From Kushneria sinocarnis (GTDB taxonomy: Bacteria > Pseudomonadota > Gammaproteobacteria > Pseudomonadales > Halomonadaceae): 64,000 bases of DNA. The translations under genes were made by a program, and so were the position numbers. Under the pieces are notes generated by a model. That model ran no database searches and was not told where the DNA came from. It saw only the letters and a list, made by a program, of their open reading frames with translations. Positions 1-64,000 of this stretch are shown piece after piece (the stretch's first letter is position 1; every line of letters begins with the position of its first letter). The stretch lies in assembly GCF_003633775.1 (NCBI RefSeq), contig NZ_RBIN01000007.1:124001-188000 (forward strand), given 5' to 3'.

Positions 1-707
1 CGACTCGGGATTCGCAGTAGACATCTCTGCATATCCACCCGATCCCATGTCAGAGCGCTCACGTCTCCCGCCCTGAGACCTGTAAACACCGACAAGCGGA
101 TGTGATCTCCGATCCATGGCGCCCGTTTGTTCCGGTCAGCCACGGCTATCAGGCGCTCGATCTGGCTGCGCTCCGCCCATCGGGTCCGCCCCCGCGGCTC
201 CTGCTCTTTCTGCCGGTGAGCCGGGTTGGGAATATCCCAGTCCAGTTCGTTGCGACAGTAGTTGCACGCAGCGCTGATCAGTCCGGTCTCCTTGTTCACG
301 GTGCTGGCCCCGACGCTCTCCCTGCGCCGGCGGCGATACGCCCGTATTTCCGATGGATGGATGTCCTCGATCATCCGGCCGTCGAACGCCTCCATGACAT
401 GCCTGACGATGTATGCAGCACGACTGCGCCCAAATGACTGCACATAGCCCTTGGCAGCCATGTAAGCATCGAGAACGTCTTTCAATGCGTGCTTTTGCTT
501 CTCCTGGGGCTTGCCCCACACACGCTGCTGATGCGCTTCGTACTTCCATTTGCTCAGAAGCGCATCGGCCTCTTGCTGAGCACCAGCGCGATCTACCCGG
601 ATTTTAGTAGACTGTCGATGACGCTCTCCGTCTGCTCCGATCCAGCTGGCCCACCAGTACGGCGAGCCTGACCGCTGGTAGAGCCCGTCTTTCTGTTTTC
701 GCGGCAT
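1..707 (-). CDS. int: Phage tyrosine integrase, 3' end beyond window
   Basis: The frame starts with MPRKQKDGLYQRSGSPYWWA after a strong ribosome site (AGGAGAAGG) and stays open to the window edge (235 codons seen). It has a phage-type N-terminal arm-binding region, a SAM-like core-binding domain (about residues 75-150) and the start of the catalytic domain with the TGLRAGDVSALTW box, whose Arg is the first catalytic residue. The HxxR and Tyr motifs must lie to the left of the window. It would catalyse site-specific recombination at the tRNA-Gly attachment site. Its start lies inside the end of the xis-like gene. Confidence 0.93.
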   Translation of the reverse strand, partial: MPRKQKDGLYQRSGSPYWWASWIGADGERHRQSTKIRVDRAGAQQEADALLSKWKYEAHQQRVWGKPQEKQKHALKDVLDAYMAAKGYVQSFGRSRAAYIVRHVMEAFDGRMIEDIHPSEIRAYRRRRRESVGASTVNKETGLISAACNYCRNELDWDIPNPAHRQKEQEPRGRTRWAERSQIERLIAVADRNKRAPWIGDHIRLSVFTGLRAGDVSALTWDRVDMQRCLLRIPS

Positions 708-931
708 GTCCTTCTCCTGCCAGACACGCTTGGCTCCGCGCCGCACTGAGTATGCACAGCAGAGTGCTCGCGAGCAAAGCGCGTGATCTCTTCAGCATGA
801 ATTCGAGGCGATCGGGGCAGCGGGTAGGATGCTGCCAGCTTCCCCGACTCAACGAGTCGCCTGATGGTCCGATGCGAAGAAAAGCCGAGGAGCGGGGCTG
901 CCTCGGCATAGGTGTAGAATTGCTTGTCCAT
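593..931 (-). CDS. Excisionase-like helix-turn-helix protein
   Basis: This 112-residue protein starts with MDKQFYTYAEAAPLLGF, a MerR/excisionase-type winged HTH (about residues 5-55). A basic, low-complexity tail overlaps the first 115 bases of the integrase gene. The start is fixed by a GGGAGG ribosome site and a TGATG overlap with the gene before it. Position immediately upstream of int and the HTH_17-like fold suggest a recombination directionality factor. An AlpA-like regulator is an alternative. Confidence 0.7.
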   Translation of the reverse strand: MDKQFYTYAEAAPLLGFSSHRTIRRLVESGKLAASYPLPRSPRIHAEEITRFAREHSAVHTQCGAEPSVSGRRRTCRENRKTGSTSGQARRTGGPAGSEQTESVIDSLLKSG

Positions 932-1107
932 CACCCCTCCCGATATTTCTGCGCCTCTTCCAGCAACCATGCCCGCTGCACGCTGTCAGGCGGACGCTTC
1001 ATTGCCAGTTCTCGCGCCGCTTCGGCCTTGAAGTGACGCTCTATGCGGTCAATGGTGTGCGTAAATCCGATGTCTTTGATGGACTGAAGGTCGCTGTCGA
1101 TTGTCAT
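931..1107 (-). CDS. Small phage protein, 58 aa
   Basis: A short open frame (MTIDSDLQSIKDIGFTHTID...) with a purine-rich ribosome site (GGAAAGAGAAAG) ends in a TGATG overlap with the xis-like start, so the two are probably translationally coupled. The product is charged and predicted helical. No family is recognised. Confidence 0.7.
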   Translation of the reverse strand: MTIDSDLQSIKDIGFTHTIDRIERHFKAEAARELAMKRPPDSVQRAWLLEEAQKYREG

Positions 1108-1131
1108 TGCTTTCTCTTTCCACAGATGTCG

Positions 1132-1344
1132 TTATGTCGAATCACATTGAAGGCAGCCCTGATCATGTAGGCCCATATGATCGACGCACATATCCCGCAA
1201 AATATCTTGCTTCCATCCATTAAGGATGATCTCCACTGCCCCCGAGTAGTCAGCGCCAAGCTCGGATCGCCATTTCGGATATAAGCTGCCTCTTGATTTT
1301 AAGTTTACCAACCTTTCTTTTTTAGGATTTCCATCCCTCGCCAT
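1132..1344 (-). CDS. Small hypothetical protein
   Basis: Seventy codons from an ATG preceded by GGGAG. An in-frame ATG 15 bases upstream would add five residues but has no ribosome site. The product has two Cys near the C-terminus (GLHDQGCLQC) and no recognised family. It overlaps the end of the next gene by 40 bases, as is common in this arm. Confidence 0.45.
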   Translation of the reverse strand: MARDGNPKKERLVNLKSRGSLYPKWRSELGADYSGAVEIILNGWKQDILRDMCVDHMGLHDQGCLQCDST

Positions 1345-1529
1345 AACATCCGCTCCCATTTTGTCATCGGTTTATTTGCCAGCGCATAGTCATAAAATCT
1401 GCGACAGAAACTTTGGTAAGCTGCATTCGGCATAATCGAATATCCGGCTATGACTCTACCGTCGCTCGCTATCGCCCAGCACTTCCACATTCCTGACCGC
1501 TGCCTTCGCATTCTTGGCTTGATCATCAT
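1305..1529 (-). CDS. Small basic hypothetical protein
   Basis: A 74-residue frame beginning MMIKPRMRRQRSGMW, strongly basic at both ends (last residues KKKGW), with a GAGGG ribosome site about 10 bases before the start. No family is recognised. Base composition here is more AT-rich than in the late region. Confidence 0.5.
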   Translation of the reverse strand: MMIKPRMRRQRSGMWKCWAIASDGRVIAGYSIMPNAAYQSFCRRFYDYALANKPMTKWERMLWRGMEILKKKGW

Positions 1530-1542
1530 GTGTAGTCATCCC

Positions 1543-2037
1543 TCATCCCATCAGTTCCTTCGGCACCTGAACCGGGTCACCAATCTCTGACATCACGATT
1601 GCCCGCATGGAGGCAATAAGCAGCGTTCTGCCGCAGCACGACCCGATCCCGACAGGCATGGGCCATGTATACCACGGCTCTTCGCCTGAATATTTTTCTG
1701 CACTTGTGATGCACTCTTCAATCAGCGGGCCGCCCTGCGACCAGTCAGTTGATGGCCTAAAAGGAACTGTCTGTTCAGGCGCTATATCTACTGGTTGAGT
1801 AACTATCGCGCCATAGTGAATTGGCCCCCATTGCCCGAATGTCACATCATGACCGACTGCCCTAGCCACTGCGTAATCAAGCGCCGATCCTTCAAGATCA
1901 CACACATCCACTTCAACCATTTCTCTCATCACTTCCTCCTGCGCATAAAAAAGCCGAGCAGTGGCTCGGCGTCTCCAGATACCTGCTGCCAAAACGAGTG
2001 CCAGCAGCGGTATGGCGATCCATTCAGGCCATGTCAT
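1543..2037 (-). CDS. DUF2591-like phage protein with N-terminal membrane segment
   Basis: From the ATG coupled to the phosphatase-like gene (ATGA overlap) the frame encodes 164 residues. A hydrophobic helix at residues 5-21 (WIAIPLLALVLAAGIW) precedes a DUF2591-like body with the motifs ALDYAVARAVG and PSTDWSQGGPLIE. A second start at 1929 has a much stronger ribosome site (AGGAGG) and gives only the DUF2591 body (128 aa). A terminator hairpin lies in the frame between the two starts. The short form may be the main product. Function unknown; the family is common in phage early regions. Confidence 0.65.
   Translation of the reverse strand: MTWPEWIAIPLLALVLAAGIWRRRATARLFYAQEEVMREMVEVDVCDLEGSALDYAVARAVGHDVTFGQWGPIHYGAIVTQPVDIAPEQTVPFRPSTDWSQGGPLIEECITSAEKYSGEEPWYTWPMPVGIGSCCGRTLLIASMRAIVMSEIGDPVQVPKELMG
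1946..1970 (-). terminator. Intragenic rho-independent terminator hairpin
   Basis: On the minus strand GCCGAGC-4 nt-GCTCGGC is followed by six T. The 7-bp perfect stem and T-run lie inside the reading frame just before the strong internal ribosome site at 1929. Confidence 0.75.
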
Positions 2038-2480
2038 GTCATCATCCTGTATTTCATCTCCTGCTCCGCATACCATGCCGCCATATTGTTGCCGTTCGCA
2101 GCATCCAGCGTTCGGTATACGTGCCTGTTGTAGAATTGAGTTGTGCCAATTCCGTCAGGGTGCATGACCAACTCATATCCCATATTGTCGGCCAGCCACT
2201 GGGCTACGGCGGCCGATCTGGATATGCCGGCTTCGCAATGAACGAGAAGCGACCCGCCATCGTCGACGTTGATCTCTGCCCATCCGATAGCCTTGCTCGC
2301 CATGGTGGTATCGAACATGACGAGGCCGGGGCAGGGCGTTTCTGTGTCGTCGAAGTGCAGGCGTCCGTAGTCACCGTTGATGTTGGCCAGCTCCCCGGGC
2401 GGCATGATGCTGATGGTAAAGCCGAACTCACCGCATATCTTTTCAGCTACGCACTGCGGTACAAACGTCACTGTTGCCAT
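2034..2480 (-). CDS. Dual-specificity/tyrosine phosphatase-like protein
   Basis: This 148-residue protein contains HCEAGISRS at residues 81-89, matching the Cys-based phosphatase signature HCxxGxxRS with nucleophile C82 and phosphate-binding R88. An Asp-rich stretch (NVDDGG) lies shortly before the loop. It is likely a cytosolic protein or RNA phosphatase acting in the early phase. A GGAGG site precedes the ATG and the stop overlaps the next start. The target is unknown. Confidence 0.75.
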   Translation of the reverse strand: MATVTFVPQCVAEKICGEFGFTISIMPPGELANINGDYGRLHFDDTETPCPGLVMFDTTMASKAIGWAEINVDDGGSLLVHCEAGISRSAAVAQWLADNMGYELVMHPDGIGTTQFYNRHVYRTLDAANGNNMAAWYAEQEMKYRMMT

Positions 2481-2504
2481 ATTGCCTCCGATTTCTCGCC
2501 TCGC

Positions 2505-2840
2505 TCACCCTTCATACCCTCCAATCCGGGCAGCGGCTAACGTAATAGCTCGGCGTTGTGCCTGAATTTTCCCGCCTGAATCCCGATACGAGCATATCGA
2601 CTCCGGTTCATCAGAATCTGACGGCATTGCATATGCATTTCCAGATACGTGAAAGACGTTAAGCTCTAATTCTGCAATAAGCCGGAACGCGTCCCCGTCG
2701 TTCGTGATCGGATTCCACTCATTGCCGCATTTCTCCTCATCGATAACGAGGGTTACTGATTCGCCGTTCGGCCGCTGCTCAACAGCGAATCTCAAACCCG
2801 CAGCCTTCGCCGCACATTCAAGCATCTCTCTATCGCTCAT
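2505..2840 (-). CDS. Conserved phage protein of unknown function
   Basis: A 111-residue protein starting MSDREMLECAAKAAGLRF, with GGAGG at the right distance. The central motif WNPITNDGDAFRLI and the C-terminal RRAITLAAARIG recur in small early proteins of proteobacterial phages. No catalytic motif is visible. Confidence 0.7.
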   Translation of the reverse strand: MSDREMLECAAKAAGLRFAVEQRPNGESVTLVIDEEKCGNEWNPITNDGDAFRLIAELELNVFHVSGNAYAMPSDSDEPESICSYRDSGGKIQAQRRAITLAAARIGGYEG

Positions 2841-2848
2841 ATCGCCTC

Positions 2849-3157
2849 CTACGGCTTGGGCGCTGCTTCGATCATAGCTTCCCACGGATCAGCATACGAG
2901 TCGTACCCACCCTGGATATCCATGATTGACGCGCGCTGAGCGGCCCTCATTTCATCTGTCGGAACCCTCGGCACCGTCACCCAATCCTCTTCCGGCTCAG
3001 GTATCCTCTGCTCTACGCGTGAGATCTTTTTGCAGTATCCGCAATCCAGACTGTAATTACGGCTTGTAATCCAACCCATTTCTGATGACCAGAAAAGAAC
3101 CAGTCTGTCACCGTATCTGTCACGGCAGTAATACCAACCCTCAGCTCGATCACTCAT
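2849..3157 (-). CDS. Hypothetical phage protein
   Basis: A 102-residue, Trp-rich protein (MSDRAEGWYYCRDRYGDRLV...) with one CGYC pair. The start overlaps the previous stop and is preceded by GGGGAGG. The C-terminus (PWEAMIEAAPKP) resembles the ending of other small phage proteins. Function not recognised. Confidence 0.65.
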   Translation of the reverse strand: MSDRAEGWYYCRDRYGDRLVLFWSSEMGWITSRNYSLDCGYCKKISRVEQRIPEPEEDWVTVPRVPTDEMRAAQRASIMDIQGGYDSYADPWEAMIEAAPKP

Positions 3158-3347
3158 CAATCACCTCCCCATTCTCATCATACCGCGTGTATGTTGCCCG
3201 CATCCGATCCTGCCGCGCTTTCGTCACAATCGCCTGAGTTGCCTCGACGTATTGCGCTCTCGCCAGCTCTGTCATGCGCTCGTCTTGATCAATCTCGGCT
3301 TGCGTTTTGCCGTTGTAGTAGCCTGTGCGCTGCTTCCATTCCTTCAT
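3150..3347 (-). CDS. Small hypothetical protein, 65 aa
   Basis: A charged, mostly helical product (MKEWKQRTGYYNGKTQAEID...) with a perfect GGGGAGG site. Start and stop overlap both neighbours by a few bases, typical of a coupled operon. No family recognised. Confidence 0.65.
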   Translation of the reverse strand: MKEWKQRTGYYNGKTQAEIDQDERMTELARAQYVEATQAIVTKARQDRMRATYTRYDENGEVIDE

Positions 3348-3877
3348 GATTCCTCCCCGCGCTCAATGCTTTTCAGGTACCCTTGCAGATCATCTTTAAA
3401 TATGGACGTTTCCGTTGCGTCGGACGGATATTCTCCGTTGAAACCTTCGCCACTCACTTCGAACCCGGCTTTAAAAGCGGCCGTAGCAATGCGCTTGTCA
3501 CGTGCTGCGAGTGAGGCACTCGGGGTGTCGCGCATCACATATGAATAAGCTTGGAGCACTTCTACAGGTGACGGCGATTTCAGGTGCAGTTGGGTAAAGA
3601 CTTTTCTCATGCGTATCACATGCGCTGCCAGTGTATCCCACTCGATCTGCAATTCCTGCACCAGCTCAGGGAGCCTAAGCGCCAGAATGTCGTCCTGCAC
3701 TGAGCCATCGTCACTGGTGCGCGCCGCCTCTCCAAAAAGCGCGCCAATCTTTCGCACAATGCCGTGGTAGAACTCCTGCCCATTAGCGTGGTAGCGCGCT
3801 GAATCAATCCAGCCGTCACGCTCTGCCCTCAGCCTTTCATTCTCTGCCACCAGATCACTTTTCGCCTGATCTTTCAT
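3344..3877 (-). CDS. Coiled-coil phage early protein
   Basis: A 177-residue protein with an N-terminal helical, coiled-coil-like start (LVAENERLRAERDGW) and a C-terminal segment (SASLAARDKRIATAAFKAGFE) that recurs in phage early hypothetical proteins. No enzymatic motif is visible. It is coupled to the following gene by an ATGA overlap. Confidence 0.65.
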   Translation of the reverse strand: MKDQAKSDLVAENERLRAERDGWIDSARYHANGQEFYHGIVRKIGALFGEAARTSDDGSVQDDILALRLPELVQELQIEWDTLAAHVIRMRKVFTQLHLKSPSPVEVLQAYSYVMRDTPSASLAARDKRIATAAFKAGFEVSGEGFNGEYPSDATETSIFKDDLQGYLKSIERGEES

Positions 3878-3889
3878 CTCTAATCTCCC

Positions 3890-4135
3890 TTACGCCTGAA
3901 CGTTAATGATTGCGCACTTCCATACCGCATAAGCCGCAAACGACATAAACGCTAGAGCGAATACTGGATCAAGCCAGTGCTCAAACCTTTTGCCAAAGGC
4001 CATCTTTTCTACTCCGGCCTCCAGAATTGAAAACATCAGGTAGAAAATACCAACAGTCACTGTGGAGACAACGGGGTTTCCACCTGAAGCCTTAGCCAAT
4101 ACGTAGGCAGCAAGGCTGATAGGTTCATGTATCAT
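3890..4135 (-). CDS. Small membrane protein, two predicted TM helices
   Basis: An 81-residue product with hydrophobic stretches at about residues 24-42 and 55-73. The start lies within the end of the previous gene and has only a weak ribosome site, so translation is probably coupled. It could be a lysogeny-expressed membrane modifier; nothing specific is recognised. Confidence 0.55.
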   Translation of the reverse strand: MIHEPISLAAYVLAKASGGNPVVSTVTVGIFYLMFSILEAGVEKMAFGKRFEHWLDPVFALAFMSFAAYAVWKCAIINVQA

Positions 4136-4298
4136 CGCTTTTGTTCCTCGTGTTACCCATCTTTATCTCCTTTAACTCCCGTTCCAGCTCAGCCACACGC
4201 TGCCTTGCTCTATGCAGCTCGCTTGCTTCCGACATACTCCGCTTCAGATAGCGCCATTCCAACGCCACCATCGCTGCGTACCATTTGCTCATCTGCAT
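4125..4298 (-). CDS. Small coiled-coil protein
   Basis: Starting at the ATG preceded by GGAGG gives 57 residues ending in a helical, charged segment (RVAELERELKEIK). The frame is open further upstream, but those starts lack a ribosome site. It overlaps the end of the next upstream gene by 89 bases. Confidence 0.5.
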   Translation of the reverse strand: MQMSKWYAAMVALEWRYLKRSMSEASELHRARQRVAELERELKEIKMGNTRNKSDDT

Positions 4299-4398
4299 AT
4301 CGAGCCTCCAGATCATCTGCCCGCCCGCCATCAACCTGCATTCGCATGACGATTGCGCAGAGTAGAAAATATGCGATTGCTGCGATGATCCATGTCAT
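4210..4398 (-). CDS. Small membrane-anchored protein
   Basis: A 62-residue product with one N-terminal TM helix (WIIAAIAYFLLCAIVM) and an acidic cytoplasmic or periplasmic tail. The ATGA overlap with the deaminase gene supports the start. Function unknown. Confidence 0.55.
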   Translation of the reverse strand: MTWIIAAIAYFLLCAIVMRMQVDGGRADDLEARYADEQMVRSDGGVGMALSEAEYVGSKRAA

Positions 4399-4820
4399 TG
4401 TGTCAACTCCGTGTAGTTAACGCCTGCTTCTCTGAACATCTCCTGCGCCAGCCTGTGCGATCTCTCCCATTTGCTGCCCACCCGGTAGGGCGGGCATATC
4501 ACCCTGCTGATACCTCTCTGGATCATCGCCTGTGCGCAGTGATGGCACGGACATTTCGTGATCAGCATCGTCCAGCCGCTCACGTCATGCAGATAGCCAT
4601 GCAGCACTGCTTGCTCAGCGTGAATAACCAGATCAAGCTTGGCATCAACGTCATGCCAGCGTTCATCATTTGCGATGCCGCGTGGAAACTGATTGACGTC
4701 TCGGTGAGCAATGAGACCGCAGGGTGAGATCAGTGCGGATCCGACCCGACAGTGCGGATCGTGGGATTGAATATCGGCGTATTGTTGCAGAGAGGTGAGG
4801 GCGGTGTGCCAGTCATGCAT
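4395..4820 (-). CDS. dCMP/cytidine deaminase-like enzyme
   Basis: From the ATG overlapping the previous stop the protein is 141 residues. H67-A-E69 and PC92-xx-C95 form the zinc site of the CMP/dCMP deaminase superfamily, with E69 as the proton shuttle. With the dUTPase 600 bases upstream, the likely role is dCMP to dUMP conversion to feed dTMP synthesis. An in-frame ATG at 4895 would extend the protein into the previous gene and is less likely. A tRNA/RNA deaminase is less likely given the length and phage context. Confidence 0.8.
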   Translation of the reverse strand: MHDWHTALTSLQQYADIQSHDPHCRVGSALISPCGLIAHRDVNQFPRGIANDERWHDVDAKLDLVIHAEQAVLHGYLHDVSGWTMLITKCPCHHCAQAMIQRGISRVICPPYRVGSKWERSHRLAQEMFREAGVNYTELTQ

Positions 4821-5034
4821 TTGCCGGTGGTGGTGGCAGGGGTTGCCAGTGCGTCGGCTCAAAATCATGTGGCCATCTAGCCCAATTCTCTCCACTATTT
4901 TCTATCTCGCTGCCACGCCACCAACCTGCGTATATATCCGTCGTATAATTACCTCCTTTAGCATTGATAGCCACCATGAGAATCGGATCTCTTTCATTTG
5001 GAAGAAAATCTTCAACGCTGATCCAGTCACCCAT
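4813..5034 (-). CDS. DUF551 family protein
   Basis: A 73-residue protein starting MGDWISVEDFLP and ending THWQPLPPPPANA, which is the DUF551 pattern (WISVEDRLP ... THWxPLPxPP). The family is widespread in phages and has no assigned function. The start is embedded in the end of the upstream gene. Confidence 0.85.
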   Translation of the reverse strand: MGDWISVEDFLPNERDPILMVAINAKGGNYTTDIYAGWWRGSEIENSGENWARWPHDFEPTHWQPLPPPPANA

Positions 5035-5224
5035 TTCGCTTTTCCCATTCCATTGAACACTCGGCGCCGCAAAACAGCGCCCGGTCATCATCCAGCTCGT
5101 TTCCGCACAGCGGGTTATGACATTCGCCGCACGGCCTCAGCCTCGGCCCGCGCTGCCGATTGTTCAGTAGCTGGTCAATGTGCTGCTGTGCCAGCTCGTT
5201 TGCGTCGTCTGCTGCGTCAGCCAT
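5027..5224 (-). CDS. TraR/DksA-type C4 zinc-finger protein
   Basis: A 65-residue protein with an acidic helical N-terminus (MADAADDANELAQQHIDQLL) and a Cys-rich C-terminus (CGECHNPLCG ... FCGAECSMEWEKR). Small phage TraR/DksA homologues bind the RNA polymerase secondary channel and alter promoter kinetics; this role is inferred from the family. Confidence 0.75.
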   Translation of the reverse strand: MADAADDANELAQQHIDQLLNNRQRGPRLRPCGECHNPLCGNELDDDRALFCGAECSMEWEKRNG

Positions 5225-5423
5225 GAATCCCCCTATTCAGATACCTAAGAACTCGAATCATGGTGTATTGAAGTTCTTTTATCTCGACAAAATCTCTCGC
5301 CCAGTTGACAGCCATGGCGAGTACAGCGCACTCCATTAGGCTGAGGTGTGTGGCCAGAGACAAGAGATAACAGACAATCCAAAACAAACCGAGGATACAT
5401 AATATTTTGGCCATCGTTTTCAT
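5217..5423 (-). CDS. Small membrane protein, 68 aa
   Basis: Two hydrophobic stretches near the N-terminus (KILCILGLFWIVCYLL and LMECAVLAMAV). The start directly follows the dut stop and has a GGGGATG-type site. Function not recognised. Confidence 0.6.
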   Translation of the reverse strand: MKTMAKILCILGLFWIVCYLLSLATHLSLMECAVLAMAVNWARDFVEIKELQYTMIRVLRYLNRGIHG

Positions 5424-5424
5424 T

Positions 5425-5952
5425 TCACATCCCCGTTGACCCATACCCATTATTGCCACGCTCTGTCTGATCCAGCGAACCGACCCGCCTTAGCTTGCCG
5501 GTAAATATGCGTTCAACGACCAACTGAGCGATCTTGTCTCCGGGGCTCACGTCATAGGGCTGGCTTCCGAGGTTGATCAGAACCACACCGATTTCGTTGG
5601 TATATCCACAGTCCACGACGCCAGCGAGCACGTCCAGTCCGTTCTTTACTGCCAGTCCTGAGCGAGGCGCGACGCGACCGTAGTACCCTTCAGGGATGGC
5701 CACGTGCACGCCCGTATGGATCAGCGCGCTGCGCCCGGGCCAAAGGTGCGCGCCGCTGATCGCCCGCAGATCGAAACCAGCGTCCGTTGCGTGCGCCTTT
5801 TCCGGCATGTATGCGCCATCATCTAGTGTGATGTCGATGTCGTTCGGATACAGCTCGTTCAGCAGCCGGTGCTTGTCATCTTCCAGCCGCTCGATCATGT
5901 CCATCAGCAACCGTTCATGCTGCGTGTCTTTCATTGCGTATGCTTCAGCCAT
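5425..5952 (-). CDS. dut: dUTP diphosphatase
   Basis: A 175-residue trimeric-type dUTPase. All five motifs are visible: ATDAGFDL, APRSGLA, VDCGYTNEIGV, GDKIAQLVV and RGNNGYGSTG. An extra N-terminal helix of about 35 residues precedes the canonical domain. It hydrolyses dUTP to dUMP and PPi, keeping uracil out of phage DNA and providing dUMP alongside the deaminase nearby. The ATG at 5952 has a GGAG site. Confidence 0.95.
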   Translation of the reverse strand: MAEAYAMKDTQHERLLMDMIERLEDDKHRLLNELYPNDIDITLDDGAYMPEKAHATDAGFDLRAISGAHLWPGRSALIHTGVHVAIPEGYYGRVAPRSGLAVKNGLDVLAGVVDCGYTNEIGVVLINLGSQPYDVSPGDKIAQLVVERIFTGKLRRVGSLDQTERGNNGYGSTGM

Positions 5953-5988
5953 GGTGTTCTCCAAAACAAAGCCGCTCAATGGCGGCTA

Positions 5989-6909
5989 TCAGGATTCAAT
6001 TTCTTTTGCTCGTTTCGCTGATGCGATGATCTCGTTGAGATCTTCTGCCTTTGTCTTGTGGCCGCGACCTCCGGGGCATAGTGCTTTCTTGATCAGGTGC
6101 TGCAGAGCCGGGTTGGTTACCTGCCATGCCGTCAGCACGTCATAAACATCAACGTATACACCCGGTGCGATCTCCCGATGGTATTTGCTGGCAAGCTTGG
6201 CATTGCGCCGATCAATATCGCGCTGCACGTGAGCGAACGCGTCGTCTTCGTCTTCGTTGCGCAGTTCTGGCCGCACCTCCAGCGTTTGGGTCCAGTCATG
6301 CCCCGCGGGTACATAGCCAGGACACATCCCCCTCAACCACATGCCTGCCCCTTCACCTATCCAGCCCCCGCTATCATGATGCGGGTATGCTGAAAGGAAA
6401 GTGCCGAACAGCCACCCGCCATCATCGTGCTGTACCAGTATCCGCGCATCGTCCGGCGCATCATCCCAGCTCGGCTTGCCAATCAGTCGCTCACGCTCGG
6501 CATTTCGCCGATCAATGTCCCGCTGCACGTGGTCGAATGCATCATCTTCGTACTCATTGCACTGATCAGGCCGCTTTTCCAGTGTATGGCGCCATTCATA
6601 GCCTGCCGGCGTGGCTCCATAAGATGCAATGCACTTGATTATTCCTGAATTTATCTGCCATTCGGATGCAGTTGTCATCATGAAAGGTCGATCATCTAGC
6701 CACCACCAACGGCCTTCATGGTCTTGAGCTAGCCATTTAGCCCAGACAGGCGCATCATCGCACCAGCTCGGCTTGTTGATCAGCCGCTCGCGTTCGGCGA
6801 GCCATTCTTCTTCGCAAAATTCAAGACCCGCCATCCTTAAGGATGTCATGTGCTCAGGCCATTCATGCTGCTTCATTGCCAGATTCGTCAAAACCTCTTG
6901 TCGATCCAT
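5989..6909 (-). CDS. Phage protein with two internal repeats and a conserved C-terminal domain
   Basis: A 306-residue protein. Two repeats of roughly 98 residues (about 41-137 and 140-237) each run from RLI-KPSW through PAG--W--TLE-RP to DDAF-HVQRDIDRRNA, and are similar at DNA level too. The C-terminus (about 250-300: YDVLTAWQVTNPALQHLIKKALC) matches a module common in small phage early proteins. Trp-rich repeats suggest binding rather than catalysis. Function unknown. Confidence 0.7.
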   Translation of the reverse strand: MDRQEVLTNLAMKQHEWPEHMTSLRMAGLEFCEEEWLAERERLINKPSWCDDAPVWAKWLAQDHEGRWWWLDDRPFMMTTASEWQINSGIIKCIASYGATPAGYEWRHTLEKRPDQCNEYEDDAFDHVQRDIDRRNAERERLIGKPSWDDAPDDARILVQHDDGGWLFGTFLSAYPHHDSGGWIGEGAGMWLRGMCPGYVPAGHDWTQTLEVRPELRNEDEDDAFAHVQRDIDRRNAKLASKYHREIAPGVYVDVYDVLTAWQVTNPALQHLIKKALCPGGRGHKTKAEDLNEIIASAKRAKEIES

Positions 6910-6969
6910 CTTGCATACCCTCACTGTCCGATTGCTGATACGCTCTCCCGTCCACAACAGGAGAGCCAC

Positions 6970-7245
6970 ATGTCTGATCTATCGTCGATTGCCGGAAACA
7001 AGAACGTGCTCAAGGGCCAGCTTCGCCGTCTCTCGCTCGAACAGCTCTACAAGCTGAGCGAGGTGTCGATGCAGATCATCGAGGAGAAGGAAGAGGCCGA
7101 GCGCGACCGCCTCGCGCTCGAGCAGGAGAAACAGCGCAAGCTGGATGAGATCCGGCAAGCCATGGCGGATGCCGGCCTGTCAGCGGATGACCTGCATCCG
7201 GCAAAACGGCGGGGCAGGCCGAGGAAATCAGCTGATTCGGAGTGA
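6970..7245 (+). CDS. H-NS-like protein with AT-hook
   Basis: A 91-residue protein on the strand opposite to all its neighbours, with an AGGAGAG ribosome site. Residues 5-70 form the H-NS-type N-terminal dimerisation coiled coil (NKNVLKGQLRRLSLEQLYKL ...). The C-terminus ends in an AT-hook-like RRGRPRK (80-86) instead of the full H-NS DNA-binding domain. It probably binds AT-rich DNA or interferes with host H-NS. The lone orientation suggests expression from the lysogen. Its last 18 bases overlap the Gp157-like gene tail to tail. Confidence 0.75.
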   Translation: MSDLSSIAGNKNVLKGQLRRLSLEQLYKLSEVSMQIIEEKEEAERDRLALEQEKQRKLDEIRQAMADAGLSADDLHPAKRRGRPRKSADSE

Positions 7246-7725
7246 ATCCTGACCCTTGCCAAGGGACGCACCCGGCACCGATTGCCCGGCCTTGAGCGCC
7301 TTCAGGATGGCCGCCTTGTCGGGTGATCGTGTCTCCTTCACTCGCACGTAGTCGGCAGGGAGCTGTTGCTCGTCATCCAGCCGGGCGACATCCTTGCCCG
7401 CAACTCGGGAGATGGTGAACAGTCGGCGCTTGATCTTGTCGCGCCCAGTGCTCTCCATCGCCATTCTGACGCGTTCACGGCAGGCATCAGCGTTGCGTCT
7501 GAATGACTCGGCGCGCTTCCTGAGACGATCAATCTCTGCCTTGCAATACTCGGCATCTTCATCAAGCTGACGGGCCACAATAATCGTGGCCTCGATCTTC
7601 TCATCGAGCATCTCGCCCTGAGCTGTTAGCGTTTCGTCCAGCGCTTCGCGGAATGCCTCGTCATCAGCGGCATCCATGTTCGCCAGTTGCTGGAATTCAT
7701 GAGATAGGTTATAGAGTGTAGCCAT
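7228..7725 (-). CDS. Siphovirus Gp157-family protein
   Basis: A 165-residue protein with a long coiled coil (about residues 35-95, including CKAEIDRLRKRAESFRRNADACR) followed by the Gp157 signature region (GRDKIKRRLFTIS, ending LPADYVRVKETRSPDKAAILKALKAG). The family lies next to SSB/annealing genes in many siphophages and has been linked to phage resistance in Streptococcus; the mechanism is unknown. Confidence 0.85.
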   Translation of the reverse strand: MATLYNLSHEFQQLANMDAADDEAFREALDETLTAQGEMLDEKIEATIIVARQLDEDAEYCKAEIDRLRKRAESFRRNADACRERVRMAMESTGRDKIKRRLFTISRVAGKDVARLDDEQQLPADYVRVKETRSPDKAAILKALKAGQSVPGASLGKGQDSLRIS

Positions 7726-7785
7726 ATCATCCCCGGTAATTCAGGGGCCGCCATTTAGCGGCCAATTTTTAAATAATCCTTTGTC

Positions 7786-8409
7786 CTAGAAAGGTATTTC
7801 ATCGTCAAAGTCGTTGCTGGAAGGCGGGATGTTGCTGTTCGCGTACTCATTTGCAGAGTTGTATGGCTGACTCTGCTGCTGCTTGGCCTGTTTTCCGCCA
7901 GGATTTTCCGCGAAGCGTTGCTCCCAGTATGCTGCGCTGTCCGCTGATTTGCCTTCCAAGTGCTCTGCAATCGTTTTTCCGGATCGTGCCGACATGAAAC
8001 ACTTGATCTGAAATCGGAAACCTTCGCCACCATTGCTCTTGGTGTAGTTTTCTCGCTCAAGAGCGATCTGTACCGGTTTCCTTGTCAGCTCCGGTGCAAT
8101 CATCCCGTTTTGTCCGCCTTGCTGGCTCAGGCTCTGGACTCCGGTGACGCCCATCAGGCTCTGGATTTGATTGACGCCGACTTCATTCTTGGAGCCATCT
8201 TTTTTCTGGTAATAGATGGTCAGGTAGTTGGCCTTTTGCCCATGCTCTGACTCAAAAGACAATTCCAGCCCTTTTGCCCCACTATTTGCCTCTGTCCATT
8301 TGGCTTGCTCAACGAATCCGCGCACGACGCACGACTCGGTGATGTACTCACCGCCCCCTGCATCAGCGGCTGCGGCTTGGTTTTCATCGTAGGAAAATAC
8401 TTGCGTCAT
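7786..8409 (-). CDS. SSB-like single-stranded DNA-binding protein
   Basis: A 207-residue protein with a beta-rich N-terminal domain, a Gln/Asn/Ser-rich linker and the acidic tip FDDEIPF, which is the hallmark of bacterial SSB tails that recruit repair proteins. It is coupled to the Sak4-like gene by an ATGA overlap, a pairing seen in Sak4 recombination modules. It likely coats ssDNA for annealing. Confidence 0.8.
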   Translation of the reverse strand: MTQVFSYDENQAAAADAGGGEYITESCVVRGFVEQAKWTEANSGAKGLELSFESEHGQKANYLTIYYQKKDGSKNEVGVNQIQSLMGVTGVQSLSQQGGQNGMIAPELTRKPVQIALERENYTKSNGGEGFRFQIKCFMSARSGKTIAEHLEGKSADSAAYWEQRFAENPGGKQAKQQQSQPYNSANEYANSNIPPSSNDFDDEIPF

Positions 8410-9053
8410 GATACCTGCTCCTGTTGTTCAGGTTGGGTGATCCCGTAATAGTCAACTATCTGACTATCAACAGCATTGATGTCGTTTTCGATCAGGTCGG
8501 ATTCAAATAAGCCCATGGGGGATTTTACGGTATCTGATCCGTTATTAACCGTCCGAAACTGGTAAACCCCGTCGTTCACTTGGGTTCGAAGCACAATCGT
8601 AAAAAGTCCCTCCAGAGTTATTTTTTCATCCAGCATCTTTCCGATTGTTTTTATCTTGGTTCGTCCAAAATCATCATCCTGAGTATGGCTCAGGATATAG
8701 ACGCGAACGTGCTCAGGCAGGCTGGATAGTGCATTGATGACTTCCCATGCATGCCGGGCAATCTCAGTGAATTTGTCGAAACCTTTTTCTTCGCTACGGC
8801 GCATAAACTCATTCGCCATAACGTACTGGAAATCATCGACCACGACTACTTCGCGGCCTCGATGGGCTGCAGTCTGAGCAGCCTTAACCATTTTTCCCCA
8901 TTGGTCTGTTGTTACCTGCTGCCAGTCCTTTGATCGAAATGGCAGCGGCTTTTCGACAGCTTTAATGAGCGCTGTCTTGCTCGGTTCAAGATTGCGAAGA
9001 CTGGCTGTTTTGCCAGTCCCTGATTGCCCCAGCACAAGAGTTGCGATACTCAT
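8406..9053 (-). CDS. Sak4-like RecA-fold ATPase
   Basis: A 215-residue protein with Walker A GQSGTGKT (9-16) and Walker B VVVVDD (69-74), followed by a RecA-like core that lacks the DNA-repair N-terminal domain of RecA. Phage Sak4 proteins promote single-strand annealing together with a cognate SSB; the next gene supplies that SSB. The start overlaps the preceding small gene (CGATGAG). Confidence 0.85.
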   Translation of the reverse strand: MSIATLVLGQSGTGKTASLRNLEPSKTALIKAVEKPLPFRSKDWQQVTTDQWGKMVKAAQTAAHRGREVVVVDDFQYVMANEFMRRSEEKGFDKFTEIARHAWEVINALSSLPEHVRVYILSHTQDDDFGRTKIKTIGKMLDEKITLEGLFTIVLRTQVNDGVYQFRTVNNGSDTVKSPMGLFESDLIENDINAVDSQIVDYYGITQPEQQEQVS

Positions 9054-9205
9054 CGTGCGTACTCCTCTTGTATTCTTTCAGCCTCCGCCATATAGCGCTT
9101 GGCATCAGACTGTATATTATCGGGCGATAAAAAAGCGCCTTCTTGGCGCCAGTCATCCCATGCTTGTTGCTCAGGTGTCATCAGGCTTCGATATTTTTCG
9201 ATCAT
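9050..9205 (-). CDS. Small protein upstream of Sak4, 51 aa
   Basis: MIEKYRSLMTPEQQAWDDWR... has a GAGGTGA ribosome site and ends in an ATGA overlap with sak4, which supports it as a real coupled gene. A terminator hairpin (9,129-9,150) lies within its frame. No family recognised. Confidence 0.65.
   Translation of the reverse strand: MIEKYRSLMTPEQQAWDDWRQEGAFLSPDNIQSDAKRYMAEAERIQEEYAR
9129..9150 (-). terminator. Rho-independent terminator inside the 51-aa gene
   Basis: Minus strand GCGCC-5 nt-GGCGC followed by six T. It sits 65 bases downstream of the adhesin stop codon and would cap adhesin transcripts unless antitermination lets RNA polymerase continue into sak4. Confidence 0.7.
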
Positions 9206-9214
9206 CACGTCACC

Positions 9215-10204
9215 TCAAAACTGGAAATTCATGCCGGCGCCGTACGTCTCGTTGCCGCGACTATCGAACGACACGTTCGCGTTGACGAATGCACTGCTGC
9301 CGACCGGCGCGCCGATGGCCACGGATCCGGCCGATTCGCTACGATATGCGCCACCCGCCAAGCTCATCTGGAATCCAGCATCAGGGCCCAGCAGCCACGC
9401 ATGACTGGCCGCTGCCACTGCAGCCGCAACACCTGCTTTCAGGTCATCAACATCACCGCGCAGATCATCGATAGCGTCCCGGTTGCGCTGAATCGCTGCT
9501 GTGTTGCCGTTGATCGCTGATGTGTGATTGCTGAGTTGCGCTGACTGACGGCTGTTGATGTCGGCGTTCGTCGCGATGCGCTGATCGTGCTGATCGAGCG
9601 TCTGTGCCTGCTGACGGTTCGTCTCGGCGTTATCAGCCACGCCCTGAGCGTTGCCGCTGATCCGCTGATCGTGACTGCTGAGCGTTTCAGATTGCTGCTG
9701 ATTGACCGCAGCGTTGTCTGCCACGCCGTTTTCATTACTCCTGATGCGCTCGTCGTGATCGTCCAGCCGTCCGGCGTTGTCTTGGCTGCGCTGATCTGCC
9801 GATGATGCCGTGCTGCCGACTGTGTCGATTCGATCAGACAGTTCGCTGTCACGCTGTTTGCTGTCCTGTTCAACGCCGCCGATCCGAGCGTGAGCGTTGT
9901 CGATGCTGTCATCCTGCCGCTGATTGCGCTGATCCATCTCGTCGAGGCGGCCGCGATTCTGACGGATGACGCCTTCCTGCCGGTCATTCCACGCGTCTTG
10001 ATCGGCGATGTTGCGCTGATTGGCTTCGGCGAGGCCGGTGTTGCGGTCAGCATGCGCTGATACTGCGTCGATGCGCTGAGAGTTGTGCTTCACGTCGCTT
10101 GTAGTAGCGACGCCGATGGAGTGATAAAACGAGCCAGTTGCATTGGCGGGATTGCATGCGGCAACGGCGGTGCCCACCGCAATGGCTAGCAGTGTACGTT
10201 TCAT
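9215..10204 (-). CDS. YadA-type trimeric autotransporter adhesin
   Basis: A 329-residue protein with a signal peptide (cleavage near ANA-TG, residue 22). A long coiled-coil stalk of degenerate repeats follows (NQQQ-ETLSSHDQRI-GNA, then NRQQAQTLDQHDQRIATNA, about residues 40-255). The C-terminal anchor of about 74 residues (256-329) has four alternating beta-strands and a terminal Phe, the YadA beta-barrel pattern. It would trimerise in the outer membrane of the lysogen, like the Eib proteins carried by E. coli prophages. The short head suggests a stalk-type binder. The ligand is unknown. Confidence 0.85.
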   Translation of the reverse strand: MKRTLLAIAVGTAVAACNPANATGSFYHSIGVATTSDVKHNSQRIDAVSAHADRNTGLAEANQRNIADQDAWNDRQEGVIRQNRGRLDEMDQRNQRQDDSIDNAHARIGGVEQDSKQRDSELSDRIDTVGSTASSADQRSQDNAGRLDDHDERIRSNENGVADNAAVNQQQSETLSSHDQRISGNAQGVADNAETNRQQAQTLDQHDQRIATNADINSRQSAQLSNHTSAINGNTAAIQRNRDAIDDLRGDVDDLKAGVAAAVAAASHAWLLGPDAGFQMSLAGGAYRSESAGSVAIGAPVGSSAFVNANVSFDSRGNETYGAGMNFQF

Positions 10205-10274
10205 GATATGATTCCTGTGCTGTTCGTTACTCGGAAGGTTTCGATCAGTGGAGGCGGCTTTCGGGCCGCCTTCT

Positions 10275-10466
10275 TCATTCGTCGATCACGTCAATCTCAG
10301 GATCTTCCCATCGACCAGCCTTGATGGTTCCTTGCCCCATTCGGTCACCTATCATTTCTGCGGCCTCATACTCATCAACTTGCAACAAGCGATCGTACTC
10401 ATCGCAATCAATGTCTACTGTCAAGCTGTGACTTAAAATCTCAGTAACTTTCAGCTTTACTTTCAT
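10275..10466 (-). CDS. Small acidic phage protein, 63 aa
   Basis: MKVKLKVTEILSHSLTVDID... is an acidic beta-alpha product with a Glu/Asp-rich C-terminus. The ATG overlaps the previous stop (TGATG). A GC-rich hairpin without a T-run lies just downstream at 10,253-10,270. No family recognised. Confidence 0.6.
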   Translation of the reverse strand: MKVKLKVTEILSHSLTVDIDCDEYDRLLQVDEYEAAEMIGDRMGQGTIKAGRWEDPEIDVIDE

Positions 10467-10765
10467 CACACCACTCCCAGATTCTTCTTCGCCAGATCGC
10501 AGATGGCGTCGTATTCCATCCTCGACTTGATCGCCGCGCCCTGTGCTCGCTCAAACTCTGATGCTGCGTAATCGCGATCAACGCATGCCCGTTCGTACGT
10601 GTCGATGTCGTCTATCTCTTTCAGAGCCTCAACAACCTCGTCAGGGCTCTCGGTGATGCGCTGGATTTCGTCGTCGAGAATCTCGTCGCGCCGTACACCG
10701 TCGTCGTATGCTTGCTGATGTTCCGCAGCGTTTGCCGTCTCAGCGCTTTTCAGTGTCACCCGCAT
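10466..10765 (-). CDS. Small acidic helical protein, 99 aa
   Basis: An acidic, helix-rich protein (DEILDDEIQRITESPDEVVEAL) with a clear AGGAGA site. Overlaps the next upstream gene by 26 bases. Function unknown; acidity would be compatible with a DNA-mimic or inhibitor, but nothing more specific can be said. Confidence 0.6.
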   Translation of the reverse strand: MRVTLKSAETANAAEHQQAYDDGVRRDEILDDEIQRITESPDEVVEALKEIDDIDTYERACVDRDYAASEFERAQGAAIKSRMEYDAICDLAKKNLGVV

Positions 10766-10916
10766 TGATATTCTCCTCGCTTAACCATACCGCTTTTTGC
10801 AGCGATTCCAGACGCTGCACGCAGGGCTGTTCGATAAATGCCTTGGCTGCCGCCACCAGATTCTTGTGTGCCTCTTTCTCGCGCCGTGTGCGGTTCAGAA
10901 ATGCTGTGATCGACAT
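10740..10916 (-). CDS. Small basic helical protein, 58 aa
   Basis: MSITAFLNRTRREKEAHKNL... has a basic N-terminus and amphipathic helices. GAGGG precedes the ATG. No family recognised. The overlap with the following gene suggests coupled translation. Confidence 0.6.
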   Translation of the reverse strand: MSITAFLNRTRREKEAHKNLVAAAKAFIEQPCVQRLESLQKAVWLSEENINAGDTEKR

Positions 10917-10917
10917 G

Positions 10918-11145
10918 TCATGCCCTCGATATGCATCGCGGCACCCTTGCCATTGTCAGGTTCGGGTTACCAATGATGCGCATGTGTTTGGCCTGCTGAG
11001 GGTCATGGTATGTACACGTTTCGCGCAGATCCTTGATTGGATCACGCCTCTTGATCAGAGATGACGCGACGCAGACACAAAAAAGGCAGCCGATGAAAGC
11101 TGCCATATACCCGATCGGGTGGATGCTCTGGATTGCCTCAATCAC
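10918..11145 (-). CDS. Small membrane protein with GTG start
   Basis: A 75-residue product with one TM helix (GYMAAFIGCLFCVCVASSLI), starting at a GTG that overlaps the previous stop (GTGA). The cytoplasmic tail is basic with His and Cys. Function unknown. Confidence 0.55.
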   Translation of the reverse strand: MIEAIQSIHPIGYMAAFIGCLFCVCVASSLIKRRDPIKDLRETCTYHDPQQAKHMRIIGNPNLTMARVPRCISRA

Positions 11146-11330
11146 GCCGCCTCCAGCTCTTCTGCCTTGAAATCCCAGAACGCCGTTTCAGTACCAACTG
11201 CCGCGGCATAATCGACGAATCGCTCGTACTCGATGTCATTCAGACTGATGTGGGCCAGCGTGTTGCCAAACCGATCGACCGCCTCCAGGCACATAGCGCC
11301 TGATCTTTTTTCGTGCTGAGTGATAATCAT
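11142..11330 (-). CDS. Small phage protein, 62 aa
   Basis: MIITQHEKRSGAMCLEAVDR..., preceded by GGAGG and overlapping the previous stop (ATGA). It is predicted as a compact alpha/beta protein. No family recognised. Confidence 0.6.
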   Translation of the reverse strand: MIITQHEKRSGAMCLEAVDRFGNTLAHISLNDIEYERFVDYAAAVGTETAFWDFKAEELEAA

Positions 11331-11641
11331 TTGCCCACCTCCAGATTTTTGTAGCATGAGGAAGCCCACTGGTTGGCGTAACGATCAATCGAGCGTTGCT
11401 TGTATTCCTGTGTACTGAACTTGGGCTCCCGGTATGCGATGCGCACCATTTCGCGATACATCTTCTCTTCAAAGACGCTGATAGTATTCGGCAAAGGAAC
11501 GCCTGCTTGCCGCGCCTCCATGACCTGAGCCGCTGTCTCGTACATTTTTTTGCAGATCTTGTCTTTTTTTGACTCTTCCTGCGCCTGAGCCGGTGCGCAT
11601 GCGGCCAGACCGATAACTGCTGCTGCGATTGCTGTCTTCAT
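11327..11641 (-). CDS. Secreted/periplasmic small protein
   Basis: A 104-residue protein whose first 21 residues (MKTAIAAAVIGLAACAPAQAQ) form a signal peptide with a likely AQA cleavage site. The mature part is basic and has two Cys (KICKK and SSCYK), possibly one disulfide. GAGGTGC precedes the ATG. A periplasmic role in superinfection exclusion or host alteration is possible but not shown. Confidence 0.6.
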   Translation of the reverse strand: MKTAIAAAVIGLAACAPAQAQEESKKDKICKKMYETAAQVMEARQAGVPLPNTISVFEEKMYREMVRIAYREPKFSTQEYKQRSIDRYANQWASSCYKNLEVGK

Positions 11642-11649
11642 GATGCACC

Positions 11650-11748
11650 TCAGAGATTCATTACAAGAGCGAACCACACGCCATAGCCGCACAGCGCGAT
11701 GGTCGCGATTGATGTCAATGCGAGGGTAATGCCAGTCAGTTTGCCCAT
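11650..11748 (-). CDS. Tiny membrane peptide, 32 aa
   Basis: MGKLTGITLALTSIATIALC... is a single hydrophobic helix with a GAGG site at good spacing. Such small membrane peptides are frequent in phage early operons. Supported only by ribosome site and hydrophobicity. Confidence 0.45.
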   Translation of the reverse strand: MGKLTGITLALTSIATIALCGYGVWFALVMNL

Positions 11749-11755
11749 GGCTGCC

Positions 11756-11821
11756 TCACATGTTGTCGTCAGTGGCTGCTTCGATCATGCCGACGATGAT
11801 TGCTGCAATTACGTTGATCAT
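11756..11821 (-). CDS. Possible leader-proximal micropeptide, 21 aa
   Basis: MINVIAAIIVGMIEAATDDNM follows a GGAGAGAG site and is the first frame after the terminator at 11,834-11,856. It may be a real membrane micropeptide or a chance frame. Confidence 0.35.
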   Translation of the reverse strand: MINVIAAIIVGMIEAATDDNM

Positions 11822-11833
11822 GTCTCTCTCCAC

Positions 11834-11856
11834 AAAAAAGCCCGCACGGGGCGGGC
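11834..11856 (-). terminator. Terminator between PL leader and first left-operon gene
   Basis: Minus strand GCCCGC-5 nt-GCGGGC followed by six T. It lies about 365 bases downstream of the PL start and would block the whole left operon unless transcription is antiterminated. Confidence 0.85.
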
Positions 11857-11929
11857 ATGGGATGCGATGACGAATCATCGGGGAGCCAGCTGCGCGATGA
11901 AGTTCTGAAGAACACCGCCCGAACCATTG

Positions 11930-12094
11930 TTAGCGTTCTATCAACTGGCTCTCCGATGGACCGCAGATATAGCGCTGCGGCCGCCGCTTTATGTTGTGGC
12001 ACCCGTTATTCACCCCACGGTTTGCTTGGGTATTCATTTCACAGCCCCGGGTCGCTTTCCCCGGCTCGCCCCGCACTACACGACGCGAATCCAT
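11930..12094 (-). CDS. Possible small protein in PL leader, 54 aa
   Basis: MDSRRVVRGEPGKATRGCEM... follows GGGGA and contains three Cys and many Arg. It might be a leader peptide or an RNA-binding regulator; the basic character fits RNA contact. Coding status is uncertain because the whole leader is GC-rich and could be purely structural. Confidence 0.3.
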   Translation of the reverse strand: MDSRRVVRGEPGKATRGCEMNTQANRGVNNGCHNIKRRPQRYICGPSESQLIER

Positions 12095-12183
12095 CATTCA
12101 GTCCCCGCTAGGGTGGCTGCGCTCGTCCGACAACACTGGCTGCCGTCCGCCTGCTTTTTTGGTGTGCAGGTCACCGTGTTCGT

Positions 12184-12195
12184 TGTTAAAGAGCG
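12184..12195 (-). promoter_or_regulatory. boxA antitermination element
   Basis: The minus strand reads CGCTCTTTAACA, the boxA consensus recognised by NusB-S10 in ribosomal and lambdoid antitermination. It begins about 26 bases into the PL transcript. Confidence 0.85.
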
Positions 12196-12227
12196 ATCGG
12201 TGCGTTTCGCTGCATCCGATGTCTCGT

Positions 12228-12256
12228 AATTTAAACGTGCGTAGTTCGCACGTCAA
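12228..12256 (-). promoter_or_regulatory. PL promoter
   Basis: Minus strand TTGACG, 17-base spacer, TAAATT. The -35 overlaps a dyad operator (12,245-12,263), and the spacer contains the inverted repeat ACGTGCG-5-CGCACGT (12,235-12,253). The -10 hexamer is identical to that of PR. Confidence 0.85.
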
Positions 12257-12263
12257 GGGCGAA
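12245..12263. promoter_or_regulatory. Putative repressor operator at PL
   Basis: TTCGC-N9-GCGAA, a perfect dyad covering the PL -35 box. Two related dyads flank PR. Confidence 0.7.
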
Positions 12264-12282
12264 GTTTAAACTTTTTTGGGTT

Positions 12283-12307
12283 AAAAAAAGCCCGCTCGAT
12301 GGCGGGC
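12283..12307 (-). terminator. Terminator downstream of the 49-aa gene
   Basis: Minus strand GCCCGC-6 nt-GCGGGC followed by seven T, between the small gene at 12,334-12,483 and PL. It isolates PL from upstream minus-strand transcription. Confidence 0.85.
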
Positions 12308-12333
12308 TCTTGGAATTGATTGAAATCAGTCAC

Positions 12334-12483
12334 TTACCATTCATCACCACCCCCTTTACTCCTGAAGTTATCCCATGCTTGGCACAAGGCCTCCGCCAGT
12401 TCATCGTCATGAGGTTCCATAATTCCCCGGGAGATTCTGGTTTTGGTGTATGAATATACAGCGTATGGAAAAATGTCCTCCAT
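12334..12483 (-). CDS. Small protein between repressor and PL, 49 aa
   Basis: MEDIFPYAVYSYTKTRISRG... lies in the lambda rex position, boxed between two terminators, so it must have its own promoter or receive readthrough from the repressor transcript. The first ATG has a weak ribosome site; an internal ATG after GGGGAATT would give 28 residues. It is a candidate lysogeny-expressed gene. No family recognised. Confidence 0.5.
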   Translation of the reverse strand: MEDIFPYAVYSYTKTRISRGIMEPHDDELAEALCQAWDNFRSKGGGDEW

Positions 12484-12537
12484 GCCAACAGGTTAAACTT
12501 AAACGAATTTTGCGTAATTTAGCATCACGAAGAGCAT

Positions 12538-12560
12538 AAAAACCCCGACAAGCAGTCGGG
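12538..12560 (-). terminator. Repressor gene terminator
   Basis: Minus strand CCCGAC-5 nt-GTCGGG followed by GTTTTTA, 14 bases past the repressor stop. Confidence 0.8.
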
Positions 12561-12573
12561 TGAAGGAAGCGTG

Positions 12574-13020
12574 CTAGATCAGTTTGTGAGCAATTTCTCC
12601 GCTAACCGTGTTCTCGCTCTCACCGCCTTTTAGAAGCTGATATGCAGTCTCGACCAGATCTTCGACCTCTTCACGAGTCGCATCTGGCTTGAGCCTAACG
12701 ACCAGCGGGAACGTTATGCGAGCCGCCTTCTTGGCAATTTCCAAGCCTTCATCATCAAAGCGATCGGAAACCGAAACGGGGGCATGATGACTCGCGCCAA
12801 TCAGCCATTCAGCGTTTACATTGAGTGCGGACGCAATATCCGCCCAGCGATCAGCCGAAGGTGTAACACCGCCTCTTAACCATTTGGCTGCTGTCTGCGG
12901 CGACACCTCCAGATCGTTTGCCAAGTATGACGCGATCCCGTGTTCGCGCCCGTAACGGGCAATACATGCTTGCCTCAAACGTTCTGCGAAAATCTTTTTC
13001 TTTTCAGCGCTAAGCCTCAT
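12574..13020 (-). CDS. cI: CI-like repressor lacking a peptidase domain
   Basis: A 148-residue protein with an N-terminal lambda/434-type HTH (about residues 10-75: GIASYLANDLEVSPQTAAKWLRGG, predicted recognition helix near SPQTAAKWL). A short C-terminal helical region probably mediates dimerisation. There is no S24/LexA peptidase domain (no Ala-Gly site, Ser or Lys catalytic motifs), so classical RecA-stimulated self-cleavage is not expected. The ATG at 13,020 is the first with a plausible ribosome site. It is divergent from Cro across a two-operator region. Induction may depend on the antirepressor at 13,442. Confidence 0.8.
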   Translation of the reverse strand: MRLSAEKKKIFAERLRQACIARYGREHGIASYLANDLEVSPQTAAKWLRGGVTPSADRWADIASALNVNAEWLIGASHHAPVSVSDRFDDEGLEIAKKAARITFPLVVRLKPDATREEVEDLVETAYQLLKGGESENTVSGEIAHKLI

Positions 13021-13052
13021 GTCTTCTCGCTCATCCGTGAATGCTGGCGAGA

Positions 13053-13081
13053 AAAATACAACCAAAGATTAAACTTTGCAA
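13053..13081 (-). promoter_or_regulatory. PRM promoter for repressor
   Basis: Minus strand TTGCAA, 17-base spacer, TATTTT. The -35 lies immediately beside the dyad at 13,087-13,105, the arrangement expected for positive autoregulation. Confidence 0.5.
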
Positions 13082-13086
13082 CCAAT

Positions 13087-13105
13087 TTCGCAAACGGGTT
13101 GCGTT
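13087..13105. promoter_or_regulatory. Putative operator A in cI-cro region
   Basis: TTCGC-N9-GCGTT overlaps the PR -35 box. Its centre is 40 bases, about four helical turns, from operator B, and the octamer ATTTCGCA repeats exactly 40 bases apart. Confidence 0.65.
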
Positions 13106-13127
13106 ATAAGTCTCAATGATTTAAATT
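13099..13127 (+). promoter_or_regulatory. PR promoter for cro
   Basis: TTGCGT, 17-base spacer, TAAATT, with a transcript leader of about 20 bases before the Cro ATG. Operator A covers the -35, and operator B covers the end of the -10 and the start site. Confidence 0.7.
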
Positions 13128-13145
13128 TCGCATATAACATGCGAG
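13127..13145. promoter_or_regulatory. Putative operator B in cI-cro region
   Basis: TTCGC-N9-GCGAG; the core TCGCAT-5-ATGCGA is a perfect inverted repeat. It would block PR when bound. Confidence 0.7.
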
Positions 13146-13153
13146 GTTTAGCA

Positions 13154-13369
13154 ATGCTGGCACAGCTCATCGAAGAAATCGGAACAGTGAAGGTGGCCAA
13201 GGCCTGCGGGGTATCAAAGGGTCTGGTCTCTATCTGGAAGCGCAACGGGACGCTTCCTTATAAGCACCCCGGCAATCGGACGGCAGGGTATGAGCGTGCT
13301 ATTGCGCGACTGGCAGGGATGCCGGTGGCGGAATTGCGAAAGCAGATAAGGCAGGAAGGTGCGGCATAG
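13154..13369 (+). CDS. cro: Cro-like DNA-binding protein (YdaS-type)
   Basis: A 71-residue protein (MLAQLIEEIGTVKVAKACGV...) with an HTH of the YdaS/Cro type (about residues 9-32, recognition helix near SKGLVSIWKRNG) and a short C-terminal helix. GAGG precedes the ATG; in-frame starts further upstream would overlap PR. It is the first gene of the right operon and expected to repress PRM. Confidence 0.85.
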   Translation: MLAQLIEEIGTVKVAKACGVSKGLVSIWKRNGTLPYKHPGNRTAGYERAIARLAGMPVAELRKQIRQEGAA

Positions 13370-13383
13370 GTCGCACATGCGAA

Positions 13384-13415
13384 CGCCCCGGAAGGTTGGG
13401 AGCCAAGCCGGGGCG
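13384..13415 (+). other. Stable hairpin after cro
   Basis: CGCCCCGG-16 nt-CCGGGGCG has an 8-bp perfect stem but no T-run. It is preceded by the palindrome TCGCA-CA-TGCGA at 13,371-13,382. It may act in RNA processing, pausing or as an additional regulatory site between cro and rha. Confidence 0.5.
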
Positions 13416-13441
13416 CAAAACAGCTAACAGTAGGAGCTGAG

Positions 13442-14269
13442 ATGAATACTACCGCAATCACGCAGAACCAGCAAGCCACCATGTCGAGCCGCGAGATCGC
13501 GGAGTTGACCGGCAAGCGTCACGGCGATGTGATTCGCGACATTCGAGCCATGGTTACAGCTCTGGCTAGAACTGATTATGAGGATTCAGTCACGAGCTAT
13601 GACTGGTCGAATACCCCGGAAAAAGTCAGCGGGTTTTTGCGTCATCAGGAAAATCATGGAGTTACAGAAGAAAAGGATTCGCGAGGATATACCCAGTATT
13701 TTCTCCTCGACCGCTACCACACCGAGGTACTGGTCACCGGCTACGACGTGAAGCGCCGGGCCGCCGTCATCAGGCGCTGGCACGACCTCGAGACTGGCGC
13801 AGCCAAGCCGGTCGCCGAACTTGCCAACGTCCCTGCCACTATCGCTCTTGTCGAATGCGCTGCCAATCTCCTGCGCACATCCGACTCTGGCAAGGTCGTC
13901 ATGCTCCGCAAGGCTGGCCAGGCCGTGGGCGCTGATACCTCATTCCTGCCCGACTACACCGAGGACAGCGCCCCGGGCCACGTTGGCGCCATGGATACCG
14001 CCAGCCTGACCCAACTGCTGCGCGACCACGGCCTGAGCCATTCAGCGGCAGCCGTGAACCAGGCTCTCCACGATGCCGGGATCCTGGAGAGCCGTACCCG
14101 CAAGAGCAACAAGGGTGCTCTCAAGCATTTCTGGTGCCTTACCGACGCCGGCCAAAACTACGGCAAAAACGTCGTGAGCCCGCAGTCGCCGCGAGAGACG
14201 CAGCCGCATTACTACCGAGCCCATTTTACCGAACTGCTAGGCCTGATCGGGCTGGAGGGTGACCAATGA
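13442..14269 (+). CDS. rha: Rha-family regulator / antirepressor
   Basis: A 275-residue protein. The N-terminal Rha domain (about 12-120) shows the typical start SSREIAELTGKRHGDVIRDI and end GYTQYFLLDRYHTEVLVTGY, with RRAAVIRRWHDLE following. The C-terminal half (about 170-270) resembles antirepressor KilAC-type DNA-binding domains (LTQLLRDHGLSHSAAAVN, then FWCLTDAGQNYGKNV). Such proteins antagonise phage repressors or interfere with growth in IHF mutants. A strong AGGAGCTGAG site precedes it, and it overlaps the O-like gene (ATGA). Confidence 0.85.
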   Translation: MNTTAITQNQQATMSSREIAELTGKRHGDVIRDIRAMVTALARTDYEDSVTSYDWSNTPEKVSGFLRHQENHGVTEEKDSRGYTQYFLLDRYHTEVLVTGYDVKRRAAVIRRWHDLETGAAKPVAELANVPATIALVECAANLLRTSDSGKVVMLRKAGQAVGADTSFLPDYTEDSAPGHVGAMDTASLTQLLRDHGLSHSAAAVNQALHDAGILESRTRKSNKGALKHFWCLTDAGQNYGKNVVSPQSPRETQPHYYRAHFTELLGLIGLEGDQ

Positions 14270-15189
14270 GTACCGCTGAGAACGTTCACTACCTCCCGGG
14301 GCATGAGCCAAATCAAGAGGCCGATCAGAGTGCTGGCAGAGGGTCTGGTGCTCAACTCGAGGACGGTTACGTGCGAACAGCCAACGATATTGTCGAAGGC
14401 CTCATGAAGGCCCCTCTGACCAGCCGTGAGAGCCGAATTATCAGAGCAGTAGAGAGGGCCACATACGGATGGCAACGATCCTCTGCGCGCCTATCTCAGT
14501 CCGTTTTGGCAGAAATGACCGGGCTGACCGCCAAGCGATGCAGCGAAGCGGTAAACAGCCTGCTGAAGAAAAAGGTGCTGTTTCGAGACGGCGGTAGCCA
14601 ATCTCCTATCGGTATCAACACCCGTGTTTCGGAGTGGGATTTCAGCACCGAAAAATCCAAAAACGTCCCTAATTTGGCGCGCGATACAAATTGGGGTCAG
14701 AGTCCCCAAACTAGGGACGAAAAACGTCCGCAAAATAGGGACACAAATAAAGACAGGAAAGACAACACCCCCTCACTACGTTCGGGGGTGGGTGCATCGA
14801 AGGGGAAAACGGCTTCCGGATCCTCGACCGAATACACCGCAGATTTCGAAGCTGCCTGGTCGCTATATCCAAAACGTTCTGGATCAAATCCCAAGCGCGA
14901 AGCGTTCAAAGCCTGGAACGCTCGAATCTCGGAAGGTTTCAGCACTGATGACATGGTTGCCGGGCTCAAGCGCTACGCAGCCCATGTATCCGCCAAAGGC
15001 AACTGGGGCACCGAATTTGTCATGCAGGGCAAACGATTCTTTGGCCCGTCTGCCGAGTTTGAAACCGAGTGGGCTGTAGCCACCACGACTCCTGCCAGTG
15101 GGCGACAAACTCCGGGACGGCACTCAAATCTGCAGTCACCTGACACGTCGAATCTGGTCAAGCGAGGAGATGGCACCTATGAGTTCTGA
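14266..15189 (+). CDS. Lambda O-like replication initiator
   Basis: A 307-residue protein. The N-terminal domain (about 35-110: DGYVRTANDIVEGLMKAPLT, then LSQSVLAEMTGLTAKRCSEAV) matches the phage replication protein O winged-helix family. A Ser/Asn/Lys-rich linker (about 130-190) follows, then a DnaT-like C-terminal domain (AWSLYPKR ... AFKAWNAR). The linker DNA carries four iteron-like repeats. The product would bind the origin and recruit the DnaC-like loader encoded next. Confidence 0.88.
   Translation: MSTAENVHYLPGHEPNQEADQSAGRGSGAQLEDGYVRTANDIVEGLMKAPLTSRESRIIRAVERATYGWQRSSARLSQSVLAEMTGLTAKRCSEAVNSLLKKKVLFRDGGSQSPIGINTRVSEWDFSTEKSKNVPNLARDTNWGQSPQTRDEKRPQNRDTNKDRKDNTPSLRSGVGASKGKTASGSSTEYTADFEAAWSLYPKRSGSNPKREAFKAWNARISEGFSTDDMVAGLKRYAAHVSAKGNWGTEFVMQGKRFFGPSAEFETEWAVATTTPASGRQTPGRHSNLQSPDTSNLVKRGDGTYEF
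14665..14742. other. Replication origin iterons inside the O-like gene
   Basis: Three clear copies of a 13-mer fit (C/G)CAAA(N)TAGGGAC: 14,665-14,677 (inverted), 14,706-14,718 and 14,730-14,742. A degenerate copy, ACAAATTGGGGTC, lies at 14,686-14,698. Centres are 20-24 bases apart and an A-rich tract follows at 14,743-14,765. Lambda also keeps its iterons and AT-rich unwinding region inside gene O. Confidence 0.75.
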
Positions 15190-15976
15190 AAACATCCTGA
15201 GCATGCTGGGTGCGAGTGAGTCGAAGATGGTCAACTGCGAAATTCATGGCCAGTACGAATCCACTCACTTCGTTCTCTCAAATCGTGAGTTCTGGTCAGG
15301 CTGCCCTTCATGCGCCGAGGAAAAGGCAGAGCGTGAAAGGGGTGAGCAACTCAGGGCCGAGCAAGAAGCGTATTACCGTAAGCGCACGCAAGACATGCTG
15401 GGCTATGCCTGCATACCGCCACGCTTTGCTGACAAAACGTTTGATTCGTACCGTGCAGAAACCGATCAGCAGCAGCGCTATAAACAAAAATGCCAGGCCT
15501 ACGCTGATGAGTTCGTTGAGAACCTGAATCAGGGCGAAGGAATGCTCATGCTGGGCGATCCCGGTACCGGCAAAACCCATCTGGCAGTGGCTGTGCTCAA
15601 CGAGATTATTCGATCGCACGGCATTGGAGGCGTCTACACAACAGCTGCTCGCATGTATCGACGCATCAAGGATACATACAGCTCGCGAGAGGAAACCGAG
15701 TCTCAGGCCATCGCAGCATTTACCAAGCCCAGCCTGCTGGTACTGGACGAGATCGGCGTTTCTTTCGGAAGTGATGCTGAGCTGAACTATTTGTTCGACG
15801 TAATGAACGAGCGCTACGAGCAGTGCCTGCCGACCATCGTGGTTTCAAACGTTCAGCCCGAAGAGATCGGGAAGTGGATGGGCGATCGTGTTGTAGACCG
15901 GTTGCGCGAGTGCAGCAAGATGATGGTTTTCAACTGGGAGTCAGCGCGCAAGGGAATCGGAAGGGGTGAGTCATGA
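15179..15976 (+). CDS. DnaC-like helicase loader
   Basis: A 265-residue AAA+ protein with Walker A GDPGTGKT (126-133), Walker B LLVLDEIG (about 183-190) and an N-terminal zinc-binding region (C20, H23, C42-xx-C45), as in DnaC/DnaI-type loaders. It would load host DnaB at the origin. GAGGAG precedes the ATG nine bases away; the start overlaps the O-like gene by 11 bases. Confidence 0.9.
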   Translation: MSSENILSMLGASESKMVNCEIHGQYESTHFVLSNREFWSGCPSCAEEKAERERGEQLRAEQEAYYRKRTQDMLGYACIPPRFADKTFDSYRAETDQQQRYKQKCQAYADEFVENLNQGEGMLMLGDPGTGKTHLAVAVLNEIIRSHGIGGVYTTAARMYRRIKDTYSSREETESQAIAAFTKPSLLVLDEIGVSFGSDAELNYLFDVMNERYEQCLPTIVVSNVQPEEIGKWMGDRVVDRLRECSKMMVFNWESARKGIGRGES

Positions 15977-16284
15977 AATTAAAGCCTGCATGGTCTGAAG
16001 AACAAGAGCAGTTTCTTCGTGATCACTACGGAAGTCTTTCCCCGCATGAGATTTGCCAGTCCATGCCAGAGCCGAAAAAGAGCTATTCGGCTGTCATTAC
16101 CAGAGCCGGAAAGCTGGGTTTGTCAGATCCGAATGCCAACAAGCGAAGTTATGCAGACAGAGATCAATTCTATATGGCAGCAGTATGCCGGCTTACTACC
16201 AGCTTGTTCCGCGACTACGCCACGGCCCCTCAGCGGTATGTCATGGCGAAGCGTGAGCCGGAAAGCGTTGGAGGTGCCGCATGA
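15973..16284 (+). CDS. Small Myb/SANT-like helix-turn-helix protein
   Basis: A 103-residue protein whose first 50 residues (WSEEQEQFLRDHYGSLSPHE ... VITRAGKLGL) form a tri-helical Myb/SANT-like fold with conserved Trp. It is probably a small DNA-binding protein. A similar domain occurs in the gene at 17,493. Coupled to its neighbours by ATGA overlaps. Confidence 0.65.
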   Translation: MKLKPAWSEEQEQFLRDHYGSLSPHEICQSMPEPKKSYSAVITRAGKLGLSDPNANKRSYADRDQFYMAAVCRLTTSLFRDYATAPQRYVMAKREPESVGGAA

Positions 16285-16961
16285 TTCAACTGCTCAATAT
16301 GGATTGCATGGATTACATGCGGAGCCAACCCGATGACTCTTTCGACCTAGCTATCGTAGATCCTCCCTACTTTGAGGGGCCCAACAAGCCTGGTTTCTAC
16401 CGAAACGGAGAATTCAGTAGCACGTTGGTGCCTGCTGGGAAATATGGCGCGTTGAAACATTGGGAGGTTCCAGCGAACGAATACTTCGCAGAGCTAAAGA
16501 GGGTGTCGCGCCACCGAATTATTTGGGGCGCAAACCATTTCTGCGATCGCTTCGACGCAAGCGGGCCGGGATGGATTGTCTGGGATAAAGAGAATGGGGC
16601 AAGTTCGTTTGCAGACGCTGAACTGGCCAGCAGCACCTTTGATAAGGCGGTTCGTGTTTTTCGGTACCGTTGGAACGGCATGATTCAAGGGTCGCATGGC
16701 AATAAGCGCTTGAACGAGAAGCGCATCCATCCAACACAGAAGCCCGTAAAGCTCTACGAATGGATGCTCGCCAATTACTCCAAGCCCGGCCAACGCATCC
16801 TCGATACCCACCTAGGTAGCGCGTCAAGCGCTATTGCAGCGCATTACTTTGGCTGCGATTTCGTTGGCACTGAGCTTGATGCCGACTATTTCGCCACTGC
16901 CAAGGCTCGTTTCAATCGCGAAACGAGCCAGATCGACATGTTCGCCGGAGGTGCCGCATGA
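16281..16961 (+). CDS. DNA (adenine-N6/cytosine-N4) methyltransferase
   Basis: A 226-residue methyltransferase of the beta-class order: catalytic DPPY at 27-30 precedes the SAM-binding segment near LDTHLGSASSAIAAHYFGC (about 177-196). The linker HPTQKPVKLYEWML is diagnostic of the N6/N4 methylase family. No restriction partner is adjacent, so it likely methylates phage or host DNA for protection or regulation. The target sequence is unknown. Confidence 0.9.
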   Translation: MIQLLNMDCMDYMRSQPDDSFDLAIVDPPYFEGPNKPGFYRNGEFSSTLVPAGKYGALKHWEVPANEYFAELKRVSRHRIIWGANHFCDRFDASGPGWIVWDKENGASSFADAELASSTFDKAVRVFRYRWNGMIQGSHGNKRLNEKRIHPTQKPVKLYEWMLANYSKPGQRILDTHLGSASSAIAAHYFGCDFVGTELDADYFATAKARFNRETSQIDMFAGGAA

Positions 16962-17203
16962 CAGTCCACGACATTCGCCATCTCAAATTGCCTGACGCGG
17001 TACTCAATGTGCTGCGCCGCATCGCTGATCCGTCGATCGAAGAGATTGCGCATGAGGTCGAGAGCAACGGCGGCGGCCGGCACGACCTGCAGGCTCTGCT
17101 TGGCGCCATCTGCATTCTGGAAAACCGTGGTTACTACATCGTCGAGCATGACGACCTCGACGGCATCCGTTATGAACTGGTCGAGCCGGAGCTTTCAGCA
17201 TGA
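16958..17203 (+). CDS. Small winged-helix-like protein, 81 aa
   Basis: The pattern PDAVLNVLRRIADPSIEEIA ... LLGAICILENRGYYIVE suggests a winged-helix fold. Coupled by ATGA overlaps on both sides. Function unknown; one of several small DNA-binding-like products in this operon. Confidence 0.6.
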   Translation: MTVHDIRHLKLPDAVLNVLRRIADPSIEEIAHEVESNGGGRHDLQALLGAICILENRGYYIVEHDDLDGIRYELVEPELSA

Positions 17204-17496
17204 CTACAGCAACAGCAACACGCCGTCACCGGCTCGACAACGCCAATAGCCAGCTGAGCCGCACGTTTATCGTGCTGCGAGACGCAGATAGGTGGTTAGT
17301 GCTTCACGAGATCGCTGAGGCCATCTTGGAGCGCTTCGATAAGCTCGACAGTCATGCGGCGATCAGTGCGCGGATCCGCGATCTGCGAGCCAAAGGTTGC
17401 ACGATCTATCGGCGTGACCATCGCCCGGAGATTAAAGGGGTTCGTCCGGCAGAATATCGTTTGATCAGCATTGAGAATGGCGAGGTGTCGGCATGA
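17200..17496 (+). CDS. Winged-helix domain protein, 98 aa
   Basis: LVLHEIAEAILERFDKLDSH, then AAISARIRDLRAKGCTIYRR and AEYRLI make a typical winged helix-turn-helix with a beta-hairpin wing, as in phage proteins that choose between DNA states. No effector domain is present. Confidence 0.65.
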   Translation: MTTATATRRHRLDNANSQLSRTFIVLRDADRWLVLHEIAEAILERFDKLDSHAAISARIRDLRAKGCTIYRRDHRPEIKGVRPAEYRLISIENGEVSA

Positions 17497-17882
17497 GTTA
17501 CGGGCGAGAGTGGACTACCACGGAGATGGCATACATCAGAACCCATTATGGGTATATGCCGACACGCGAGATTGCCAAGAAAATCAACCGCACACCATGG
17601 CGTGTGAAAGCGGTAGCGAGCGAGATGGGGCTCAAGCACCCGCTGTGGAATTCCGGGCTGCGCATCGAGCGGTTCGAGCGGGAAACCGGCAAAAACGTCG
17701 ATCAACATGCTATCGAATACCGTGACAGGCAACTGGCACGGCGTGATCTGGCAGGAGTAATGGGCGTATCTGTCGAGACGCTGAAGAAATTCGTGTCGGC
17801 AGAGATCTGGCAGTCATGGCCCAAGGCCACTCTGGCACACAAGCGGCGCTGCAAAGAGCGCAGCAGCGGGGTGGCAGCATGA
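17493..17882 (+). CDS. Helix-turn-helix protein with SANT-like start
   Basis: A 129-residue basic protein. The first part (WTTTEMAYIRTHYGYMPTRE ... WRVKAVASEMGL) is a SANT/homeodomain-like HTH. The second (LARRDLAGVMGVSVETLKKF) is another HTH. Likely DNA-binding. Overlaps the LysR-like gene by ATGA. Confidence 0.6.
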   Translation: MSYGREWTTTEMAYIRTHYGYMPTREIAKKINRTPWRVKAVASEMGLKHPLWNSGLRIERFERETGKNVDQHAIEYRDRQLARRDLAGVMGVSVETLKKFVSAEIWQSWPKATLAHKRRCKERSSGVAA

Positions 17883-18163
17883 ACCTGACGATCCGTCATT
17901 ATCGTTGTGTCGTGGCTCTTGCTGATACACGCAACTATCACCGTGCTGCTGAAATGCACGGGATCAGTCACACGAACATTTGCGCTGTTATCAAGCGCGT
18001 TTCAGAGATGACCGGGCTGGTGCTGTTCAGGCGAGATGGTAACAGGATGGAGGTGACCGACGAGGGCGCTATGTTCGTCGCTGCTGCGAGAGACATCGTC
18101 GAGTCACACGATGACATGCTGGCCCACTATGGGATTGGCAAAAAGCAAACGGTGGCGGCATGA
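17879..18163 (+). CDS. LysR-type DNA-binding domain without effector domain
   Basis: At 94 residues this is only the LysR-family HTH (FxxV-ADT--YHRAAEMHGISHTNICAVIKRV then LVLFRRDGNRMEVTDEGAMF), including the typical linker helix. The ligand-binding domain of normal LysR proteins (about 300 aa) is absent, yet the gene has clean start and stop couplings with both neighbours, so it looks like a genuine short regulator rather than a truncation. Confidence 0.75.
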   Translation: MNLTIRHYRCVVALADTRNYHRAAEMHGISHTNICAVIKRVSEMTGLVLFRRDGNRMEVTDEGAMFVAAARDIVESHDDMLAHYGIGKKQTVAA

Positions 18164-18576
18164 GCAAAACAATCAGCCGCGTAATCGAGTCACCATCGCA
18201 AACAGCATCGGCCCTTCAGTGGGCCGATCAGATGATCTCCCGGGGGCTGGAAGGCGGCCCCGTTAAAGTGACGCTGGGGAGGCATGAAGACCAGCGCACG
18301 AACCAGATGAATCGCCTGATGTGGGCGTTGCTGACCGATCTGTCAGAGCAGGTGGTGTGGCATGGCATCAAGCTCAGCCCGGAAGAGTGGAAAGACCTGA
18401 CAACAGCATCGCTCAAGCATCAAAAGGCGGTGCCCGGAATGGATGGCGGTTTTGTCATGGTCGGCGGTCGCACATCAAAGATGACCAAACGCGAGCACTC
18501 GGATCTGATCGAATGTTTATATGCGTTCGGCGGAGAACAGGGAGTGCAGTGGTCTGATCCGGCACTGAAGCAGTGA
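18160..18576 (+). CDS. ninB: NinB/Orf recombination mediator
   Basis: A 138-residue NinB homologue: QMNRLMWALLTDLSEQV, LSPEEWKDLTTASLK and GGRTSKMTKREHSDLIECLY are family landmarks. Lambda Orf/NinB binds ssDNA and SSB and replaces RecFOR functions in phage recombination. Full length for the family. Confidence 0.92.
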   Translation: MSKTISRVIESPSQTASALQWADQMISRGLEGGPVKVTLGRHEDQRTNQMNRLMWALLTDLSEQVVWHGIKLSPEEWKDLTTASLKHQKAVPGMDGGFVMVGGRTSKMTKREHSDLIECLYAFGGEQGVQWSDPALKQ

Positions 18577-18599
18577 GCTGAATATCGCGAGGTTGCGCA

Positions 18600-18917
18600 A
18601 TGAAGCCGCACCACAACGAAAATTATCTTAAGTGGGTTCGCAGCCTCCCTTGCATCATGTGTGGGGCGCCCGAGTCTGAACTTCGTCAAGCCGTCGGATT
18701 GGCTGGGGTATCTGGAAACGTTGGAGCTCAATATTCAATTCCTTACTGCAATAAATGTCATGAAAGAATAGCCGTTAATAATTCGGTGGATAAAGTCCAA
18801 TACGACCATTACTACAAAATCACTGCCTCGGCAATTTGGGAGTTTGGCGCTGATAGCCATATAGGGCAGGTTTTGTCAGAAAGCAGGAGAAGAGTCAGAT
18901 CTCTGGAGCCTTTATGA
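18600..18917 (+). CDS. Zinc-binding, degenerate HNH-like protein
   Basis: A 105-residue protein starting NYLKWVRSLPCIMCGAP, as in the DUF968/HNH-type phage nucleases, with a second pair CNKCHERI. The usual His-rich catalytic segment between the pairs is missing, so nuclease activity is doubtful. Base composition becomes AT-rich from here to about 19,440, unlike the flanking genes. Confidence 0.55.
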   Translation: MKPHHNENYLKWVRSLPCIMCGAPESELRQAVGLAGVSGNVGAQYSIPYCNKCHERIAVNNSVDKVQYDHYYKITASAIWEFGADSHIGQVLSESRRRVRSLEPL

Positions 18918-19450
18918 ATAACATAGACATTATTGAATGGAAAAGCAGGATTGAGGGGATTGTTTATGGTATATGCCCGACATCCAAAAAAATGGGAATC
19001 CATGAGGACATGGTTCAGGACGGTTATATCGGTTTACTTGATGCGTGTAAAAAGTATGACGAATCTGGTGGTGCCAGCTTCAAGAATTACGCTTATATAA
19101 GAATTGCTGGAGAAATTAGAGATGGTATGAGAAGTAGGGATTGGAGTATAAGGAGAACAAAAGACAGCGAGAAAGTATTCTCAGAGATGAAAAATATAGA
19201 AGAAATTGAATATAACCCGTGTTATAGTTTTGATTATGAAATGTATTGCGATGCTGAAATTACAGTCAAAAAAATTGTAGAAAAATCAGGGTTAACCAGT
19301 GGCCAAAAAATATCTATCGACTCTTTTCTTGAAAATGACGGAGCTGTAAGGCTTGACGGGAAATCTTATTCCTCTTCATCTCAGTTATTAAAAGGAGCTT
19401 TTGATAAAATCAGGTCCAGCATTTTTAAGACAGGGGTTGCTAATGCTTGA
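18914..19450 (+). CDS. Phage-encoded sigma-70 family factor
   Basis: A 178-residue protein. Residues about 28-80 (EDMVQDGYIGLLDACKKYDE, then ASFKNYAYIRIAGEIRDGMR) match sigma region 2, close to the FliA/SigB group, including the segment that binds the RNA polymerase clamp and the -10 element. A convincing region 4 is not seen; the C-terminus is short and Ser-rich. The gene is clearly more AT-rich than its neighbours, suggesting recent acquisition. It could redirect host RNA polymerase to phage promoters or compete with host sigma factors. Confidence 0.75.
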   Translation: MNNIDIIEWKSRIEGIVYGICPTSKKMGIHEDMVQDGYIGLLDACKKYDESGGASFKNYAYIRIAGEIRDGMRSRDWSIRRTKDSEKVFSEMKNIEEIEYNPCYSFDYEMYCDAEITVKKIVEKSGLTSGQKISIDSFLENDGAVRLDGKSYSSSSQLLKGAFDKIRSSIFKTGVANA

Positions 19451-19739
19451 GCAACGATCTCAGCCTGTCAGGGACAGGAAATGGCTGTCAGCCGTGCATC
19501 AAATCGAATCATGCGTTCTGTGCGGCTCATACGGCATACAAGCGGCGCACAGGGATGAAGGCAAGGCGATGGGCCGCAAACAGGACGACGCGCTCACAGC
19601 GGCTCTGTGCCCTGAATGTCACTACGAGCTGGGCAACGGCAAACATCTTAGTCGCGAGCAGCGCAGAGCGGAGATGGACCGGGCCATTGTGCTGACGCTG
19701 CAGCAGTTGGTGCGCCGTGGTCTTGTGGGAGGTAAATGA
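19443..19739 (+). CDS. HNH/Ref-type nuclease-like protein
   Basis: A 98-residue protein with two zinc-binding pairs (CVLCG and CPECH) separated by IQAAHRDEGKAMGRK, a pattern of small HNH-fold phage recombination nucleases such as Ref/DUF1364. AGGGG precedes the ATG, which overlaps the sigma-factor stop. It may act with NinB and RusA in recombination. Confidence 0.7.
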   Translation: MLEQRSQPVRDRKWLSAVHQIESCVLCGSYGIQAAHRDEGKAMGRKQDDALTAALCPECHYELGNGKHLSREQRRAEMDRAIVLTLQQLVRRGLVGGK

Positions 19740-20131
19740 TGAGAACACTACAGGTATTTGTTCCGGTTATGCCGAGATCGACCAATGCCACGTATGCGGG
19801 CACGCACTGGGGCAAGCGTCAGAAAGAAGCGCGTCAGGTGCATGATGCTGTTCTTAAAGCCATTGGTGAGGATCCGAGAGAGCTGACGCCATTCTTCAAT
19901 CCGGTACATATCTCGATTACACCGTGCCTGGGGAAAGGCGTTCGGCGTAGAGACGTCAGCAACTACTCGCATGCATACAAGCTGATCGAAGACGGTCTGA
20001 TTCACTCCGGCATGCTGACTGGCGATGAGTCTGACAAAGTGCTGTCGATGCAGATCAATGCACCCATTATTGACCGTGAGTCGGAAACGGGATTCATTGT
20101 TGTCGTGACAGAAGACAAGGCGGCGGCATGA
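19736..20131 (+). CDS. rusA: RusA-family Holliday junction resolvase
   Basis: A 131-residue protein with PRSTNATYAGTHWGKR at the N-terminus and the RusA catalytic signature RRRDVSNYSHAYKLIEDGLI ... GDESDKV, where conserved Asp residues bind magnesium. It cleaves Holliday junctions in late recombination. Coupled to the upstream HNH gene by ATGA. Confidence 0.88.
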   Translation: MMRTLQVFVPVMPRSTNATYAGTHWGKRQKEARQVHDAVLKAIGEDPRELTPFFNPVHISITPCLGKGVRRRDVSNYSHAYKLIEDGLIHSGMLTGDESDKVLSMQINAPIIDRESETGFIVVVTEDKAAA

Positions 20132-20313
20132 AATGGCAAAAACTCAGTGATTATCATGCTGTAAGCGAGTGCGGTCGCTTTAAGTTGAGCTTTACGCATC
20201 ATCATCAAACGTCGCTTTATACGCTCTGGCATGGCGGCGACTGTGTTAAAATATCGCACGATAAGCGCGAGATTGAGCGGGCGGCAAATCAGCGGGCGGA
20301 GGTGCAGTCATGA
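20128..20313 (+). CDS. Small hypothetical protein, 61 aa
   Basis: A His-rich, beta-hairpin-like product (YHAVSECGRFKLSFTHHHQT) resembling small phage proteins next to rusA. ATGA overlaps on both sides. Function unknown. Confidence 0.6.
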   Translation: MKWQKLSDYHAVSECGRFKLSFTHHHQTSLYTLWHGGDCVKISHDKREIERAANQRAEVQS

Positions 20314-20921
20314 TAGTCAATGATCCGATCGAGGCGGTGATGCGTGCTCTTGATTCTGGGGTGCGCACTCAATCCATGGCTGACCTCGAAGAGGCTGGAT
20401 GCAAAGTCCAGACATCAGGCTCACGTGGTGCCGGCGCGTCGCACAATGAGCAGTATTCGCGTGTGTTTGGTCATATCCGAAGAATGGAAGATGAGCGCCC
20501 GGAACAAGCCGCGACACTGTATACGCTATGCGCACCGGAGGCAGAGGAGAGCAATCGCTGGATTGACCTGATGCATGCCCGTGTTGTCGAGTTGATGCAA
20601 CAGATTATTACCAATTGGTCGAATCTGAGACAGAGAAAAACCGACCGAATTGAGTGGCTGGCATTTGCTGCAATCATTGAGCGCCGGGCGGATCTTGACG
20701 ATGTGAAGCCGGACTGGGGCGCTGAACGAATCGCCTTTTATCTCGCAGAGTTTCATGGTGTGAACATCCCGGTCAATCAGTGGAAGCGGGACTGGGAGGC
20801 TTACTGGGTCGCTGCAAAATCGGCTTTGAAAGAGGCGGAATATCAGGCAACGGATCCGGTCTACAAGATCATAAAGGAAGAAAATCGAAAAAACCGGGAA
20901 TTTTTTGATATTGCCGCTTGA
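20310..20921 (+). CDS. Unknown protein in the late-regulator (Q) position
   Basis: A 203-residue helical protein ending in a basic, Asn-rich tail. No family is recognised. It is the last gene of the right operon; a sigma-70-like promoter overlaps its end, and a terminator then separates it from the lysis genes. That is where lambdoid phages keep the Q antiterminator. The proposal that it is a late regulator rests on position only. Confidence 0.6.
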   Translation: MIVNDPIEAVMRALDSGVRTQSMADLEEAGCKVQTSGSRGAGASHNEQYSRVFGHIRRMEDERPEQAATLYTLCAPEAEESNRWIDLMHARVVELMQQIITNWSNLRQRKTDRIEWLAFAAIIERRADLDDVKPDWGAERIAFYLAEFHGVNIPVNQWKRDWEAYWVAAKSALKEAEYQATDPVYKIIKEENRKNREFFDIAA

Positions 20922-20946
20922 AAAAATGTCGAGTAAATATTAGAGT
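20918..20946 (+). promoter_or_regulatory. Candidate late promoter (pR'-like)
   Basis: TTGAAA, 17-base spacer, TAGAGT, followed about 60 bases later by a terminator (21,004-21,029) and then the lysis genes. The order matches the lambda pR'-tR' late leader. Confidence 0.45.
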
Positions 20947-21003
20947 TATTTCTAGAATGGCGCAGAAAACTGAGACATCGGCGCCAACAAGTTAAAACAT
21001 CAA

Positions 21004-21029
21004 AGCCTCGGCAACCGCCGGGGCTTTTT
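21004..21029 (+). terminator. Rho-independent terminator before lysis genes
   Basis: AGCCTCGGC-4 nt-GCCGGGGCT with one T-G pair, followed by a T-run. It separates the right early operon from the late operon. Confidence 0.85.
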
Positions 21030-21045
21030 GCGTTCGGGAGGGCGT

Positions 21046-21567
21046 ATGGCTCGCATCAGCATTGATGAAGCGGGCAGCGTCAACCTGCTCGCATTCCTCG
21101 ACATGCTCGCAGTGTCAGAGTTGGGTAAAGGGCTGACCAGCAGTTCTGATGCCGGTTACAACATTCTGGTGGGCGGAAGTACGTTTACCGGGTACACCGA
21201 GCACCCCGATCGTTTGATCAACCTGCCGAATCTGGGCATCAAGTCGTCCGCCGCCGGCCGCTACCAATTTCTTAAGAAAACGTGGGACTGGGCCCGGGAC
21301 AGCGAGGGGCTTAGTTCGTTCGCGCCGAGGAATCAGGACAGAGCGGCACTATTTCTGATCGACTACCGTGGCGGGACCGAAGCTATTCGTTATGGCGACA
21401 TCCGGCTGGCGCTGGAGAAATGCCGGAAAGAGTGGGCCAGTTTGCCGGGTGCCGGGTACGGTCAGAACGAGCACAGCGTCGATCATCTCATCAGCGCCTA
21501 CCTCGAAGCGGGCGGGCATCTCAACGGCGAAACGAATGATTGGTATTCGAATGTCGTGAAGAAATAG
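21046..21567 (+). CDS. Endolysin, lambda R-type lytic transglycosylase (GH104)
   Basis: A 173-residue protein with LLAFLDMLAVSELG containing the catalytic Glu, then AGRYQFLKKTWDW, as in lambda R. It cleaves the glycan backbone of peptidoglycan. GGGAGGG precedes the ATG. No signal peptide is seen, so holin action is needed for release. It stands before the holin gene, unlike lambda. Confidence 0.9.
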   Translation: MARISIDEAGSVNLLAFLDMLAVSELGKGLTSSSDAGYNILVGGSTFTGYTEHPDRLINLPNLGIKSSAAGRYQFLKKTWDWARDSEGLSSFAPRNQDRAALFLIDYRGGTEAIRYGDIRLALEKCRKEWASLPGAGYGQNEHSVDHLISAYLEAGGHLNGETNDWYSNVVKK

Positions 21568-21585
21568 CGTCTGCGGGGCGCCACC

Positions 21586-21939
21586 ATGCTTGGACGAGAT
21601 AATCCTATGCCACCCGAGCCGCACGACACCGAAACGTGGCAGCTTGTCGCGTGGTTGAACGGGAACTGGGCCTGGGTGACAGCGGGTATACTCTGCGTGT
21701 TCGTGGCCCTGCTGCGCGCCTATCTGGACAAGGCCCGGATCACAGGACAGGACGTGGCAGAGTCACTGATCTGCGGCATCATCGTTTCTGTATCAAAGCC
21801 GGTTCTGGCTCACGTCGGCGTGAGCGATAGCGCCGCCATGTTTGTCGGCGCCGTCACCGGTTTTCTGGGTGCGCGGATGCTGCGCCCGCTTCTTGAAAAC
21901 GTGTTTAAGGCGTACACAGGCCGAGGAGGTCACAAATGA
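21586..21939 (+). CDS. Lambda S-family holin
   Basis: A 117-residue membrane protein with three hydrophobic segments (about 31-48, 62-80 and 84-100) and the C-terminal pattern FVGAVTGFLGARMLRPLLE of the lambda holin family. Two nearby starts, M1 and M8 (MLGRDNPMPPEPHD), recall the lambda dual-start holin/antiholin arrangement. It would form the lesions that release the endolysin. Confidence 0.8.
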   Translation: MLGRDNPMPPEPHDTETWQLVAWLNGNWAWVTAGILCVFVALLRAYLDKARITGQDVAESLICGIIVSVSKPVLAHVGVSDSAAMFVGAVTGFLGARMLRPLLENVFKAYTGRGGHK

Positions 21940-22337
21940 TCGAGTCGGCCGACAGGGATCAACTTAATCAGGAAGTGCGACGGCTCAGGCGGGCCAACAA
22001 GGCTTACATGGTTATTGCGGCTGTCTGCCTCGGCATTGCGTCCGCGTCCTACCTTGTCGGCACAAAGCTGACCAATCGGGCATGGGAATCAAACGTCAGC
22101 CTGATGGCAGCCAACGCTCAGCTATTCGGCATGGTGCAGTATCAGTCTGAAGTGGCTGGCATCGAGAGCGGTAGCGCCAAGCACTGGAAACAGAAAGCCG
22201 AGCACGCGCAGGCGAAGTGGGGTGGCTGGAAAAGCCGGGCTCAGAAGCTCGAGCGCCGGGTATGCGAGCAGCAGAAGGTCATCAGCTCGTATCAGGGCGC
22301 GACTTGGCAATCGCAGATTCCGTGCGAGGGTGAATGA
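21936..22337 (+). CDS. Spanin-like membrane protein
   Basis: A 133-residue protein with a short cytoplasmic start, one TM helix (YMVIAAVCLGIASASYLVGT) and a coiled-coil periplasmic part (SGSAKHWKQKAEHAQAKWGG), the topology of an inner-membrane spanin (Rz). Position after the holin fits. No nested lipoprotein partner with a lipobox was found, so the assignment is tentative. Confidence 0.55.
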   Translation: MIESADRDQLNQEVRRLRRANKAYMVIAAVCLGIASASYLVGTKLTNRAWESNVSLMAANAQLFGMVQYQSEVAGIESGSAKHWKQKAEHAQAKWGGWKSRAQKLERRVCEQQKVISSYQGATWQSQIPCEGE

Positions 22338-22810
22338 TGGGCATTGTCAGCGATACGGTCGGAAAGGCGATCAGCGCGGTCGCGAGCCCGGTGCTCGACA
22401 TCATCGACCAGACTGTCGAAGACAAGGATCAGCGCAACAAGCTGAAGCAGCGCATCCAGTCCGAGGTCATCGAGCAGCAGAACAAATCGTTGCAGGCTCG
22501 GGTCAGCGTCATTTTGGCAGAGGCCAATGGTTCATGGCTCCAGCGCAACTGGCGGCCGTTACTGATGCTGATCATTATGATCATTATTGCAAACAACTAT
22601 GTTCTGGCGCCTTACATTGACGCGATGTTCGGATCAGCAGTCACTCTGGACCTGCCCGAAAGGCTCTGGGACATCATGGCGCTGGGCGTTGGCGGTTATG
22701 TGACCGGGCGCAGCGTAGAGAAGACGGCGACAAACTGGCAGAACGGCAAAGCGGCGAAAGAGAGCGCACGCTCCGGTATCTATCAGAATGTCAAATCGGA
22801 CAAGGACTAG
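22334..22810 (+). CDS. 3TM-type holin (gene-transfer-agent family)
   Basis: A 158-residue protein with an amphipathic N-terminal half and a C-terminal pattern WLQRNWRPLLMLIIMIIIAN ... LWDIMALGVGGYVTGRSVEK, characteristic of the GTA-like 3TM holin family. Having two unrelated holins suggests redundancy or a holin-antiholin pair. The start is coupled to the previous stop. Confidence 0.85.
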   Translation: MMGIVSDTVGKAISAVASPVLDIIDQTVEDKDQRNKLKQRIQSEVIEQQNKSLQARVSVILAEANGSWLQRNWRPLLMLIIMIIIANNYVLAPYIDAMFGSAVTLDLPERLWDIMALGVGGYVTGRSVEKTATNWQNGKAAKESARSGIYQNVKSDKD

Positions 22811-22819
22811 AGGATTGTC

Positions 22820-23020
22820 ATGATCATCTATATCTACGCCGTGCTGGTCAGCTATGCACTGACCGGCCTTCTTCTGTCGTTCTCGGGCAAGGATCTGCGT
22901 GGTCGATCGCTGGGCTGGCAGGATCGCATGGGGTGGCAGAATCGGATCAAGTGGGCTGCAGCGTGGCCATGGGGCATCACCCGTCTGGGCATCTATAAAG
23001 CGCTGAAGGGCAATGGCTGA
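22820..23020 (+). CDS. Small membrane protein, 66 aa
   Basis: One N-terminal TM helix (IYIYAVLVSYALTGLLLSF) followed by a Trp- and Arg-rich tail. GAGGATT precedes the ATG. It may be a lysis accessory protein; the family is not recognised. Confidence 0.6.
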   Translation: MIIYIYAVLVSYALTGLLLSFSGKDLRGRSLGWQDRMGWQNRIKWAAAWPWGITRLGIYKALKGNG

Positions 23021-23060
23021 ATAGAGCAGGGCATTCAGGCAGGATTTTTGAGGTATCGCC

Positions 23061-23234
23061 ATGCACATTCTCGACGGATTCGAAGCGCCCTATCCCTGCT
23101 CGGCACTAACGGTCGATGATCGCGATGACAGCCTGGTAACAATCGGCGTGATGATCGACGGCTGGATGATGAGCCGGGGCGTGGATCTGTGCGAGGGCGA
23201 TGCCTGGCTGTTCGACGAGGATGACGGTTACTGA
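23061..23234 (+). CDS. Small acidic protein, 57 aa
   Basis: MHILDGFEAPYPCSALTVDD... is acidic with two Cys and a GAGG site 7 bases before the ATG. Compact soluble product, unknown function. Confidence 0.55.
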   Translation: MHILDGFEAPYPCSALTVDDRDDSLVTIGVMIDGWMMSRGVDLCEGDAWLFDEDDGY

Positions 23235-23265
23235 CGCATCCAGCGCGCAAGCGTAGGAGAGAGCA

Positions 23266-23343
23266 ATGCAATACGATCTCAGCGTTTCTCACCTGATGGC
23301 CGCTGGCGTTGTGTGCCTGATCGTTTGGCTGCTGTGGAGATAG
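23266..23343 (+). CDS. Micro membrane protein, 25 aa
   Basis: MQYDLSVSHLMAAGVVCLIV... follows an excellent AGGAGAGAG site. One hydrophobic helix ending WLLWR. Likely real but function unknown. Confidence 0.45.
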   Translation: MQYDLSVSHLMAAGVVCLIVWLLWR

Positions 23344-23352
23344 GCATCAGAT

Positions 23353-23398
23353 AAGCGCCCTGCTGCTGGGAGTGCCCGGCGGAGCGCACAGGGCGCTT
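23353..23398. repeat. Long inverted repeat upstream of terminase, possible packaging-site element
   Basis: AAGCGCCCTG and CAGGGCGCTT form a perfect 10-bp stem with a 26-base loop and no T-run. It lies in the non-coding stretch 23,344-23,521, which also holds the dyad CCGC-7-GCGG. The region just before the small terminase gene is where cos or pac sites usually lie. Confidence 0.5.
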
Positions 23399-23521
23399 GT
23401 CGATGCTTACGATGCCGCCTGATCAGCGGAAGTGACACACCGATGCCTCTGCCCTGCACGCACACTTTCAGGTGTTCGCTAGACGGCCGGGAAAGACCGG
23501 CATCCAATTCAAGGAGATACC

Positions 23522-23713
23522 ATGGGCGATGTAGTAGATATTCATAGCCGTCGCAATGATGGGGAGAGCCAGTTCGTTCTCTGCCCATGTCAACCTGATG
23601 GCGTATCGCCTCTGGTTGTGGCGATGGTTACTGACAAGCCGTTTATTGCTGCTCTTGTTTGCCCTGAGTGCGAATCAGAGATTGGCGTAGTAAACGGTTA
23701 TCTCGAAACCTGA
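23522..23713 (+). CDS. Small zinc-ribbon-like protein
   Basis: A 63-residue protein with the Cys pairs CPC and CPEC about 25 residues apart, following AAGGAGATA. It may bind zinc. Conserved next to small terminase genes in some phages; function unknown. Confidence 0.6.
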   Translation: MGDVVDIHSRRNDGESQFVLCPCQPDGVSPLVVAMVTDKPFIAALVCPECESEIGVVNGYLET

Positions 23714-23729
23714 CTAACGGAAACACAAT

Positions 23730-24173
23730 ATGACTAAGGCTGCCGATCAAGGGGCTGTCGAGCTGACGCCTCGGCAGTCTCGTCGTTCCGGGCGTCCAAC
23801 AAAGTACACTGATCAGATGCCGGATCTGGTTTACGAGTCTCTGGCGAGCGGTGATAGCGTCACCCAGTTCGCCGTATCCATCGGTGTGCACCGCGATACA
23901 ATCTATGCGTGGGCAGATAGCCACCCCGAGTTTTCCGACGCATTGACGCGTGGACAGGAGGCCAGTCAGGCGTTCTGGGAGGGTGAGCTTCGCCAGATGA
24001 TGTACAGCAAGGAGGTAAACGCACCTCTGGTCAAACTGTACTTCGCGAATCGATTCAACTGGCACGACAAGTCGGAAGTCGATAATAAATCGACTGATGG
24101 CAGCATGACGCCAACCGTCATCGAGCGCAGAGTGGTTGACCCGAATGACGAAACTGCAGCTGCCGACTCCTAG
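23730..24173 (+). CDS. terS: Terminase small subunit
   Basis: A 147-residue protein: RSGRPTKYTDQMPDLVYESL, then GDSVTQFAVSIGVHRDTIYAW (DNA-binding HTH, about residues 40-65) and HPEFSDALTRGQE, all typical of Terminase_2/DNA-packaging small subunits. It recognises phage DNA and recruits the large subunit. It overlaps terL by 29 bases. Confidence 0.88.
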   Translation: MTKAADQGAVELTPRQSRRSGRPTKYTDQMPDLVYESLASGDSVTQFAVSIGVHRDTIYAWADSHPEFSDALTRGQEASQAFWEGELRQMMYSKEVNAPLVKLYFANRFNWHDKSEVDNKSTDGSMTPTVIERRVVDPNDETAAADS

Positions 24174-25356
24174 GTGGTCTCTGCCGCTTCTCGAGCCAAG
24201 TCGATACAAAGGGGCAAAGGGCGGCAGGGGTTCTGGCAAATCCCATTTTTTCGCCGAAATGCTCGTAGAAGAGCACGTTGCCAACGCTGACCTGCAGTCG
24301 GTCTGCATTCGTGAAATCCAGAAATCTCTGAAGTTTTCGGCCAAAAAGCTTGTTGAATCCAAAATTCAGGACATGGGTGTCTCTCACCTTTTTGAGGTTA
24401 CGCTTACTGAGATCCGCCGCAATGACGGGCAAGGCCTGATCATATTCCAGGGTATGCAGGATCACACGGCCGATTCGATCAAATCACTCGAGGGTTTCGA
24501 TCGCGCATGGGTTGAAGAAGCGCAAAGCATCAGCTCGCGCAGCCTCGAGCTGCTGACACCGACGATCCGCAAAGACGGTTCGGAAATCTGGTTTAGCTGG
24601 AACCCGGATCAGCCGGACGATGCCGTCGAGCAGCTTTTCGCTGACAACCCGAGCGCCGTGTTGGTGCATGTCAATTATACCGACAACCCCTGGTGCCCAG
24701 ATGTCCTGAGAGAGCAAGCTGAATGGCAGCGCAAGCGCGATTACGAAAAATTCGCGCATATTTGGCTTGGCGGTTTTAATACCAAATCTGATGCGCAGGT
24801 GTTTGCCGGTCGTTGGCGTGTAGATGAGTTCGAACCCGGCGATGACTGGGATGGCCCTTACCAAGGGTTGGACTTTGGTTTCAGCATGGATCCCACGGCA
24901 CTGGTTCGATGCTGGATTCATGACGGCAAATTATGGATCGAGTACGACGCCGGTGACGTCGGTCTTGAGCTTGATGATACGCCTCGATTCATGATGGAGA
25001 GGATCCCGAAAGTAGAGCGTTATGTGACCCGTGCAGACTCCGCTCGTCCAGAGTCAATCAGCTACCTGGCTCGTCATGGCTTGCATCGCGTTGAAGCAGT
25101 CGATAAATGGTCAGGTTCAATAGAGGATGGTGTTGAGCACCTGAAAACATACGATGAGATCGTTATTCATGCTCGCTGCTTGGCAATGCAGGAAGAGGCG
25201 CGCCTCTATTCATACAAGGTTGATCGGCGTACAGGTGACATTCTACCGAAGCTGGAAGATGCTCATAATCACCGCTGGGATGCTGTCAGATACGCTCTGG
25301 CACCTTTGATTCAGAACGATGATTATCAATCGCATTTTGCAGCAATGGCAACATAA
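24145..25356 (+). CDS. terL: Terminase large subunit (PBSX/Terminase_3 family)
   Basis: A 403-residue packaging ATPase/nuclease. Walker A is GGRGSGKS (26-33). The Walker B segment RAWVEEAQS and coupling motif FSWNPDQP follow, and the RNase H-like nuclease Asp residues lie in QGLDFGFSMDPTALV and the C-terminal HNHRWDAVRYAL. A TTG nine bases upstream is an unlikely alternative start. Confidence 0.93.
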   Translation: MTKLQLPTPRWSLPLLEPSRYKGAKGGRGSGKSHFFAEMLVEEHVANADLQSVCIREIQKSLKFSAKKLVESKIQDMGVSHLFEVTLTEIRRNDGQGLIIFQGMQDHTADSIKSLEGFDRAWVEEAQSISSRSLELLTPTIRKDGSEIWFSWNPDQPDDAVEQLFADNPSAVLVHVNYTDNPWCPDVLREQAEWQRKRDYEKFAHIWLGGFNTKSDAQVFAGRWRVDEFEPGDDWDGPYQGLDFGFSMDPTALVRCWIHDGKLWIEYDAGDVGLELDDTPRFMMERIPKVERYVTRADSARPESISYLARHGLHRVEAVDKWSGSIEDGVEHLKTYDEIVIHARCLAMQEEARLYSYKVDRRTGDILPKLEDAHNHRWDAVRYALAPLIQNDDYQSHFAAMAT

Positions 25357-25365
25357 GGAGCGGAT

Positions 25366-26622
25366 ATGTCGGCATACAATCAGGACGGCTACCGCTCTGC
25401 ACTACTGGGTGAGCGTCAGGGCGGTAGGCGTGGCGTGCCGAGCGACAATGCCGAGCAATACGCGCGGGGCGGTATCTATTCGCGCGTGATCGACATACCG
25501 GCCGATCTGGCGATGAGCCGCGGTATCAATGTTGCTGGTGATGATGACAATGTGATCGGCAGCGAGCTCGAGCGGCTTGATTTTATCAGCAACATGTCGG
25601 ACGCGCTTCGCTGGGCTCGGCTCGACGGTGGGTCTGCAATCCTGCTGATGACTGATACCGGCACCCTGGCTGACCCGTTGCCGGAGTCATTCGGGCAGAT
25701 CACCGAGCTGCGTGTGATCGAGATGACGCAGCTGTCGGTTGCCCCCGGCGGTTATTACGATGACCCCAGCTCGCCGAATTACAGCGAGCCGGAGATGTAT
25801 CAGGTGACGCCTATCAATCGTGGTGGCGGCGCTCTGGTCTGGTCGTTCTATGTTCACGAATCCCGGCTGCTGCCGGTTTATGGCGATCCGATCCCTGCAC
25901 GTCTTCGGTTCAGTGAACGCGTGCCCTGGGCGGGTCGCTCATCGGCAACCGGGCCGTACCGGGCCATCGAGCGCTATGAGCGCAGCCTGATGCTCACTCT
26001 CGAGGTACTCAAACGCAAACAGCAGGCCGTCCACAGGATGGAGGGTCTGTCGAAAATGATTCAGAACGGACAGGAAAAACTCGTCAGACAGCGTGTTGAT
26101 CTTGTCGATGAGGTCCGCTCGCTGATGAACGGCGTTGCAGTCGATGCTCAGGATGACTATCAGGTATACGATCAGACGGTATCCGGTATTCGCGACCTGA
26201 TTGCAGAGTACCAGGTCGCCGTCTCAGCAGAGTCGGGCATTCCTGTCACGTCACTGTTCGGTCGGTCGGCTGCCGGCATGAACAGTACCGGCGATAATGA
26301 TCTCGAAGGGCTTTACGATCTGTGCGAGGGGATTCAGCGGACATCGGCAAACCCGGCATCCAATCGAATCATCAAGGCCATCACTGGGCAGCGTGGTATC
26401 AATGCGCCAAATGACTGGCAGATTGAATGGCCGCCGCTCTGGACGCCCACAGAGGATCAGCAGGCCGACACGCGACAGAAGAACGCACAGGCTGACAAGT
26501 CTGAGGCCGAGGCACGGGCCTCTGATGTCGAGCTGGGTGTCGTGTCCGAGTCGGAGATGCGGTCATATCTGATCAGTCAGGGCAAATACGGACTGGAGGC
26601 GCCAGCCGAGGATGGTGACTGA
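25366..26622 (+). CDS. Portal protein, DUF1073 (gp6-like) family
   Basis: A 418-residue portal. RYAR-type entry ARGGIYSRVIDIPADLAMSR, DGGSAILLMT and SGIPVTSLFGRSAAGMNSTG are landmarks of the DUF1073 family. It would form the dodecameric DNA channel at the capsid vertex. GGAG precedes the ATG. The length equals the portal core alone, with no fused extra domain. Confidence 0.9.
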   Translation: MSAYNQDGYRSALLGERQGGRRGVPSDNAEQYARGGIYSRVIDIPADLAMSRGINVAGDDDNVIGSELERLDFISNMSDALRWARLDGGSAILLMTDTGTLADPLPESFGQITELRVIEMTQLSVAPGGYYDDPSSPNYSEPEMYQVTPINRGGGALVWSFYVHESRLLPVYGDPIPARLRFSERVPWAGRSSATGPYRAIERYERSLMLTLEVLKRKQQAVHRMEGLSKMIQNGQEKLVRQRVDLVDEVRSLMNGVAVDAQDDYQVYDQTVSGIRDLIAEYQVAVSAESGIPVTSLFGRSAAGMNSTGDNDLEGLYDLCEGIQRTSANPASNRIIKAITGQRGINAPNDWQIEWPPLWTPTEDQQADTRQKNAQADKSEAEARASDVELGVVSESEMRSYLISQGKYGLEAPAEDGD

Positions 26623-27467
26623 TGCCCGAAGTCAACACGAAATGGGCCCATCCCGAGGCCATTGAGCAGGGTTACGAAAAGGACCTGAAGCGGTTTGCCC
26701 GTCGCTGTCAGCGGGCCTGCAATGAGCTGGTTATTCCCGAGATCGACAGCATCGTGAGCGAAGCACAGCGATTCCGGCCTGACGCACTGGATGACACCGA
26801 ATCCAGCCAGTCTGGAACATGGATCGACAAGCTGAATTCGGCGCTCAGGAGCGCTCTGGGATCAGTTCTGGGTAATCGCTTTCTGAGCATATTCTCAGGT
26901 ATGCGCGGGCCGTCATCGCCTGATGATGTCGATGTGAATGGCTATGGCGAGCAGGTCAGCCGCCACAACAACCGTCAGTTCAGGAAGATCATTCGCAAGG
27001 CATACGGTGAAGAAGTCAGCAAGTCCGAGCCATGGCTCGATGATCTGCTGAGGGCATGGGAAAGCGAAAATCTCAAGCTGATCCGGTCCATCCCCGAGCG
27101 ATATATCGACGATCTGCAGGGCGTCATAGTTCGCGCCATCAACGAAGGTCAGACCAGTCGTCAGGTCCAGCGCACAATCAAGAGCACATATGATCAGCCT
27201 GTCAATCGGGCGGCTCTGATAGCTGATGATCAGATCGGGAAGCTGAACGCTCAGATAACCCGGCATCGTCAGGAGTCGGTTGGCATCAAGGAATACCGCT
27301 GGCGCGGCGTGCTCGATAATCGCGAGCGCCGGGTTCACGTCAACCGCGAGGGCGAGGTTTTCAAGTGGTCCAAACCGCCCTATGACGGCCATCCGGGTCA
27401 GCCAGTAAGATGCCGCTGCTGGGCTCAGCCAGTCATGCCGCCACGGGAGGAAGTCAATTTGTCATGA
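26622..27467 (+). CDS. Minor head protein, SPP1 gp7/Mu F family
   Basis: A 281-residue protein. The C-terminal signature REGEVFKWSKPPYDGHPGQP then RCRCWAQPV is diagnostic of phage head morphogenesis proteins (Mu F, SPP1 gp7), including the His and two Cys that may bind a metal. It associates with the portal and helps DNA ejection. TGATG coupling to the portal gene. Confidence 0.92.
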   Translation: MPEVNTKWAHPEAIEQGYEKDLKRFARRCQRACNELVIPEIDSIVSEAQRFRPDALDDTESSQSGTWIDKLNSALRSALGSVLGNRFLSIFSGMRGPSSPDDVDVNGYGEQVSRHNNRQFRKIIRKAYGEEVSKSEPWLDDLLRAWESENLKLIRSIPERYIDDLQGVIVRAINEGQTSRQVQRTIKSTYDQPVNRAALIADDQIGKLNAQITRHRQESVGIKEYRWRGVLDNRERRVHVNREGEVFKWSKPPYDGHPGQPVRCRCWAQPVMPPREEVNLS

Positions 27468-28534
27468 GCGTCAACAGATACGATCGGGTGGCTATCAGCG
27501 CCCGATACGACGAGAACGGCTATCTCGAAGACTCGCCCGTGCTAACCCGCACGGGCGTTTTCGTTTACAGGGATGGCAATGGCCAGGAGCGTCGAGAGCT
27601 CCGCCGGGCAGACGATGTCTTCAGTTCCGAATCGCTCGCCAGCTACCGCAACAAGCCGATTACCAAGGGTCATCCGGGCAAGGTCAATGCAGGCAATGTG
27701 CGGTCGCACCAGATTGGCACGGTAACGACCGAGGGGCGGCAGGACGGCGACAACGTGGTCAGCGATGTCGTTATTCACGACCCCAGGGTGATCAGGCAGG
27801 ACGGTTGGAAAGAGCTATCTGTCGGCTACAGCGTTGATCTGATCGAAGAGCCCGGCGAGTACAACGGCGAGCGGTACGACGCCATCCAGACCAACATCCG
27901 CGTTAATCATCTCGCGGTTGTCTCCAGCGGCCGGGCAGGCAATTCCCGGCTCAATCTAGACGGCAGCGATGCCGCAACACTAACCGATGACGAGGATGAT
28001 CCAGTCATGGAAAAGGTACGTCTCGACAGCGGCATCGAATACGACGCCGCACCCGAGGTTGCACAAGCCTACCGAAAGGCGCGCGAGGATGCACAGCAGG
28101 CCAGCGATGCAACCGAGAAAGAGAAAGCTCGGGCAGATGCTGCCGAGAAAGCCAAGAAAGAGGCTGAAGACAGCGCAGAAAAGCTCAAGCAGGACGCGGT
28201 GAAGGACGCGCGTGCTCGGTTGGAGCTGGAGGCTGCCGCCAAGGAGCACAAGGTCGAGGTGAAGGAAGATTCGACTGATCGAGCTCTCAAGGAGTCGGTT
28301 ATCAAGTCGGTCAACGGCGACTCCGACCTCTCTCAGCGCGAAGACGCCTACATCGACGCGATGTTCGACATCGTGAAAGAGCAGTCCGAGAAGTCGCGCA
28401 ATGATGCTGCTGAGCAGCGTCGTCAGGCCACGCCCACCCAAAGCCGTCAGGATGGCGCCGGGAGTAAGGCGTCTGCCCGCGATCGCATGATCTCGCGCAT
28501 GAAAGGCGAAACTGTCGAAGGAGACAATCAATGA
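27464..28534 (+). CDS. DUF2213 capsid maturation protease with scaffold-like tail
   Basis: A 356-residue protein. The N-terminal half (about 1-170: YDENGYLEDSPVLTRTGVF then GWKELSVGYSV) is the DUF2213 phage protease domain. The C-terminal half (about 200-340) is an Ala/Glu/Lys-rich coiled coil (EKEKARADAAEKAKKEAEDS), typical of scaffold segments removed on maturation. It combines the roles of lambda C and Nu3. Start coupled (ATGA). Confidence 0.85.
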   Translation: MSVNRYDRVAISARYDENGYLEDSPVLTRTGVFVYRDGNGQERRELRRADDVFSSESLASYRNKPITKGHPGKVNAGNVRSHQIGTVTTEGRQDGDNVVSDVVIHDPRVIRQDGWKELSVGYSVDLIEEPGEYNGERYDAIQTNIRVNHLAVVSSGRAGNSRLNLDGSDAATLTDDEDDPVMEKVRLDSGIEYDAAPEVAQAYRKAREDAQQASDATEKEKARADAAEKAKKEAEDSAEKLKQDAVKDARARLELEAAAKEHKVEVKEDSTDRALKESVIKSVNGDSDLSQREDAYIDAMFDIVKEQSEKSRNDAAEQRRQATPTQSRQDGAGSKASARDRMISRMKGETVEGDNQ

Positions 28535-28977
28535 TCTATGAGCAGGATGTCGCATTCGCCGGCATGAAGGCGGACGCCGGTTTTGATCGGGTCGAGTCGT
28601 TCCCCGCTGCTGGCGATGTTCCGTTTGGCGTCGTGATCGGCAAAAACACCGATGGCGCTGTTGTGCCTGGCGCCGGCGAACAGCTTGCCGGCGTGTCTCT
28701 GCACTCTCACAACTATCTGGGCAGGTACACGCAGTATGACGATGTATCGACCATGACGCGCGGTCTGGTCTGGATGGCTGTTGTCGATGGCGGATCTGTC
28801 ACCAATGACGGCCCCGTGCAGTTCAATGGCTCCGGTCGCGTGGGAGATGCCGCCGGCACTGCGTATCCGAACGCAGCGTTTCGGAGTGAGGCAATCACTC
28901 GTACTGACGGCAACGTCATTGCCTGTGTCGAACTGCACAGCCCCATCGCACAACCCGCTTCCGGCACTTCCAGCTAA
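28531..28977 (+). CDS. Capsid structural cement/decoration protein
   Basis: A 148-residue beta-rich, Gly-rich protein between protease and capsid genes, with features of phage head cement proteins (GVVIGKNTDGAVVPGAGEQL, then GVSLHSHNY). It probably stabilises the expanded shell. Assigned by position and composition. Confidence 0.75.
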   Translation: MIYEQDVAFAGMKADAGFDRVESFPAAGDVPFGVVIGKNTDGAVVPGAGEQLAGVSLHSHNYLGRYTQYDDVSTMTRGLVWMAVVDGGSVTNDGPVQFNGSGRVGDAAGTAYPNAAFRSEAITRTDGNVIACVELHSPIAQPASGTSS

Positions 28978-28992
28978 GAGGAAAAACAGAGA

Positions 28993-29958
28993 ATGGCTGA
29001 ACACATGAATTATGACGCCGCCGAGCTGGAAACGCTGGCATCGGCTGGTGATCGCATTGGACTGCTGCGTCAGGACGATGGTATCTACCTCGCCCGTCAG
29101 CTGGATTACGTCAAGGATCGCGTCTACGAGCAGCTGACGCCGAATCTGACCGGGCTCCAGCTCGTGCCGGTATCGACCGAGGTGCCCGAGACTGCTGAGT
29201 CTTACACGTATCGCACATTCAGCTATGTGGGTATGGCCAAGTTCATCTCGAACTATGCCGAAGATCTTCCCCGTGCTGACGTTCAGGGTGAGGAGCAGAC
29301 GCTCAAGCTGAAATCGCTGGGCGACGCCTACGGTTATAGCTTTGACGAGCTGCGCACTGCCAATGCTCTCGGCACCAACCTGCCGGAGCGCAAGGGTCGT
29401 GCCGCCCGTCGCGCCATCGATCAGCTGATCAACCGTGTGGCGCTGGTCGGCGATTCGGCGCACGGCTTCTACGGCATCACCAATCACCCAAATATCGGCG
29501 AAACCGCCGTCAACGGTAACTGGACCGATTCCGCCACCACGGGGCAGGAGATCCTCGACGATCTGCTGTCGATGTACGATGCCGTGCTGATCCAGTCCTA
29601 CGACAACCACATCCCGACGACATTCGCGATGGCCCCGACTCGGCGTTCTGCGCTGATGCGCAAAAACATCAACGAAGGGGGTAACTGGGAAAGCGTCATG
29701 GCGCGGTTTCAGTCGCTCTATCCGAACGTCTCGTTCATCGCATCGCGTGAGCTGGAGCCGAGCGAGAAAAACGGCAACCAGTCCACGGCGATCATGTACG
29801 AGCGCGATCAGGACAACATGAGCATCGAGATTCCGCGCCCGTTCGAGCAGCTGCCTGCCGAAAAACGAAACCTGGAGATGGTCATCGACTGCATCGCCAA
29901 GATCGGCGGCGTAGCTCTGTACCGTCCGCTCTCCATCACCAAAGCAGTCGGGGTCTGA
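28993..29958 (+). CDS. Major capsid protein (DUF2184 family)
   Basis: A 321-residue HK97-fold-type capsid of the DUF2184 family: LARQLDYVKDRVYEQLTPNL, SYTYRTFSYVGMAKFISNYA, then GFYGITNHPN and the terminal VALYRPLSITK. Full length, with a purine-rich site AAGAGG. Forms the icosahedral shell. Confidence 0.92.
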   Translation: MAEHMNYDAAELETLASAGDRIGLLRQDDGIYLARQLDYVKDRVYEQLTPNLTGLQLVPVSTEVPETAESYTYRTFSYVGMAKFISNYAEDLPRADVQGEEQTLKLKSLGDAYGYSFDELRTANALGTNLPERKGRAARRAIDQLINRVALVGDSAHGFYGITNHPNIGETAVNGNWTDSATTGQEILDDLLSMYDAVLIQSYDNHIPTTFAMAPTRRSALMRKNINEGGNWESVMARFQSLYPNVSFIASRELEPSEKNGNQSTAIMYERDQDNMSIEIPRPFEQLPAEKRNLEMVIDCIAKIGGVALYRPLSITKAVGV

Positions 29959-29960
29959 CC

Positions 29961-30197
29961 ATGGCAAAATATCGCAATAACTCGCTGGGCGTTGTCTGTG
30001 CCGGGGGCACCATTGTAGCGCCCGGAAAGACCGGAGACGTGGATGACCACACGCCCGGCCTGAAGCGCCTGATCGACCGCAAGGTGCTGGAAAGGGTTGA
30101 TGGTCGCAAGCAGTCAGGCAAGCAAGCCGGCAAAAATCAGAGCCGGTCCTCGCAGAGCGAAAGCGGCGAGAGCAGTGACTCCGGCAATTCGGAGTAA
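29961..30197 (+). CDS. Small head-associated protein with Ser-rich tail
   Basis: A 78-residue protein with a short folded N-terminus (GTIVAPGKTGDVDDHTPGLK) and a disordered Ser/Gly/Gln-rich tail. Located between capsid and connector genes, as small FI-like or head-completion proteins often are. A hairpin without T-run (30,202-30,221) follows. Confidence 0.65.
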   Translation: MAKYRNNSLGVVCAGGTIVAPGKTGDVDDHTPGLKRLIDRKVLERVDGRKQSGKQAGKNQSRSSQSESGESSDSGNSE

Positions 30198-30238
30198 ACC
30201 GGAGGGGCCGCAGGGCCCCTCAGTTATTCGAGGTAACC

Positions 30239-30643
30239 ATGGCGCAATACGTAACCGTCACCGATGTCGATGAATACCTGGGCGATGGATGGGCTGACAC
30301 CGGCCAGAAGGGGCGTTATGTCGCCATGGCTAATGCGTGGCTTTCGGCGCAACGCATCGACAGCACCGAGCCTGTGCCGGATGAGATCAAAACAGCCGCC
30401 GCTGAGCTGGCCGCTGCTGCTGAGGAGGGCGTGCTCTATGAGCAGCATGAGCAGGGTCAGGTAACGCAGGATGAGGTCGAGGCCGATGGCGTTCGATCGA
30501 ACCGTAGATATGCAGCGTCGGCTGATTCGTTTGGCGATAACGCAGCCCTGCCACAGCGGGTTCAGTTCGCTCTGGCGCTGATCGAGCCGTATCGCAAACT
30601 GCCTATGGGCATCACGGTAGGGTATCGAAATGGCTGTATCTGA
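30239..30643 (+). CDS. Head-tail connector (adaptor) protein
   Basis: A 134-residue helical protein beginning YVTVTDVDEYLGDGWAD, with repeated helices (AWLSAQRIDSTE, then EIKTAAAELAAAAEEG). It matches the gp6/gp15-like adaptor family in fold and position. It would bind beneath the portal. Confidence 0.8.
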   Translation: MAQYVTVTDVDEYLGDGWADTGQKGRYVAMANAWLSAQRIDSTEPVPDEIKTAAAELAAAAEEGVLYEQHEQGQVTQDEVEADGVRSNRRYAASADSFGDNAALPQRVQFALALIEPYRKLPMGITVGYRNGCI

Positions 30644-31007
30644 TCGTATTGACCAGCGACTGCGTGCTGCATTTGCTGACCCGGACCGGCTGGGGGAGGC
30701 ATATAAGCCGTTCACCGCAGAGCGGCGAGAATCGGGTGGTTACGTGCCGGGAGAGGGGCAGCAGCCTGACAGCATTACGTCATATTCCGGCAACTACTGG
30801 CAGGCGCAGTTCACGTTCAGCCAGCTCCAGACGCTCGATCTGGATTCAGCTGATATTCGCATCGGCATGCTGTCGAGTGATGTAGAGAAGGCGCCGCAGT
30901 TGGATGACACGCTGACGCTGGACGACGGTACGACCGCCCGGGTGACTGAAGTGGAGCCCAATACGATCGGCGTGACTTACATGATCAGGCTGAGGGTAAA
31001 CGGATGA
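30630..31007 (+). CDS. Head closure/stopper protein
   Basis: A 125-residue beta-rich protein (DDTLTLDDGTTARVTEVEPN, YMIRLRV end) located directly after the adaptor, the usual place of the stopper (lambda FII/SPP1 gp16 role). Assigned mainly from synteny. Overlaps neighbours at both ends. Confidence 0.7.
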   Translation: MAVSDRIDQRLRAAFADPDRLGEAYKPFTAERRESGGYVPGEGQQPDSITSYSGNYWQAQFTFSQLQTLDLDSADIRIGMLSSDVEKAPQLDDTLTLDDGTTARVTEVEPNTIGVTYMIRLRVNG

Positions 31008-31387
31008 GCAAGGGCGGATGGACGATGCTGCCAAGCCAGTTCGTGGACACCATCGAGGATGATCTGGGCGTACTGGTTCGCGATCGTGCCGAGCAGGTGG
31101 TGCGTGATCTGGTCTATTTCTCACCGGTCAGAACCGGGCGCTTTGTCGGTAACATGAACTTCAGCGTCAACCGCCCCGATAACTCATACGATCCAGAGCT
31201 GTATGACGCCAGCCGGAACGACACATTCGCCAATGCGCGTATCGCCATTGCAGCGCTCAGGCCGGGTGATACGTTCTACGCAGTGAACACCACGCCCTAC
31301 GGTAAATATCTCGAATGGGGCACGACCAAAATGGCACCGCGACGCCCGTTCGGTCGCGCCTTCAACAATCTGCGCGAGGCAGGCTGA
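31004..31387 (+). CDS. HK97 gp10-like tail-completion/neck protein
   Basis: A 127-residue protein with the motif LVYFSPVRTGRFVGNMNFSV and the terminal GKYLEWGTTKMAPRRPFGRA, typical of HK97 gp10/lambda Z-like proteins. It joins head to tail. Confidence 0.85.
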   Translation: MSKGGWTMLPSQFVDTIEDDLGVLVRDRAEQVVRDLVYFSPVRTGRFVGNMNFSVNRPDNSYDPELYDASRNDTFANARIAIAALRPGDTFYAVNTTPYGKYLEWGTTKMAPRRPFGRAFNNLREAG

Positions 31388-31794
31388 TGAATGATGGCGA
31401 AATACTGTCAGCGCTGGAAGTGAGGGCGTCTCAGTGGCCCGGTGATACTCCGCTACTGTATGACAATCAGCGTACGCCGGCTGACCTGCAACAGCAGATC
31501 GAGCAGAAATCGACCAACTGGGTGCGCATGACATTCCTGCCCGGCGATACCAATCCGTTCGAAACGGGCACTCGCGTCATTGACCGGCGTACCGGTATTG
31601 TCGAATTCCAGATTTTTACGCGGCTGGACTCAGGGCCGACCGACGGCTACCGAATTGCCGATGTCATGGGCCAGCACATGGCTCACCAGCAGCTTGGCCA
31701 GCTGGAAACGTGGGAGTATCAAACCGAGCGTGTTGGCGAGAGCAATGGCTGGCATCAGCTCAATCTACAGGTGCGCTACCGGGCGCAATCCTGA
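31387..31794 (+). CDS. Tail terminator protein (lambda U-like, DUF4128)
   Basis: A 135-residue protein (WVRMTFLPGDTNPFETGTRV, FQIFTRLDSGPTDGYRIADV) matching the tail terminator family that caps the tail tube. TGATG overlap with the previous gene fixes the start. Confidence 0.82.
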   Translation: MNDGEILSALEVRASQWPGDTPLLYDNQRTPADLQQQIEQKSTNWVRMTFLPGDTNPFETGTRVIDRRTGIVEFQIFTRLDSGPTDGYRIADVMGQHMAHQQLGQLETWEYQTERVGESNGWHQLNLQVRYRAQS

Positions 31795-31819
31795 CATCAA
31801 CCGCATATTGAATACATGG

Positions 31820-31839
31820 CCGCCTCAGGGCGGTTTTTT
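31820..31839 (+). terminator. Terminator before major tail gene
   Basis: CCGCC-4 nt-GGCGG followed by six T. It may lower readthrough into, or set the 3' end before, the highly expressed tail tube gene. Confidence 0.75.
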
Positions 31840-31859
31840 AATGCCTTCAGGAGGGAAGC

Positions 31860-32807
31860 ATGGCATCAGGTAATCAGCAGCGTGTATGCGTCCGGCAGGC
31901 AGGATCCGACGAGCCTTGGCAGATCCTGCGACGCACCGATGGAGCACCCGGCATCACGACCAACATGGAAGACCCGAACGAGGTCGATTCCAGCGGCCAG
32001 CAGAATTCGATGATGCTGACATCGATCACGGTCGGCGGAGACACCAGTATCGCGTTTTCGGCCAGCACATACGACCTGATCATCCGTAATGTCATGGGTT
32101 CCGAATGGCAGTCGGACGGCTCTATCGTGATTGGGCAGGATACGCCGGCGCTGGAGTTTCTGGTGGCGTACATGGACGTCGGCAGCAATGGCGTAGGCTA
32201 TCTGATCAGCGAGGCCAACGTCTCCCAGCTGCAGCTGAGCATTTCCGCCGGATCTGCACTGACCGGATCGTTCTCGGTGGTCGGCGAGGGCTACAACGCC
32301 AATTACGACTTCAGCGGTGACAGCTTCACAGACGAGACCAGCACCAAGGTCATCAACTGCGCACAGGACATCAATGAGATCGTCATCGATGGGCAGTCGC
32401 AGATCAACGTGTGCGTCAACTCGATGGATCTAACCATCAATCGCAACTATCAGGAAGACGCCTGTGTGGGCCATCTGGTCGCTCATCAGGACAAGGGTAC
32501 CGCTCAGGGGTCCGGCAGCATTTCGCTCGCGCTCACTCAGGACACGTTCAATCTGCTGGAGCAGTCCATCAACGAGGAGGAGTTCGGCATTCGTGTCGAT
32601 ATGGGTGATGGCAACGGCAATCAGTACCTGTTCGAACTGCTGCGCGTGAAACTGGGGGTCGAAATGCCTTCCGGTGGTCGAGACGCCATCCTGCGCCCGA
32701 GCGTGAACTATAACGCGCTGCGTGATGCAACTGCCGACACATTCATTCGCATCACACGCACACAAGCTGATACCAGCGGCTCGGGTGATGGCTCTTCGTC
32801 GAGCTGA
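31860..32807 (+). CDS. Major tail tube protein
   Basis: A 315-residue beta-rich protein with a GGAGG site, placed between the tail terminator and the assembly chaperones. TYDLIIRNVMGSEWQSDGS and LELLRVKLGVEMPSGGRDAI-type segments fit the lambda V-like tail tube family. The Ser-rich C-terminal tail is probably exposed. Confidence 0.85.
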   Translation: MASGNQQRVCVRQAGSDEPWQILRRTDGAPGITTNMEDPNEVDSSGQQNSMMLTSITVGGDTSIAFSASTYDLIIRNVMGSEWQSDGSIVIGQDTPALEFLVAYMDVGSNGVGYLISEANVSQLQLSISAGSALTGSFSVVGEGYNANYDFSGDSFTDETSTKVINCAQDINEIVIDGQSQINVCVNSMDLTINRNYQEDACVGHLVAHQDKGTAQGSGSISLALTQDTFNLLEQSINEEEFGIRVDMGDGNGNQYLFELLRVKLGVEMPSGGRDAILRPSVNYNALRDATADTFIRITRTQADTSGSGDGSSSS

Positions 32808-32886
32808 TATTTTGCTGTCCGGCTATCCAGTGCCGGCCGGGCAGCCTTTTCAGGCGCTGGGCATAATGACACACGGAGTTGACTGC

Positions 32887-33435
32887 ATGGCACTGACACT
32901 GAATACCGATACACATGATGGCGAATCCCGCTGGTTCCGCTACGACGACGACACAGAGGCGCTGATCGGGCGTCTGGACAATCATCGATATGCAGTCGGT
33001 CTGTCGCATTTCCGCGTCTACAACGAGGAGCGCAGCCGACAGCTGATCCAACAGATGACCGATAACGACGGCAACCTGCGATTTGGTGGCGGGGTTCTGG
33101 ACGTCTCGGACGACGATCAGACCGAAATGGACGCGCAATGCCAGCTATTGGCTCGTTATGTACTGCTGGACGTGCGAACGCCGAGCAAGCAGAAGTTGTA
33201 TATCGACGACAAGAGTTATGACTATTCAGCCGATCTTGGCTACCAGCTACTGATCAACAACTCCGAGTTTTTCGGCTTCGTCCTCTCCCGAGCCGCTCAG
33301 CTGCGTGATGAGGCTCAGGGGATTGCCGAGCGCACTGAAAAAAAGCCGTCGCCCAGATCCACTGGGAGCAACACTGGGGCGGCGAAGAAGGGCGGTCAGC
33401 AGAAGAAGCGTACACGGCAATCAGCCGATTCATAA
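32887..33435 (+). CDS. Tail assembly chaperone (lambda G-like)
   Basis: A 182-residue protein in the G position before the tape measure gene. The last 40 residues are basic and Lys/Gln-rich. CGGAG precedes the ATG. It is the unshifted product of the G/GT pair; codons 151-153 contain the slip site. Confidence 0.85.
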   Translation: MALTLNTDTHDGESRWFRYDDDTEALIGRLDNHRYAVGLSHFRVYNEERSRQLIQQMTDNDGNLRFGGGVLDVSDDDQTEMDAQCQLLARYVLLDVRTPSKQKLYIDDKSYDYSADLGYQLLINNSEFFGFVLSRAAQLRDEAQGIAERTEKKPSPRSTGSNTGAAKKGGQQKKRTRQSADS

Positions 33436-33665
33436 CGGTCGAGAACCCAAGGCCGGAGCTGGATGACCTGACCGTCATGGTGCTGGGCGCCTATCGCATG
33501 ATTGAGCGTGGTCGGCAGTTCATCGTCGGCGACAAGGCATACCCAATGCCGCTGACGCTGGACCAGATCGGCAGCTATGCCCAGCACTTTACCCCGCCAT
33601 TGCCATTCACCGACTTTGCTCGCGTGGTGATGGCGATGGATGACGAATACCGCAACGGAGAGTGA
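32887..33665 (+). CDS. Tail assembly chaperone GT, -1 frameshift product
   Basis: At A AAA AAG (33,339-33,345) a -1 shift continues as AVAQIHWEQHWGGEEG... without stops to 33,665, giving about 259 residues. The T part contains PLTLDQIGSYAQHF and ends DDEYRNGE. The same G/GT strategy occurs in lambda with a different slip sequence. The T frame has no convincing independent ribosome site. Confidence 0.85.
33339..33345 (+). other. Programmed -1 ribosomal frameshift site
   Basis: A AAA AAG in the zero frame (GAA AAA AAG), the most efficient slip heptamer class in enteric bacteria. It is followed by GC-rich sequence that could form a stimulatory structure. Confidence 0.85.
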
Positions 33666-33666
33666 C

Positions 33667-34185
33667 ATGCGCCTTCAGGGGACGCTCTACAATGCCGGCG
33701 GCCCGATTTCCGCCGTGCCGCTTCATTTTGTGTCGGAGACCACGACGCAGGGCGGCGTTCTGGTCAAGTCCGAATATCAGGTCAAGACCGATCAGGACGG
33801 CAGCTATGACATTGAGCTACGCCCGGGGAGCTACCGGGTAACTTGGGGCAAGGGCAGCCAGGCTGCGCGTCTCGGCACCATCACGGCAGACGAAAGCTCT
33901 TCGATGACACTGCCTGCGGCGCTTGAGTCTACGGGTGGCGATGTTCAGGAAGACCCGCCCAGCATTACCGTTGCCAATTCTCAGGCGCTTGAGGGGCATC
34001 CTGCTTCTGATTTCCTGCTTGTCACTGACGCAGGATCCGCGGCCCGAAGTGACGCATCGGAGTTCGCGACCTCCGAGCAGGGCGATCGGGCAGACAGCGC
34101 TCTGCAGGCTCGCTCCCTGACTCAGGAAGAATATGACGCGCTGGAATCACCCGACAGTGGCGTGCTCTACTGCATCCCGGAGTGA
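33667..34185 (+). CDS. Fibre-like protein with prealbumin-type beta-sandwich
   Basis: A 172-residue protein. Residues about 1-75 (GGPISAVPLHFVSETTTQGG, YQVKTDQDGSYDIELRPGSY) form a carboxypeptidase-regulatory-like beta-sandwich. The rest resembles phage fibre stalk segments (ALEGHPASDFLLVTDAGSAA) and ends in a common fibre motif (EEYDALESPDSGVLYCIPE). Its place between GT and tape measure is unusual. It may decorate the tail tube. Confidence 0.7.
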   Translation: MRLQGTLYNAGGPISAVPLHFVSETTTQGGVLVKSEYQVKTDQDGSYDIELRPGSYRVTWGKGSQAARLGTITADESSSMTLPAALESTGGDVQEDPPSITVANSQALEGHPASDFLLVTDAGSAARSDASEFATSEQGDRADSALQARSLTQEEYDALESPDSGVLYCIPE

Positions 34186-34187
34186 TC

Positions 34188-35006
34188 ATGCTGATTCTGG
34201 ATGGTAATACGATCGACCAGCTGAATCTCGGCAGCCAGAAGATCGGCAGGGCGTATCTGGGCGATCAACTGGTTTATGCCGCTCTAGAGCAACTGCTTTT
34301 CCTCAACGGCCAGTCAGGTTTGCTGTACCGGGTGGAGCCGCAATATCTCTATCAGGACGAGGCTGGTACAACACCGGTGACAGGTTCTGGTGATCCCGTC
34401 GCTCTAATACGAGATGCCGGGCCAAATGGGCTGGACGGCATTGTGAGGGGCGGGACAGCAACATATCAGGTCGATAGTAACGGCGCTGGATTCCTCGAGC
34501 TCAGCGGGCAGTCCATAGAAGCGGGATCTGGTACAGACCTGCAGCTGGGCAGGCCCCAGTTTTGTATAGGGATGGAGACCAGCGACAGCATTGGCGGTGG
34601 CTCTCACTGGGCGATTTTCCGGGCGCGATCCGGTGGTTTTGATGATGCTGCGCTATCCATTTATGAGTCGAGCGATGATTACGTTTCGCTTTCCTACAGC
34701 TCTCTGTTGAGCTCTGATGATCAGCTCAATGGCGTGCCGGCGCGGCGTGTCATGGGCGCTGACCCGGATAGCAACGTCATATGGACTACCGGATTCGATG
34801 ACAGGACCGGCGCTTTCAGTGACGGAGAGATTGACTATCCAGCATCCGCCGATAGCTACCCGTTGATCATCGGATCTCGCCAGAATGCGTACGAGACATG
34901 GCCCGGCCGATTCTACGGTGCGATCTATGGCGAGGAATTCGGTGCCGCGCTGATACAGCGCTATCGACAACATCTGACATCTCTCATGCAGCTGTCATCC
35001 TTGTGA
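34188..35006 (+). CDS. Lectin-like tail fibre/decoration protein
   Basis: A 272-residue protein. The N-terminal motif LNLGSQKIGRAYLGDQLVYA recurs in phage fibres. From about residue 45 a jelly-roll lectin-type domain begins with YLYQDEAGTTPVTGSGDPVA, a signature of phage LamG/concanavalin-like domains. It probably binds a surface glycan. GGAG precedes the ATG; a GTG six bases upstream is possible. Confidence 0.75.
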   Translation: MLILDGNTIDQLNLGSQKIGRAYLGDQLVYAALEQLLFLNGQSGLLYRVEPQYLYQDEAGTTPVTGSGDPVALIRDAGPNGLDGIVRGGTATYQVDSNGAGFLELSGQSIEAGSGTDLQLGRPQFCIGMETSDSIGGGSHWAIFRARSGGFDDAALSIYESSDDYVSLSYSSLLSSDDQLNGVPARRVMGADPDSNVIWTTGFDDRTGAFSDGEIDYPASADSYPLIIGSRQNAYETWPGRFYGAIYGEEFGAALIQRYRQHLTSLMQLSSL

Positions 35007-35008
35007 CC

Positions 35009-35036
35009 TTGCCGTGCTAGTCCTCTGTGTTACGAT
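35009..35036 (+). promoter_or_regulatory. Candidate moron promoter
   Basis: TTGCCG, 16-base spacer, TACGAT, in the short gap before the lipoprotein gene. This is the only stretch in the tail operon with a readable sigma-70-like promoter. Confidence 0.45.
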
Positions 35037-35061
35037 CCGTTAAAACATGGAGGGTGTGAAT

Positions 35062-35388
35062 ATGAGGTTTTTCGCTGCAGCTCTCATGGTCTCGGCGATT
35101 CTGGTTGGTTGTGCCGGCGAAAGCTCTGATGAAAAAGGGATTGCCAATCTAAATTGCGGGATGTTGGGTGACGTTGATATATGGAACAACTTTGGCGTAA
35201 TCGACTACGTTGACATGGGCGGAAGAGCATACCGCTCTGACGAGCAAACAAATTTCATTGATGGCCGTGAAGTACCTTCATTGCTTTTTGACGACGGTAC
35301 CGTGGTTTCTTTTGTTGAAAACAATCAGTATCCGGTTCTCATCCAGTACAAGGGGAAGGGTGACCCGTACTTTTGCAGTCCCAGATAA
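35062..35388 (+). CDS. Phage-encoded lipoprotein (moron)
   Basis: A 108-residue protein with a lipoprotein signal MRFFAAALMVSAILVGC (lipobox LVGC, Cys about residue 17). The mature part is acidic with two further Cys. GGAGGGTG precedes the ATG. It has its own promoter-like sequence and a strong terminator, and is more AT-rich than the flanking tail genes, fitting a moron expressed in lysogens. Cor-like lipoproteins of other phages block receptors and exclude superinfection; that role is inferred. Confidence 0.75.
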   Translation: MRFFAAALMVSAILVGCAGESSDEKGIANLNCGMLGDVDIWNNFGVIDYVDMGGRAYRSDEQTNFIDGREVPSLLFDDGTVVSFVENNQYPVLIQYKGKGDPYFCSPR

Positions 35389-35406
35389 AACGCCAAACTG
35401 AAAGCA

Positions 35407-35431
35407 GCCCGGTCATACGCCGGGCTTTTTT
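35407..35431 (+). terminator. Terminator after lipoprotein gene
   Basis: GCCCGG-7 nt-CCGGGC followed by six T, directly upstream of the tape measure gene. Confidence 0.85.
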
Positions 35432-35448
35432 GTGTCGAGGAGTTTGAT

Positions 35449-38145
35449 ATGGCCGAGTCGCGCCTCAGCATCGTGATCGAATCCAGAAGCGCTGAGCAGC
35501 AGGCTCAGGATCTGCGTCGCGCCCTTCAGGCTGTAGAGAACGCCGGCGTTCGAGTCACCAGCTCTGCCAACAGCGTTACCCAGCAGTTTCGGCAGGAGGG
35601 TCAGGCTGCTTCTCAGCTGGGTGGCCAGCTCGATTCTGCGCGCGGCTCGGCTCAGCGGATGGATCAGGCGCAGCAAAAACTGGCACAAGGGCAGAAGGGT
35701 GTATTCCAGAGCGTCAACAACACTGCCAGCCAGGCAGACAACCTTGCCCAGAAATACAATGCAGCCGGGTTGTCTGCCAAACAGTTGCAGATGGCGCAGC
35801 GCCAACTGCCCATGCAGTTTACCGACATCTTTACGTCGCTCGCTGCAGGACAGCCGCCCATTCAGGTGCTTCTGCAGCAGGGCGGACAGCTGAAGGACGT
35901 TTTTGGTGGCATTGGTCCTGCATTCAGGGAGAGCGCCAGATACATTCTGAGGCTGGTCAATCCAGTGACAGTTCTGGCAGGCGCACTCGTGGGTCTTTAT
36001 GCGGCATATGAGAGTGGCGCGGGAGAATCACGTCGATTTCAGGAATCGCTGTCGCTAACCGGCAATATCGCGGGAACTACTTCGCAGCAGCTTTCACAGT
36101 TTGCTGAGTCACTGGATGGCATCGCTGGAGCAACCACGCATGAGGCCGCTGATGCGCTTGATCAGGTTGTCAGGTCTGGCGAGTTCGCAGAGAGCCAAAT
36201 ATCCAATGTTGCTGCAACAGCGATCACGTTAAGGCAAACAATCGGGCGTTCCATCGAAGACACCATCTCGGATTTCTCTGATCTATCCGACGATCCCGTC
36301 AAATCGATTCAGAGCCTGAATGAGCAGTACAACTTCCTGACGGCTGACATGTATGAGCAGATCAATGCTCTGCAACGGGAGGGGAATCAGACCGAGGCTA
36401 CCGAGCGAGCCATGGATGCGTACTCGGAAGCGATGAGGAATCGATCTCGAGCTGTTACGCAGAATCTGGGTGACATTGAAAAGGCGTGGAATGCAGTAAA
36501 GAACGTCACCCGGGAAGCGATCGATGAAATGCAATCCATTGGTCGTGGCCCCAATCTCGAAGGCTATATTCAGCAACTAAGGGATGAGCTTGGCGCTTCC
36601 GGCATCAGGAATACCAATTTAGGTGTAAATACACCGACTGCGCCCAACCGCAGGGGCGAAGCAGAGCGTGAGATCCAGTTTTACGAGGATATGGCTGCAG
36701 CTATCAGCGCCTTCGCTCCGGCTTCTCGCGAATATCAGAAAGAACAGAACCGTCAGATTGAGCACGACCAGCGCATCAATGATCTGATCGACGCACGGCA
36801 TACGACCCAGTACCAGATCAATCAACAGCTCAAGGAGCGTAATCAGCTTCAGGAAGAGCTTGCCTCAACTGATGACCCAGAGCGCCGATCGGAAATACAG
36901 GATTCCATCCGGGCACGGAATCAACAGATTTCCAGCCTTAGGGAAAACACGGAGGCTCAGCAAAGGGCTGAGCAGGCGCAGCGCGAGTTTCGTCAGCAGG
37001 TCGAGCAGAGCCGTCGTGCCGTGCAGGGTTTGTTCGGCGATTACAACGAGGCCGGCAGAGCGCTTGCCGACTACTACGACCGGCTGGACTCGATCAATCA
37101 GAGCGGCGCTTTCCGCATCAACCCCGAGCTGGAGCGCTCTGCAGCCATTGGTGCCAATGCCATGCGCTTGGCGCAGGATTCTGCCGAGGAGGGTGGTCGT
37201 AACCGCATTGCCGCACTCAGGCAGCAGCAGGAGGCGCTGCTCAACGAACGTCGTCGTGCATACTCGATGGAAATCGCTGGCGTCGGCATGGGGGATGACC
37301 AGCTTCAGCGTGCTCAGGATATTCAGAAGATTCGCCAGCAATATCTGGACAGGCAGAGCGATGTGGTCAGCCAGTTCAGCCAGGGCGACATCAGTGAGGA
37401 GCAGAAGGATCAGCAGCTGGCCCTGCTGAAGGAGTACTCGAAAGAGGCGGTCTCCATCAGGCGAGACATGTATGACCAGATGGATGCTGCTCGTGGCGAC
37501 TGGCAGAACGGATTCAATTCTGCGCTGGACGACTTCCTGCGCCAATCCCAGAACGTTGCAGGTCAGTTCGAATCGGCGTTTGGTAACGCCTTCAGTAGCG
37601 CCAACGACGAGCTTGCCAAGTTCCTGACGGGCGCCGAGGCCGATCTTGGCGGCTTTCTGCAAAGCGTGGCGCAGGACTTTGCAAAGATCGGCATCCGTCA
37701 GGCCGAATCATCGTTGCTGTCTTCGATCGGCTTCAGTGCAGCAACCGGAGCGAGTAGTTATGCCGGAGGCGATTTTACCAGCGCCATCGGTCTGGCCTCG
37801 GGCGGTCCTGTCAGCGGGCCGGGCACCAGCACAAGCGATTCCATCCCCGCTCGCCTGTCCGATGGTGAGTACGTGGTCAATGCTGCCGCCACAAAACGTC
37901 ACAGGCCGGTACTGGACGCCATCAACAGCGGTCAGGGAAAGAGCTTCGATTCCGGTGGCCCGGCATCGTCCGGCAGCGGGGGTAAAACGGAGTTCAACTT
38001 CAGCCCGACCATCCAGATGCAGTATCAGCCGGGCGCCAATGACTCAGACGTGCGCCGCCAGGCGCAGCAATCCACTGACGAGATGAAAGCTCAGTTTCAG
38101 CAGTGGCTGCTGGATGAGAAGGAAAACGGAGGTTTGCTCAGCTGA
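35449..38145 (+). CDS. Tape measure protein (lambda H-like)
   Basis: An 898-residue protein. The N-terminal landmark LPMQFTDIFTSLAAGQPPIQ ... GGQLKDVFGGIGPA and the C-terminal landmark SIPARLSDGEYVVNAAATKR are diagnostic of the lambdoid tape-measure family. Long helical Gln/Arg-rich middle; membrane-active segment at about 165-190. Its length sets tail length. GAGG lies before the ATG. Confidence 0.95.
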   Translation: MAESRLSIVIESRSAEQQAQDLRRALQAVENAGVRVTSSANSVTQQFRQEGQAASQLGGQLDSARGSAQRMDQAQQKLAQGQKGVFQSVNNTASQADNLAQKYNAAGLSAKQLQMAQRQLPMQFTDIFTSLAAGQPPIQVLLQQGGQLKDVFGGIGPAFRESARYILRLVNPVTVLAGALVGLYAAYESGAGESRRFQESLSLTGNIAGTTSQQLSQFAESLDGIAGATTHEAADALDQVVRSGEFAESQISNVAATAITLRQTIGRSIEDTISDFSDLSDDPVKSIQSLNEQYNFLTADMYEQINALQREGNQTEATERAMDAYSEAMRNRSRAVTQNLGDIEKAWNAVKNVTREAIDEMQSIGRGPNLEGYIQQLRDELGASGIRNTNLGVNTPTAPNRRGEAEREIQFYEDMAAAISAFAPASREYQKEQNRQIEHDQRINDLIDARHTTQYQINQQLKERNQLQEELASTDDPERRSEIQDSIRARNQQISSLRENTEAQQRAEQAQREFRQQVEQSRRAVQGLFGDYNEAGRALADYYDRLDSINQSGAFRINPELERSAAIGANAMRLAQDSAEEGGRNRIAALRQQQEALLNERRRAYSMEIAGVGMGDDQLQRAQDIQKIRQQYLDRQSDVVSQFSQGDISEEQKDQQLALLKEYSKEAVSIRRDMYDQMDAARGDWQNGFNSALDDFLRQSQNVAGQFESAFGNAFSSANDELAKFLTGAEADLGGFLQSVAQDFAKIGIRQAESSLLSSIGFSAATGASSYAGGDFTSAIGLASGGPVSGPGTSTSDSIPARLSDGEYVVNAAATKRHRPVLDAINSGQGKSFDSGGPASSGSGGKTEFNFSPTIQMQYQPGANDSDVRRQAQQSTDEMKAQFQQWLLDEKENGGLLS

Positions 38146-38489
38146 TGGATATGCTACCGGATGTGGGGCGCAACCCGTCATACGGATTGGCCAATGATCC
38201 CGAGTTCAGTGTCGATACCGTTTCGTTCGGCGACGGCTTTGAGCAGTCGTCGCCGGCCGGCATCAACTCGATCCGGGATCAGTGGTCCCTGACGTGGAAC
38301 CTGCTGCGCCGCGAAGAGTTCGACGAGCTGTACTCGTTTCTGGTTTCGAAAAGGGGAAGCGAGCCGTTTCAGTGGTCGATTCCTGATGACGACAGGACAG
38401 TAACGGTCAAGTGCAAGGACCCGAAATACACCTATACCGACTTCGGCCTTTACCAGCTGACGGCAACATTCCGGGAGGTTTTCGTGTGA
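38145..38489 (+). CDS. M: Minor tail protein M
   Basis: A 114-residue protein (SFGDGFEQSSPAGINSIRDQ, WSIPDDDRTVTVKCKDPKY, LTATFREVF), the lambda M family. Part of the tail tip complex. TGATG overlap with the tape measure gene. Confidence 0.93.
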   Translation: MDMLPDVGRNPSYGLANDPEFSVDTVSFGDGFEQSSPAGINSIRDQWSLTWNLLRREEFDELYSFLVSKRGSEPFQWSIPDDDRTVTVKCKDPKYTYTDFGLYQLTATFREVFV

Positions 38490-39205
38490 GCGAGATCATT
38501 GCCCGTGAATCGCAACTGCTATCAACCGATCACGTGGTTCAGTTGTTCGAGCTGGACGCCTCACGCTGGAATGGTGGCACTCTGAGGTTCACCAACGAAA
38601 CGGACGAGGACGGGAACCCGCTTCAGTTCAATGGCTACACTTATCAACCCATCCCTGTTGAGGCTACGGGCTTTGAATGGACGACTCAGGGAAAGCAGCC
38701 GCGACCGGAGCTCAAGGTAACGGCACTCGATCGGGACTGGATGTCGCTGATCATCGGCGCCGACGATCTGGAAGGGGCGCAGGTTACCCGCATCAAGACA
38801 TTCCGCAAATGCCTTGATGATGGTAGTGATCCCGACCCGCTACAGACTTTTCCTTCGCAGACCTATCGAATCGAGCGCAAGAAAGAGCAGAGCCGGACGC
38901 ATATCAAGTTCGAGCTGACAATGGCGCTTGATCAGCAGGGTCGGCAGGTGCCGTTCCGACAGTGCATTCGCGACACCTGTACGCATACCTATAGGTACTG
39001 GGACGGTGAGAAATTCGTCTACGAGGGTGTCACGTGCCCCTACGCTGGCGACCGTTACTACGACCTTCAGGGCAATGAAGTCGGAGACCCAGCCGAGGAC
39101 GTGTGCCCGAAAGACCTGAACCACGGCTGCAAAAAACGATTCGGCGAAAATGGCCGGCTGCCCTTTCGGGGATTCCCCGGGCTCGCAAGAACGTCAACCA
39201 CATGA
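38486..39205 (+). CDS. L: Minor tail protein L (Fe-S tail-tip protein)
   Basis: A 239-residue protein with a GTG start embedded in the M stop (GTGTGA) and a GGGAGG site. The N-terminus is the lambda L fold. The C-terminal part carries four Cys in RQCIRDTC, TCPY, DVCPKDLNHGC-type segments, as in lambda L, which binds an iron-sulfur cluster. Initiates tail-tip assembly with J and I. Confidence 0.9.
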   Translation: MSEIIARESQLLSTDHVVQLFELDASRWNGGTLRFTNETDEDGNPLQFNGYTYQPIPVEATGFEWTTQGKQPRPELKVTALDRDWMSLIIGADDLEGAQVTRIKTFRKCLDDGSDPDPLQTFPSQTYRIERKKEQSRTHIKFELTMALDQQGRQVPFRQCIRDTCTHTYRYWDGEKFVYEGVTCPYAGDRYYDLQGNEVGDPAEDVCPKDLNHGCKKRFGENGRLPFRGFPGLARTSTT

Positions 39206-39215
39206 GGTAAGATCG

Positions 39216-39386
39216 ATGTCTATCAAACCATGGGAAGACCGCGCACCCGCACGTAATGTTTCCAGCCCACATCGCTTGCAGGATATGAACAGGAAGGTTT
39301 CCGAAAGCATCAGGAAGGGGCCATTGTACGGTGCTCATCACCAAAAACTGGACGCGATGAATAGATCGGGTGAGGATAGGCACTGA
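39216..39386 (+). CDS. Small protein between L and K, 56 aa
   Basis: MSIKPWEDRAPARNVSSPHR... is basic and predicted disordered. GAGGTAAG precedes it and its stop overlaps the K start (TGATG). Such an insert is not found in lambda. Function unknown. Confidence 0.6.
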   Translation: MSIKPWEDRAPARNVSSPHRLQDMNRKVSESIRKGPLYGAHHQKLDAMNRSGEDRH

Positions 39387-40111
39387 TGTTCTCTCAGCAC
39401 TGCGATCAGATCCGCGACGCATCCATAGCCGCCTACCCCAACGAGGCGGCTTTTTTGATTCTGGCTGATGGTGAATGCAGGCAGGTCAATAACTGTGCCG
39501 ATGACCCGACAAGTACATTTCGTGTATCAAAAAGGCAAATGGCAGCGGCTCACAGGCGCGGATTGCTGGCTGTGGTGCATAGCCATCCCGACTATCCGCA
39601 GTGCCCGTCAGAGGGCGATATGCGCTCTCAGATGGCAATGGGCGTGCCCTGGGGAGTCATTGCCACCGATGGCGTCAACGCCACCGAGATCACGTGGTTC
39701 GGCGATCAGGTCGAGCGTCAGCCGCTGATCGGGCGGGGTTTTGTGCATGGCGTCACCGATTGCTATTCGCTGATCCGCGACTACTACTGGCTGGAGCAGG
39801 GTATCGAGTTGCCGGATTTTCCCCGCAGCTGGGAGTGGTGGCGCAACGGGCAGGATCTTTACCGCGATGGGGTCGAACAGGCCGGCTTCGAGCAGATCGA
39901 GGCAGGCGATGTGCGCCCGGGCGATATGCTCTGGATGCAGATTAATTCGAAGGTGCCCAGTCATGGCGCGATCTACATGGGCGGTGACCTGATCATGCAC
40001 CACGTTACTGCCCGGCGCCCGGTTGACCATACCCGCACCAGTCATCGCACGCCGATTCATCGCTGGCAGTCATACATCACTCACTACTACCGACACCGGG
40101 AGATGACATGA
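39386..40111 (+). CDS. K: Tail tip protein K (JAB/MPN plus NlpC/P60)
   Basis: A 241-residue two-domain enzyme. The N-terminal JAB1/MPN metalloprotease-like motif is HSHPDYPQCPSEGD. The C-terminal NlpC/P60 peptidase has catalytic Cys in GVTDCYSLIRDYYWL and His in PSHGAIYMG. It probably helps cross or remodel peptidoglycan during tail-tip assembly or infection. Confidence 0.93.
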   Translation: MFSQHCDQIRDASIAAYPNEAAFLILADGECRQVNNCADDPTSTFRVSKRQMAAAHRRGLLAVVHSHPDYPQCPSEGDMRSQMAMGVPWGVIATDGVNATEITWFGDQVERQPLIGRGFVHGVTDCYSLIRDYYWLEQGIELPDFPRSWEWWRNGQDLYRDGVEQAGFEQIEAGDVRPGDMLWMQINSKVPSHGAIYMGGDLIMHHVTARRPVDHTRTSHRTPIHRWQSYITHYYRHREMT

Positions 40112-40704
40112 AGGATGTGCATCTGCATGGCTCCCTGCAGGACCGCTTCGGCGGTCCTTTTTCGTTGGATGTCCGTGATCCGGCCGAGGCTGTAAGAGCG
40201 CTTTCCTGCCAGATCAAAGGGTTCAGCGATGCCATTGGCGAAGCGGAATGGCAAGTTGTTATGGGATCTCTTGATGACGGCGAAACGCTGGACGAGCAAA
40301 CCGTGCAGGTCGGGTTCGGCAGGCAGCGAGAAATGCATATCCTGCCCGCTATTCAGGGTGCGGGGGATGGCGCAGGAAAGGCCATCGCCGGCGCGGCGCT
40401 GATCGGCGCATCGTTTGCACTGGGGCCGGCCGGGCTGGCTATTGGCGGATCGACGCTGCTCTCCGGTGCCACGATCGCAACCATGGGCGCGTCACTGGCA
40501 CTGACCGGCATATCCCAGGCGCTTACCAAGACCCCGCAGACCGGCGATTACGGCGACAAGGCCGATGTCGAGGAGCGCCCATCTTTCCTTTTTGATGGCC
40601 CGGTGAACAACAGCGCTCAGGGTCTCCCGGTCCCCATTGTCGTGGGCGAGATCAAAACGGGCTCAGTGGTGATTTCCGCGAGCCTGACCGCAGAGAAGAT
40701 GTGA
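40108..40704 (+). CDS. I: Tail assembly protein I
   Basis: A 198-residue protein with the lambda I layout: N-terminal beta-grasp-like part (HLHGSLQDRFGGPFSLDVRD), a hydrophobic Ala/Gly-rich centre (about 90-140) and the terminal PSFLFDGPVNNSAQGLPVPI ... GEIKTGSVVIS. Needed for tail tip assembly. Confidence 0.92.
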   Translation: MKDVHLHGSLQDRFGGPFSLDVRDPAEAVRALSCQIKGFSDAIGEAEWQVVMGSLDDGETLDEQTVQVGFGRQREMHILPAIQGAGDGAGKAIAGAALIGASFALGPAGLAIGGSTLLSGATIATMGASLALTGISQALTKTPQTGDYGDKADVEERPSFLFDGPVNNSAQGLPVPIVVGEIKTGSVVISASLTAEKM

Positions 40705-40711
40705 GGCAGGC

Positions 40712-43700
40712 ATGGTCGAGATTGTCGGTCAGAAAGGCGGCAAGGGCGGCGGCGGTGGTGGCCGCGTTGCCCAGGAAGATCCCAACACGCTGCAGGCCAA
40801 TACCGTCGCGCGCATCATTGATCTGATGTGCGAGGGTCCCATCGAAGGTCTTGTCAATGGCGAGCAGTCGATATTCATCGACGAGACACCGTTGATGGCC
40901 GATGACGGCACGTACAACTTCGACGGCATCGAATGGGAGTTCCGTGAGGGCACGCCGGATCAGGACATCGTGAATGGATTCTCAAGCGTCGAGAACCAGA
41001 CCGATGTTTCTACCGAGTTGACGAAGGGTAGTCCGCTGGTCCGATCGGTGACCAATCTGGATGCCGATGCCGTTCGTGTAACGGTCGGCGTGCAGCGTCT
41101 GACGCAGCAGGATGCCGATGACGGCGATTTGCATGGATCGACTGTCGAGATGGCAGTGGACGTGCGTGCCGATGGCGGCGACTGGTCGCAGCGCAAGACC
41201 ATTACCATCGATGGAAAGACGACCAGCCAGTACCCGGAGTCTCACCGCATCGAATTGCCCGGTAATGGGCCGTGGGATATTCGGTTGCGCCGCCTGACTG
41301 ACGATCATGACGATGACTCGACCATTCAGGACGCCACGTACTGGTTCTATTACACCACCATCATCGACGGCAAGTTCATCTATCCGGATAGTGCCTATAT
41401 CGCGCTCAAGGTCGATGCCAAACAGTTTGGCTCCAGTATCCCGAATCGGGCCTATCAGATCCGCGGACTGATCGTGTCCGTGCCGGACAATTATGACCCG
41501 GAAACACGTGAGTACAGCGGCATCTGGTCCGGCCAATTCAAGAAGGCGTGGACCAATAACCCGGCGTGGATATTTTACGACATCGCTACCAATAACCGGT
41601 ATGGCGCCGGTCTGCAGAACGTGGACAAGTGGAGCCTGTACCAGATCGCGCAGTACTGCGACGAGCTGGTGCCCAATGGTTACGGTGCGGACGAACCGCG
41701 CTTTACCATGAACACTGTTATCAACAGTCGCCGCGAAGCGTATGAAGTGCTGAATACGCTCGCCTCTGCATTCCGGGGGATGCTTTACTGGAGCGGCGAC
41801 GCTATACAGCCGGTACAGGATGCCCCGCAGGACGCTTCACGTCATTTCGGCCCGTCCGATATTGCAGATGGCGAGTTCAAGTACACACAGTCGCGTCTGC
41901 GAACCCGGCACAGCGTCGCGCTGGTCACCTGGAATGACCCGGAGGATAACTACCGGCAGGCAGTCGAGGTCGTCGAGGATGCCGATGCTATCCAGAAATA
42001 CGGCTGGGTACAGACCGACATCACTGCTTTCGGATGCACCAGTCGCGGTCAGGCACGCCGTCTTGGCCTGTGGACGCTGTACAGTGAGCGCAATGAACGC
42101 GACACCATCGAGTTTGATGTGGGGCTCAATGTCTACGGGCTTGAGCCGGGTCAGATCATCGACATCAACGACCCGAGCTATCAGGGCGCCCGACTGCACG
42201 GCCGGTTGACCGGTGAGTCAACGACTACCGAGCTGATGCTCGACCGGGCTCCGGATGCCGATCTCGGTGACAATCGCGCCGTCACCGTCATGCTGCCCAA
42301 CGGGTCTCGCGAGCGTAAGGGGATCAGCAGCATCGTTGGCAATCGGGTCACGCTTGATAGCTCTCTCAGCGCAGTGCCGGTTGCCAATGCTGTCTGGATG
42401 ATCTCCAGCGACAGCGTTGGTCCGCGCAAATTCCGCATCGTCTCTATAGCCGAGAAGGATACCGGCAAGCGGTTCACCGTTACGGCACTTGAGCACGATC
42501 CCAACAAGTACGCCCGCGTTGAGCAGAACCTGCAGGTGCCGGACAGCCCAACCACGCTGCTGCCGACAGGCCCAATTGTCGCGCCGCTGAATATCACGGT
42601 TGAGACTTATACTTATCTCGCCGGTGGCAATAGCCACCAGGCACTGATTGTGTCATGGACGCCTGCTGATGATCCGCGCGTGCAGTCATATGTGGCTCAG
42701 ACAATGGGCCCCAATGATGTGGTCTGGCAGGATCTCGGCACCACGACACGGACCAGTGTCGATGTGCGTGACGTTTCTTCCGGTGAATGGCAGTTCCGGG
42801 TCGCGTCGATCAGTAGCACCGGTCGGCGTTCGCCATGGTCCGTGCGAGTCACAACGATCGCCTCGATGCTAATGCCGGCGCCACCGGACAGCGTTGACGT
42901 TCAGCGAGGCACATTCTCTCTGACGCTGTTACCGACCAGTAGAACTCGCACGCAGCAGCTTTATCAGTTCTACCGATCACTGACGGCGCTGGATGACGAG
43001 CAGATCGAGGGCAATGCCACATTTCTCGGCACGTCAACGACACTGGTTGATTCCGGCCTCAACTCCGGCACGGTCTATCAGTATTACGTGCGTGGCTACA
43101 ACGCCTATGGCGTCAGTGACTGGTACCCGGTGCAGGCCGAAACGAAGGCCGATTTCTCGGATATTATAAATGCCTTGGAAGGAGATATAGAGAGCAAGGA
43201 CCGGCTCTATCAGTCCATCGTCGAGGGCGTTTCTCCGGGTGTGCTTGAGCAGGTCGATGCCGATCTCGACGGCTACCGGCAGCAGCTTGAGAGCAACGGG
43301 CAGGCCATCAGCGAGCTGCAGCAGGGCAACGACGAGCAGGCGCTCAAGATGCTGCTGCTCAAGGCCGCAGGAGAGTCGAGCGCTTCGACGCTGCGGGTCG
43401 AGCAGGTGGTGCGGGCAAATCTCGCCCAGCAGGTCACGACGCTGCAGACGGGCCAGGCACAGGTCGAGGACGATCTCTACACCATCTATGACCCGGAAAC
43501 TGACGGTTTCACTGCTGCCGCGATTCGCACTGTCGATGTCGATGGCCGGAAGGCGGTGCTGGGCATGCGCTCTGACGGCGAGATAGCCGAGATCGGCGCC
43601 GTGGCTGACCGCTTCTACATCTACAACGAAGTGAGTGGCGAGCACGTGCTGGCGTTCGTGGTAGAGGATGGTCGCGTCGTGATGCCTGAGTCTCTTATCG

Positions 43701-43981
43701 GTCAACTCAACGTCGGCAAGATCGTCACCGACACCGGGGAGACCCTGATCGAAGACGGGTACATCAAGACCAAGTTCCTCAGAACTGATGAGATCCAGGC
43801 CGCCAAACTTATCTCGACCGTGGATGGCTACAACGGGCGTCCCTCATTCGCCCTTCGAGAAGACGGCTCCTACGAATTCAACTCGACCAGCTCTGACGGG
43901 GGCGGTATGCGCTGGAATGGCGAAACCATGACAGTTCAGGACTCTTCCGGCACTACTCGCATCAAGCTGGGGAGGCTCTGA
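40712..43981 (+). CDS. J: Central tail fibre / host specificity protein J
   Basis: A 1,089-residue lambda J homologue. The Gly-rich start (GGKGGGGGGR) leads to the tail hub domains (about 20-590: CEGPIEGLVNGEQSIFIDET, QIRGLIVSVPDNYDP). Two fibronectin III domains lie at about 611-715 and 720-815. A DUF1983-like C-terminal region (about 930-1030: DGRKAVLGMRSDGEIAEIG) follows. The distal part determines receptor choice. Confidence 0.95.
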   Translation: MVEIVGQKGGKGGGGGGRVAQEDPNTLQANTVARIIDLMCEGPIEGLVNGEQSIFIDETPLMADDGTYNFDGIEWEFREGTPDQDIVNGFSSVENQTDVSTELTKGSPLVRSVTNLDADAVRVTVGVQRLTQQDADDGDLHGSTVEMAVDVRADGGDWSQRKTITIDGKTTSQYPESHRIELPGNGPWDIRLRRLTDDHDDDSTIQDATYWFYYTTIIDGKFIYPDSAYIALKVDAKQFGSSIPNRAYQIRGLIVSVPDNYDPETREYSGIWSGQFKKAWTNNPAWIFYDIATNNRYGAGLQNVDKWSLYQIAQYCDELVPNGYGADEPRFTMNTVINSRREAYEVLNTLASAFRGMLYWSGDAIQPVQDAPQDASRHFGPSDIADGEFKYTQSRLRTRHSVALVTWNDPEDNYRQAVEVVEDADAIQKYGWVQTDITAFGCTSRGQARRLGLWTLYSERNERDTIEFDVGLNVYGLEPGQIIDINDPSYQGARLHGRLTGESTTTELMLDRAPDADLGDNRAVTVMLPNGSRERKGISSIVGNRVTLDSSLSAVPVANAVWMISSDSVGPRKFRIVSIAEKDTGKRFTVTALEHDPNKYARVEQNLQVPDSPTTLLPTGPIVAPLNITVETYTYLAGGNSHQALIVSWTPADDPRVQSYVAQTMGPNDVVWQDLGTTTRTSVDVRDVSSGEWQFRVASISSTGRRSPWSVRVTTIASMLMPAPPDSVDVQRGTFSLTLLPTSRTRTQQLYQFYRSLTALDDEQIEGNATFLGTSTTLVDSGLNSGTVYQYYVRGYNAYGVSDWYPVQAETKADFSDIINALEGDIESKDRLYQSIVEGVSPGVLEQVDADLDGYRQQLESNGQAISELQQGNDEQALKMLLLKAAGESSASTLRVEQVVRANLAQQVTTLQTGQAQVEDDLYTIYDPETDGFTAAAIRTVDVDGRKAVLGMRSDGEIAEIGAVADRFYIYNEVSGEHVLAFVVEDGRVVMPESLIGQLNVGKIVTDTGETLIEDGYIKTKFLRTDEIQAAKLISTVDGYNGRPSFALREDGSYEFNSTSSDGGGMRWNGETMTVQDSSGTTRIKLGRL

Positions 43982-44325
43982 TGGCGGATTACGGGCTGCA
44001 GGTTTTCGGAGAGGACGGCAACCCCTGGTTCGACTCGACCGAGAACATGGTGCGTGTGGTCGATTATTTTCTGGTGGATACGCCAAACGGGAGCAGGCAC
44101 ATACCCGGGCTCGGGCAGAACGGTTTCTTCATCGTGTCCGGTTACGGCGGAACCAAAGCCTCGGCAGGCAAATGGGGGCAGAGCCAGCCCCCGTTCCTAA
44201 TGCAGAAATTCCACATTGACGGCGACACATTGAGGTGGGAGTACGATTTCGAGGGTCATTATCACTTCCGTGTTGATGAGCAGGAGCGTTCCCAAATCTA
44301 TGTAACCGTCATTCTGTTCAGGTGA
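43981..44325 (+). CDS. Tail-fibre-associated protein, 114 aa
   Basis: A beta-rich protein starting MADYGLQVFGEDGNPWFDST, a start seen in small proteins encoded after J in many siphophages. It shares this N-terminal pattern with the next gene product, suggesting a duplicated domain. TGATG coupling to J. Role in the distal tail is inferred. Confidence 0.7.
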   Translation: MADYGLQVFGEDGNPWFDSTENMVRVVDYFLVDTPNGSRHIPGLGQNGFFIVSGYGGTKASAGKWGQSQPPFLMQKFHIDGDTLRWEYDFEGHYHFRVDEQERSQIYVTVILFR

Positions 44326-44329
44326 TTTC

Positions 44330-45181
44330 ATGGCGACCTATGGAGCACTATTCGAAAACGCGTCAGGCGATGTACTGATCGACGGTAGCAATCCGTGCTG
44401 CTTTCTGCATGAAACGGGGGACGTGACATTCACCAGCTATCGTGATGGAGATTCAGGGCAATCCCTGTACTGGTATCGGGCACACCAGATCAACTTCCAG
44501 AATACGATTACAACTCATGAGCCACCGTTTATATGCGGGTACAGCGTCAAGGGCTGCGTGATATTCGGGTACGTAGTCGGAAGTCCTGGTAACTGGCAGG
44601 GTTTCAAGGTTTGCGCTTCAAATCGATACACGGGTTACGGCAACTTTGGCTTTGTCGAGTCGATTGAGGGACGTATCAAATATGCCGTTTTCAGCCAGAA
44701 TGGTGAGGTGCGATCCAGCGACGACTATGGTCTGCTGATCAGGAATGAAGGTGGCCAGCAGGTATTTGATTCAAGAAAGTTCCCGTTCTCATTGCAGGGC
44801 CAATTCAGCTACCGCCGTTGGGGTGATAACGATGGCTCGACAGTCAGGTATGACGGCGGCTTTTACAACAACGGCGAAGATGTCGAACCCCCTGACTCCA
44901 ACTCTTGGCCGCTACTATCGACGCTGAATCAGATGCTGTGGCTGCGCAGCCCGGATTTCGGCGCCCTGGGAAAGATCATAGTCGAGAAGAACGGCGACCG
45001 TTTCAATTACCGCTTGGGACTCTTCTACGGCGTTAACCAGGATCTTCATTCCGAGTTCAACGGCTACAACGACCGCGGCGGTCGTGCAACGCCGAACTAC
45101 GACACGCTGCCAAACCTTGGCGGCGGACAGACCGCCTACAATCTGATCGTATTCGGCAAGATTCCTTATTTCATCCAGTAG
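44330..45181 (+). CDS. Tail-fibre-associated protein, 283 aa
   Basis: Aromatic-rich, beta-rich protein whose start (MATYGALFENASGDVLIDGS) parallels the preceding gene product. A repeat-like second half begins near YGLLIRNEGGQQVFDSRKFP, resembling the first. Likely part of the tail tip or a receptor-binding accessory. Confidence 0.65.
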   Translation: MATYGALFENASGDVLIDGSNPCCFLHETGDVTFTSYRDGDSGQSLYWYRAHQINFQNTITTHEPPFICGYSVKGCVIFGYVVGSPGNWQGFKVCASNRYTGYGNFGFVESIEGRIKYAVFSQNGEVRSSDDYGLLIRNEGGQQVFDSRKFPFSLQGQFSYRRWGDNDGSTVRYDGGFYNNGEDVEPPDSNSWPLLSTLNQMLWLRSPDFGALGKIIVEKNGDRFNYRLGLFYGVNQDLHSEFNGYNDRGGRATPNYDTLPNLGGGQTAYNLIVFGKIPYFIQ

Positions 45182-45206
45182 AGCGGCTCACCGTATTCAC
45201 TTCCAG

Positions 45207-45230
45207 CCTCGCCGTTCAGCGGGGTTTTTT
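45207..45230 (+). terminator. Terminator after tail-tip genes
   Basis: CCTCGC-6 nt-GCGGGG (one T-G pair) followed by six T, between the J-linked genes and the side-fibre module. Confidence 0.75.
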
Positions 45231-45246
45231 ATTGCCTGGAGACAAT

Positions 45247-46086
45247 ATGGCAGACGACACAACCGTCGATCAGCAGCAGTTGCAGGCGACGCTCAATGAG
45301 GCTTGGCAAAAGGTCCGCGACATTATAAAGGCCCAGCTTGGCACTATTCAGATTGGCGAGAATCAGGCGCTCGGTGTGCTCTCAACCATCGACACGCTGG
45401 CAGAGGCGCCGGTGGGTGACCAGGCCACGCTTCTGCAAACGATTGGCCTGGGTATGCTGACTGATGCGATTAATGGGGAAGCTTCTGATGTTCGCTCGGC
45501 ACTAGGGTTGGGAGCTCTGGCTCAGCTGGCACAACTCAGCGATGCCAAGGTGGGTGATGGCAATGCGCTGGTATCAGCCATTATTGAAGCCATGACAAAC
45601 GGTAATGCCGATTTTCGGACGTTGCTGGGACTCGGGTCAGCGGCAACATATTCTGACAGTCGATACCCGAAGCTGTCCGGCGGCGCTGCTGCCAATTTTG
45701 GAGCAATGCCTCGAGTTGACGGGGCGTATATTATTGAGACCGGCACAACACAAAATGGTAGGTATACGAAATTTTCGGATAGGACGTTAATTTGCACAAT
45801 TGATAAATACGTATGCGCCGCCTTAGACGGCTATAGGTTCGGAGGACTTTGGGGCTTTCCAGCAATGTTCGCTCTCCCACCTTCATTATCGTACTCCTTT
45901 ATCAGTCCTACTGGCTCTGTAAATGATCCGTTCTCAGGCACCGGCTTGAGCACATACAACAGCATTTTTTTAACCTCTTCCCTGTCTGAAGCTACGGCCT
46001 CGTTGCGGATATGGTATGCCGGGGGTGATGCTGAAACGTCTGACACCATCACAGTAACCATGACTGCAACGGGGTACTGGAAATGA
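45247..46086 (+). CDS. Side tail fibre with variable tip
   Basis: A 279-residue fibre protein. The N-terminal half has fibre-type repeats (LGLGALAQLAQLSDAKVGDG, LLGLGSAATYSDSRY). From about residue 170 (base 45,740 onward) the DNA becomes visibly AT-rich and the protein Ser/Thr-rich, ending TITVTMTATGYWK, as in exchangeable receptor-binding tips. A weak purine-rich site precedes the ATG. Confidence 0.8.
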   Translation: MADDTTVDQQQLQATLNEAWQKVRDIIKAQLGTIQIGENQALGVLSTIDTLAEAPVGDQATLLQTIGLGMLTDAINGEASDVRSALGLGALAQLAQLSDAKVGDGNALVSAIIEAMTNGNADFRTLLGLGSAATYSDSRYPKLSGGAAANFGAMPRVDGAYIIETGTTQNGRYTKFSDRTLICTIDKYVCAALDGYRFGGLWGFPAMFALPPSLSYSFISPTGSVNDPFSGTGLSTYNSIFLTSSLSEATASLRIWYAGGDAETSDTITVTMTATGYWK

Positions 46087-46358
46087 AGATTATCTACATA
46101 CCGCAGCGTAGTGATCTTTCAGCGGAATACGAATTAGGCGATGACAAGGTCATCGCCCATATGAATGGCCATCAGGAAACCTTTAACTTCCAGAATATGC
46201 CGGATGGTCGCGCTGATTCGATCACTGCTGATTATCTCCCGATCTGCCCAGTCGTGGCTGCCGAGCGTGTCGATGGTGATCTGACAGTCACGCTGCTGCA
46301 CTGGTACGGGGTTGACGCGGCCGAGGACGAGAAACAGGAACGCGAGGTGACGGTCTGA
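46083..46358 (+). CDS. Fibre-associated protein, 91 aa
   Basis: A small beta-rich protein (MKIIYIPQRSDLSAEYELGD...) coupled to the fibre gene by ATGA. Its position suggests a role in fibre folding or attachment. No family recognised. Confidence 0.6.
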   Translation: MKIIYIPQRSDLSAEYELGDDKVIAHMNGHQETFNFQNMPDGRADSITADYLPICPVVAAERVDGDLTVTLLHWYGVDAAEDEKQEREVTV

Positions 46359-46750
46359 TGGCAACGATCAACTGGCAGAATGCACCCACCGCAGAAGAGA
46401 AGCTGGAGAAAACCAAGCAGGGTAAACTCGCCGAAATCAACCGAGCCGCCGAAGCCGCAGTGCAGTCGATCCGGCAGCAGTACCCGCAGTTCGAGATCGA
46501 CACATGGACTGAACAGAAAGCCGAGGCCGAGGCATATCAGACGGATAACTCATCGCCGACGCCGCTTCTCTCGGGGATCGCCGAAGGGCGGGGCATCAGT
46601 CTCGATGAACTGGTACAGAAGGTTATGGCAAAAGTGAAGCTTTACCGAAGCGCCGTGGCTCCGGTCACAGGTAAGCGCCAACGGCTTGAAGACGAGATCC
46701 TGGCGGCTGATACCGTTGAGGCCGTCAACGCTGTTGAATGGCCGGCCTGA
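46358..46750 (+). CDS. Tail fibre assembly (chaperone-like) protein
   Basis: A 130-residue protein with the motif KLAEINRAAEAAVQSIRQQY followed by FEIDTWTEQKAEAEAY and a C-terminal helical bundle, the DUF4376-like pattern of fibre assembly chaperones. Coupled to the previous gene (TGATG). Confidence 0.78.
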   Translation: MATINWQNAPTAEEKLEKTKQGKLAEINRAAEAAVQSIRQQYPQFEIDTWTEQKAEAEAYQTDNSSPTPLLSGIAEGRGISLDELVQKVMAKVKLYRSAVAPVTGKRQRLEDEILAADTVEAVNAVEWPA

Positions 46751-46849
46751 TCACCGCTTATTAATCCACGTCGGCATTGATCGTCGTTCGATCAGATGTC
46801 GCCACAGGTACTCGGTACGCCCTGGGCTCTTGCTGCCCATCCTGATCAT
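46751..46849 (-). pseudogene. Possible gene remnant or 32-aa minus-strand protein
   Basis: A minus-strand frame open from about 46,905 reads NRHNWWANMIRMGSKSPGRT then EYLWRHLIERRSMPTWINKR. It looks protein-like (Trp/Arg-rich) but has no start codon except the internal ATG at 46,849 and no clear ribosome site there. It may be the 3' end of a lost gene. Confidence 0.3.
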
Positions 46850-46862
46850 GTTGGCCCACCAG

Positions 46863-46890
46863 TTGTGGCGGTTAGCGTAATTTAGATAAT
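46863..46890 (+). promoter_or_regulatory. Candidate promoter for right-end gene
   Basis: TTGTGG, 16-base spacer, GATAAT, 33 bases before the ATG of the 70-aa gene. Confidence 0.4.
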
Positions 46891-46923
46891 CTGTCGATCT
46901 CTTAACTCAAGAGGCGCTATATC

Positions 46924-47136
46924 ATGAATCCGTTAGACGAGATGAGCCGTGAGGATCTTTACGATCGATTGATAAATGCTGAGGCTCGAGCAGAAGAGCT
47001 TTCGAGCCGCTTGGAAAAGATCAGAAAGGCCTGTAACAAATCCTTGAAGCCTTTATGGCCGCGAGGCCAGCAAAGCGATGGCGATGTTGTCTTCCACGAT
47101 GAGGATGGAGAGCCCATCCCGTGGCATCATACATAA
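46924..47136 (+). CDS. Small coiled-coil protein at prophage right end, 70 aa
   Basis: MNPLDEMSREDLYDRLINAE... has a helical coiled-coil part (residues about 8-40) and an acidic tail. It sits alone between the tail genes and attR with its own promoter-like sequence and a following hairpin, as lysogenic accessory genes often do. Function unknown. Confidence 0.6.
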   Translation: MNPLDEMSREDLYDRLINAEARAEELSSRLEKIRKACNKSLKPLWPRGQQSDGDVVFHDEDGEPIPWHHT

Positions 47137-47141
47137 AGACC

Positions 47142-47165
47142 ATCAGGCATGTCCGCATGCCTGAT
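47142..47165 (+). other. Perfect hairpin after the 70-aa gene
   Basis: ATCAGGCATG-4 nt-CATGCCTGAT, a 10-bp perfect stem without a T-run, just past the stop codon. It may stabilise the transcript end or act as a factor-aided terminator. Confidence 0.5.
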
Positions 47166-47178
47166 AACCCTCATGCAT

Positions 47179-47220
47179 AAAAAAGCCGCTAAGATCATGC
47201 CTTTTGCATGTCTCAGCGGC
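47179..47220 (-). terminator. Terminator facing transcription from the host side
   Basis: Minus strand GCCGCT ... AGCGGC with inner pairing, followed by six T. It would stop transcripts coming from the tRNA promoter before they enter the prophage in antisense. Confidence 0.75.
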
Positions 47221-47229
47221 CTTGGAGCT

Positions 47230-47332
47230 ATGTGACGAAAATGTGACCACAGCCGTCAGTTACCTGTGCTTCATGGTCAATAAAGGTCAATCACGTTGCG
47301 CGAAGCCAAGCGTAAGTGATTGATTTAAATCA
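47230..47332. other. Integrase arm-site candidates next to attR
   Basis: Direct repeats ATGTGAC at 47,230-47,236 and 47,241-47,247 and GGTCAA at 47,275-47,280 and 47,285-47,290 have spacings of 10-11 bases. A palindrome TGATTTAAATCA lies at 47,321-47,332. Short phased repeats beside the core site are typical of integrase arm-type and IHF/Xis regions. Confidence 0.5.
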
Positions 47333-47352
47333 GGTGGGTCGTTTGCGATTGG

Positions 47353-47392
47353 GCTTGGGAAGCTGATGCTCTACCAACTGAGCTATGCCCGC
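47353..47392 (-). tRNA. tRNA-Gly(CCC), 5' half only, at attR
   Basis: On the minus strand the acceptor 5' strand GCGGGCA, TA, D-arm GCTC-8-GAGC, A, anticodon 5' stem TCAGC, loop TTCCCAA (anticodon CCC) and the first two bases of the 3' stem are present. After that, identity stops: neither the rest of the anticodon stem nor a GTTCGATTC T-arm follows. The crossover therefore lies in the anticodon loop and the prophage side does not rebuild the gene here. Confidence 0.85.
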
Positions 47393-47425
47393 TCGACCGG
47401 CCGGATGAAATGGCCTGAAGCCCGC

Positions 47426-47454
47426 AATGTAAAGGAGGGAGTGTAACGGGTCAA
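47426..47454 (-). promoter_or_regulatory. tRNA promoter
   Basis: Minus strand TTGACC, 17-base spacer, TACATT, with a GC-rich discriminator (GCGGGC) typical of stringently controlled stable-RNA promoters. Intact although the tRNA gene is split. Confidence 0.8.
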
Positions 47455-47611
47455 TCGCTGTGTCCGTTCGGTGCGGTAGCATGGTTCGCTGCCGCCGGAA
47501 TGACGGTGGCCGGAAGGCCGCATTTCCGGGCCCGGCAATGATCGGCCCGGTAATGCGGCAAACCATGCCCGTGGGCCGGCGCAGGGCACCGGACCACGGT
47601 CTGCCGGCAGG

Positions 47612-48436
47612 TTACATCTGCTGCTGCTGGGCGCCGGAGCCGGGGCGGGCCTTGCCCAGTGACGGTTCCTGACCCTTCGGTTCGGGCTGCTGCCTGGCCG
47701 AGAACTCGCCGCGACCATCCAGCGAGGGGCCCTGGCTCCAGCGGCCCTGAGGCGCCTCCTTGTCCATCAGGGTATTGAGATAGTAATAGGAGTGCTCGGT
47801 GGCCTCGTGCTCGGTTGGCGTCGAATTCGGGATCGGCAGGTTCTCTTCCAGACCGCCCAGCTCCTCGATCACGGCCAGCCACTGCTGCTGATGATAGGTA
47901 TCCCGGGCAATCAAAAAGGAGAGGAAATCCTTCATGCCCTTGTCATCGGTCCAGTTGTAGAGCCGCGAGGCCAGTACCCGGCCACTCGACTCGGCAGCCA
48001 CGTTGGCGTTCATGTCGGCGGCGATGTTGCCCGTGGCATAGACGTGACTCATGTCGAAGGGCACGCCATTGGCATTGACCGGCAGTGCGGCAAGACCCGA
48101 GGAGAGCAGGTGGCGCGGATTGGCGCCGCCCAGGATGGCATTCATGACCGGGTCCTGTGCAGTGGCTTCCTGGTAGGAGAGCGGCGCCCCTTCCAGATTG
48201 AGTGCCACGGCATGGCCCAGCATTTCGATGTGCGAGAGCTCCTCGGTCGCCGTCGACATCAGCATGTCGCGGATTCGGTCATCGCCGCGGGCGCCCATGG
48301 CCTGGAAGAAATACTGCATGGCCACACGGATCTCGCCTTCGATCCCGCCGATGGCCTGCTGCAGCATCATGGCGAACTGGGGATTGGGCTCATCGACCCG
48401 AACCGGATACTGCAGATGCGAGGAATGATGAAACAT
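47612..48436 (-). CDS. Manganese catalase
   Basis: A 274-residue non-haem catalase. The di-manganese ligands are in place: E35 (EGEIRVAMQYFFQ), E66 and H69 (TEELSHIEM), E149 and H182 (DTYHQQQW), matching the family order. It disproportionates hydrogen peroxide in the cytosol. AGGAGG precedes the ATG. The C-terminal 45 residues are Gln/Pro-rich and disordered. The adjacent peroxiredoxin-glutaredoxin gene suggests an oxidative-stress cluster. Confidence 0.93.
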   Translation of the reverse strand: MFHHSSHLQYPVRVDEPNPQFAMMLQQAIGGIEGEIRVAMQYFFQAMGARGDDRIRDMLMSTATEELSHIEMLGHAVALNLEGAPLSYQEATAQDPVMNAILGGANPRHLLSSGLAALPVNANGVPFDMSHVYATGNIAADMNANVAAESSGRVLASRLYNWTDDKGMKDFLSFLIARDTYHQQQWLAVIEELGGLEENLPIPNSTPTEHEATEHSYYYLNTLMDKEAPQGRWSQGPSLDGRGEFSARQQPEPKGQEPSLGKARPGSGAQQQQM

Positions 48437-48773
48437 GGGACAGCCTCCTTGCGTGTCGCATTTTCGACCGGAAATCGTGACGTGCCGAACAGAACCGTGC
48501 GCCGAGTGGCTGCCGGTAACGTCCGACTTCCTTGAAGCTAGCTGGCTGTCGGTTTTCTGCTAATGATCCAAATCAAGCCGGTACGGTTTTTTTCAGCATT
48601 TCACGCTGAAGCCTGTCCTGTGCCATGAATCGCTGTCTGCGGCATCCCGCTTTGCCGGGCAAGAGTTATAAATTTGTAACGTCCGGGAGAAAAACCGGAT
48701 GGGTGGTGTCATAACCGGTAGACGCTCTTTCTTCAGTCGCGAAGGAGTGCGTCTGGCTTACTGTTCCTTTCGA
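48437..48773. other. Intergenic region without a recognised gene
   Basis: Between the two peroxide-detoxifying genes there is no supported protein frame. It ends in a strong plus-strand terminator at 48,774-48,798 with no plus-strand gene before it, so a small plus-strand RNA is possible. Two small GGA-containing loops (near 48,685-48,700 and 48,740-48,752) are visible. Confidence 0.4.
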
Positions 48774-48798
48774 CCGCCACCCCGTGTGGCGGTTTTTT
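48774..48798 (+). terminator. Orphan plus-strand terminator
   Basis: CCGCCAC-5 nt-GTGGCGG followed by six T. No annotated plus-strand gene lies upstream. Confidence 0.85.
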
Positions 48799-48826
48799 AA
48801 TGTCCGGCATTCGTCGAACGGGCATG

Positions 48827-48853
48827 AAAAAGGGCAGTGCACCAGCACTGCCC
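48827..48853 (-). terminator. Terminator of peroxiredoxin-glutaredoxin gene
   Basis: Minus strand GGGCAGTGC-4 nt-GCACTGCCC followed by five T, 62 bases past the stop codon. Confidence 0.9.
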
Positions 48854-48915
48854 TGATCAGTCTTCCAGCGGCCGGGCACTGCCCGGGCCCGGTCGGCCGG
48901 ATGAGCGGAATACGC

Positions 48916-49665
48916 TCAGACGGGTGCTTTCTCACCGAAATGGGCGGCCACTTCTTCTGCACCGCCGATGTGCTTGCCATCGATCCATACCTGGGGAACC
49001 GTGGCGTTGCCGGTCATGGCGCGCACCGAGCGGGTGGTGATGTCGCGATTGCCGATGGAGATATCCTCATAGGCAATGTGATGATCGACCAGCATCTGCT
49101 TGGCGCGTGCGCAGTAGGGGCAGCCCGGCTTGGAGAAAACGGTGGCGAAGCTGGGCCGGCCCGCGCTGGGGTTGAGATGGTCCAGCATGGTATCGGCATC
49201 CGAAACCTCGAAGGGGTCGCCGGGCTTTTCCGGTTCGATGAACATCTTCTCGATGCGGCCATTCTTGACCAGCATGGAATAGCGCCAGCTGCGGCGACCG
49301 AAGCCCAGATCGGACTTGTCGACCAGCATGCCCATGCCTTCGGTGAACTCGCCGTTACCGTCGGCAATGAGGGTCAGGTTGCTGGCTTCCTGATGCTCGC
49401 CCCACGCTTCCATGACGAAGGGATCGTTGACCGAGAGACAGACGATCTCATCCACCCCGTTGGCAAACAGCTTGTCCGCCAGCTCGTTGTACCGGGGCAG
49501 GTGGGTCGAGGAGCAGGTCGGCGTATAGGCGCCGGGCAGTGCGAACACGACCACGGTGCGGTTGGCAAAGATGTCCTTGCTCTCGACATCGACCAGCTGG
49601 CCGTTGCGCCGCTGCTTGAAGGTCACCTGTGGCACTTCCTGACCTTCGCGATTGCTCAGTTCCAT
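48916..49665 (-). CDS. Peroxiredoxin 5-glutaredoxin hybrid
   Basis: A 249-residue fusion. Residues 1-165 are a Prx5-type peroxiredoxin with peroxidatic C51 in PGAYTPTCS. Residues 170-249 are a glutaredoxin with CPYC (C182/C185) and TVPQVWIDG. The hybrid reduces peroxides using glutathione through its own Grx domain. AGGAGATG precedes the ATG. An OxyR-like palindrome lies upstream. Confidence 0.95.
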   Translation of the reverse strand: MELSNREGQEVPQVTFKQRRNGQLVDVESKDIFANRTVVVFALPGAYTPTCSSTHLPRYNELADKLFANGVDEIVCLSVNDPFVMEAWGEHQEASNLTLIADGNGEFTEGMGMLVDKSDLGFGRRSWRYSMLVKNGRIEKMFIEPEKPGDPFEVSDADTMLDHLNPSAGRPSFATVFSKPGCPYCARAKQMLVDHHIAYEDISIGNRDITTRSVRAMTGNATVPQVWIDGKHIGGAEEVAAHFGEKAPV

Positions 49666-49777
49666 TTACATCTCCTGTCTCGGTTAGTGTTACGCCGCCC
49701 TCGCGACGTCTACCAAAAGCTACTTTAGTCTAAGACTACTGGCGCCGAGTCTGAATTAGCTTGGCTCAACCCTGGCG

Positions 49778-49815
49778 ATTGTTTTTGACTATCCATTTTT
49801 ATAGTAAAAAGCTAT
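49778..49815. promoter_or_regulatory. OxyR-like binding site
   Basis: ATAG-N7-CTAT at 49,801-49,815 matches the OxyR half-operator dyad. A weaker copy, ATTG-N7-CTAT, lies at 49,778-49,792. They sit 113-150 bases upstream of the peroxiredoxin-glutaredoxin start in an AT-rich stretch. Confidence 0.5.
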
Positions 49816-49933
49816 TGATGGCTGTAGCTCCGATCGCCCGGACAAATGATGACGACCGAGTGGCATGAACCCGTGTTGTGGCGATGAGAAGGCGTCCTTG
49901 CAACCCCGGCACCGACCTGGTGGCTCGGCGGGC

Positions 49934-50428
49934 TCATGACGCTCGGGTACCCTCGTAGCGGTAGTAGAGGTGTTCGTTCTTGACCGGTCCGGTAATGATC
50001 CATTCCAGCTCGAAACCGTGCTCGCCGGCAGTCAGGCAGGCCCGGTAGCTATCTTCGCCACAGGGATGCGGGCTGGCGCTGATCAGTCCTTCGTGCCGTG
50101 CATCGGCCACCAGGTCGAACAGCCAGACCGCTTCATCGGCGCCGCGACGCTCGTGATGCAGTGCCAGGCGATCACCCAGGAAGGTCCAGCGATAAACATT
50201 GTGAAAGGGCATGCCGCGATCGTCTGCGCCCTCGGGGGTGAACTCGCCCTGTTCGTGAAAGCGCAGGATGCTTTCTCCTGCCGGCGTTCGGGCTGACGCG
50301 ACACTGACCTGCCCGTGGCCGTGGCCGGCCCAGCCGCTGAGCGACCCCGGGCCGGGGCGGGAGTGGAAGTCCATGTGCGTGATGGTTCGCATCAGCGATT
50401 CGATTGCCGTAAAATCAGTCAACTTCAT
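49934..50428 (-). CDS. DUF6314 family protein
   Basis: A 164-residue protein with HMDFHSRPGPGSLSGWAGHG at the start, NVYRWTFLGDRLALHHERRG in the middle and ASPHPCGEDSYRA near the end, the DUF6314 layout. No catalytic role is known. AGAGG precedes the first ATG; the core may start at residue 19. Divergent from the transporter gene with a 23-base gap. Confidence 0.8.
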   Translation of the reverse strand: MKLTDFTAIESLMRTITHMDFHSRPGPGSLSGWAGHGHGQVSVASARTPAGESILRFHEQGEFTPEGADDRGMPFHNVYRWTFLGDRLALHHERRGADEAVWLFDLVADARHEGLISASPHPCGEDSYRACLTAGEHGFELEWIITGPVKNEHLYYRYEGTRAS

Positions 50429-50451
50429 ATGCCTCTTGGGGTTAACCTTGC

Positions 50452-51342
50452 ATGTCCCTGCTTGTCGGCGTCACGATCCTGTGGTCCTTCTCCTTCAGTC
50501 TGATCGGTGTCTATCTTGCCGGACAGGTAGACAGCTATTTTGCCGTACTGACACGCATTACGCTGGCCTGTCTGCTGTTTCTGCCCATGCTGCGGCCGCG
50601 CCGGGTGCCCATGAATATCCGCTGGGCCCTGATGGGCATCGGCGCCATTCAGCTGGGGCTGATGTATGTCAGCTATTATCACTCCTTCGTGCTGCTGAGC
50701 GTCCCCGAGATCCTGCTCTTCACCATCTTCACACCGGTCTATATCGCGCTGATCGATGATCTGCTGGCCGGTCGGTTTCGTCCCTTTTATCTGGTAACGG
50801 CAGGACTGTCGGTACTGGGCGCCGCCGTGATCCGTTATCAGGGCGTGAACGAGGCGTACTGGCTGGGTTTTGCCATGGTTCAGGCCGCCAACCTCTGCTT
50901 TGCCGTCGGCCAGGTGGGTTACCGCCGCCTGATGCTGCGCACCCGCCTGGAGGTGCCGGCCATTCATCTGTTCGGCTGGTTCTATATCGGTGCGCTGCTG
51001 CTGGTACTGCCGGCATGGCTGCTGTGGGGCGACATGTCGCGTCCGGCGACCACGCCGCTGCAGTGGGGCGTGCTGCTCTGGCTGGGGCTGGTCGCATCCG
51101 GGCTGGGTTATTTCCTGTGGAATCAGGGCGCCTGCCGGGTGGATGCCGGTACCCTGGCGATCATGAACAACGCCCTGATCCCGGCGGGGCTGGTGGTCAA
51201 CCTGGTGATCTGGAATCACGATGCCGATCCGTTGCGGCTCGGGCTGGGGGGCGCCATCATCCTGGCGGCCCTGCTGTTCAACCGCTGGTGGCAGCGTCGC
51301 TACCCGGTGGCGCCGGCACGGGCCTCCGATTCATCCTCCTGA
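50452..51342 (+). CDS. EamA/DMT-family transporter
   Basis: A 296-residue inner-membrane protein with ten predicted TM helices arranged as two EamA repeats (about 1-135 and 145-285), including the conserved GLMYVSYYHSFVLLSVPEIL and GYFLWNQGACRVDAGTLAIM segments. Likely exports amino acids or other metabolites; the substrate cannot be told. Confidence 0.85.
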   Translation: MSLLVGVTILWSFSFSLIGVYLAGQVDSYFAVLTRITLACLLFLPMLRPRRVPMNIRWALMGIGAIQLGLMYVSYYHSFVLLSVPEILLFTIFTPVYIALIDDLLAGRFRPFYLVTAGLSVLGAAVIRYQGVNEAYWLGFAMVQAANLCFAVGQVGYRRLMLRTRLEVPAIHLFGWFYIGALLLVLPAWLLWGDMSRPATTPLQWGVLLWLGLVASGLGYFLWNQGACRVDAGTLAIMNNALIPAGLVVNLVIWNHDADPLRLGLGGAIILAALLFNRWWQRRYPVAPARASDSSS

Positions 51343-51365
51343 GCACTCTTCCTCCTGAGCACTCT

Positions 51366-52382
51366 TCAGCGTGGCCAGGGGGCCAGCGGTAGCCCCCGGC
51401 GACGCGAGCCCGGGGTGCGCCGTGGCGGTAGCGGAATCTGCAATGGCCACTCATCGGGCACCAGCATGACGCGCAGTGGGGCGAGTCGATCGCTGCCGAC
51501 CACCAGTTGCAGCGGCAGGGCATGTCGGGCATGCGCCTGACGCAGCTCCGGCAGCAGCGACTCCGGAAACAGCAGCTCATCCGGACCCGGGAGCGCCAGC
51601 CAGTGTGGTCGCCAGAGTTGCGCCACTCCGGTCAGCTGCAGGGTGGTCACGAAGTGCGGCCAGTCCCGCCAGCGCAGCCAGACGCCGGCCGGATGAGCGG
51701 GATGGGCGCCGGCCGGTGCCGGCATGCCGGTCAGCTCCGGCAGGCGCGTGGCATCGTCAATCCTGCCCGTGCGACGCTGCCATGGATAGAACAGCGCCCC
51801 CTGCAGCGCCATCCGGCAGCGCAGTGGCGGTGCACCGAATTCGCTCAGCGCATCACGTGCCTCCGCTGTCCGGCCCAGCCGGGTCTGGTGGGTCAGCAGA
51901 TGCAGATGCTTGCGGGCGAGGCTGTCGGGGCCGCCGGTGCCGATCCAGCGGGACTGGGCGGTAGCGGTGCCGGGCCCTTCGGGCAGGCCGAGATAGAACT
52001 TGATGGCTACCTCGAGATGAATCGGTGCTGCCCGCTCGCGGTCCTCGTACAGCAGGTCGAGCTCGCCGAGGGTGCGCCGGTTCCGGGTGATCGGCAGATT
52101 GTGCGCCAGCAGCCGGGTCGCGGGCGCGCGTGCCAGAATGATCTGCCACAGCCGCTCGACGTAAATGCCCAGCCGCAACGACGGCTCCGCCCCGACATGC
52201 TGCTCCAGATCGGCAAGGTCCTGCGCGAGCGCCTCGAACCAGCGGTGACGCTGCTGCCGATCCTCCAGACCCAGTGCAGCGCGGGCGGGGGCACCCGGCA
52301 GACGGCTCTCAAGCAGCGGTGGCGTGTCAATCAGCCATGCCAGATCGCGCAGCAGCGGATGACTGTGAGTCTCGGTGTTCAT
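51366..52382 (-). CDS. DUF1853 family protein
   Basis: A 338-residue protein: HPLLRDLAWLIDTPPLLESR at the start, then LGIYVERLWQIIL, RTLGELDLLYEDRERAAPIH and LEVAIKFYLGL, which resemble a nuclease-like ELDLL...HLEVAIKFY core, and KHLHLLTHQTRLG. These are the hallmarks of DUF1853, common beside nadK in related bacteria. A longer start at 52,457 would abut nadK and is less likely. Confidence 0.85.
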   Translation of the reverse strand: MNTETHSHPLLRDLAWLIDTPPLLESRLPGAPARAALGLEDRQQRHRWFEALAQDLADLEQHVGAEPSLRLGIYVERLWQIILARAPATRLLAHNLPITRNRRTLGELDLLYEDRERAAPIHLEVAIKFYLGLPEGPGTATAQSRWIGTGGPDSLARKHLHLLTHQTRLGRTAEARDALSEFGAPPLRCRMALQGALFYPWQRRTGRIDDATRLPELTGMPAPAGAHPAHPAGVWLRWRDWPHFVTTLQLTGVAQLWRPHWLALPGPDELLFPESLLPELRQAHARHALPLQLVVGSDRLAPLRVMLVPDEWPLQIPLPPRRTPGSRRRGLPLAPWPR

Positions 52383-52459
52383 CAGCCCGGATCCGGTGAA
52401 GGGGAGGCGAGCGGGCATTTGCCGACGCCCTGTCGCGCCCGCATAATGCGGCTCCAAGC

Positions 52460-53359
52460 ATGAGCCTGGATAAGCGCATGGAGCAATTCAAACATATCGG
52501 TCTGATCGGCCGTCTGGGCAGCGATCATGTCGTGGAAACGCTGAATCGGTTGATCGGCTTTCTCGAAGGGCGCGGCTGCCGATTGAGCATCGAGGCTCGT
52601 CTGGCCGATGGCCTGAGCAATTGCAATGTGGCCCGGGCGACCCGCGAGGAAATGGGCGCGCAGTGTGACCTGGTGATCGTGATCGGCGGCGATGGCAGCC
52701 TGCTTGGTGCGGCCCGGGCGCTCTGTTACAGCAATACGCCGGTGCTGGGCATCAATCGTGGGCGACTGGGCTTTCTGACCGACATTTCGCCCCATGAGCT
52801 GGAAGCCCGGGTGACCGAGGTGCTCGAGGGTCGCTACGAGACGGAGTACCGCTTTCTGCTGCAGGCCTCGCTCTATCGCAATGGTGAGCTGATCGGCTCG
52901 GCCAGCGGCCTCAATGATGTGGTGCTGCATCCGGCGGCGGCCGTGCGGATGATCGAGTTCGAGCTCTTCGTCGATGAGCAGTTCGTCTACAGTCAGCGCT
53001 CCGATGGCCTGATCGTGGCGACACCAACCGGTTCCACTGCCTATGCGCTGTCCGGCGGCGGGCCCATCCTGCATCCGCAGATGGAGGCGATCGTGCTGGT
53101 GCCGATGTTCCCGCATACGCTTTCGAGCCGCCCGATCGTGGTCGATTCCGGCAGCAGCATTGCCGTGCGGGTGATTCAGGGGGCCGATGTCGAACTGCAG
53201 ATCAGCTGTGATGGCCACATGCGCATGGTGGTTCAGCCCGATGATGTCCTGCGGATCGAGCGCAAGCCCGAGCAGTTGCGGCTGATCCATCCTCCCGGCC
53301 ACAGCTTCTTCGAGGCCTGTCGCAGCAAGCTCGGCTGGAGCAGTCGCTTGCATGACTGA
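52460..53359 (+). CDS. nadK: NAD kinase
   Basis: A 299-residue enzyme with GGDG (76-79, nucleotide binding and catalytic Asp), NRGRLGFLTD (about 95-104), the conserved LNDVVLHP and GLIVATPTGSTAYALSGGGP. It phosphorylates NAD to NADP in the cytosol. An internal ATG at 52,478 gives 293 residues, closer to the E. coli length. Divergent from DUF1853. Confidence 0.96.
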   Translation: MSLDKRMEQFKHIGLIGRLGSDHVVETLNRLIGFLEGRGCRLSIEARLADGLSNCNVARATREEMGAQCDLVIVIGGDGSLLGAARALCYSNTPVLGINRGRLGFLTDISPHELEARVTEVLEGRYETEYRFLLQASLYRNGELIGSASGLNDVVLHPAAAVRMIEFELFVDEQFVYSQRSDGLIVATPTGSTAYALSGGGPILHPQMEAIVLVPMFPHTLSSRPIVVDSGSSIAVRVIQGADVELQISCDGHMRMVVQPDDVLRIERKPEQLRLIHPPGHSFFEACRSKLGWSSRLHD

Positions 53360-53383
53360 AGTCGGGGCCGCAAGCGCGTTATA

Positions 53384-54394
53384 ATGGTGGCCATGCAGGC
53401 AGAACAGTGCGAAGGATTCGACCTGATCGGCGATGTCCACGGTTGCGGCACCGCCCTGGTGGCACTGCTGGAGAAGCTCGGTTACCGGCAGGAGCAGGGC
53501 GTCTATCGCCACCCCCGGCGGCTGGCCATCTTTCTGGGTGATCTGATCGACCGGGGGCCGCGTATCCGGCTGACGCTCCGGGTGGTCCGGCGCATGGTAG
53601 AGGCCGGTGCGGCCCGGGTGGTGATGGGCAATCACGAGGCTTATGCGCTGCGGCACTGCCTGGACGAGCGCGGCGAGGCAGTAGCCCCGCGGGAGCCACG
53701 CAGTGCCCGGATCCTGCACGAGACCCTGGCGCAGTTCAGGGGTCGGGAGCATGAGTGGCGTGATCATCTGCGCTGGTTTTTGCAGATGCCGCTGTGTCTC
53801 GAGTATGCCCGCTGTCGGGTGGTTCACGCCTGCTGGGATGAAGCGCTGCTGCGGCCGTTTCTGCAGCAGTACCCGGATGGGCGAATCGACCACCGTTTCC
53901 TGGCCGCTGCCCGCCATGCCGGGACCTTCGAGCAGCGTTTGCTCGACCGTGTTACCCGGGGCGTCCATCTGCCGCTCCCGCGGGGGCGAGCGATTCGCTC
54001 GCGGGATGGCAGCGTGCGCCATACCTTTCGCGTTCATTTCTGGGCCGTCGACCCGGTCACCTATGGTGATATCGTCTTTCAGCCCGACCCGCTGCCCCGT
54101 GATCTCGAATCACGCCGGCTGAGCGAACACGAGCGCCGGCGGCTGGTACACTATGCTGCCGGAGAGCGACCGCTGTTCATCGGTCACTACTGGTGCGAGG
54201 GGGTGCCGGCCCTGCCCACGGCCAATATCGCCTGTCTGGACTACAGTGCGGTCAGGTGCGGTCGGCTGGTCGCCTACCGATTCGATGGTCATTCCGGACT
54301 CAGTGCCGACCGACTTGTCTGGCTGTCGCTGGCCGATTCCGATCCCGACACGGAAAAAAATCGGCCAATTCGGAATTCCGTCGGGAACTTTTGA
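53384..54394 (+). CDS. Calcineurin-like metallophosphatase
   Basis: A 336-residue protein with GDVHG (about 17-21), GDLIDRGP (52-59), GNHE (80s) and late His motifs (IGHYW), the metal ligands of PPP-type phosphoesterases. The substrate is not evident; relatives include diadenosine polyphosphatases and protein phosphatases. Follows nadK by 24 bases. The ATG at 53,384 overlaps a TATAAT-like sequence; 53,393 is an alternative start. Confidence 0.88.
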   Translation: MVAMQAEQCEGFDLIGDVHGCGTALVALLEKLGYRQEQGVYRHPRRLAIFLGDLIDRGPRIRLTLRVVRRMVEAGAARVVMGNHEAYALRHCLDERGEAVAPREPRSARILHETLAQFRGREHEWRDHLRWFLQMPLCLEYARCRVVHACWDEALLRPFLQQYPDGRIDHRFLAAARHAGTFEQRLLDRVTRGVHLPLPRGRAIRSRDGSVRHTFRVHFWAVDPVTYGDIVFQPDPLPRDLESRRLSEHERRRLVHYAAGERPLFIGHYWCEGVPALPTANIACLDYSAVRCGRLVAYRFDGHSGLSADRLVWLSLADSDPDTEKNRPIRNSVGNF

Positions 54395-54444
54395 ATCCGG
54401 CCGCCGTCAGAGTAGGTGTTCCCTTGAATGATCCCTTGCTCTTG

Positions 54445-54475
54445 CCCGGCGGCTCCAACCGCCGGGTATTTTTTT
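54445..54475 (+). terminator. Terminator between metallophosphatase and rhomboid genes
   Basis: CCCGGCGG-6 nt-CCGCCGGG, then TA and seven T: an 8-bp perfect stem 50 bases past the stop. Confidence 0.88.
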
Positions 54476-54517
54476 GCTGGAAGGTCGGCAATACCCCGGA
54501 GCAGATCAGGAGCAGGC

Positions 54518-55360
54518 ATGCCGACGATGCTGCGCTTTCCCCACGATCGGGATCTCGGGTCCCTGCGCCAGGCGCTGTGGGCGCATCGCATTACCCATCA
54601 TTACGACCGCGATGACGAGGAGCAGCGGATCTGGCTGCTGGATGACGCGCATCAGCAGCAGGCCCGAGAGCTGATCGAGCGCTGGCAGCAGGGCGAGTCA
54701 CTGCTTCCGGAGACGCCGGTCAGCAAACCGTCGAGCGGGGTGGTCGATGCCCTGCGGGGTGCTCCGCTGGTCACACTGACCCTGCTGGTGTGCTGCCTGG
54801 TCTTCATCGCCTTCCAGCTGCTGGGGGATGGGGTGCTGGGCCGGCTGACCATCGTGCCGCTGAGCGTACAGGACAATCAGCTGCAGGCCGGCACCCTCGG
54901 GGCAGCGCTGGCAAGCGGACAGCTGTGGCGGCTGGTGACGCCCGCGCTGCTGCACTTCAGCTGGATGCACCTGATCTTCAACATGCTGTGGCTGTGGTAC
55001 TTTGGCCGTCAGGTCGAACGCATCGAGGGCGTCGGTCGAACGCTACTGCTGCTGCTGGTGCCGGCGGTGGCTGCCAATCTGGCCCAGTATGCGACCGGCA
55101 CGGTGCTGTTCGGCGGCATGTCCGGCGTCGACTATGCCCTGCTGGGATTCGTCTGGCTGAGCGCGCGGCGACGCCCCGAGCGCGGCTACCAGATTCCCCA
55201 GGCGCTGATGGTCTTCATGCTGATCTGGCTGGTGATTACCATGACCGATATCACGGCCCGGCTGGGCTTTGGCCACGTTGCCAACGAGGCCCATCTGGGC
55301 GGCCTGCTGTGCGGACTGGCGCTGGCCTGGCTGATGACGCCGGGCCGCCTGCACCAGTGA
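54518..55360 (+). CDS. Rhomboid intramembrane protease (GlpG-type)
   Basis: A 280-residue protein. The N-terminal cytosolic Rhomboid_N domain spans about 1-60 (LRFPHDRDLGSLRQALWAHR). A six-TM core follows with H151 and N155 (WMHLIFNMLW), catalytic S202 in GGMSGVDYALLG and H259 in NEAHLGGLL. It cleaves membrane proteins within the lipid bilayer. AGGAG precedes the ATG. Confidence 0.93.
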   Translation: MPTMLRFPHDRDLGSLRQALWAHRITHHYDRDDEEQRIWLLDDAHQQQARELIERWQQGESLLPETPVSKPSSGVVDALRGAPLVTLTLLVCCLVFIAFQLLGDGVLGRLTIVPLSVQDNQLQAGTLGAALASGQLWRLVTPALLHFSWMHLIFNMLWLWYFGRQVERIEGVGRTLLLLLVPAVAANLAQYATGTVLFGGMSGVDYALLGFVWLSARRRPERGYQIPQALMVFMLIWLVITMTDITARLGFGHVANEAHLGGLLCGLALAWLMTPGRLHQ

Positions 55361-55386
55361 ATCTCTCCATTCGGGATATCTTCATC

Positions 55387-55653
55387 ATGAGTGACATGAC
55401 CTTCGACGGGATGATCGAGCGCATGACGCCCGACATCTATACCAGCCTCAGACAGGCCGTGGAGCGGCGCAAGTGGCCCGATGGCCGCCTGCTCAGCGAG
55501 CAGCAGCTCGAGCTCTGTCTGGAAGCGGTGCTCAAGTACGAACATCACCATGACGTGCCGGTCGACGAGCGCATCGGACACATCGATCGGGAGGGCTGCT
55601 CGAGTGATCGGGAGGGCAATGCCGAGGGCGAGCGCCTGAAATGGGTCAACTGA
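55387..55653 (+). CDS. DUF1315 (YeaC-like) protein
   Basis: An 88-residue protein: MIERMTPDIYTSLRQAVERR then KWPDGRLLSEQQLELCLEAV is the DUF1315 pattern. Function unknown. In Pseudomonas and relatives it lies between rhomboid and DUF2797 genes in a cluster also containing nadK and pepN; the same neighbours occur here. Confidence 0.9.
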   Translation: MSDMTFDGMIERMTPDIYTSLRQAVERRKWPDGRLLSEQQLELCLEAVLKYEHHHDVPVDERIGHIDREGCSSDREGNAEGERLKWVN

Positions 55654-55678
55654 ATTGGCCGGACTTCGCCCTGTGGCG

Positions 55679-56527
55679 ATGCGTGGTGTCCTGCAGCGCC
55701 TGCTGATCGAGCCCGGCCTGCCGGCAGGCTACACCCTGCAGCTGGGTGAGCATGCACTGGCACTCAACGAGCGGCTGGGCGAGATGCTGACCCTGCGGCC
55801 TACCGGCCAGCGATATTGCCTGCACTGCGCGCGCCCGGCGACCCGGCTGGCTGCCGGCGGCTACTGCAGCGAGTGCGCCAGCCGGCTGGCACGCTGTGAC
55901 AGCTGTATCGTGCGACCGGAAACCTGCCACTACCATCTGGGAACCTGTCGCGAGCCGGCATGGGGCGAGCGCCACTGCTTCACACCCCATGTCGTCTATC
56001 TGGCCAATACTTCCGGGCTCAAGGTGGGGATCACCCGGGCCGGGCGACTGCCCGGGCGCTGGCTCGAGCAGGGGGCCAGCTAGGCGCTGCCGATCCTCGA
56101 GGTGGCGTCGCGTCGGCAGGCCGGGCTGGTGGAGGCACTGCTGCGCCAGCGGGTCAGTGATCGCACCGCCTGGCAGCGCATGCTGCGCGGACCGCTGCCG
56201 AGCCAGGATCTGCCCGCATGGCGCGATCGGCTGCTCGAGGAGTTCGCACCGGAGCTTGCGGCACTGCGCGAACGGTTCGGCGCCGATAGCATGCGGGTGC
56301 CCGAGGAGACGACAGTGGCCCGCTTCGATTACCCTCTGCCGGAGGCGCCGACCCGGCTGGTGGCTCTCGATGCCACCGCTCGGCCAGAAACCTCGGGGCA
56401 GCTGCTGGGCATGAAGGGCCAGTACCTGATGCTTGATACGGGAGTGATCAATCCGCGCCGCCATGGCGGCCACGAGTTCGAGCTCTCCGTGACGCCCCCG
56501 ACGCGCCGGCAGCTCGGCCTTTTCTGA
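55679..56527 (+). pseudogene. DUF2797 zinc-finger protein gene with in-frame amber codon
   Basis: The reading frame encodes a DUF2797 protein (283 codons): four CxxC-type zinc motifs (CLHC, CSEC, CDSC, CHYHLGTC), then HVVYLANTSGLKVGITRAGR (GIY-YIG-like) and LPGRWLEQGAS. It is interrupted by TAG at 56,081-56,083 and then continues in the same frame with ALPILEVASRRQAGLVEALL to the normal C-terminus. Related proteins usually have Gln or another residue there, so a CAG to TAG change is likely. Either a recent pseudogene, a suppressed codon or a sequence error. Confidence 0.8.
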
Positions 56528-56557
56528 AGTGCCGAAGCAGGCGCCGACAGGGTGGGT

Positions 56558-58049
56558 TCAGGCCCCGTTGCGCGGCCGATGGAGGCGTTCCATGCGCTCC
56601 ACAAAGCAGTCCATCACCTGCCCGTAGAGTTCACGGCCCAGTACGACATCCTCGACCCCGGCGTCAAGATTGGGATTGTCGTTGACCTCGATCACCACTA
56701 CCCGTTCGCCGGCCTGCTTGATATCCACCCCATAGAGGCCGTTGCCGATCAGCCGGGCGGCGCGCAGGGCCGCGCGCGTTACCTTGTCCGGTACTTCGGC
56801 AGGGTCGAGGGTCTCGAAGCCGCCGCTGCGTACCCGGCCGTGGCTGTGGTCATAGATCTGCCAGTGCCCGCGCGCCATGTAGTAGCGACTGGCGAACAGC
56901 AGCCGGCCGTCGAGAATGCCGATCCGCCAGTCGTACTCGGTGGGCAGCCACTCCTGCAGCAGCAGCAGGGCGGAGTCCTCGAACAGTCGGCGGGCCTCGG
57001 TTTCGAGCTGGCCGGGAGAGTCGATGCGCACCCCCCCCCCGCGAAAAGGCGCCATCGGGGATCTTGAGCACCTGCGGCCAGCTCAGGGTTCCGGCCAGCT
57101 CGCGTAGCCGTCGGAAATCACCGCGATAGAGCAGATGCCCCTGCGGCGCGGGGATGCCCCGTGCCTGCAGCAGTGCATGCAGATAGACCTTGTTGGTGCA
57201 GCGCAGGATCGACTGTGGATCGTCGATGACCACCAGTCCCTCGTGTTCGGCACGGCGTGCCATGCGCCAGGTGTGATGATCCAGCCGGGTGGTTTCGCGA
57301 ATGAAGAGCCCATCGAAGGCGGCCAGCCGCCCCTCGTCGCGGCGGGTGATCAGGCTGACGTCGAGGCCGCGTTCGCGGCCGGCGCGAATGAACTGCTTGA
57401 GCGCGCTACGATTGCTGGGCGGCAGGCTTTCCTGTGGATCGACCAGCATCGCCAGGTCGAAGCGGTAGCGGCGCCGGGCAGTCGGTGAACGCCATACCTT
57501 GCGGGTGTGCTGGTTGAGTGCTCCGGCGAAACGGTCCTCCTCATGCTCCTCGAGCGCCGAGAGGGGAAGCGGGCGCAGCCGGGAGAGCCGCCACCGATCG
57601 CTGCGACGGGTCAGGCGGGCTTCCATCAGCGGGCAGGGCAGCCGCTCGAACAGCCGTCGACCCAGCCGGTCCAGCCCCTCGCTGCAGGTACGGCCGAAGA
57701 AGAGACGCAGGCGCATCGTATCGCCGGTGAGTATGCCGCGTCGGGCGAGCTCCGCCATGAGTTCGTCGAGACCGGCCAGTTCCAGATCGATCAGCGCCTT
57801 GCGGGACAGCTGGTTGAGGGTTTCCACGCCGGGCTGGACCCGCTGCCCCCGCGCCTCGGCCAGCAGCGAGACATAGTAGCCGGTGCCGAGATAGTCGAGG
57901 CCACTGCACAGGTTGATGACATGGGTGGCGTCATCCGGCCGGGCAGCGGCTTCGAGCGCCAGATAGTCGTCGGCGGTGATCAGGTCGTCACTGGGATAGT
58001 ACGGGCGCCAGTCGGCGAGTCGGTCGACCACGATACGAAGGCGGGACAT
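56558..58049 (-). pseudogene. RimK-like ATP-grasp ligase, frameshifted in a G10 tract
   Basis: The N-terminal part (58,049 to about 57,041) carries the RimK-family N-domain and the start of the ATP-grasp domain (SILRCTNKVYLHALLQARGI, KIPDGAFSRG). The frame breaks at ten G (57,031-57,040). The downstream frame (56,558-57,040) continues the same protein: VRIDSPGQLE, then LLLLQEWLPTEYDWRIGIL and VVIEVNDNPNLDAG, the ATP-grasp metal-binding end. Nine G would restore a single protein of about 496 residues that ligates amino acids to a carboxyl group. It may be off, phase-variable or misread. Confidence 0.82.
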
Positions 58050-58219
58050 GAGGCCTCTCTGACAGAGCGTTGCCAAAGGCCTAACATCGGTTCTCCCGGC
58101 GGTGGCGTCAACAGCGGTAGTGCCATGTCACGATGCCGGTCCGGCATGGTAGCGTTGAAGCAGGATGCCAAACGGCCACACGGGTGGCTCTGAACCACAT
58201 GGTACGGAGGGTGCGGGAG

Positions 58220-58729
58220 ATGACGCTCCTGATCAGATCGGCCGGGAGCGGGGATCTGCAAGCGCTGCTGGCACTGGAACGGGCCTGTTTCGAACAGGAT
58301 GGTTTCAATCGCCGTCAGCTGGTTTATCTGCTGACGCGCGCCAACGCCCGCACCCTGGTGATGCTGGATCCCGAGGCCCGGCCGTGCGGCTACGGTACCC
58401 TGCTGTTTCGCCGCAACAGCCGGCGGGTACGGCTCTACTCGTTCTGCATTCATCCCGGCCAGCGCGGTAGTGGCAACGGTCGTCACCTGCTGAAGGCGCT
58501 GGAAGCGCTGGCCCGACAGGCCGGTGGCGAGCAGCTGCAGCTCGAGGTGCGTGCCGACAACCGTGCCGCCATTGCGCTCTATCGGCGCATGGGATATCGG
58601 CCGCTGGGATGGCTGGACGGCTACTACGAGGATGGCTGCGGCGGCTGGAAGATGAGCCGCTCGCTGAGCGAGCCTGAGAAGGCGCCAGCCTGGCAGCCGG
58701 TGGCCGACGATGCGGCGGTGTCCTCCTGA
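58220..58729 (+). CDS. GNAT acetyltransferase
   Basis: A 169-residue N-acetyltransferase with the acetyl-CoA loop HPGQRGSGNGRHLLKAL (Q/RxxGxG/A) and the C-terminal RADNRAAIALYRRMGYRPLG. GGAGGG precedes the ATG. It diverges from the RimK-like gene. In relatives a RimK-like ligase is often next to a GNAT fused to a C39-like peptidase; here the peptidase part is absent. Substrate unknown. Confidence 0.85.
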   Translation: MTLLIRSAGSGDLQALLALERACFEQDGFNRRQLVYLLTRANARTLVMLDPEARPCGYGTLLFRRNSRRVRLYSFCIHPGQRGSGNGRHLLKALEALARQAGGEQLQLEVRADNRAAIALYRRMGYRPLGWLDGYYEDGCGGWKMSRSLSEPEKAPAWQPVADDAAVSS

Positions 58730-58744
58730 GACCGGCGTGCCGGG

Positions 58745-59626
58745 TTACGGCCACATCACGCAGAGGGCGCCGATCACGATCAGTACCAGCCCGAGCCGAT
58801 CGCGCCGTGTTATCGGCTCACGGAACCAGCATCGTGCAATCAGCAGGGTGAACAGTACCTCGACCTGGCCCAGCGTCTTGACCAGGGCCACATCCTGCAG
58901 GCTCATCGCGGTGAACCAGCCGAGCGAGGCCCCCAGACTGGTCAGACTGACCCGGGCGCTGTCGCGCGGGCGTTGCCAGAGCAGCACAAGGGCCGGGCGA
59001 TCACGCCATGCCAGCCAGCCCACCAGGGTCAGCCACTGCATGCCGATGGTCAGTGTCAGGACCCAGCCGGCAGCATGCAGGAAGGGCAGCGCGGGCTGCA
59101 GCTGAGTGGCATGTCGCACCCACAGGGAGGTCAGGGCGAAGCACAGGCCGCTGGCCAGGCCGATCATCAGCGGGCGCAGGGCGGTATCATCCGGCGTGGC
59201 GCCCCGCATCAGCCACAGGGCAACGGCGCCGATCAGAATCCCGCACCAGCCCAGCGGGCTGATGGTGGCGCCGAACACCAGCACCCCGAGCAGCGCCGCG
59301 AGCAGGGCCTCGCTCTTGGCAAGGCCCACGCCAGCGGCATAGTTGCGCTGCCGAAACAGCATTACCATCAGGGCGGTGGCAGCGATCTGGCCGAGCGCAG
59401 CGGCCGCGATGGTGGCCATGAAGGCGAGTGACAGGTCGGGCCAGGGAGCCGGACGGATCCGGTAGAGCATGAAGACGTAGAGCACCGACAGCGGCCAGGC
59501 CCAGAAGAAGCGTGCCAGGGTCACCCCGGCGATCGAAACGTGACGGCTGAGCTGCTTCTGCAAGGCATTGCGCCAGGCCTGCATGCCGGCTGCCAGCAGG
59601 GTGAGGAGGATCCAGAGGTCGAGCAA
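58745..59626 (-). CDS. EamA/DMT-family transporter
   Basis: About 293 residues with ten predicted TM helices in two EamA repeats (GLAKSEALLAALLGVLVFGA in the first, LGQVEVLFTLLIARCWFREP in the second). The start is uncertain: a TTG at 59,626 after GGGAAG gives the expected length; an ATG at 59,707 adds a non-hydrophobic leader. Substrate unknown. Confidence 0.8.
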   Translation of the reverse strand: MLDLWILLTLLAAGMQAWRNALQKQLSRHVSIAGVTLARFFWAWPLSVLYVFMLYRIRPAPWPDLSLAFMATIAAAALGQIAATALMVMLFRQRNYAAGVGLAKSEALLAALLGVLVFGATISPLGWCGILIGAVALWLMRGATPDDTALRPLMIGLASGLCFALTSLWVRHATQLQPALPFLHAAGWVLTLTIGMQWLTLVGWLAWRDRPALVLLWQRPRDSARVSLTSLGASLGWFTAMSLQDVALVKTLGQVEVLFTLLIARCWFREPITRRDRLGLVLIVIGALCVMWP

Positions 59627-59798
59627 GGCCGCTTCCCGGTAGCAGAGTGAAGCCGTTACGACAGGCGATGGGTCCTGTCGAGCATACCCTGTTCGGGAGC
59701 AGCACATGAACCGGGGCGGTGATGATAATCATTCCCGCTGCGTAAGCTGCGATGACCTGGTATGATCCGGGCATTACCGTTCCAGGGCGATATCAGCA

Positions 59799-60230
59799 AT
59801 GAGCAGAGAGCCGTTCGAAGCAGACAACCGCCCCGGGGAGGATCGCCGGGCCGCCAGCAGCGGTGCGCGAATACTCTGGATCGGGCTGGCCATGCTCTGC
59901 TTCGCCATTGGCGTGCTGGGGATCTTTCTGCCGCTGCTGCCGGCCACCGATTTCATGCTGCTGGCGGTGATCTGTGCCTCCCGCGGCTCGCGCAGGGTCG
60001 AGCGCTGGATTCGGCGCAATCGCCTGTCCGGCCCCCTGATCGCCGCTTGGGAAGCCGAACGGGCCATAGCCACTCCGGCCAAGGTGATTTCGATCACGAT
60101 GATGCTGTTCAGCCTGTGGGTGGTCTGGCTGCACGTCGGGCTGGGCTGGCCGTTCTGGCTGATACTGGTCATCCTGCTGGCGGTCGGCAGCTATGTGATC
60201 AGCCGGCCGCGACCATCGCGGCGCTACTGA
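59799..60230 (+). CDS. DUF454 (YbaN-like) inner-membrane protein
   Basis: A 143-residue protein with the DUF454 core GLAMLCFAIGVLGIFLPLLP then TDFMLLAVICASRGSRRVER and the C-terminal hydrophobic pair of helices. Function unknown. A paralogue at 61,958 lies on the other side of aldA. Confidence 0.9.
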   Translation: MSREPFEADNRPGEDRRAASSGARILWIGLAMLCFAIGVLGIFLPLLPATDFMLLAVICASRGSRRVERWIRRNRLSGPLIAAWEAERAIATPAKVISITMMLFSLWVVWLHVGLGWPFWLILVILLAVGSYVISRPRPSRRY

Positions 60231-60312
60231 AACGGAGTGCCCATGAAAACGCCGGCTCGCGGGAGCCGGCGCCGGGGCAGTGAAGGCGGGCCGAGGCCGG
60301 CCCGCGCTGTCA

Positions 60313-61788
60313 TCAGTAGTGCACGTACAGTGTCTTGCTCTTGACGTAAGCTTCCAGCCCGTACTTGCCGTCCTCGCCGCCGAGGCCGCTGTTGCGATAG
60401 CCCTTGTGGAAGCCCTGGACCGATTCGCCGCCGCCGCGGTTGACGTAGATTTCACCGAAATCGAGTTCCCGGGTGGTGGTCATCAGCCGCCGCACGTTCT
60501 GGGTGAAGACATAGGCCGACAGGCCGTATTCGGAGTCGTTGGCGTAATCCAGCGCCTGCTCGAAGCTGTCGACCTTCATGATCGGCACCACCGGTCCGAA
60601 GATCTCCTCCTTCATGATGTCCATGTCGTTGTTGACCCCGGTCAGGATGGTCGGCGAATAGTAGTTGCCGCTGTCATATTCGCCGCCGGTCAGGCGCTGG
60701 CCGCCGGTTTCCAGCTGGGCGCCCTGACTGACCGCGTGCTCGACCATCTGATGGACCTTGTCGAGCTCGCCGCTGTTGATCTTGGGGCCGATGTCGACAT
60801 CCTCGTGCCTGAGCGGATCGCCGACCTTGAGCTCCTCGACACGTGACTTGAAGCGCTCCAGGAACCGGTCATGGATGCCTTCGTGCACGTACATGCGCTC
60901 GTTGCAGGTGCAGACCTGACCGTTGTTGGTGAAGCGCGACACGATCGCAGCCTCCACCGCCGGCTCCAGATCGGCATCATCCATGACGATGAAGGGCGCC
61001 TTGCCGCCGAGTTCGAGGCGCACGATCTTGAGATGTTCGGCGGCCGCCTTGTTGATTTCGCGGCCGCCGCGCACACTGCCGGTCATGCTGACCAGCTGGG
61101 TGATCGGGCTGGTCACCAGGTGGTTGCCGACATCGCGGCCACGGCCGTTGACCAGATTGACCACGCCCTCGGGGATGCCGGCCTGGCGGGCGAGCTCGAC
61201 GAGCTCCAGTGCGGTCAGCGGCGTCTCTTCGGAGGGCTTGAGGACGATGGTGTTGCCCGCGGCCAGCGCCGGTCCCAGCTTGCGGCCGATCAGTGCCGCC
61301 GGAAAGTTCCAGGCAGTGATGCCGACCACCACGCCATGGGGGACCTTCTGGATCCAGATCTGCTCATCCTCGCTGTCGGCGGGAATGATGTCGCCCTCCA
61401 GACGGCGGGTATGCTCGGCGGCGAAGCGGATCAGGTCACAGCACATGCCGACGTCGCCCCGGGCCTCGCTCAGCGGCTTGCCCTGCTCGCTGGTGATCAG
61501 CCGGGCGAGTCGTTCGCTGTGATCACGGATCAGCGCCACCAGATTGAACAGCAGATCGGCGCGCTCGACTGCGGTCTTGCGCCGCCACTCCTGAAAGGCG
61601 CGATCCGCGGCCTTGAGGGCCCGGTCGGCATCCTCGGCCGTGGCCATGCCGACCCGTCCCACCACTTCACCGGTTGCCGGATTGGTGACGTCGAGCAGCT
61701 CACCGCCGCACTCGACCCACTGGCCACCGATGAACTGGTTGTAGACTTCCACCCCGTCGCGGGTGCTCTTCATTGCGTTCTCAGCCAT
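60313..61788 (-). CDS. aldA: Aldehyde dehydrogenase, AldA-like (lactaldehyde/glycolaldehyde)
   Basis: A 491-residue NAD-dependent aldehyde dehydrogenase. Catalytic Cys293 lies in NNGQVCTCNERMYV and general base Glu259 in RLELGGKAP. The AldA-specific ending (GFHKGYRNSGLGGEDGKYGL) and NLVNGRGRDVG place it with E. coli AldA, which oxidises lactaldehyde, glycolaldehyde and similar small aldehydes. GGAG lies before the ATG. M6 is an alternative start. Confidence 0.92.
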   Translation of the reverse strand: MAENAMKSTRDGVEVYNQFIGGQWVECGGELLDVTNPATGEVVGRVGMATAEDADRALKAADRAFQEWRRKTAVERADLLFNLVALIRDHSERLARLITSEQGKPLSEARGDVGMCCDLIRFAAEHTRRLEGDIIPADSEDEQIWIQKVPHGVVVGITAWNFPAALIGRKLGPALAAGNTIVLKPSEETPLTALELVELARQAGIPEGVVNLVNGRGRDVGNHLVTSPITQLVSMTGSVRGGREINKAAAEHLKIVRLELGGKAPFIVMDDADLEPAVEAAIVSRFTNNGQVCTCNERMYVHEGIHDRFLERFKSRVEELKVGDPLRHEDVDIGPKINSGELDKVHQMVEHAVSQGAQLETGGQRLTGGEYDSGNYYSPTILTGVNNDMDIMKEEIFGPVVPIMKVDSFEQALDYANDSEYGLSAYVFTQNVRRLMTTTRELDFGEIYVNRGGGESVQGFHKGYRNSGLGGEDGKYGLEAYVKSKTLYVHY

Positions 61789-61957
61789 GAGTCACCGTTC
61801 TCCTTTCCGTAGACAGATCATCCATCCGCTCGAAAATGGTGGATGCGGTATATTCAAAGGTGGGGGTTGAGGGCGATCATGGCAAGTCGGCGGTATTTCC
61901 GCCATGAGCGCCGGCCGTGACCGGTATCGTGGCACACGAGCAGAGGCAGGCATTGGC

Positions 61958-62374
61958 ATGAGCGAACCGCAGCACAGCGCAACACCAGCGTCCGGGAAGC
62001 TGCTGCGCGGTCTGTGGATCGGGCTGGCAGCGCTCTGCTTCGCGCTCGGTCTGGCAGGCGTGCTCCTGCCGCTGCTGCCGACCACCCCCTTCATGCTGCT
62101 GGCCGCCGCGCTGGCCTCGAAGGGCTCGCCCCGGTTTGCCCACTGGATTCGGGCGCACCCCGTGGCGGGTCCGGCCATCAGCCACTGGGATCGCGAGCGC
62201 GCCATCGCCGGGCGTGCCAAATGCCTGGCCGTGGCGGCTCTGCTGCTCAGTGCCGGGGTCGTGCTGCTGACCCTCGAGTCGCTGACGCTGGCGCTTTGCA
62301 TCGTGGCCGGACTGGCCGGGGTGGGGGCATGGCTGGTGACCCGGCCGGGCCCCTCGCAGCCGCCCGATCACTGA
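61958..62374 (+). CDS. DUF454 (YbaN-like) inner-membrane protein, second copy
   Basis: A 138-residue paralogue of the gene at 59,799: LLRGLWIGLAALCFALGLAG then LLPTTPFMLLAAALASKGSP. Two TM pairs. GAGGC lies before the ATG. Function unknown. Confidence 0.9.
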   Translation: MSEPQHSATPASGKLLRGLWIGLAALCFALGLAGVLLPLLPTTPFMLLAAALASKGSPRFAHWIRAHPVAGPAISHWDRERAIAGRAKCLAVAALLLSAGVVLLTLESLTLALCIVAGLAGVGAWLVTRPGPSQPPDH

Positions 62375-62385
62375 TCCCTGCGCTG

Positions 62386-62446
62386 CCGCGATGGTGCAGG
62401 CCTGGCGTGATATCGGCATCGGTGACACCATCGCGGGAGCTTTTTT
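62386..62446 (+). terminator. Terminator before pepN
   Basis: CCGCGATGGTG and CACCATCGCGG (11-bp perfect stem, 29-base loop), then GAGC and six T. The large loop is unusual but the stem and T-run are clear. Confidence 0.65.
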
Positions 62447-62466
62447 CTTCACTCCATGGAGTCCCC

Positions 62467-64000
62467 ATGTCCGAGCCTCAGGCGATTTATCTCAGCGATT
62501 ACCAGCCACCGGCCTACCGGGTCACGCGTACCGAGCTGACCTTCGAGCTCGAGCCTCATGCCACGCGCGTGCGGGCGCGACTGCATCTGGAACGACACGA
62601 GAATTACGGTCATGGCGAGCCGCTGGTGCTCAACGGCGAACAGCTGACCACGCTGGCCGTGGCCGTGGACGGCCAGGCGCTGAATGATAACGAATACCGT
62701 ATCGAGGATGAGCGGCTGACGATCCTTCGCCCCCCCGAGCGCTTCGTGCTGGATACCGAGGTGGAGATCAATCCCTCGGCCAATACCGCACTGGAGGGGC
62801 TCTACGTCTCGGGTTCGATGTTCTGCACCCAGTGCGAGCCCGAGGGCTTTCGGCGGATTACCTGGTATCCGGATCGCCCGGATGTGATGGCGACCTTCGA
62901 GACCACCCTCATCGGCGATCGCGATCAGCTCCCCGTGATGCTCTCCAACGGCAATCCGGTGGAGTGGGGCGAACTGCCGGGCGGTCGGCACTTCGTGACC
63001 TGGCAGGATCCCCATCCCAAGCCGTCCTATCTGTTTGCGCTGGTGGCCGGCGAGCTGGAGAAGCTCGAAGACCGCTTTACCACCATGAGCGGACGCGAGG
63101 TCACCCTGCAGCTCTGGGTCGAGGCGCGCAATACCGACAAGACCGAGTGGGCGATGGAGTCGCTCAAGCGCGCCATGCGCTGGGATGAGCAGGCCTACGG
63201 CCGCGAATACGATCTCGACCGCTTCATGATCGTGGCGGTGGATGACTTCAACATGGGGGCGATGGAGAACAAGGGGCTGAACATCTTCAACAGCGCCGCC
63301 GTGCTCGCCAACCCGGCGACCACGACCGATGCGGCTTTCCAGCGCATCGACTCCATTGTTGCGCACGAGTACTTCCACAACTGGTCGGGCAATCGGGTGA
63401 CCTGCCGTGACTGGTTCCAGCTCGCGCTCAAGGAGGGCTTTACCGTCTTCCGCGATCAGAGCTATACCGAGGATACCCAGTCCGCCGCGGTCTCCCGCAT
63501 TCAGAACGTGGCCATGCTGCGTACCGCCCAGTTCGCCGAGGATGCCGGCCCCACGGCCCATCCGGTGCGTCCCGATCACTTCATCGAGATTTCCAATTTC
63601 TACACCTTGACCGTCTACGAGAAGGGCGCGGAAGTGGTGCGGATGCTGCGCAATCTGGTCGGTCCGGAGACCTTTCGGCGTGGCAGCGATCGCTATTTCG
63701 AACGCTTCGATGGCCAGGCGGTGCGGGTCGAGGATTTCGTCGCCACCATGGCGGAGGTATCGGGGCTCGAGCTCGATCAGTTCATGCGCTGGTACAGCCA
63801 GGCCGGCACCCCGCAACTGAGTGTGCAGGGCGAATATGATGGACAGACCCGTCAGTATCATCTGACCATCGAGCAGCATACCCCGGCCACCCCCGGGCAG
63901 CCGGAGAAGCCGCCGCTGCATATTCCGATTCGCATGGGGCTGCTCGGCCCGGACGGTGAGGCCCTCGAGCTGGTGGTGAATGGCGAGTCCCGCGGTACGG
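62467..64000 (+). CDS. pepN: Aminopeptidase N, 3' end beyond window
   Basis: An M1 metallopeptidase, 511 codons seen. The N-terminus (PQAIYLSDYQPPAYRVTRTE) is typical of PepN. The exopeptidase motif GAMEN is at 264-268 and the zinc site HEYFH at 300-304 with the third ligand E323 (LALKEGF). It removes N-terminal residues from peptides in the cytosol. GGAG is five bases before the ATG. Absent features lie outside the window. Confidence 0.96.
   Translation, partial: MSEPQAIYLSDYQPPAYRVTRTELTFELEPHATRVRARLHLERHENYGHGEPLVLNGEQLTTLAVAVDGQALNDNEYRIEDERLTILRPPERFVLDTEVEINPSANTALEGLYVSGSMFCTQCEPEGFRRITWYPDRPDVMATFETTLIGDRDQLPVMLSNGNPVEWGELPGGRHFVTWQDPHPKPSYLFALVAGELEKLEDRFTTMSGREVTLQLWVEARNTDKTEWAMESLKRAMRWDEQAYGREYDLDRFMIVAVDDFNMGAMENKGLNIFNSAAVLANPATTTDAAFQRIDSIVAHEYFHNWSGNRVTCRDWFQLALKEGFTVFRDQSYTEDTQSAAVSRIQNVAMLRTAQFAEDAGPTAHPVRPDHFIEISNFYTLTVYEKGAEVVRMLRNLVGPETFRRGSDRYFERFDGQAVRVEDFVATMAEVSGLELDQFMRWYSQAGTPQLSVQGEYDGQTRQYHLTIEQHTPATPGQPEKPPLHIPIRMGLLGPDGEALELVVNGESRGT

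Follow-up and report, generated by a model that had tools for sequence, protein, structure and literature searches.

In the nut sites of phage lambda, boxA is followed by the boxB hairpin close by. Few RNAs, to our knowledge, act in cis on RNA polymerase against terminators. Together with Nus factors and without N, boxA elements act against Rho, and lambda antitermination, intrinsic terminators included, needs N, according to the accessible parts of two studies (PMC4807359, PMC5725501). The same parts describe the rRNA boxA complex as mainly aiding folding and the suhB boxA as promoting Rho termination; the published boxA consensus, as given in the second of them, is GYTCTTTAANA (PMC5725501). 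The put RNA of phage HK022 is ~70 nt long, and boxA is not mentioned in the accessible part of the text that describes it (PMC9378689).

We analyzed a 64,000-nt stretch of the genome of Kushneria sinocarnis (contig NZ_RBIN01000007.1, positions 124,001 to 188,000), here called the window, in which the feature under study belongs to a lambda-like prophage. The plus strand of this prophage carries an anti-repressor, O-like and DnaC-like replication genes, NinB, RusA, and lysis, terminase and portal genes, and its minus strand carries Gam-like, SSB and Sak4 genes. On the minus strand, the order is terminator, PL with palindrome, hairpin, boxA, 327-nt leader, terminator, SD and start codon. The features, all on the minus strand, are as follows.

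12574..13065, minus strand: HTH repressor gene in the CI position (phrog_4 and others), with homologues upstream of the RNA element HP1-P2 in G045 and G035 (cluster c21)
12283..12311, minus strand: intrinsic terminator upstream of PL, AGAGCCCGCC-ATCGA-GCGGGCT followed by T7
12256-12251 (-35) and 12233-12228 (-10), minus strand: promoter PL, TTGACG-17-TAAATT, same layout in G148 and G010
12235..12253, minus strand: operator-like perfect palindrome ACGTGCG-AACTA-CGCACGT inside PL, spanning between and around -35 and -10
12196..12220, minus strand: hairpin directly 5' of boxA (z -2.1; 6/200 mononucleotide shuffles as good)
12184..12195, minus strand: rrn-type boxA CGCTCTTTAACA, matching the published consensus and the host rrn boxA
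11991..12183, minus strand: spacer leader from boxA to HP1, whose DNA matches only identical prophage copies (164 loci compared)
11983..11987, minus strand: conserved GCGGC immediately preceding HP1; many relatives have GCAGT instead
11959..11982, minus strand: HP1, an 8-bp hairpin with loop CGCTATAT, with covariation over 18 distinct sequences
11876..11958, minus strand: P2, a long stem abutting HP1, with 17-nt arms (11958-11942 and 11892-11876) and an internal A.C mismatch
11866..11879, minus strand: P3-like small hairpin GATGATTCGTCATC overlapping the P2 base; several relatives have GATGC..GCATC here (by eye)
11834..11856, minus strand: strong intrinsic leader terminator, its T-run 12 nt ahead of the first start codon that has an SD
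11756..11821, minus strand: putative first SD-led small left-operon ORF of 21 aa, starting 12 nt past the T-run

The promoter PL lies where a preliminary description of this DNA had placed it, with the sequence given there. It matches 9/12 consensus positions, and the promoter scan returned two such sites in 6 kb versus 3.3 expected, so PL is not significant on its promoter score alone. It is backed by the perfect palindrome inside it and by the two relatives with the same layout, in which PL reads TTGACA-17-TAAATT (G148) and TTGACC-17-TAAAGT (G010; both by eye). A terminator just upstream of PL is also found in both of these relatives (by eye). The palindrome at 12235..12253 is a putative operator to which the repressor would bind, with PL presumably under repressor control. 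Another perfect palindrome, AAGTTTAAACTT, is situated just upstream of PL (12262-12273) and is possibly a second operator.

The boxA after PL, already designated as rrn-type in the preliminary description, matches GYTCTTTAANA and the host's own rrn boxA exactly. The 11-mer is the sole match in the window at up to one mismatch (0.51 expected). Its exact form is present in five copies in the 3.51-Mb genome, compared with 0.9 expected from base composition and with 0 and 1 for the reversed-pattern control. Besides the prophage copy, two of the other four genome copies belong to one rrn unit (C15), where they precede the 16S gene and lie between the tRNA and 23S genes. The remaining two are at contig ends (L001 and L003), with L001 in a promoter-boxA context that resembles an rrn leader. 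The phage boxA is thus a predicted site for host NusB-S10, judged from its exact sequence. In 13/14 loci of the family described below, a hairpin was also predicted in the 40 nt that precede boxA (z -1.5 to -3.9; the exception is G010). There is no sign that this hairpin is general: among viral PL-boxA matches, the stretch 5' of boxA folds no better with an extended boxA than without one (mean z -1.0 and -1.1, respectively).

In the whole genome G000, all nine exact GYTCTTTAANA matches are on the reverse strand of the contigs and none on the forward strand; four of the nine differ from GCTCTTTAACA. A promoter followed by an rrn-type boxA recurs in the viral contigs L043-L162, across several unrelated leader families, which suggests that this combination is common in phage leaders. 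The extended boxA was present in 73 of the 112 distinct viral promoter-boxA matches listed, compared with ~14 expected for random bases at the two flanking positions. By eye, the leader of L068 looks like that of G148 and of the second G010 locus (G010b).

The locus resembles lambda nut/N in its boxA within a PL leader and in the terminator ahead of the first genes. It differs in that the window has a hairpin 5' of boxA, a boxA of the rrn form and no N among the genes found. With the rrn leader and its NusB-S10-SuhB complex, as the accessible part of PMC4807359 presents them, it shares the identical boxA 11-mer and a long untranslated structured RNA after boxA; here, in contrast, the RNA belongs to a phage operon and carries HP1-P2 followed by an intrinsic terminator. 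The boxA elements of CRISPR arrays and suhB are likewise located outside rrn on untranslated or leader RNA, but the accessible parts of these reports describe no structured RNA with a linked intrinsic terminator (PMC7862264, PMC5725501).

In agreement with the earlier statement that no N is visible, no N or other antiterminator family was recognized among 30 window ORFs in PHROGs or eight in NCBIfam, a scan in which a small divergent N can be missed. No lambda-type boxB was seen 3' of boxA; HP1 is 3' of boxA but 200 nt away in the window. The preliminary description had also named a small basic leader peptide, and the 55-aa ORF at 11930-12097 has the open frame and the basic residues that an N-like antiterminator or a leader peptide would have. 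However, this ORF had no match in PHROGs, NCBIfam or phage tblastn searches, and its sole non-identical relative is a match of 16 residues that is the HP1 hairpin itself. In the relative, this likeness sits in a 43-codon open stretch without other resemblance. Because the peptide match is HP1 RNA, and compensatory base changes maintain HP1, the leader peptide is unsupported, and we consider a role of this ORF in either capacity most improbable.

The leader from boxA to the terminator comprises 327 nt. It had been called GC-rich, which is wrong relative to the window (58.7% versus 58.0%). The 389-nt segment 12222-11834, which includes the terminator, folded better than 100/100 dinucleotide shuffles (z -2.9). 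Searches of phage records with the DNA of the leader, of one relative's element and of 25 kb of the window gave no match, and Rfam 15 gave no match in the window at or above the gathering threshold. The strong terminator that the preliminary description had noted ahead of the left-operon genes is present at 11856-11834, and the first ORF of >100 aa after it begins at 11692. A promoter downstream of the terminator, from which the operon could be transcribed instead, was absent from the promoter scan, which listed no minus-strand site between 11834 and 11692. Because no promoter was seen, or would fit, between the terminator and the first start codon, read-through is called for by the anatomy. 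In the window this spacing argument is limited, as it rests on the putative 21-aa ORF.

The last 125 nt of the leader are a member of a structured RNA family, which consists of the hairpin HP1 and then the long stem P2. These two stem-loops of the early leader abut without a linker, both show covariation, and HP1-P2 folds as a conserved RNA unit. In HP1, 144/144 cells were paired over the 18 distinct sequences, and 5/8 pairs had changed on both sides. The covariation score was 0.323, compared with 0.113 in shuffles (0/500 as high); sliding the partner gave no more than 0.114. The HP1 loop is the 8-nt CGCNNTAT, and G-U pairs occur in the stem. In P2, 213/224 cells were paired (16 distinct arm pairs from 17 loci), whereas 176 (sd 4.6) were paired when partners were swapped, and 0/2000 swaps reached the observed 213. 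This count left out L164 and G246, which failed, and G148, which pairs in another register, and added L477 with arms set by eye. P2 was better than all 300 mononucleotide shuffles in 17/19 loci, with L164 and G246 as the failures; P2 of L475 was judged by eye. The arms were picked as the best complement, a choice that favours pairing and that shuffles and swaps offset only in part. The dropped HP1-like matches reach a P2 z of at most 3.0 (best dropped, L454), and the argument from P2 significance is partly circular because P2 itself helped decide which loci were members.

In 5/16 arm pairs, including that of the window, position 7 of P2 is an A.C mismatch. The apical part of P2 is hypervariable: in loci with a significant P2, 28-135 nt separate the 14-nt arms (the window has 55). 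On the 3' side of P2, GATGC..GCATC and CTGCGTA ahead of the terminator recur among loci. Among 93 terminators in 25 loci, with some phages represented by more than one copy, 23 have CTGCGT in the 18 nt before them; 22 of these 23 sites have the form CTGCGTA or CTGCGTTT, and 21 of the 22 are downstream of the element on its strand. A candidate helix P0 (ACGCAG/CTGCGT) that would close the element fits the boxA-adjacent loci examined, but neither L177 nor the window.

The preliminary description had suggested a covariance search of the leader in related prophages. Such searches, together with BLAST, peptide and pattern searches, yielded HP1-P2 at 23 distinct loci, with covariation in both HP1 and P2; 18 loci are in 16 Halomonadaceae genomes (the window, G045, G235, G234, G001, G008, two in G251, G246, G243, G244, G249, G035, G061, G071, G148, two in G010) and five in viral contigs (L177, L164, L297, L475, L477). 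When 146 related genomes were searched with the leader by BLAST, 19 gave matches, mostly at the two terminators. A 39-nt match (L011) had a boxA 38 nt before the same HP1 loop; a 33-nt match (L016) looked like chance. A second relative came from the peptide search, where the matching part was again the HP1 hairpin. The pattern GCGGCNNNNNCAGCGCNNTATCTG was found in 11 viral and 105 genome stretches, most of them without a following stem, and matches were kept if they had eight paired bases and a second stem. A covariance model (R1) built from six sequences without boxA matched 21 of 275 family genomes at E up to 0.05, of which 15 were kept; six genomes and a second G234 match, all without P2 and boxA, were dropped. 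Among the 16 R1 loci kept, boxA is beside HP1 in 11 and upstream in two, compared with 0/7 dropped loci. A second model (R2; 19 sequences) was applied to 390 genomes of the order and 369 of the class, drawn evenly from the larger groups. It added only the two loci of G010, itself a member of Halomonadaceae, and 15/18 order genomes and 5/7 class genomes were dropped (no P2, no boxA). One G010 locus (L445) failed the ungapped P2 test (z 0.7) but was retained, since by eye the two arms can pair if one bulge is allowed, and a variant boxA lies next to it; the other (L461) was kept at z 3.3, with boxA. The pattern CTCTTTAACAANNCGGACCC was found in nine viral contigs, with the element in 9/9. In 40,000 of the 40,452 bases of Halomonas phage vB_HmeY_H4907 no element was seen; its best R2 match (15.6 bits, E 0.39) is inside the S24 repressor gene.

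The element is beside boxA at 14/23 loci and ~180-205 nt downstream of it at three. boxA is absent at five loci (L177, L164, G001, G008, and G251b), and L297 is cut by the contig end. Two arrangements were distinguished. In type 1 (window, G148 and G010b), PL is followed by boxA 32-46 nt after the -10 (by eye), a 180-205-nt leader and HP1, so that the plan of the window is kept in two relatives (by eye). In type 2 (14 loci), HP1 follows boxA by about 20 nt, with a variant boxA in G234 and G010. In the 11 type 2 loci for which 19 kb were examined, the element is downstream of the repressor on the same strand, and downstream of it in most of these 11 there are RdgC-cluster genes (one Pfam-confirmed) or methylase-like genes (by eye). 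Overall, a repressor-cluster gene is upstream on the same strand in 14/14 neighbourhoods and an RdgC-cluster gene is downstream in 10/14; the repressor is the sole gene cluster common to all 14. No second copy of the element was found in the window, and among the 19-kb stretches only G251 has one, 680 nt away.

At 18 loci, with G251 taken as one, there is a terminator downstream of the element, 0.4-1.3 kb away where cargo intervenes; at G246, G071, G010b and L164, no terminator was found within 560 nt. In 8/18 loci, at most 40 nt separate the end of the T-run from an SD-led start codon (window 12, L177 17, G045 35, G001 32, G249 12, G148 17, L475 12 and L477 12 nt). The ORF that starts there has at least 100 codons in G001, G249, L475 and L477, and 21 to 66 in the other four. 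If these ORFs are genes, the next gene at these eight loci is therefore reachable only through the terminator. The distance is 65-107 nt in six more loci and is longer or ambiguous in the rest. The loosest start rule adds L297 (39 nt, GTG) and G010 (19 nt, GTG, 21 aa), giving 10/18, and these two were not counted. For loci with several terminators, the distance was taken from a single one, namely the last of two (L177 and G045) or the second of three (L297). Viral PL-boxA leaders (44 with enough sequence, own copy included) are not enriched in terminators within 600 nt (3/44, compared with 64/880 at random places). Since boxA leaders in general do not bring a terminator with them, the linkage belongs to the HP1-P2 family.

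The main rival explanation is a noncoding RNA gene in which boxA protects a long untranslated structured RNA against Rho, an effect reported with rrn-boxA reporters and proposed to operate at CRISPR arrays. The terminator would form the 3' end, and the operon would be reached by leaky read-through; HP1-P2 would then be what the gene makes, or would hold RNA cargo. As far as the accessible parts of the reports go, boxA in E. coli partly relieves the action of Rho on a noncoding 5'UTR (PMC4807359) and boosts transcription of CRISPR arrays (PMC7862264), and both effects fit such a gene. So do the hypervariable apical part of P2 and the stems or genes inserted at some loci. However, a T-run that ends within 40 nt of an SD-led start codon in 8/18 loci is odd for a dead-end RNA, and the linkage to the left operon is conserved. 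We regard a noncoding RNA gene as possible, if doubtful.

Extra P2-like stems or cargo genes occupy the 0.4-1.3 kb between P2 and the terminator in G251, G244, G061, G235 and G249. Such insertions would also be expected of a DNA-level repeat, that is, a recombination or cargo insertion site transcribed by chance. Against this speak the G-U pairs, the strand-specific boxA and loop, and the position on the same strand as the repressor, seen in the window and 14/14 neighbourhoods. Together, they make a mere DNA repeat very unlikely.

Another rival is an attenuator controlled by a ligand or protein, in which a factor bound to HP1-P2 switches the adjacent terminator while boxA assists or, as in suhB, represses. 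The conserved loop and the A.C mismatch of P2 (5/16) resemble a binding site, and the order of element and then terminator is that of an attenuator. However, no conserved antiterminator helix was found between element and terminator, and the 14 neighbourhoods have no gene cluster in common except the repressor. Taken together, we judge an attenuator unlikely. One candidate antiterminator helix, formed with GCGGC, was rejected: among the loci examined, complementarity to a terminator arm was seen only in the window and L177 (by eye), and the full-length fold of the window does not contain this pairing.

The reading that we prefer, and to which we give an even chance, is that the leader is a cis-acting boxA/Nus antitermination module with which polymerase passes the linked terminator, so that the left operon is transcribed. 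Transcription would start at PL under the control of the repressor. The nascent RNA would then expose the hairpin and the rrn-type boxA, to be bound by host NusB-S10, and would fold HP1-P2 just before polymerase meets the intrinsic terminator linked to it. Passage of this terminator may then be brought about by the Nus complex and the HP1-P2 RNA, bound to polymerase itself or to an additional factor. As far as the scanned gene content shows, an N-type phage protein would take no part. Of left-operon antitermination as first proposed, the leader with its rrn-type boxA, its terminator and no visible N is supported by the anatomy and by conservation, with the same plan in two further loci and a family of 23; the leader peptide has been given up. 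Among the mechanisms named earlier, a host Nus-type complex has the most support, from the exact boxA and the hairpin predicted 5' of it, and would bind there. Against antitermination, 5/23 loci lack boxA, G234 and G010 have a variant form, and the distance from boxA to HP1 is uneven (200 nt in the window versus ~30 nt in the main group). The four loci with no terminator in the 560 nt searched, the five with insertions between P2 and the terminator, and the lack of terminator enrichment and of a better 5' fold in viral PL-boxA leaders at large also count against it. Read-through into the left operon could also be leaky termination.

Because boxA without N is tied to Rho, and lambda antitermination to N, HP1-P2 would be a candidate for the role of N or put. 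HP1-P2 resembles HK022 putL/putR, as the accessible part of PMC9378689 describes them, in its two adjacent early-leader stem-loops, the linked terminator, the left-operon position and the lack of a dedicated protein among the genes seen. A put-like RNA that modifies polymerase is compatible with the two abutting stems and with the absence of a shared gene cluster besides the repressor in the 14 neighbourhoods. Identity with put was rejected: on inspection, the folded HK022 Nun-CI interval has no likeness to the HP1 loop or stem, and an R2 search of an 8-kb HK022 stretch gave no match at E up to 1. In addition, HP1-P2 was found only once in the window, and P2 is longer and variable. The RNA is undescribed in Rfam 15 and in the open-access literature matches listed (titles and abstract starts). 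It is a tentative and rather doubtful proposal that boxA and HP1-P2 form a second class of antiterminator RNA that evolved independently and, with no phage protein involved, causes polymerase to disregard intrinsic terminators, serving many Halomonadaceae phages as their left-operon switch. This phage RNA probably helps decide whether the rest of the left message is made. Whether boxA-Nus complexes can beat intrinsic terminators without N is a question worth testing, and the family offers a compact, covariation-defined element by a defined terminator in many natural variants.

At L429, L434, L437, L430 and L435, the cargo between the ends of the element consists of extra P2/P3-like stems or genes. 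Its ORFs include one Crp-like regulator and four others without a Pfam match, and accessory genes may have a hot spot in this region. In L164, a tRNA-Met(cat) gene (ARAGORN; L164:6042-6118) takes the place of P2 right after HP1, which fits the noncoding RNA gene better than it fits antitermination; a second, weak HP1 copy (24.8 bits) is located at 5735-5803 of the same contig. Finally, window positions 18914-19450 on the plus strand, between the nin-type and lysis genes, encode a 178-aa protein with similarity to FliA-like sigma factors. This is the position that we take to be the one where a lambdoid phage would carry Q, and the late genes of the prophage may use a phage sigma factor.
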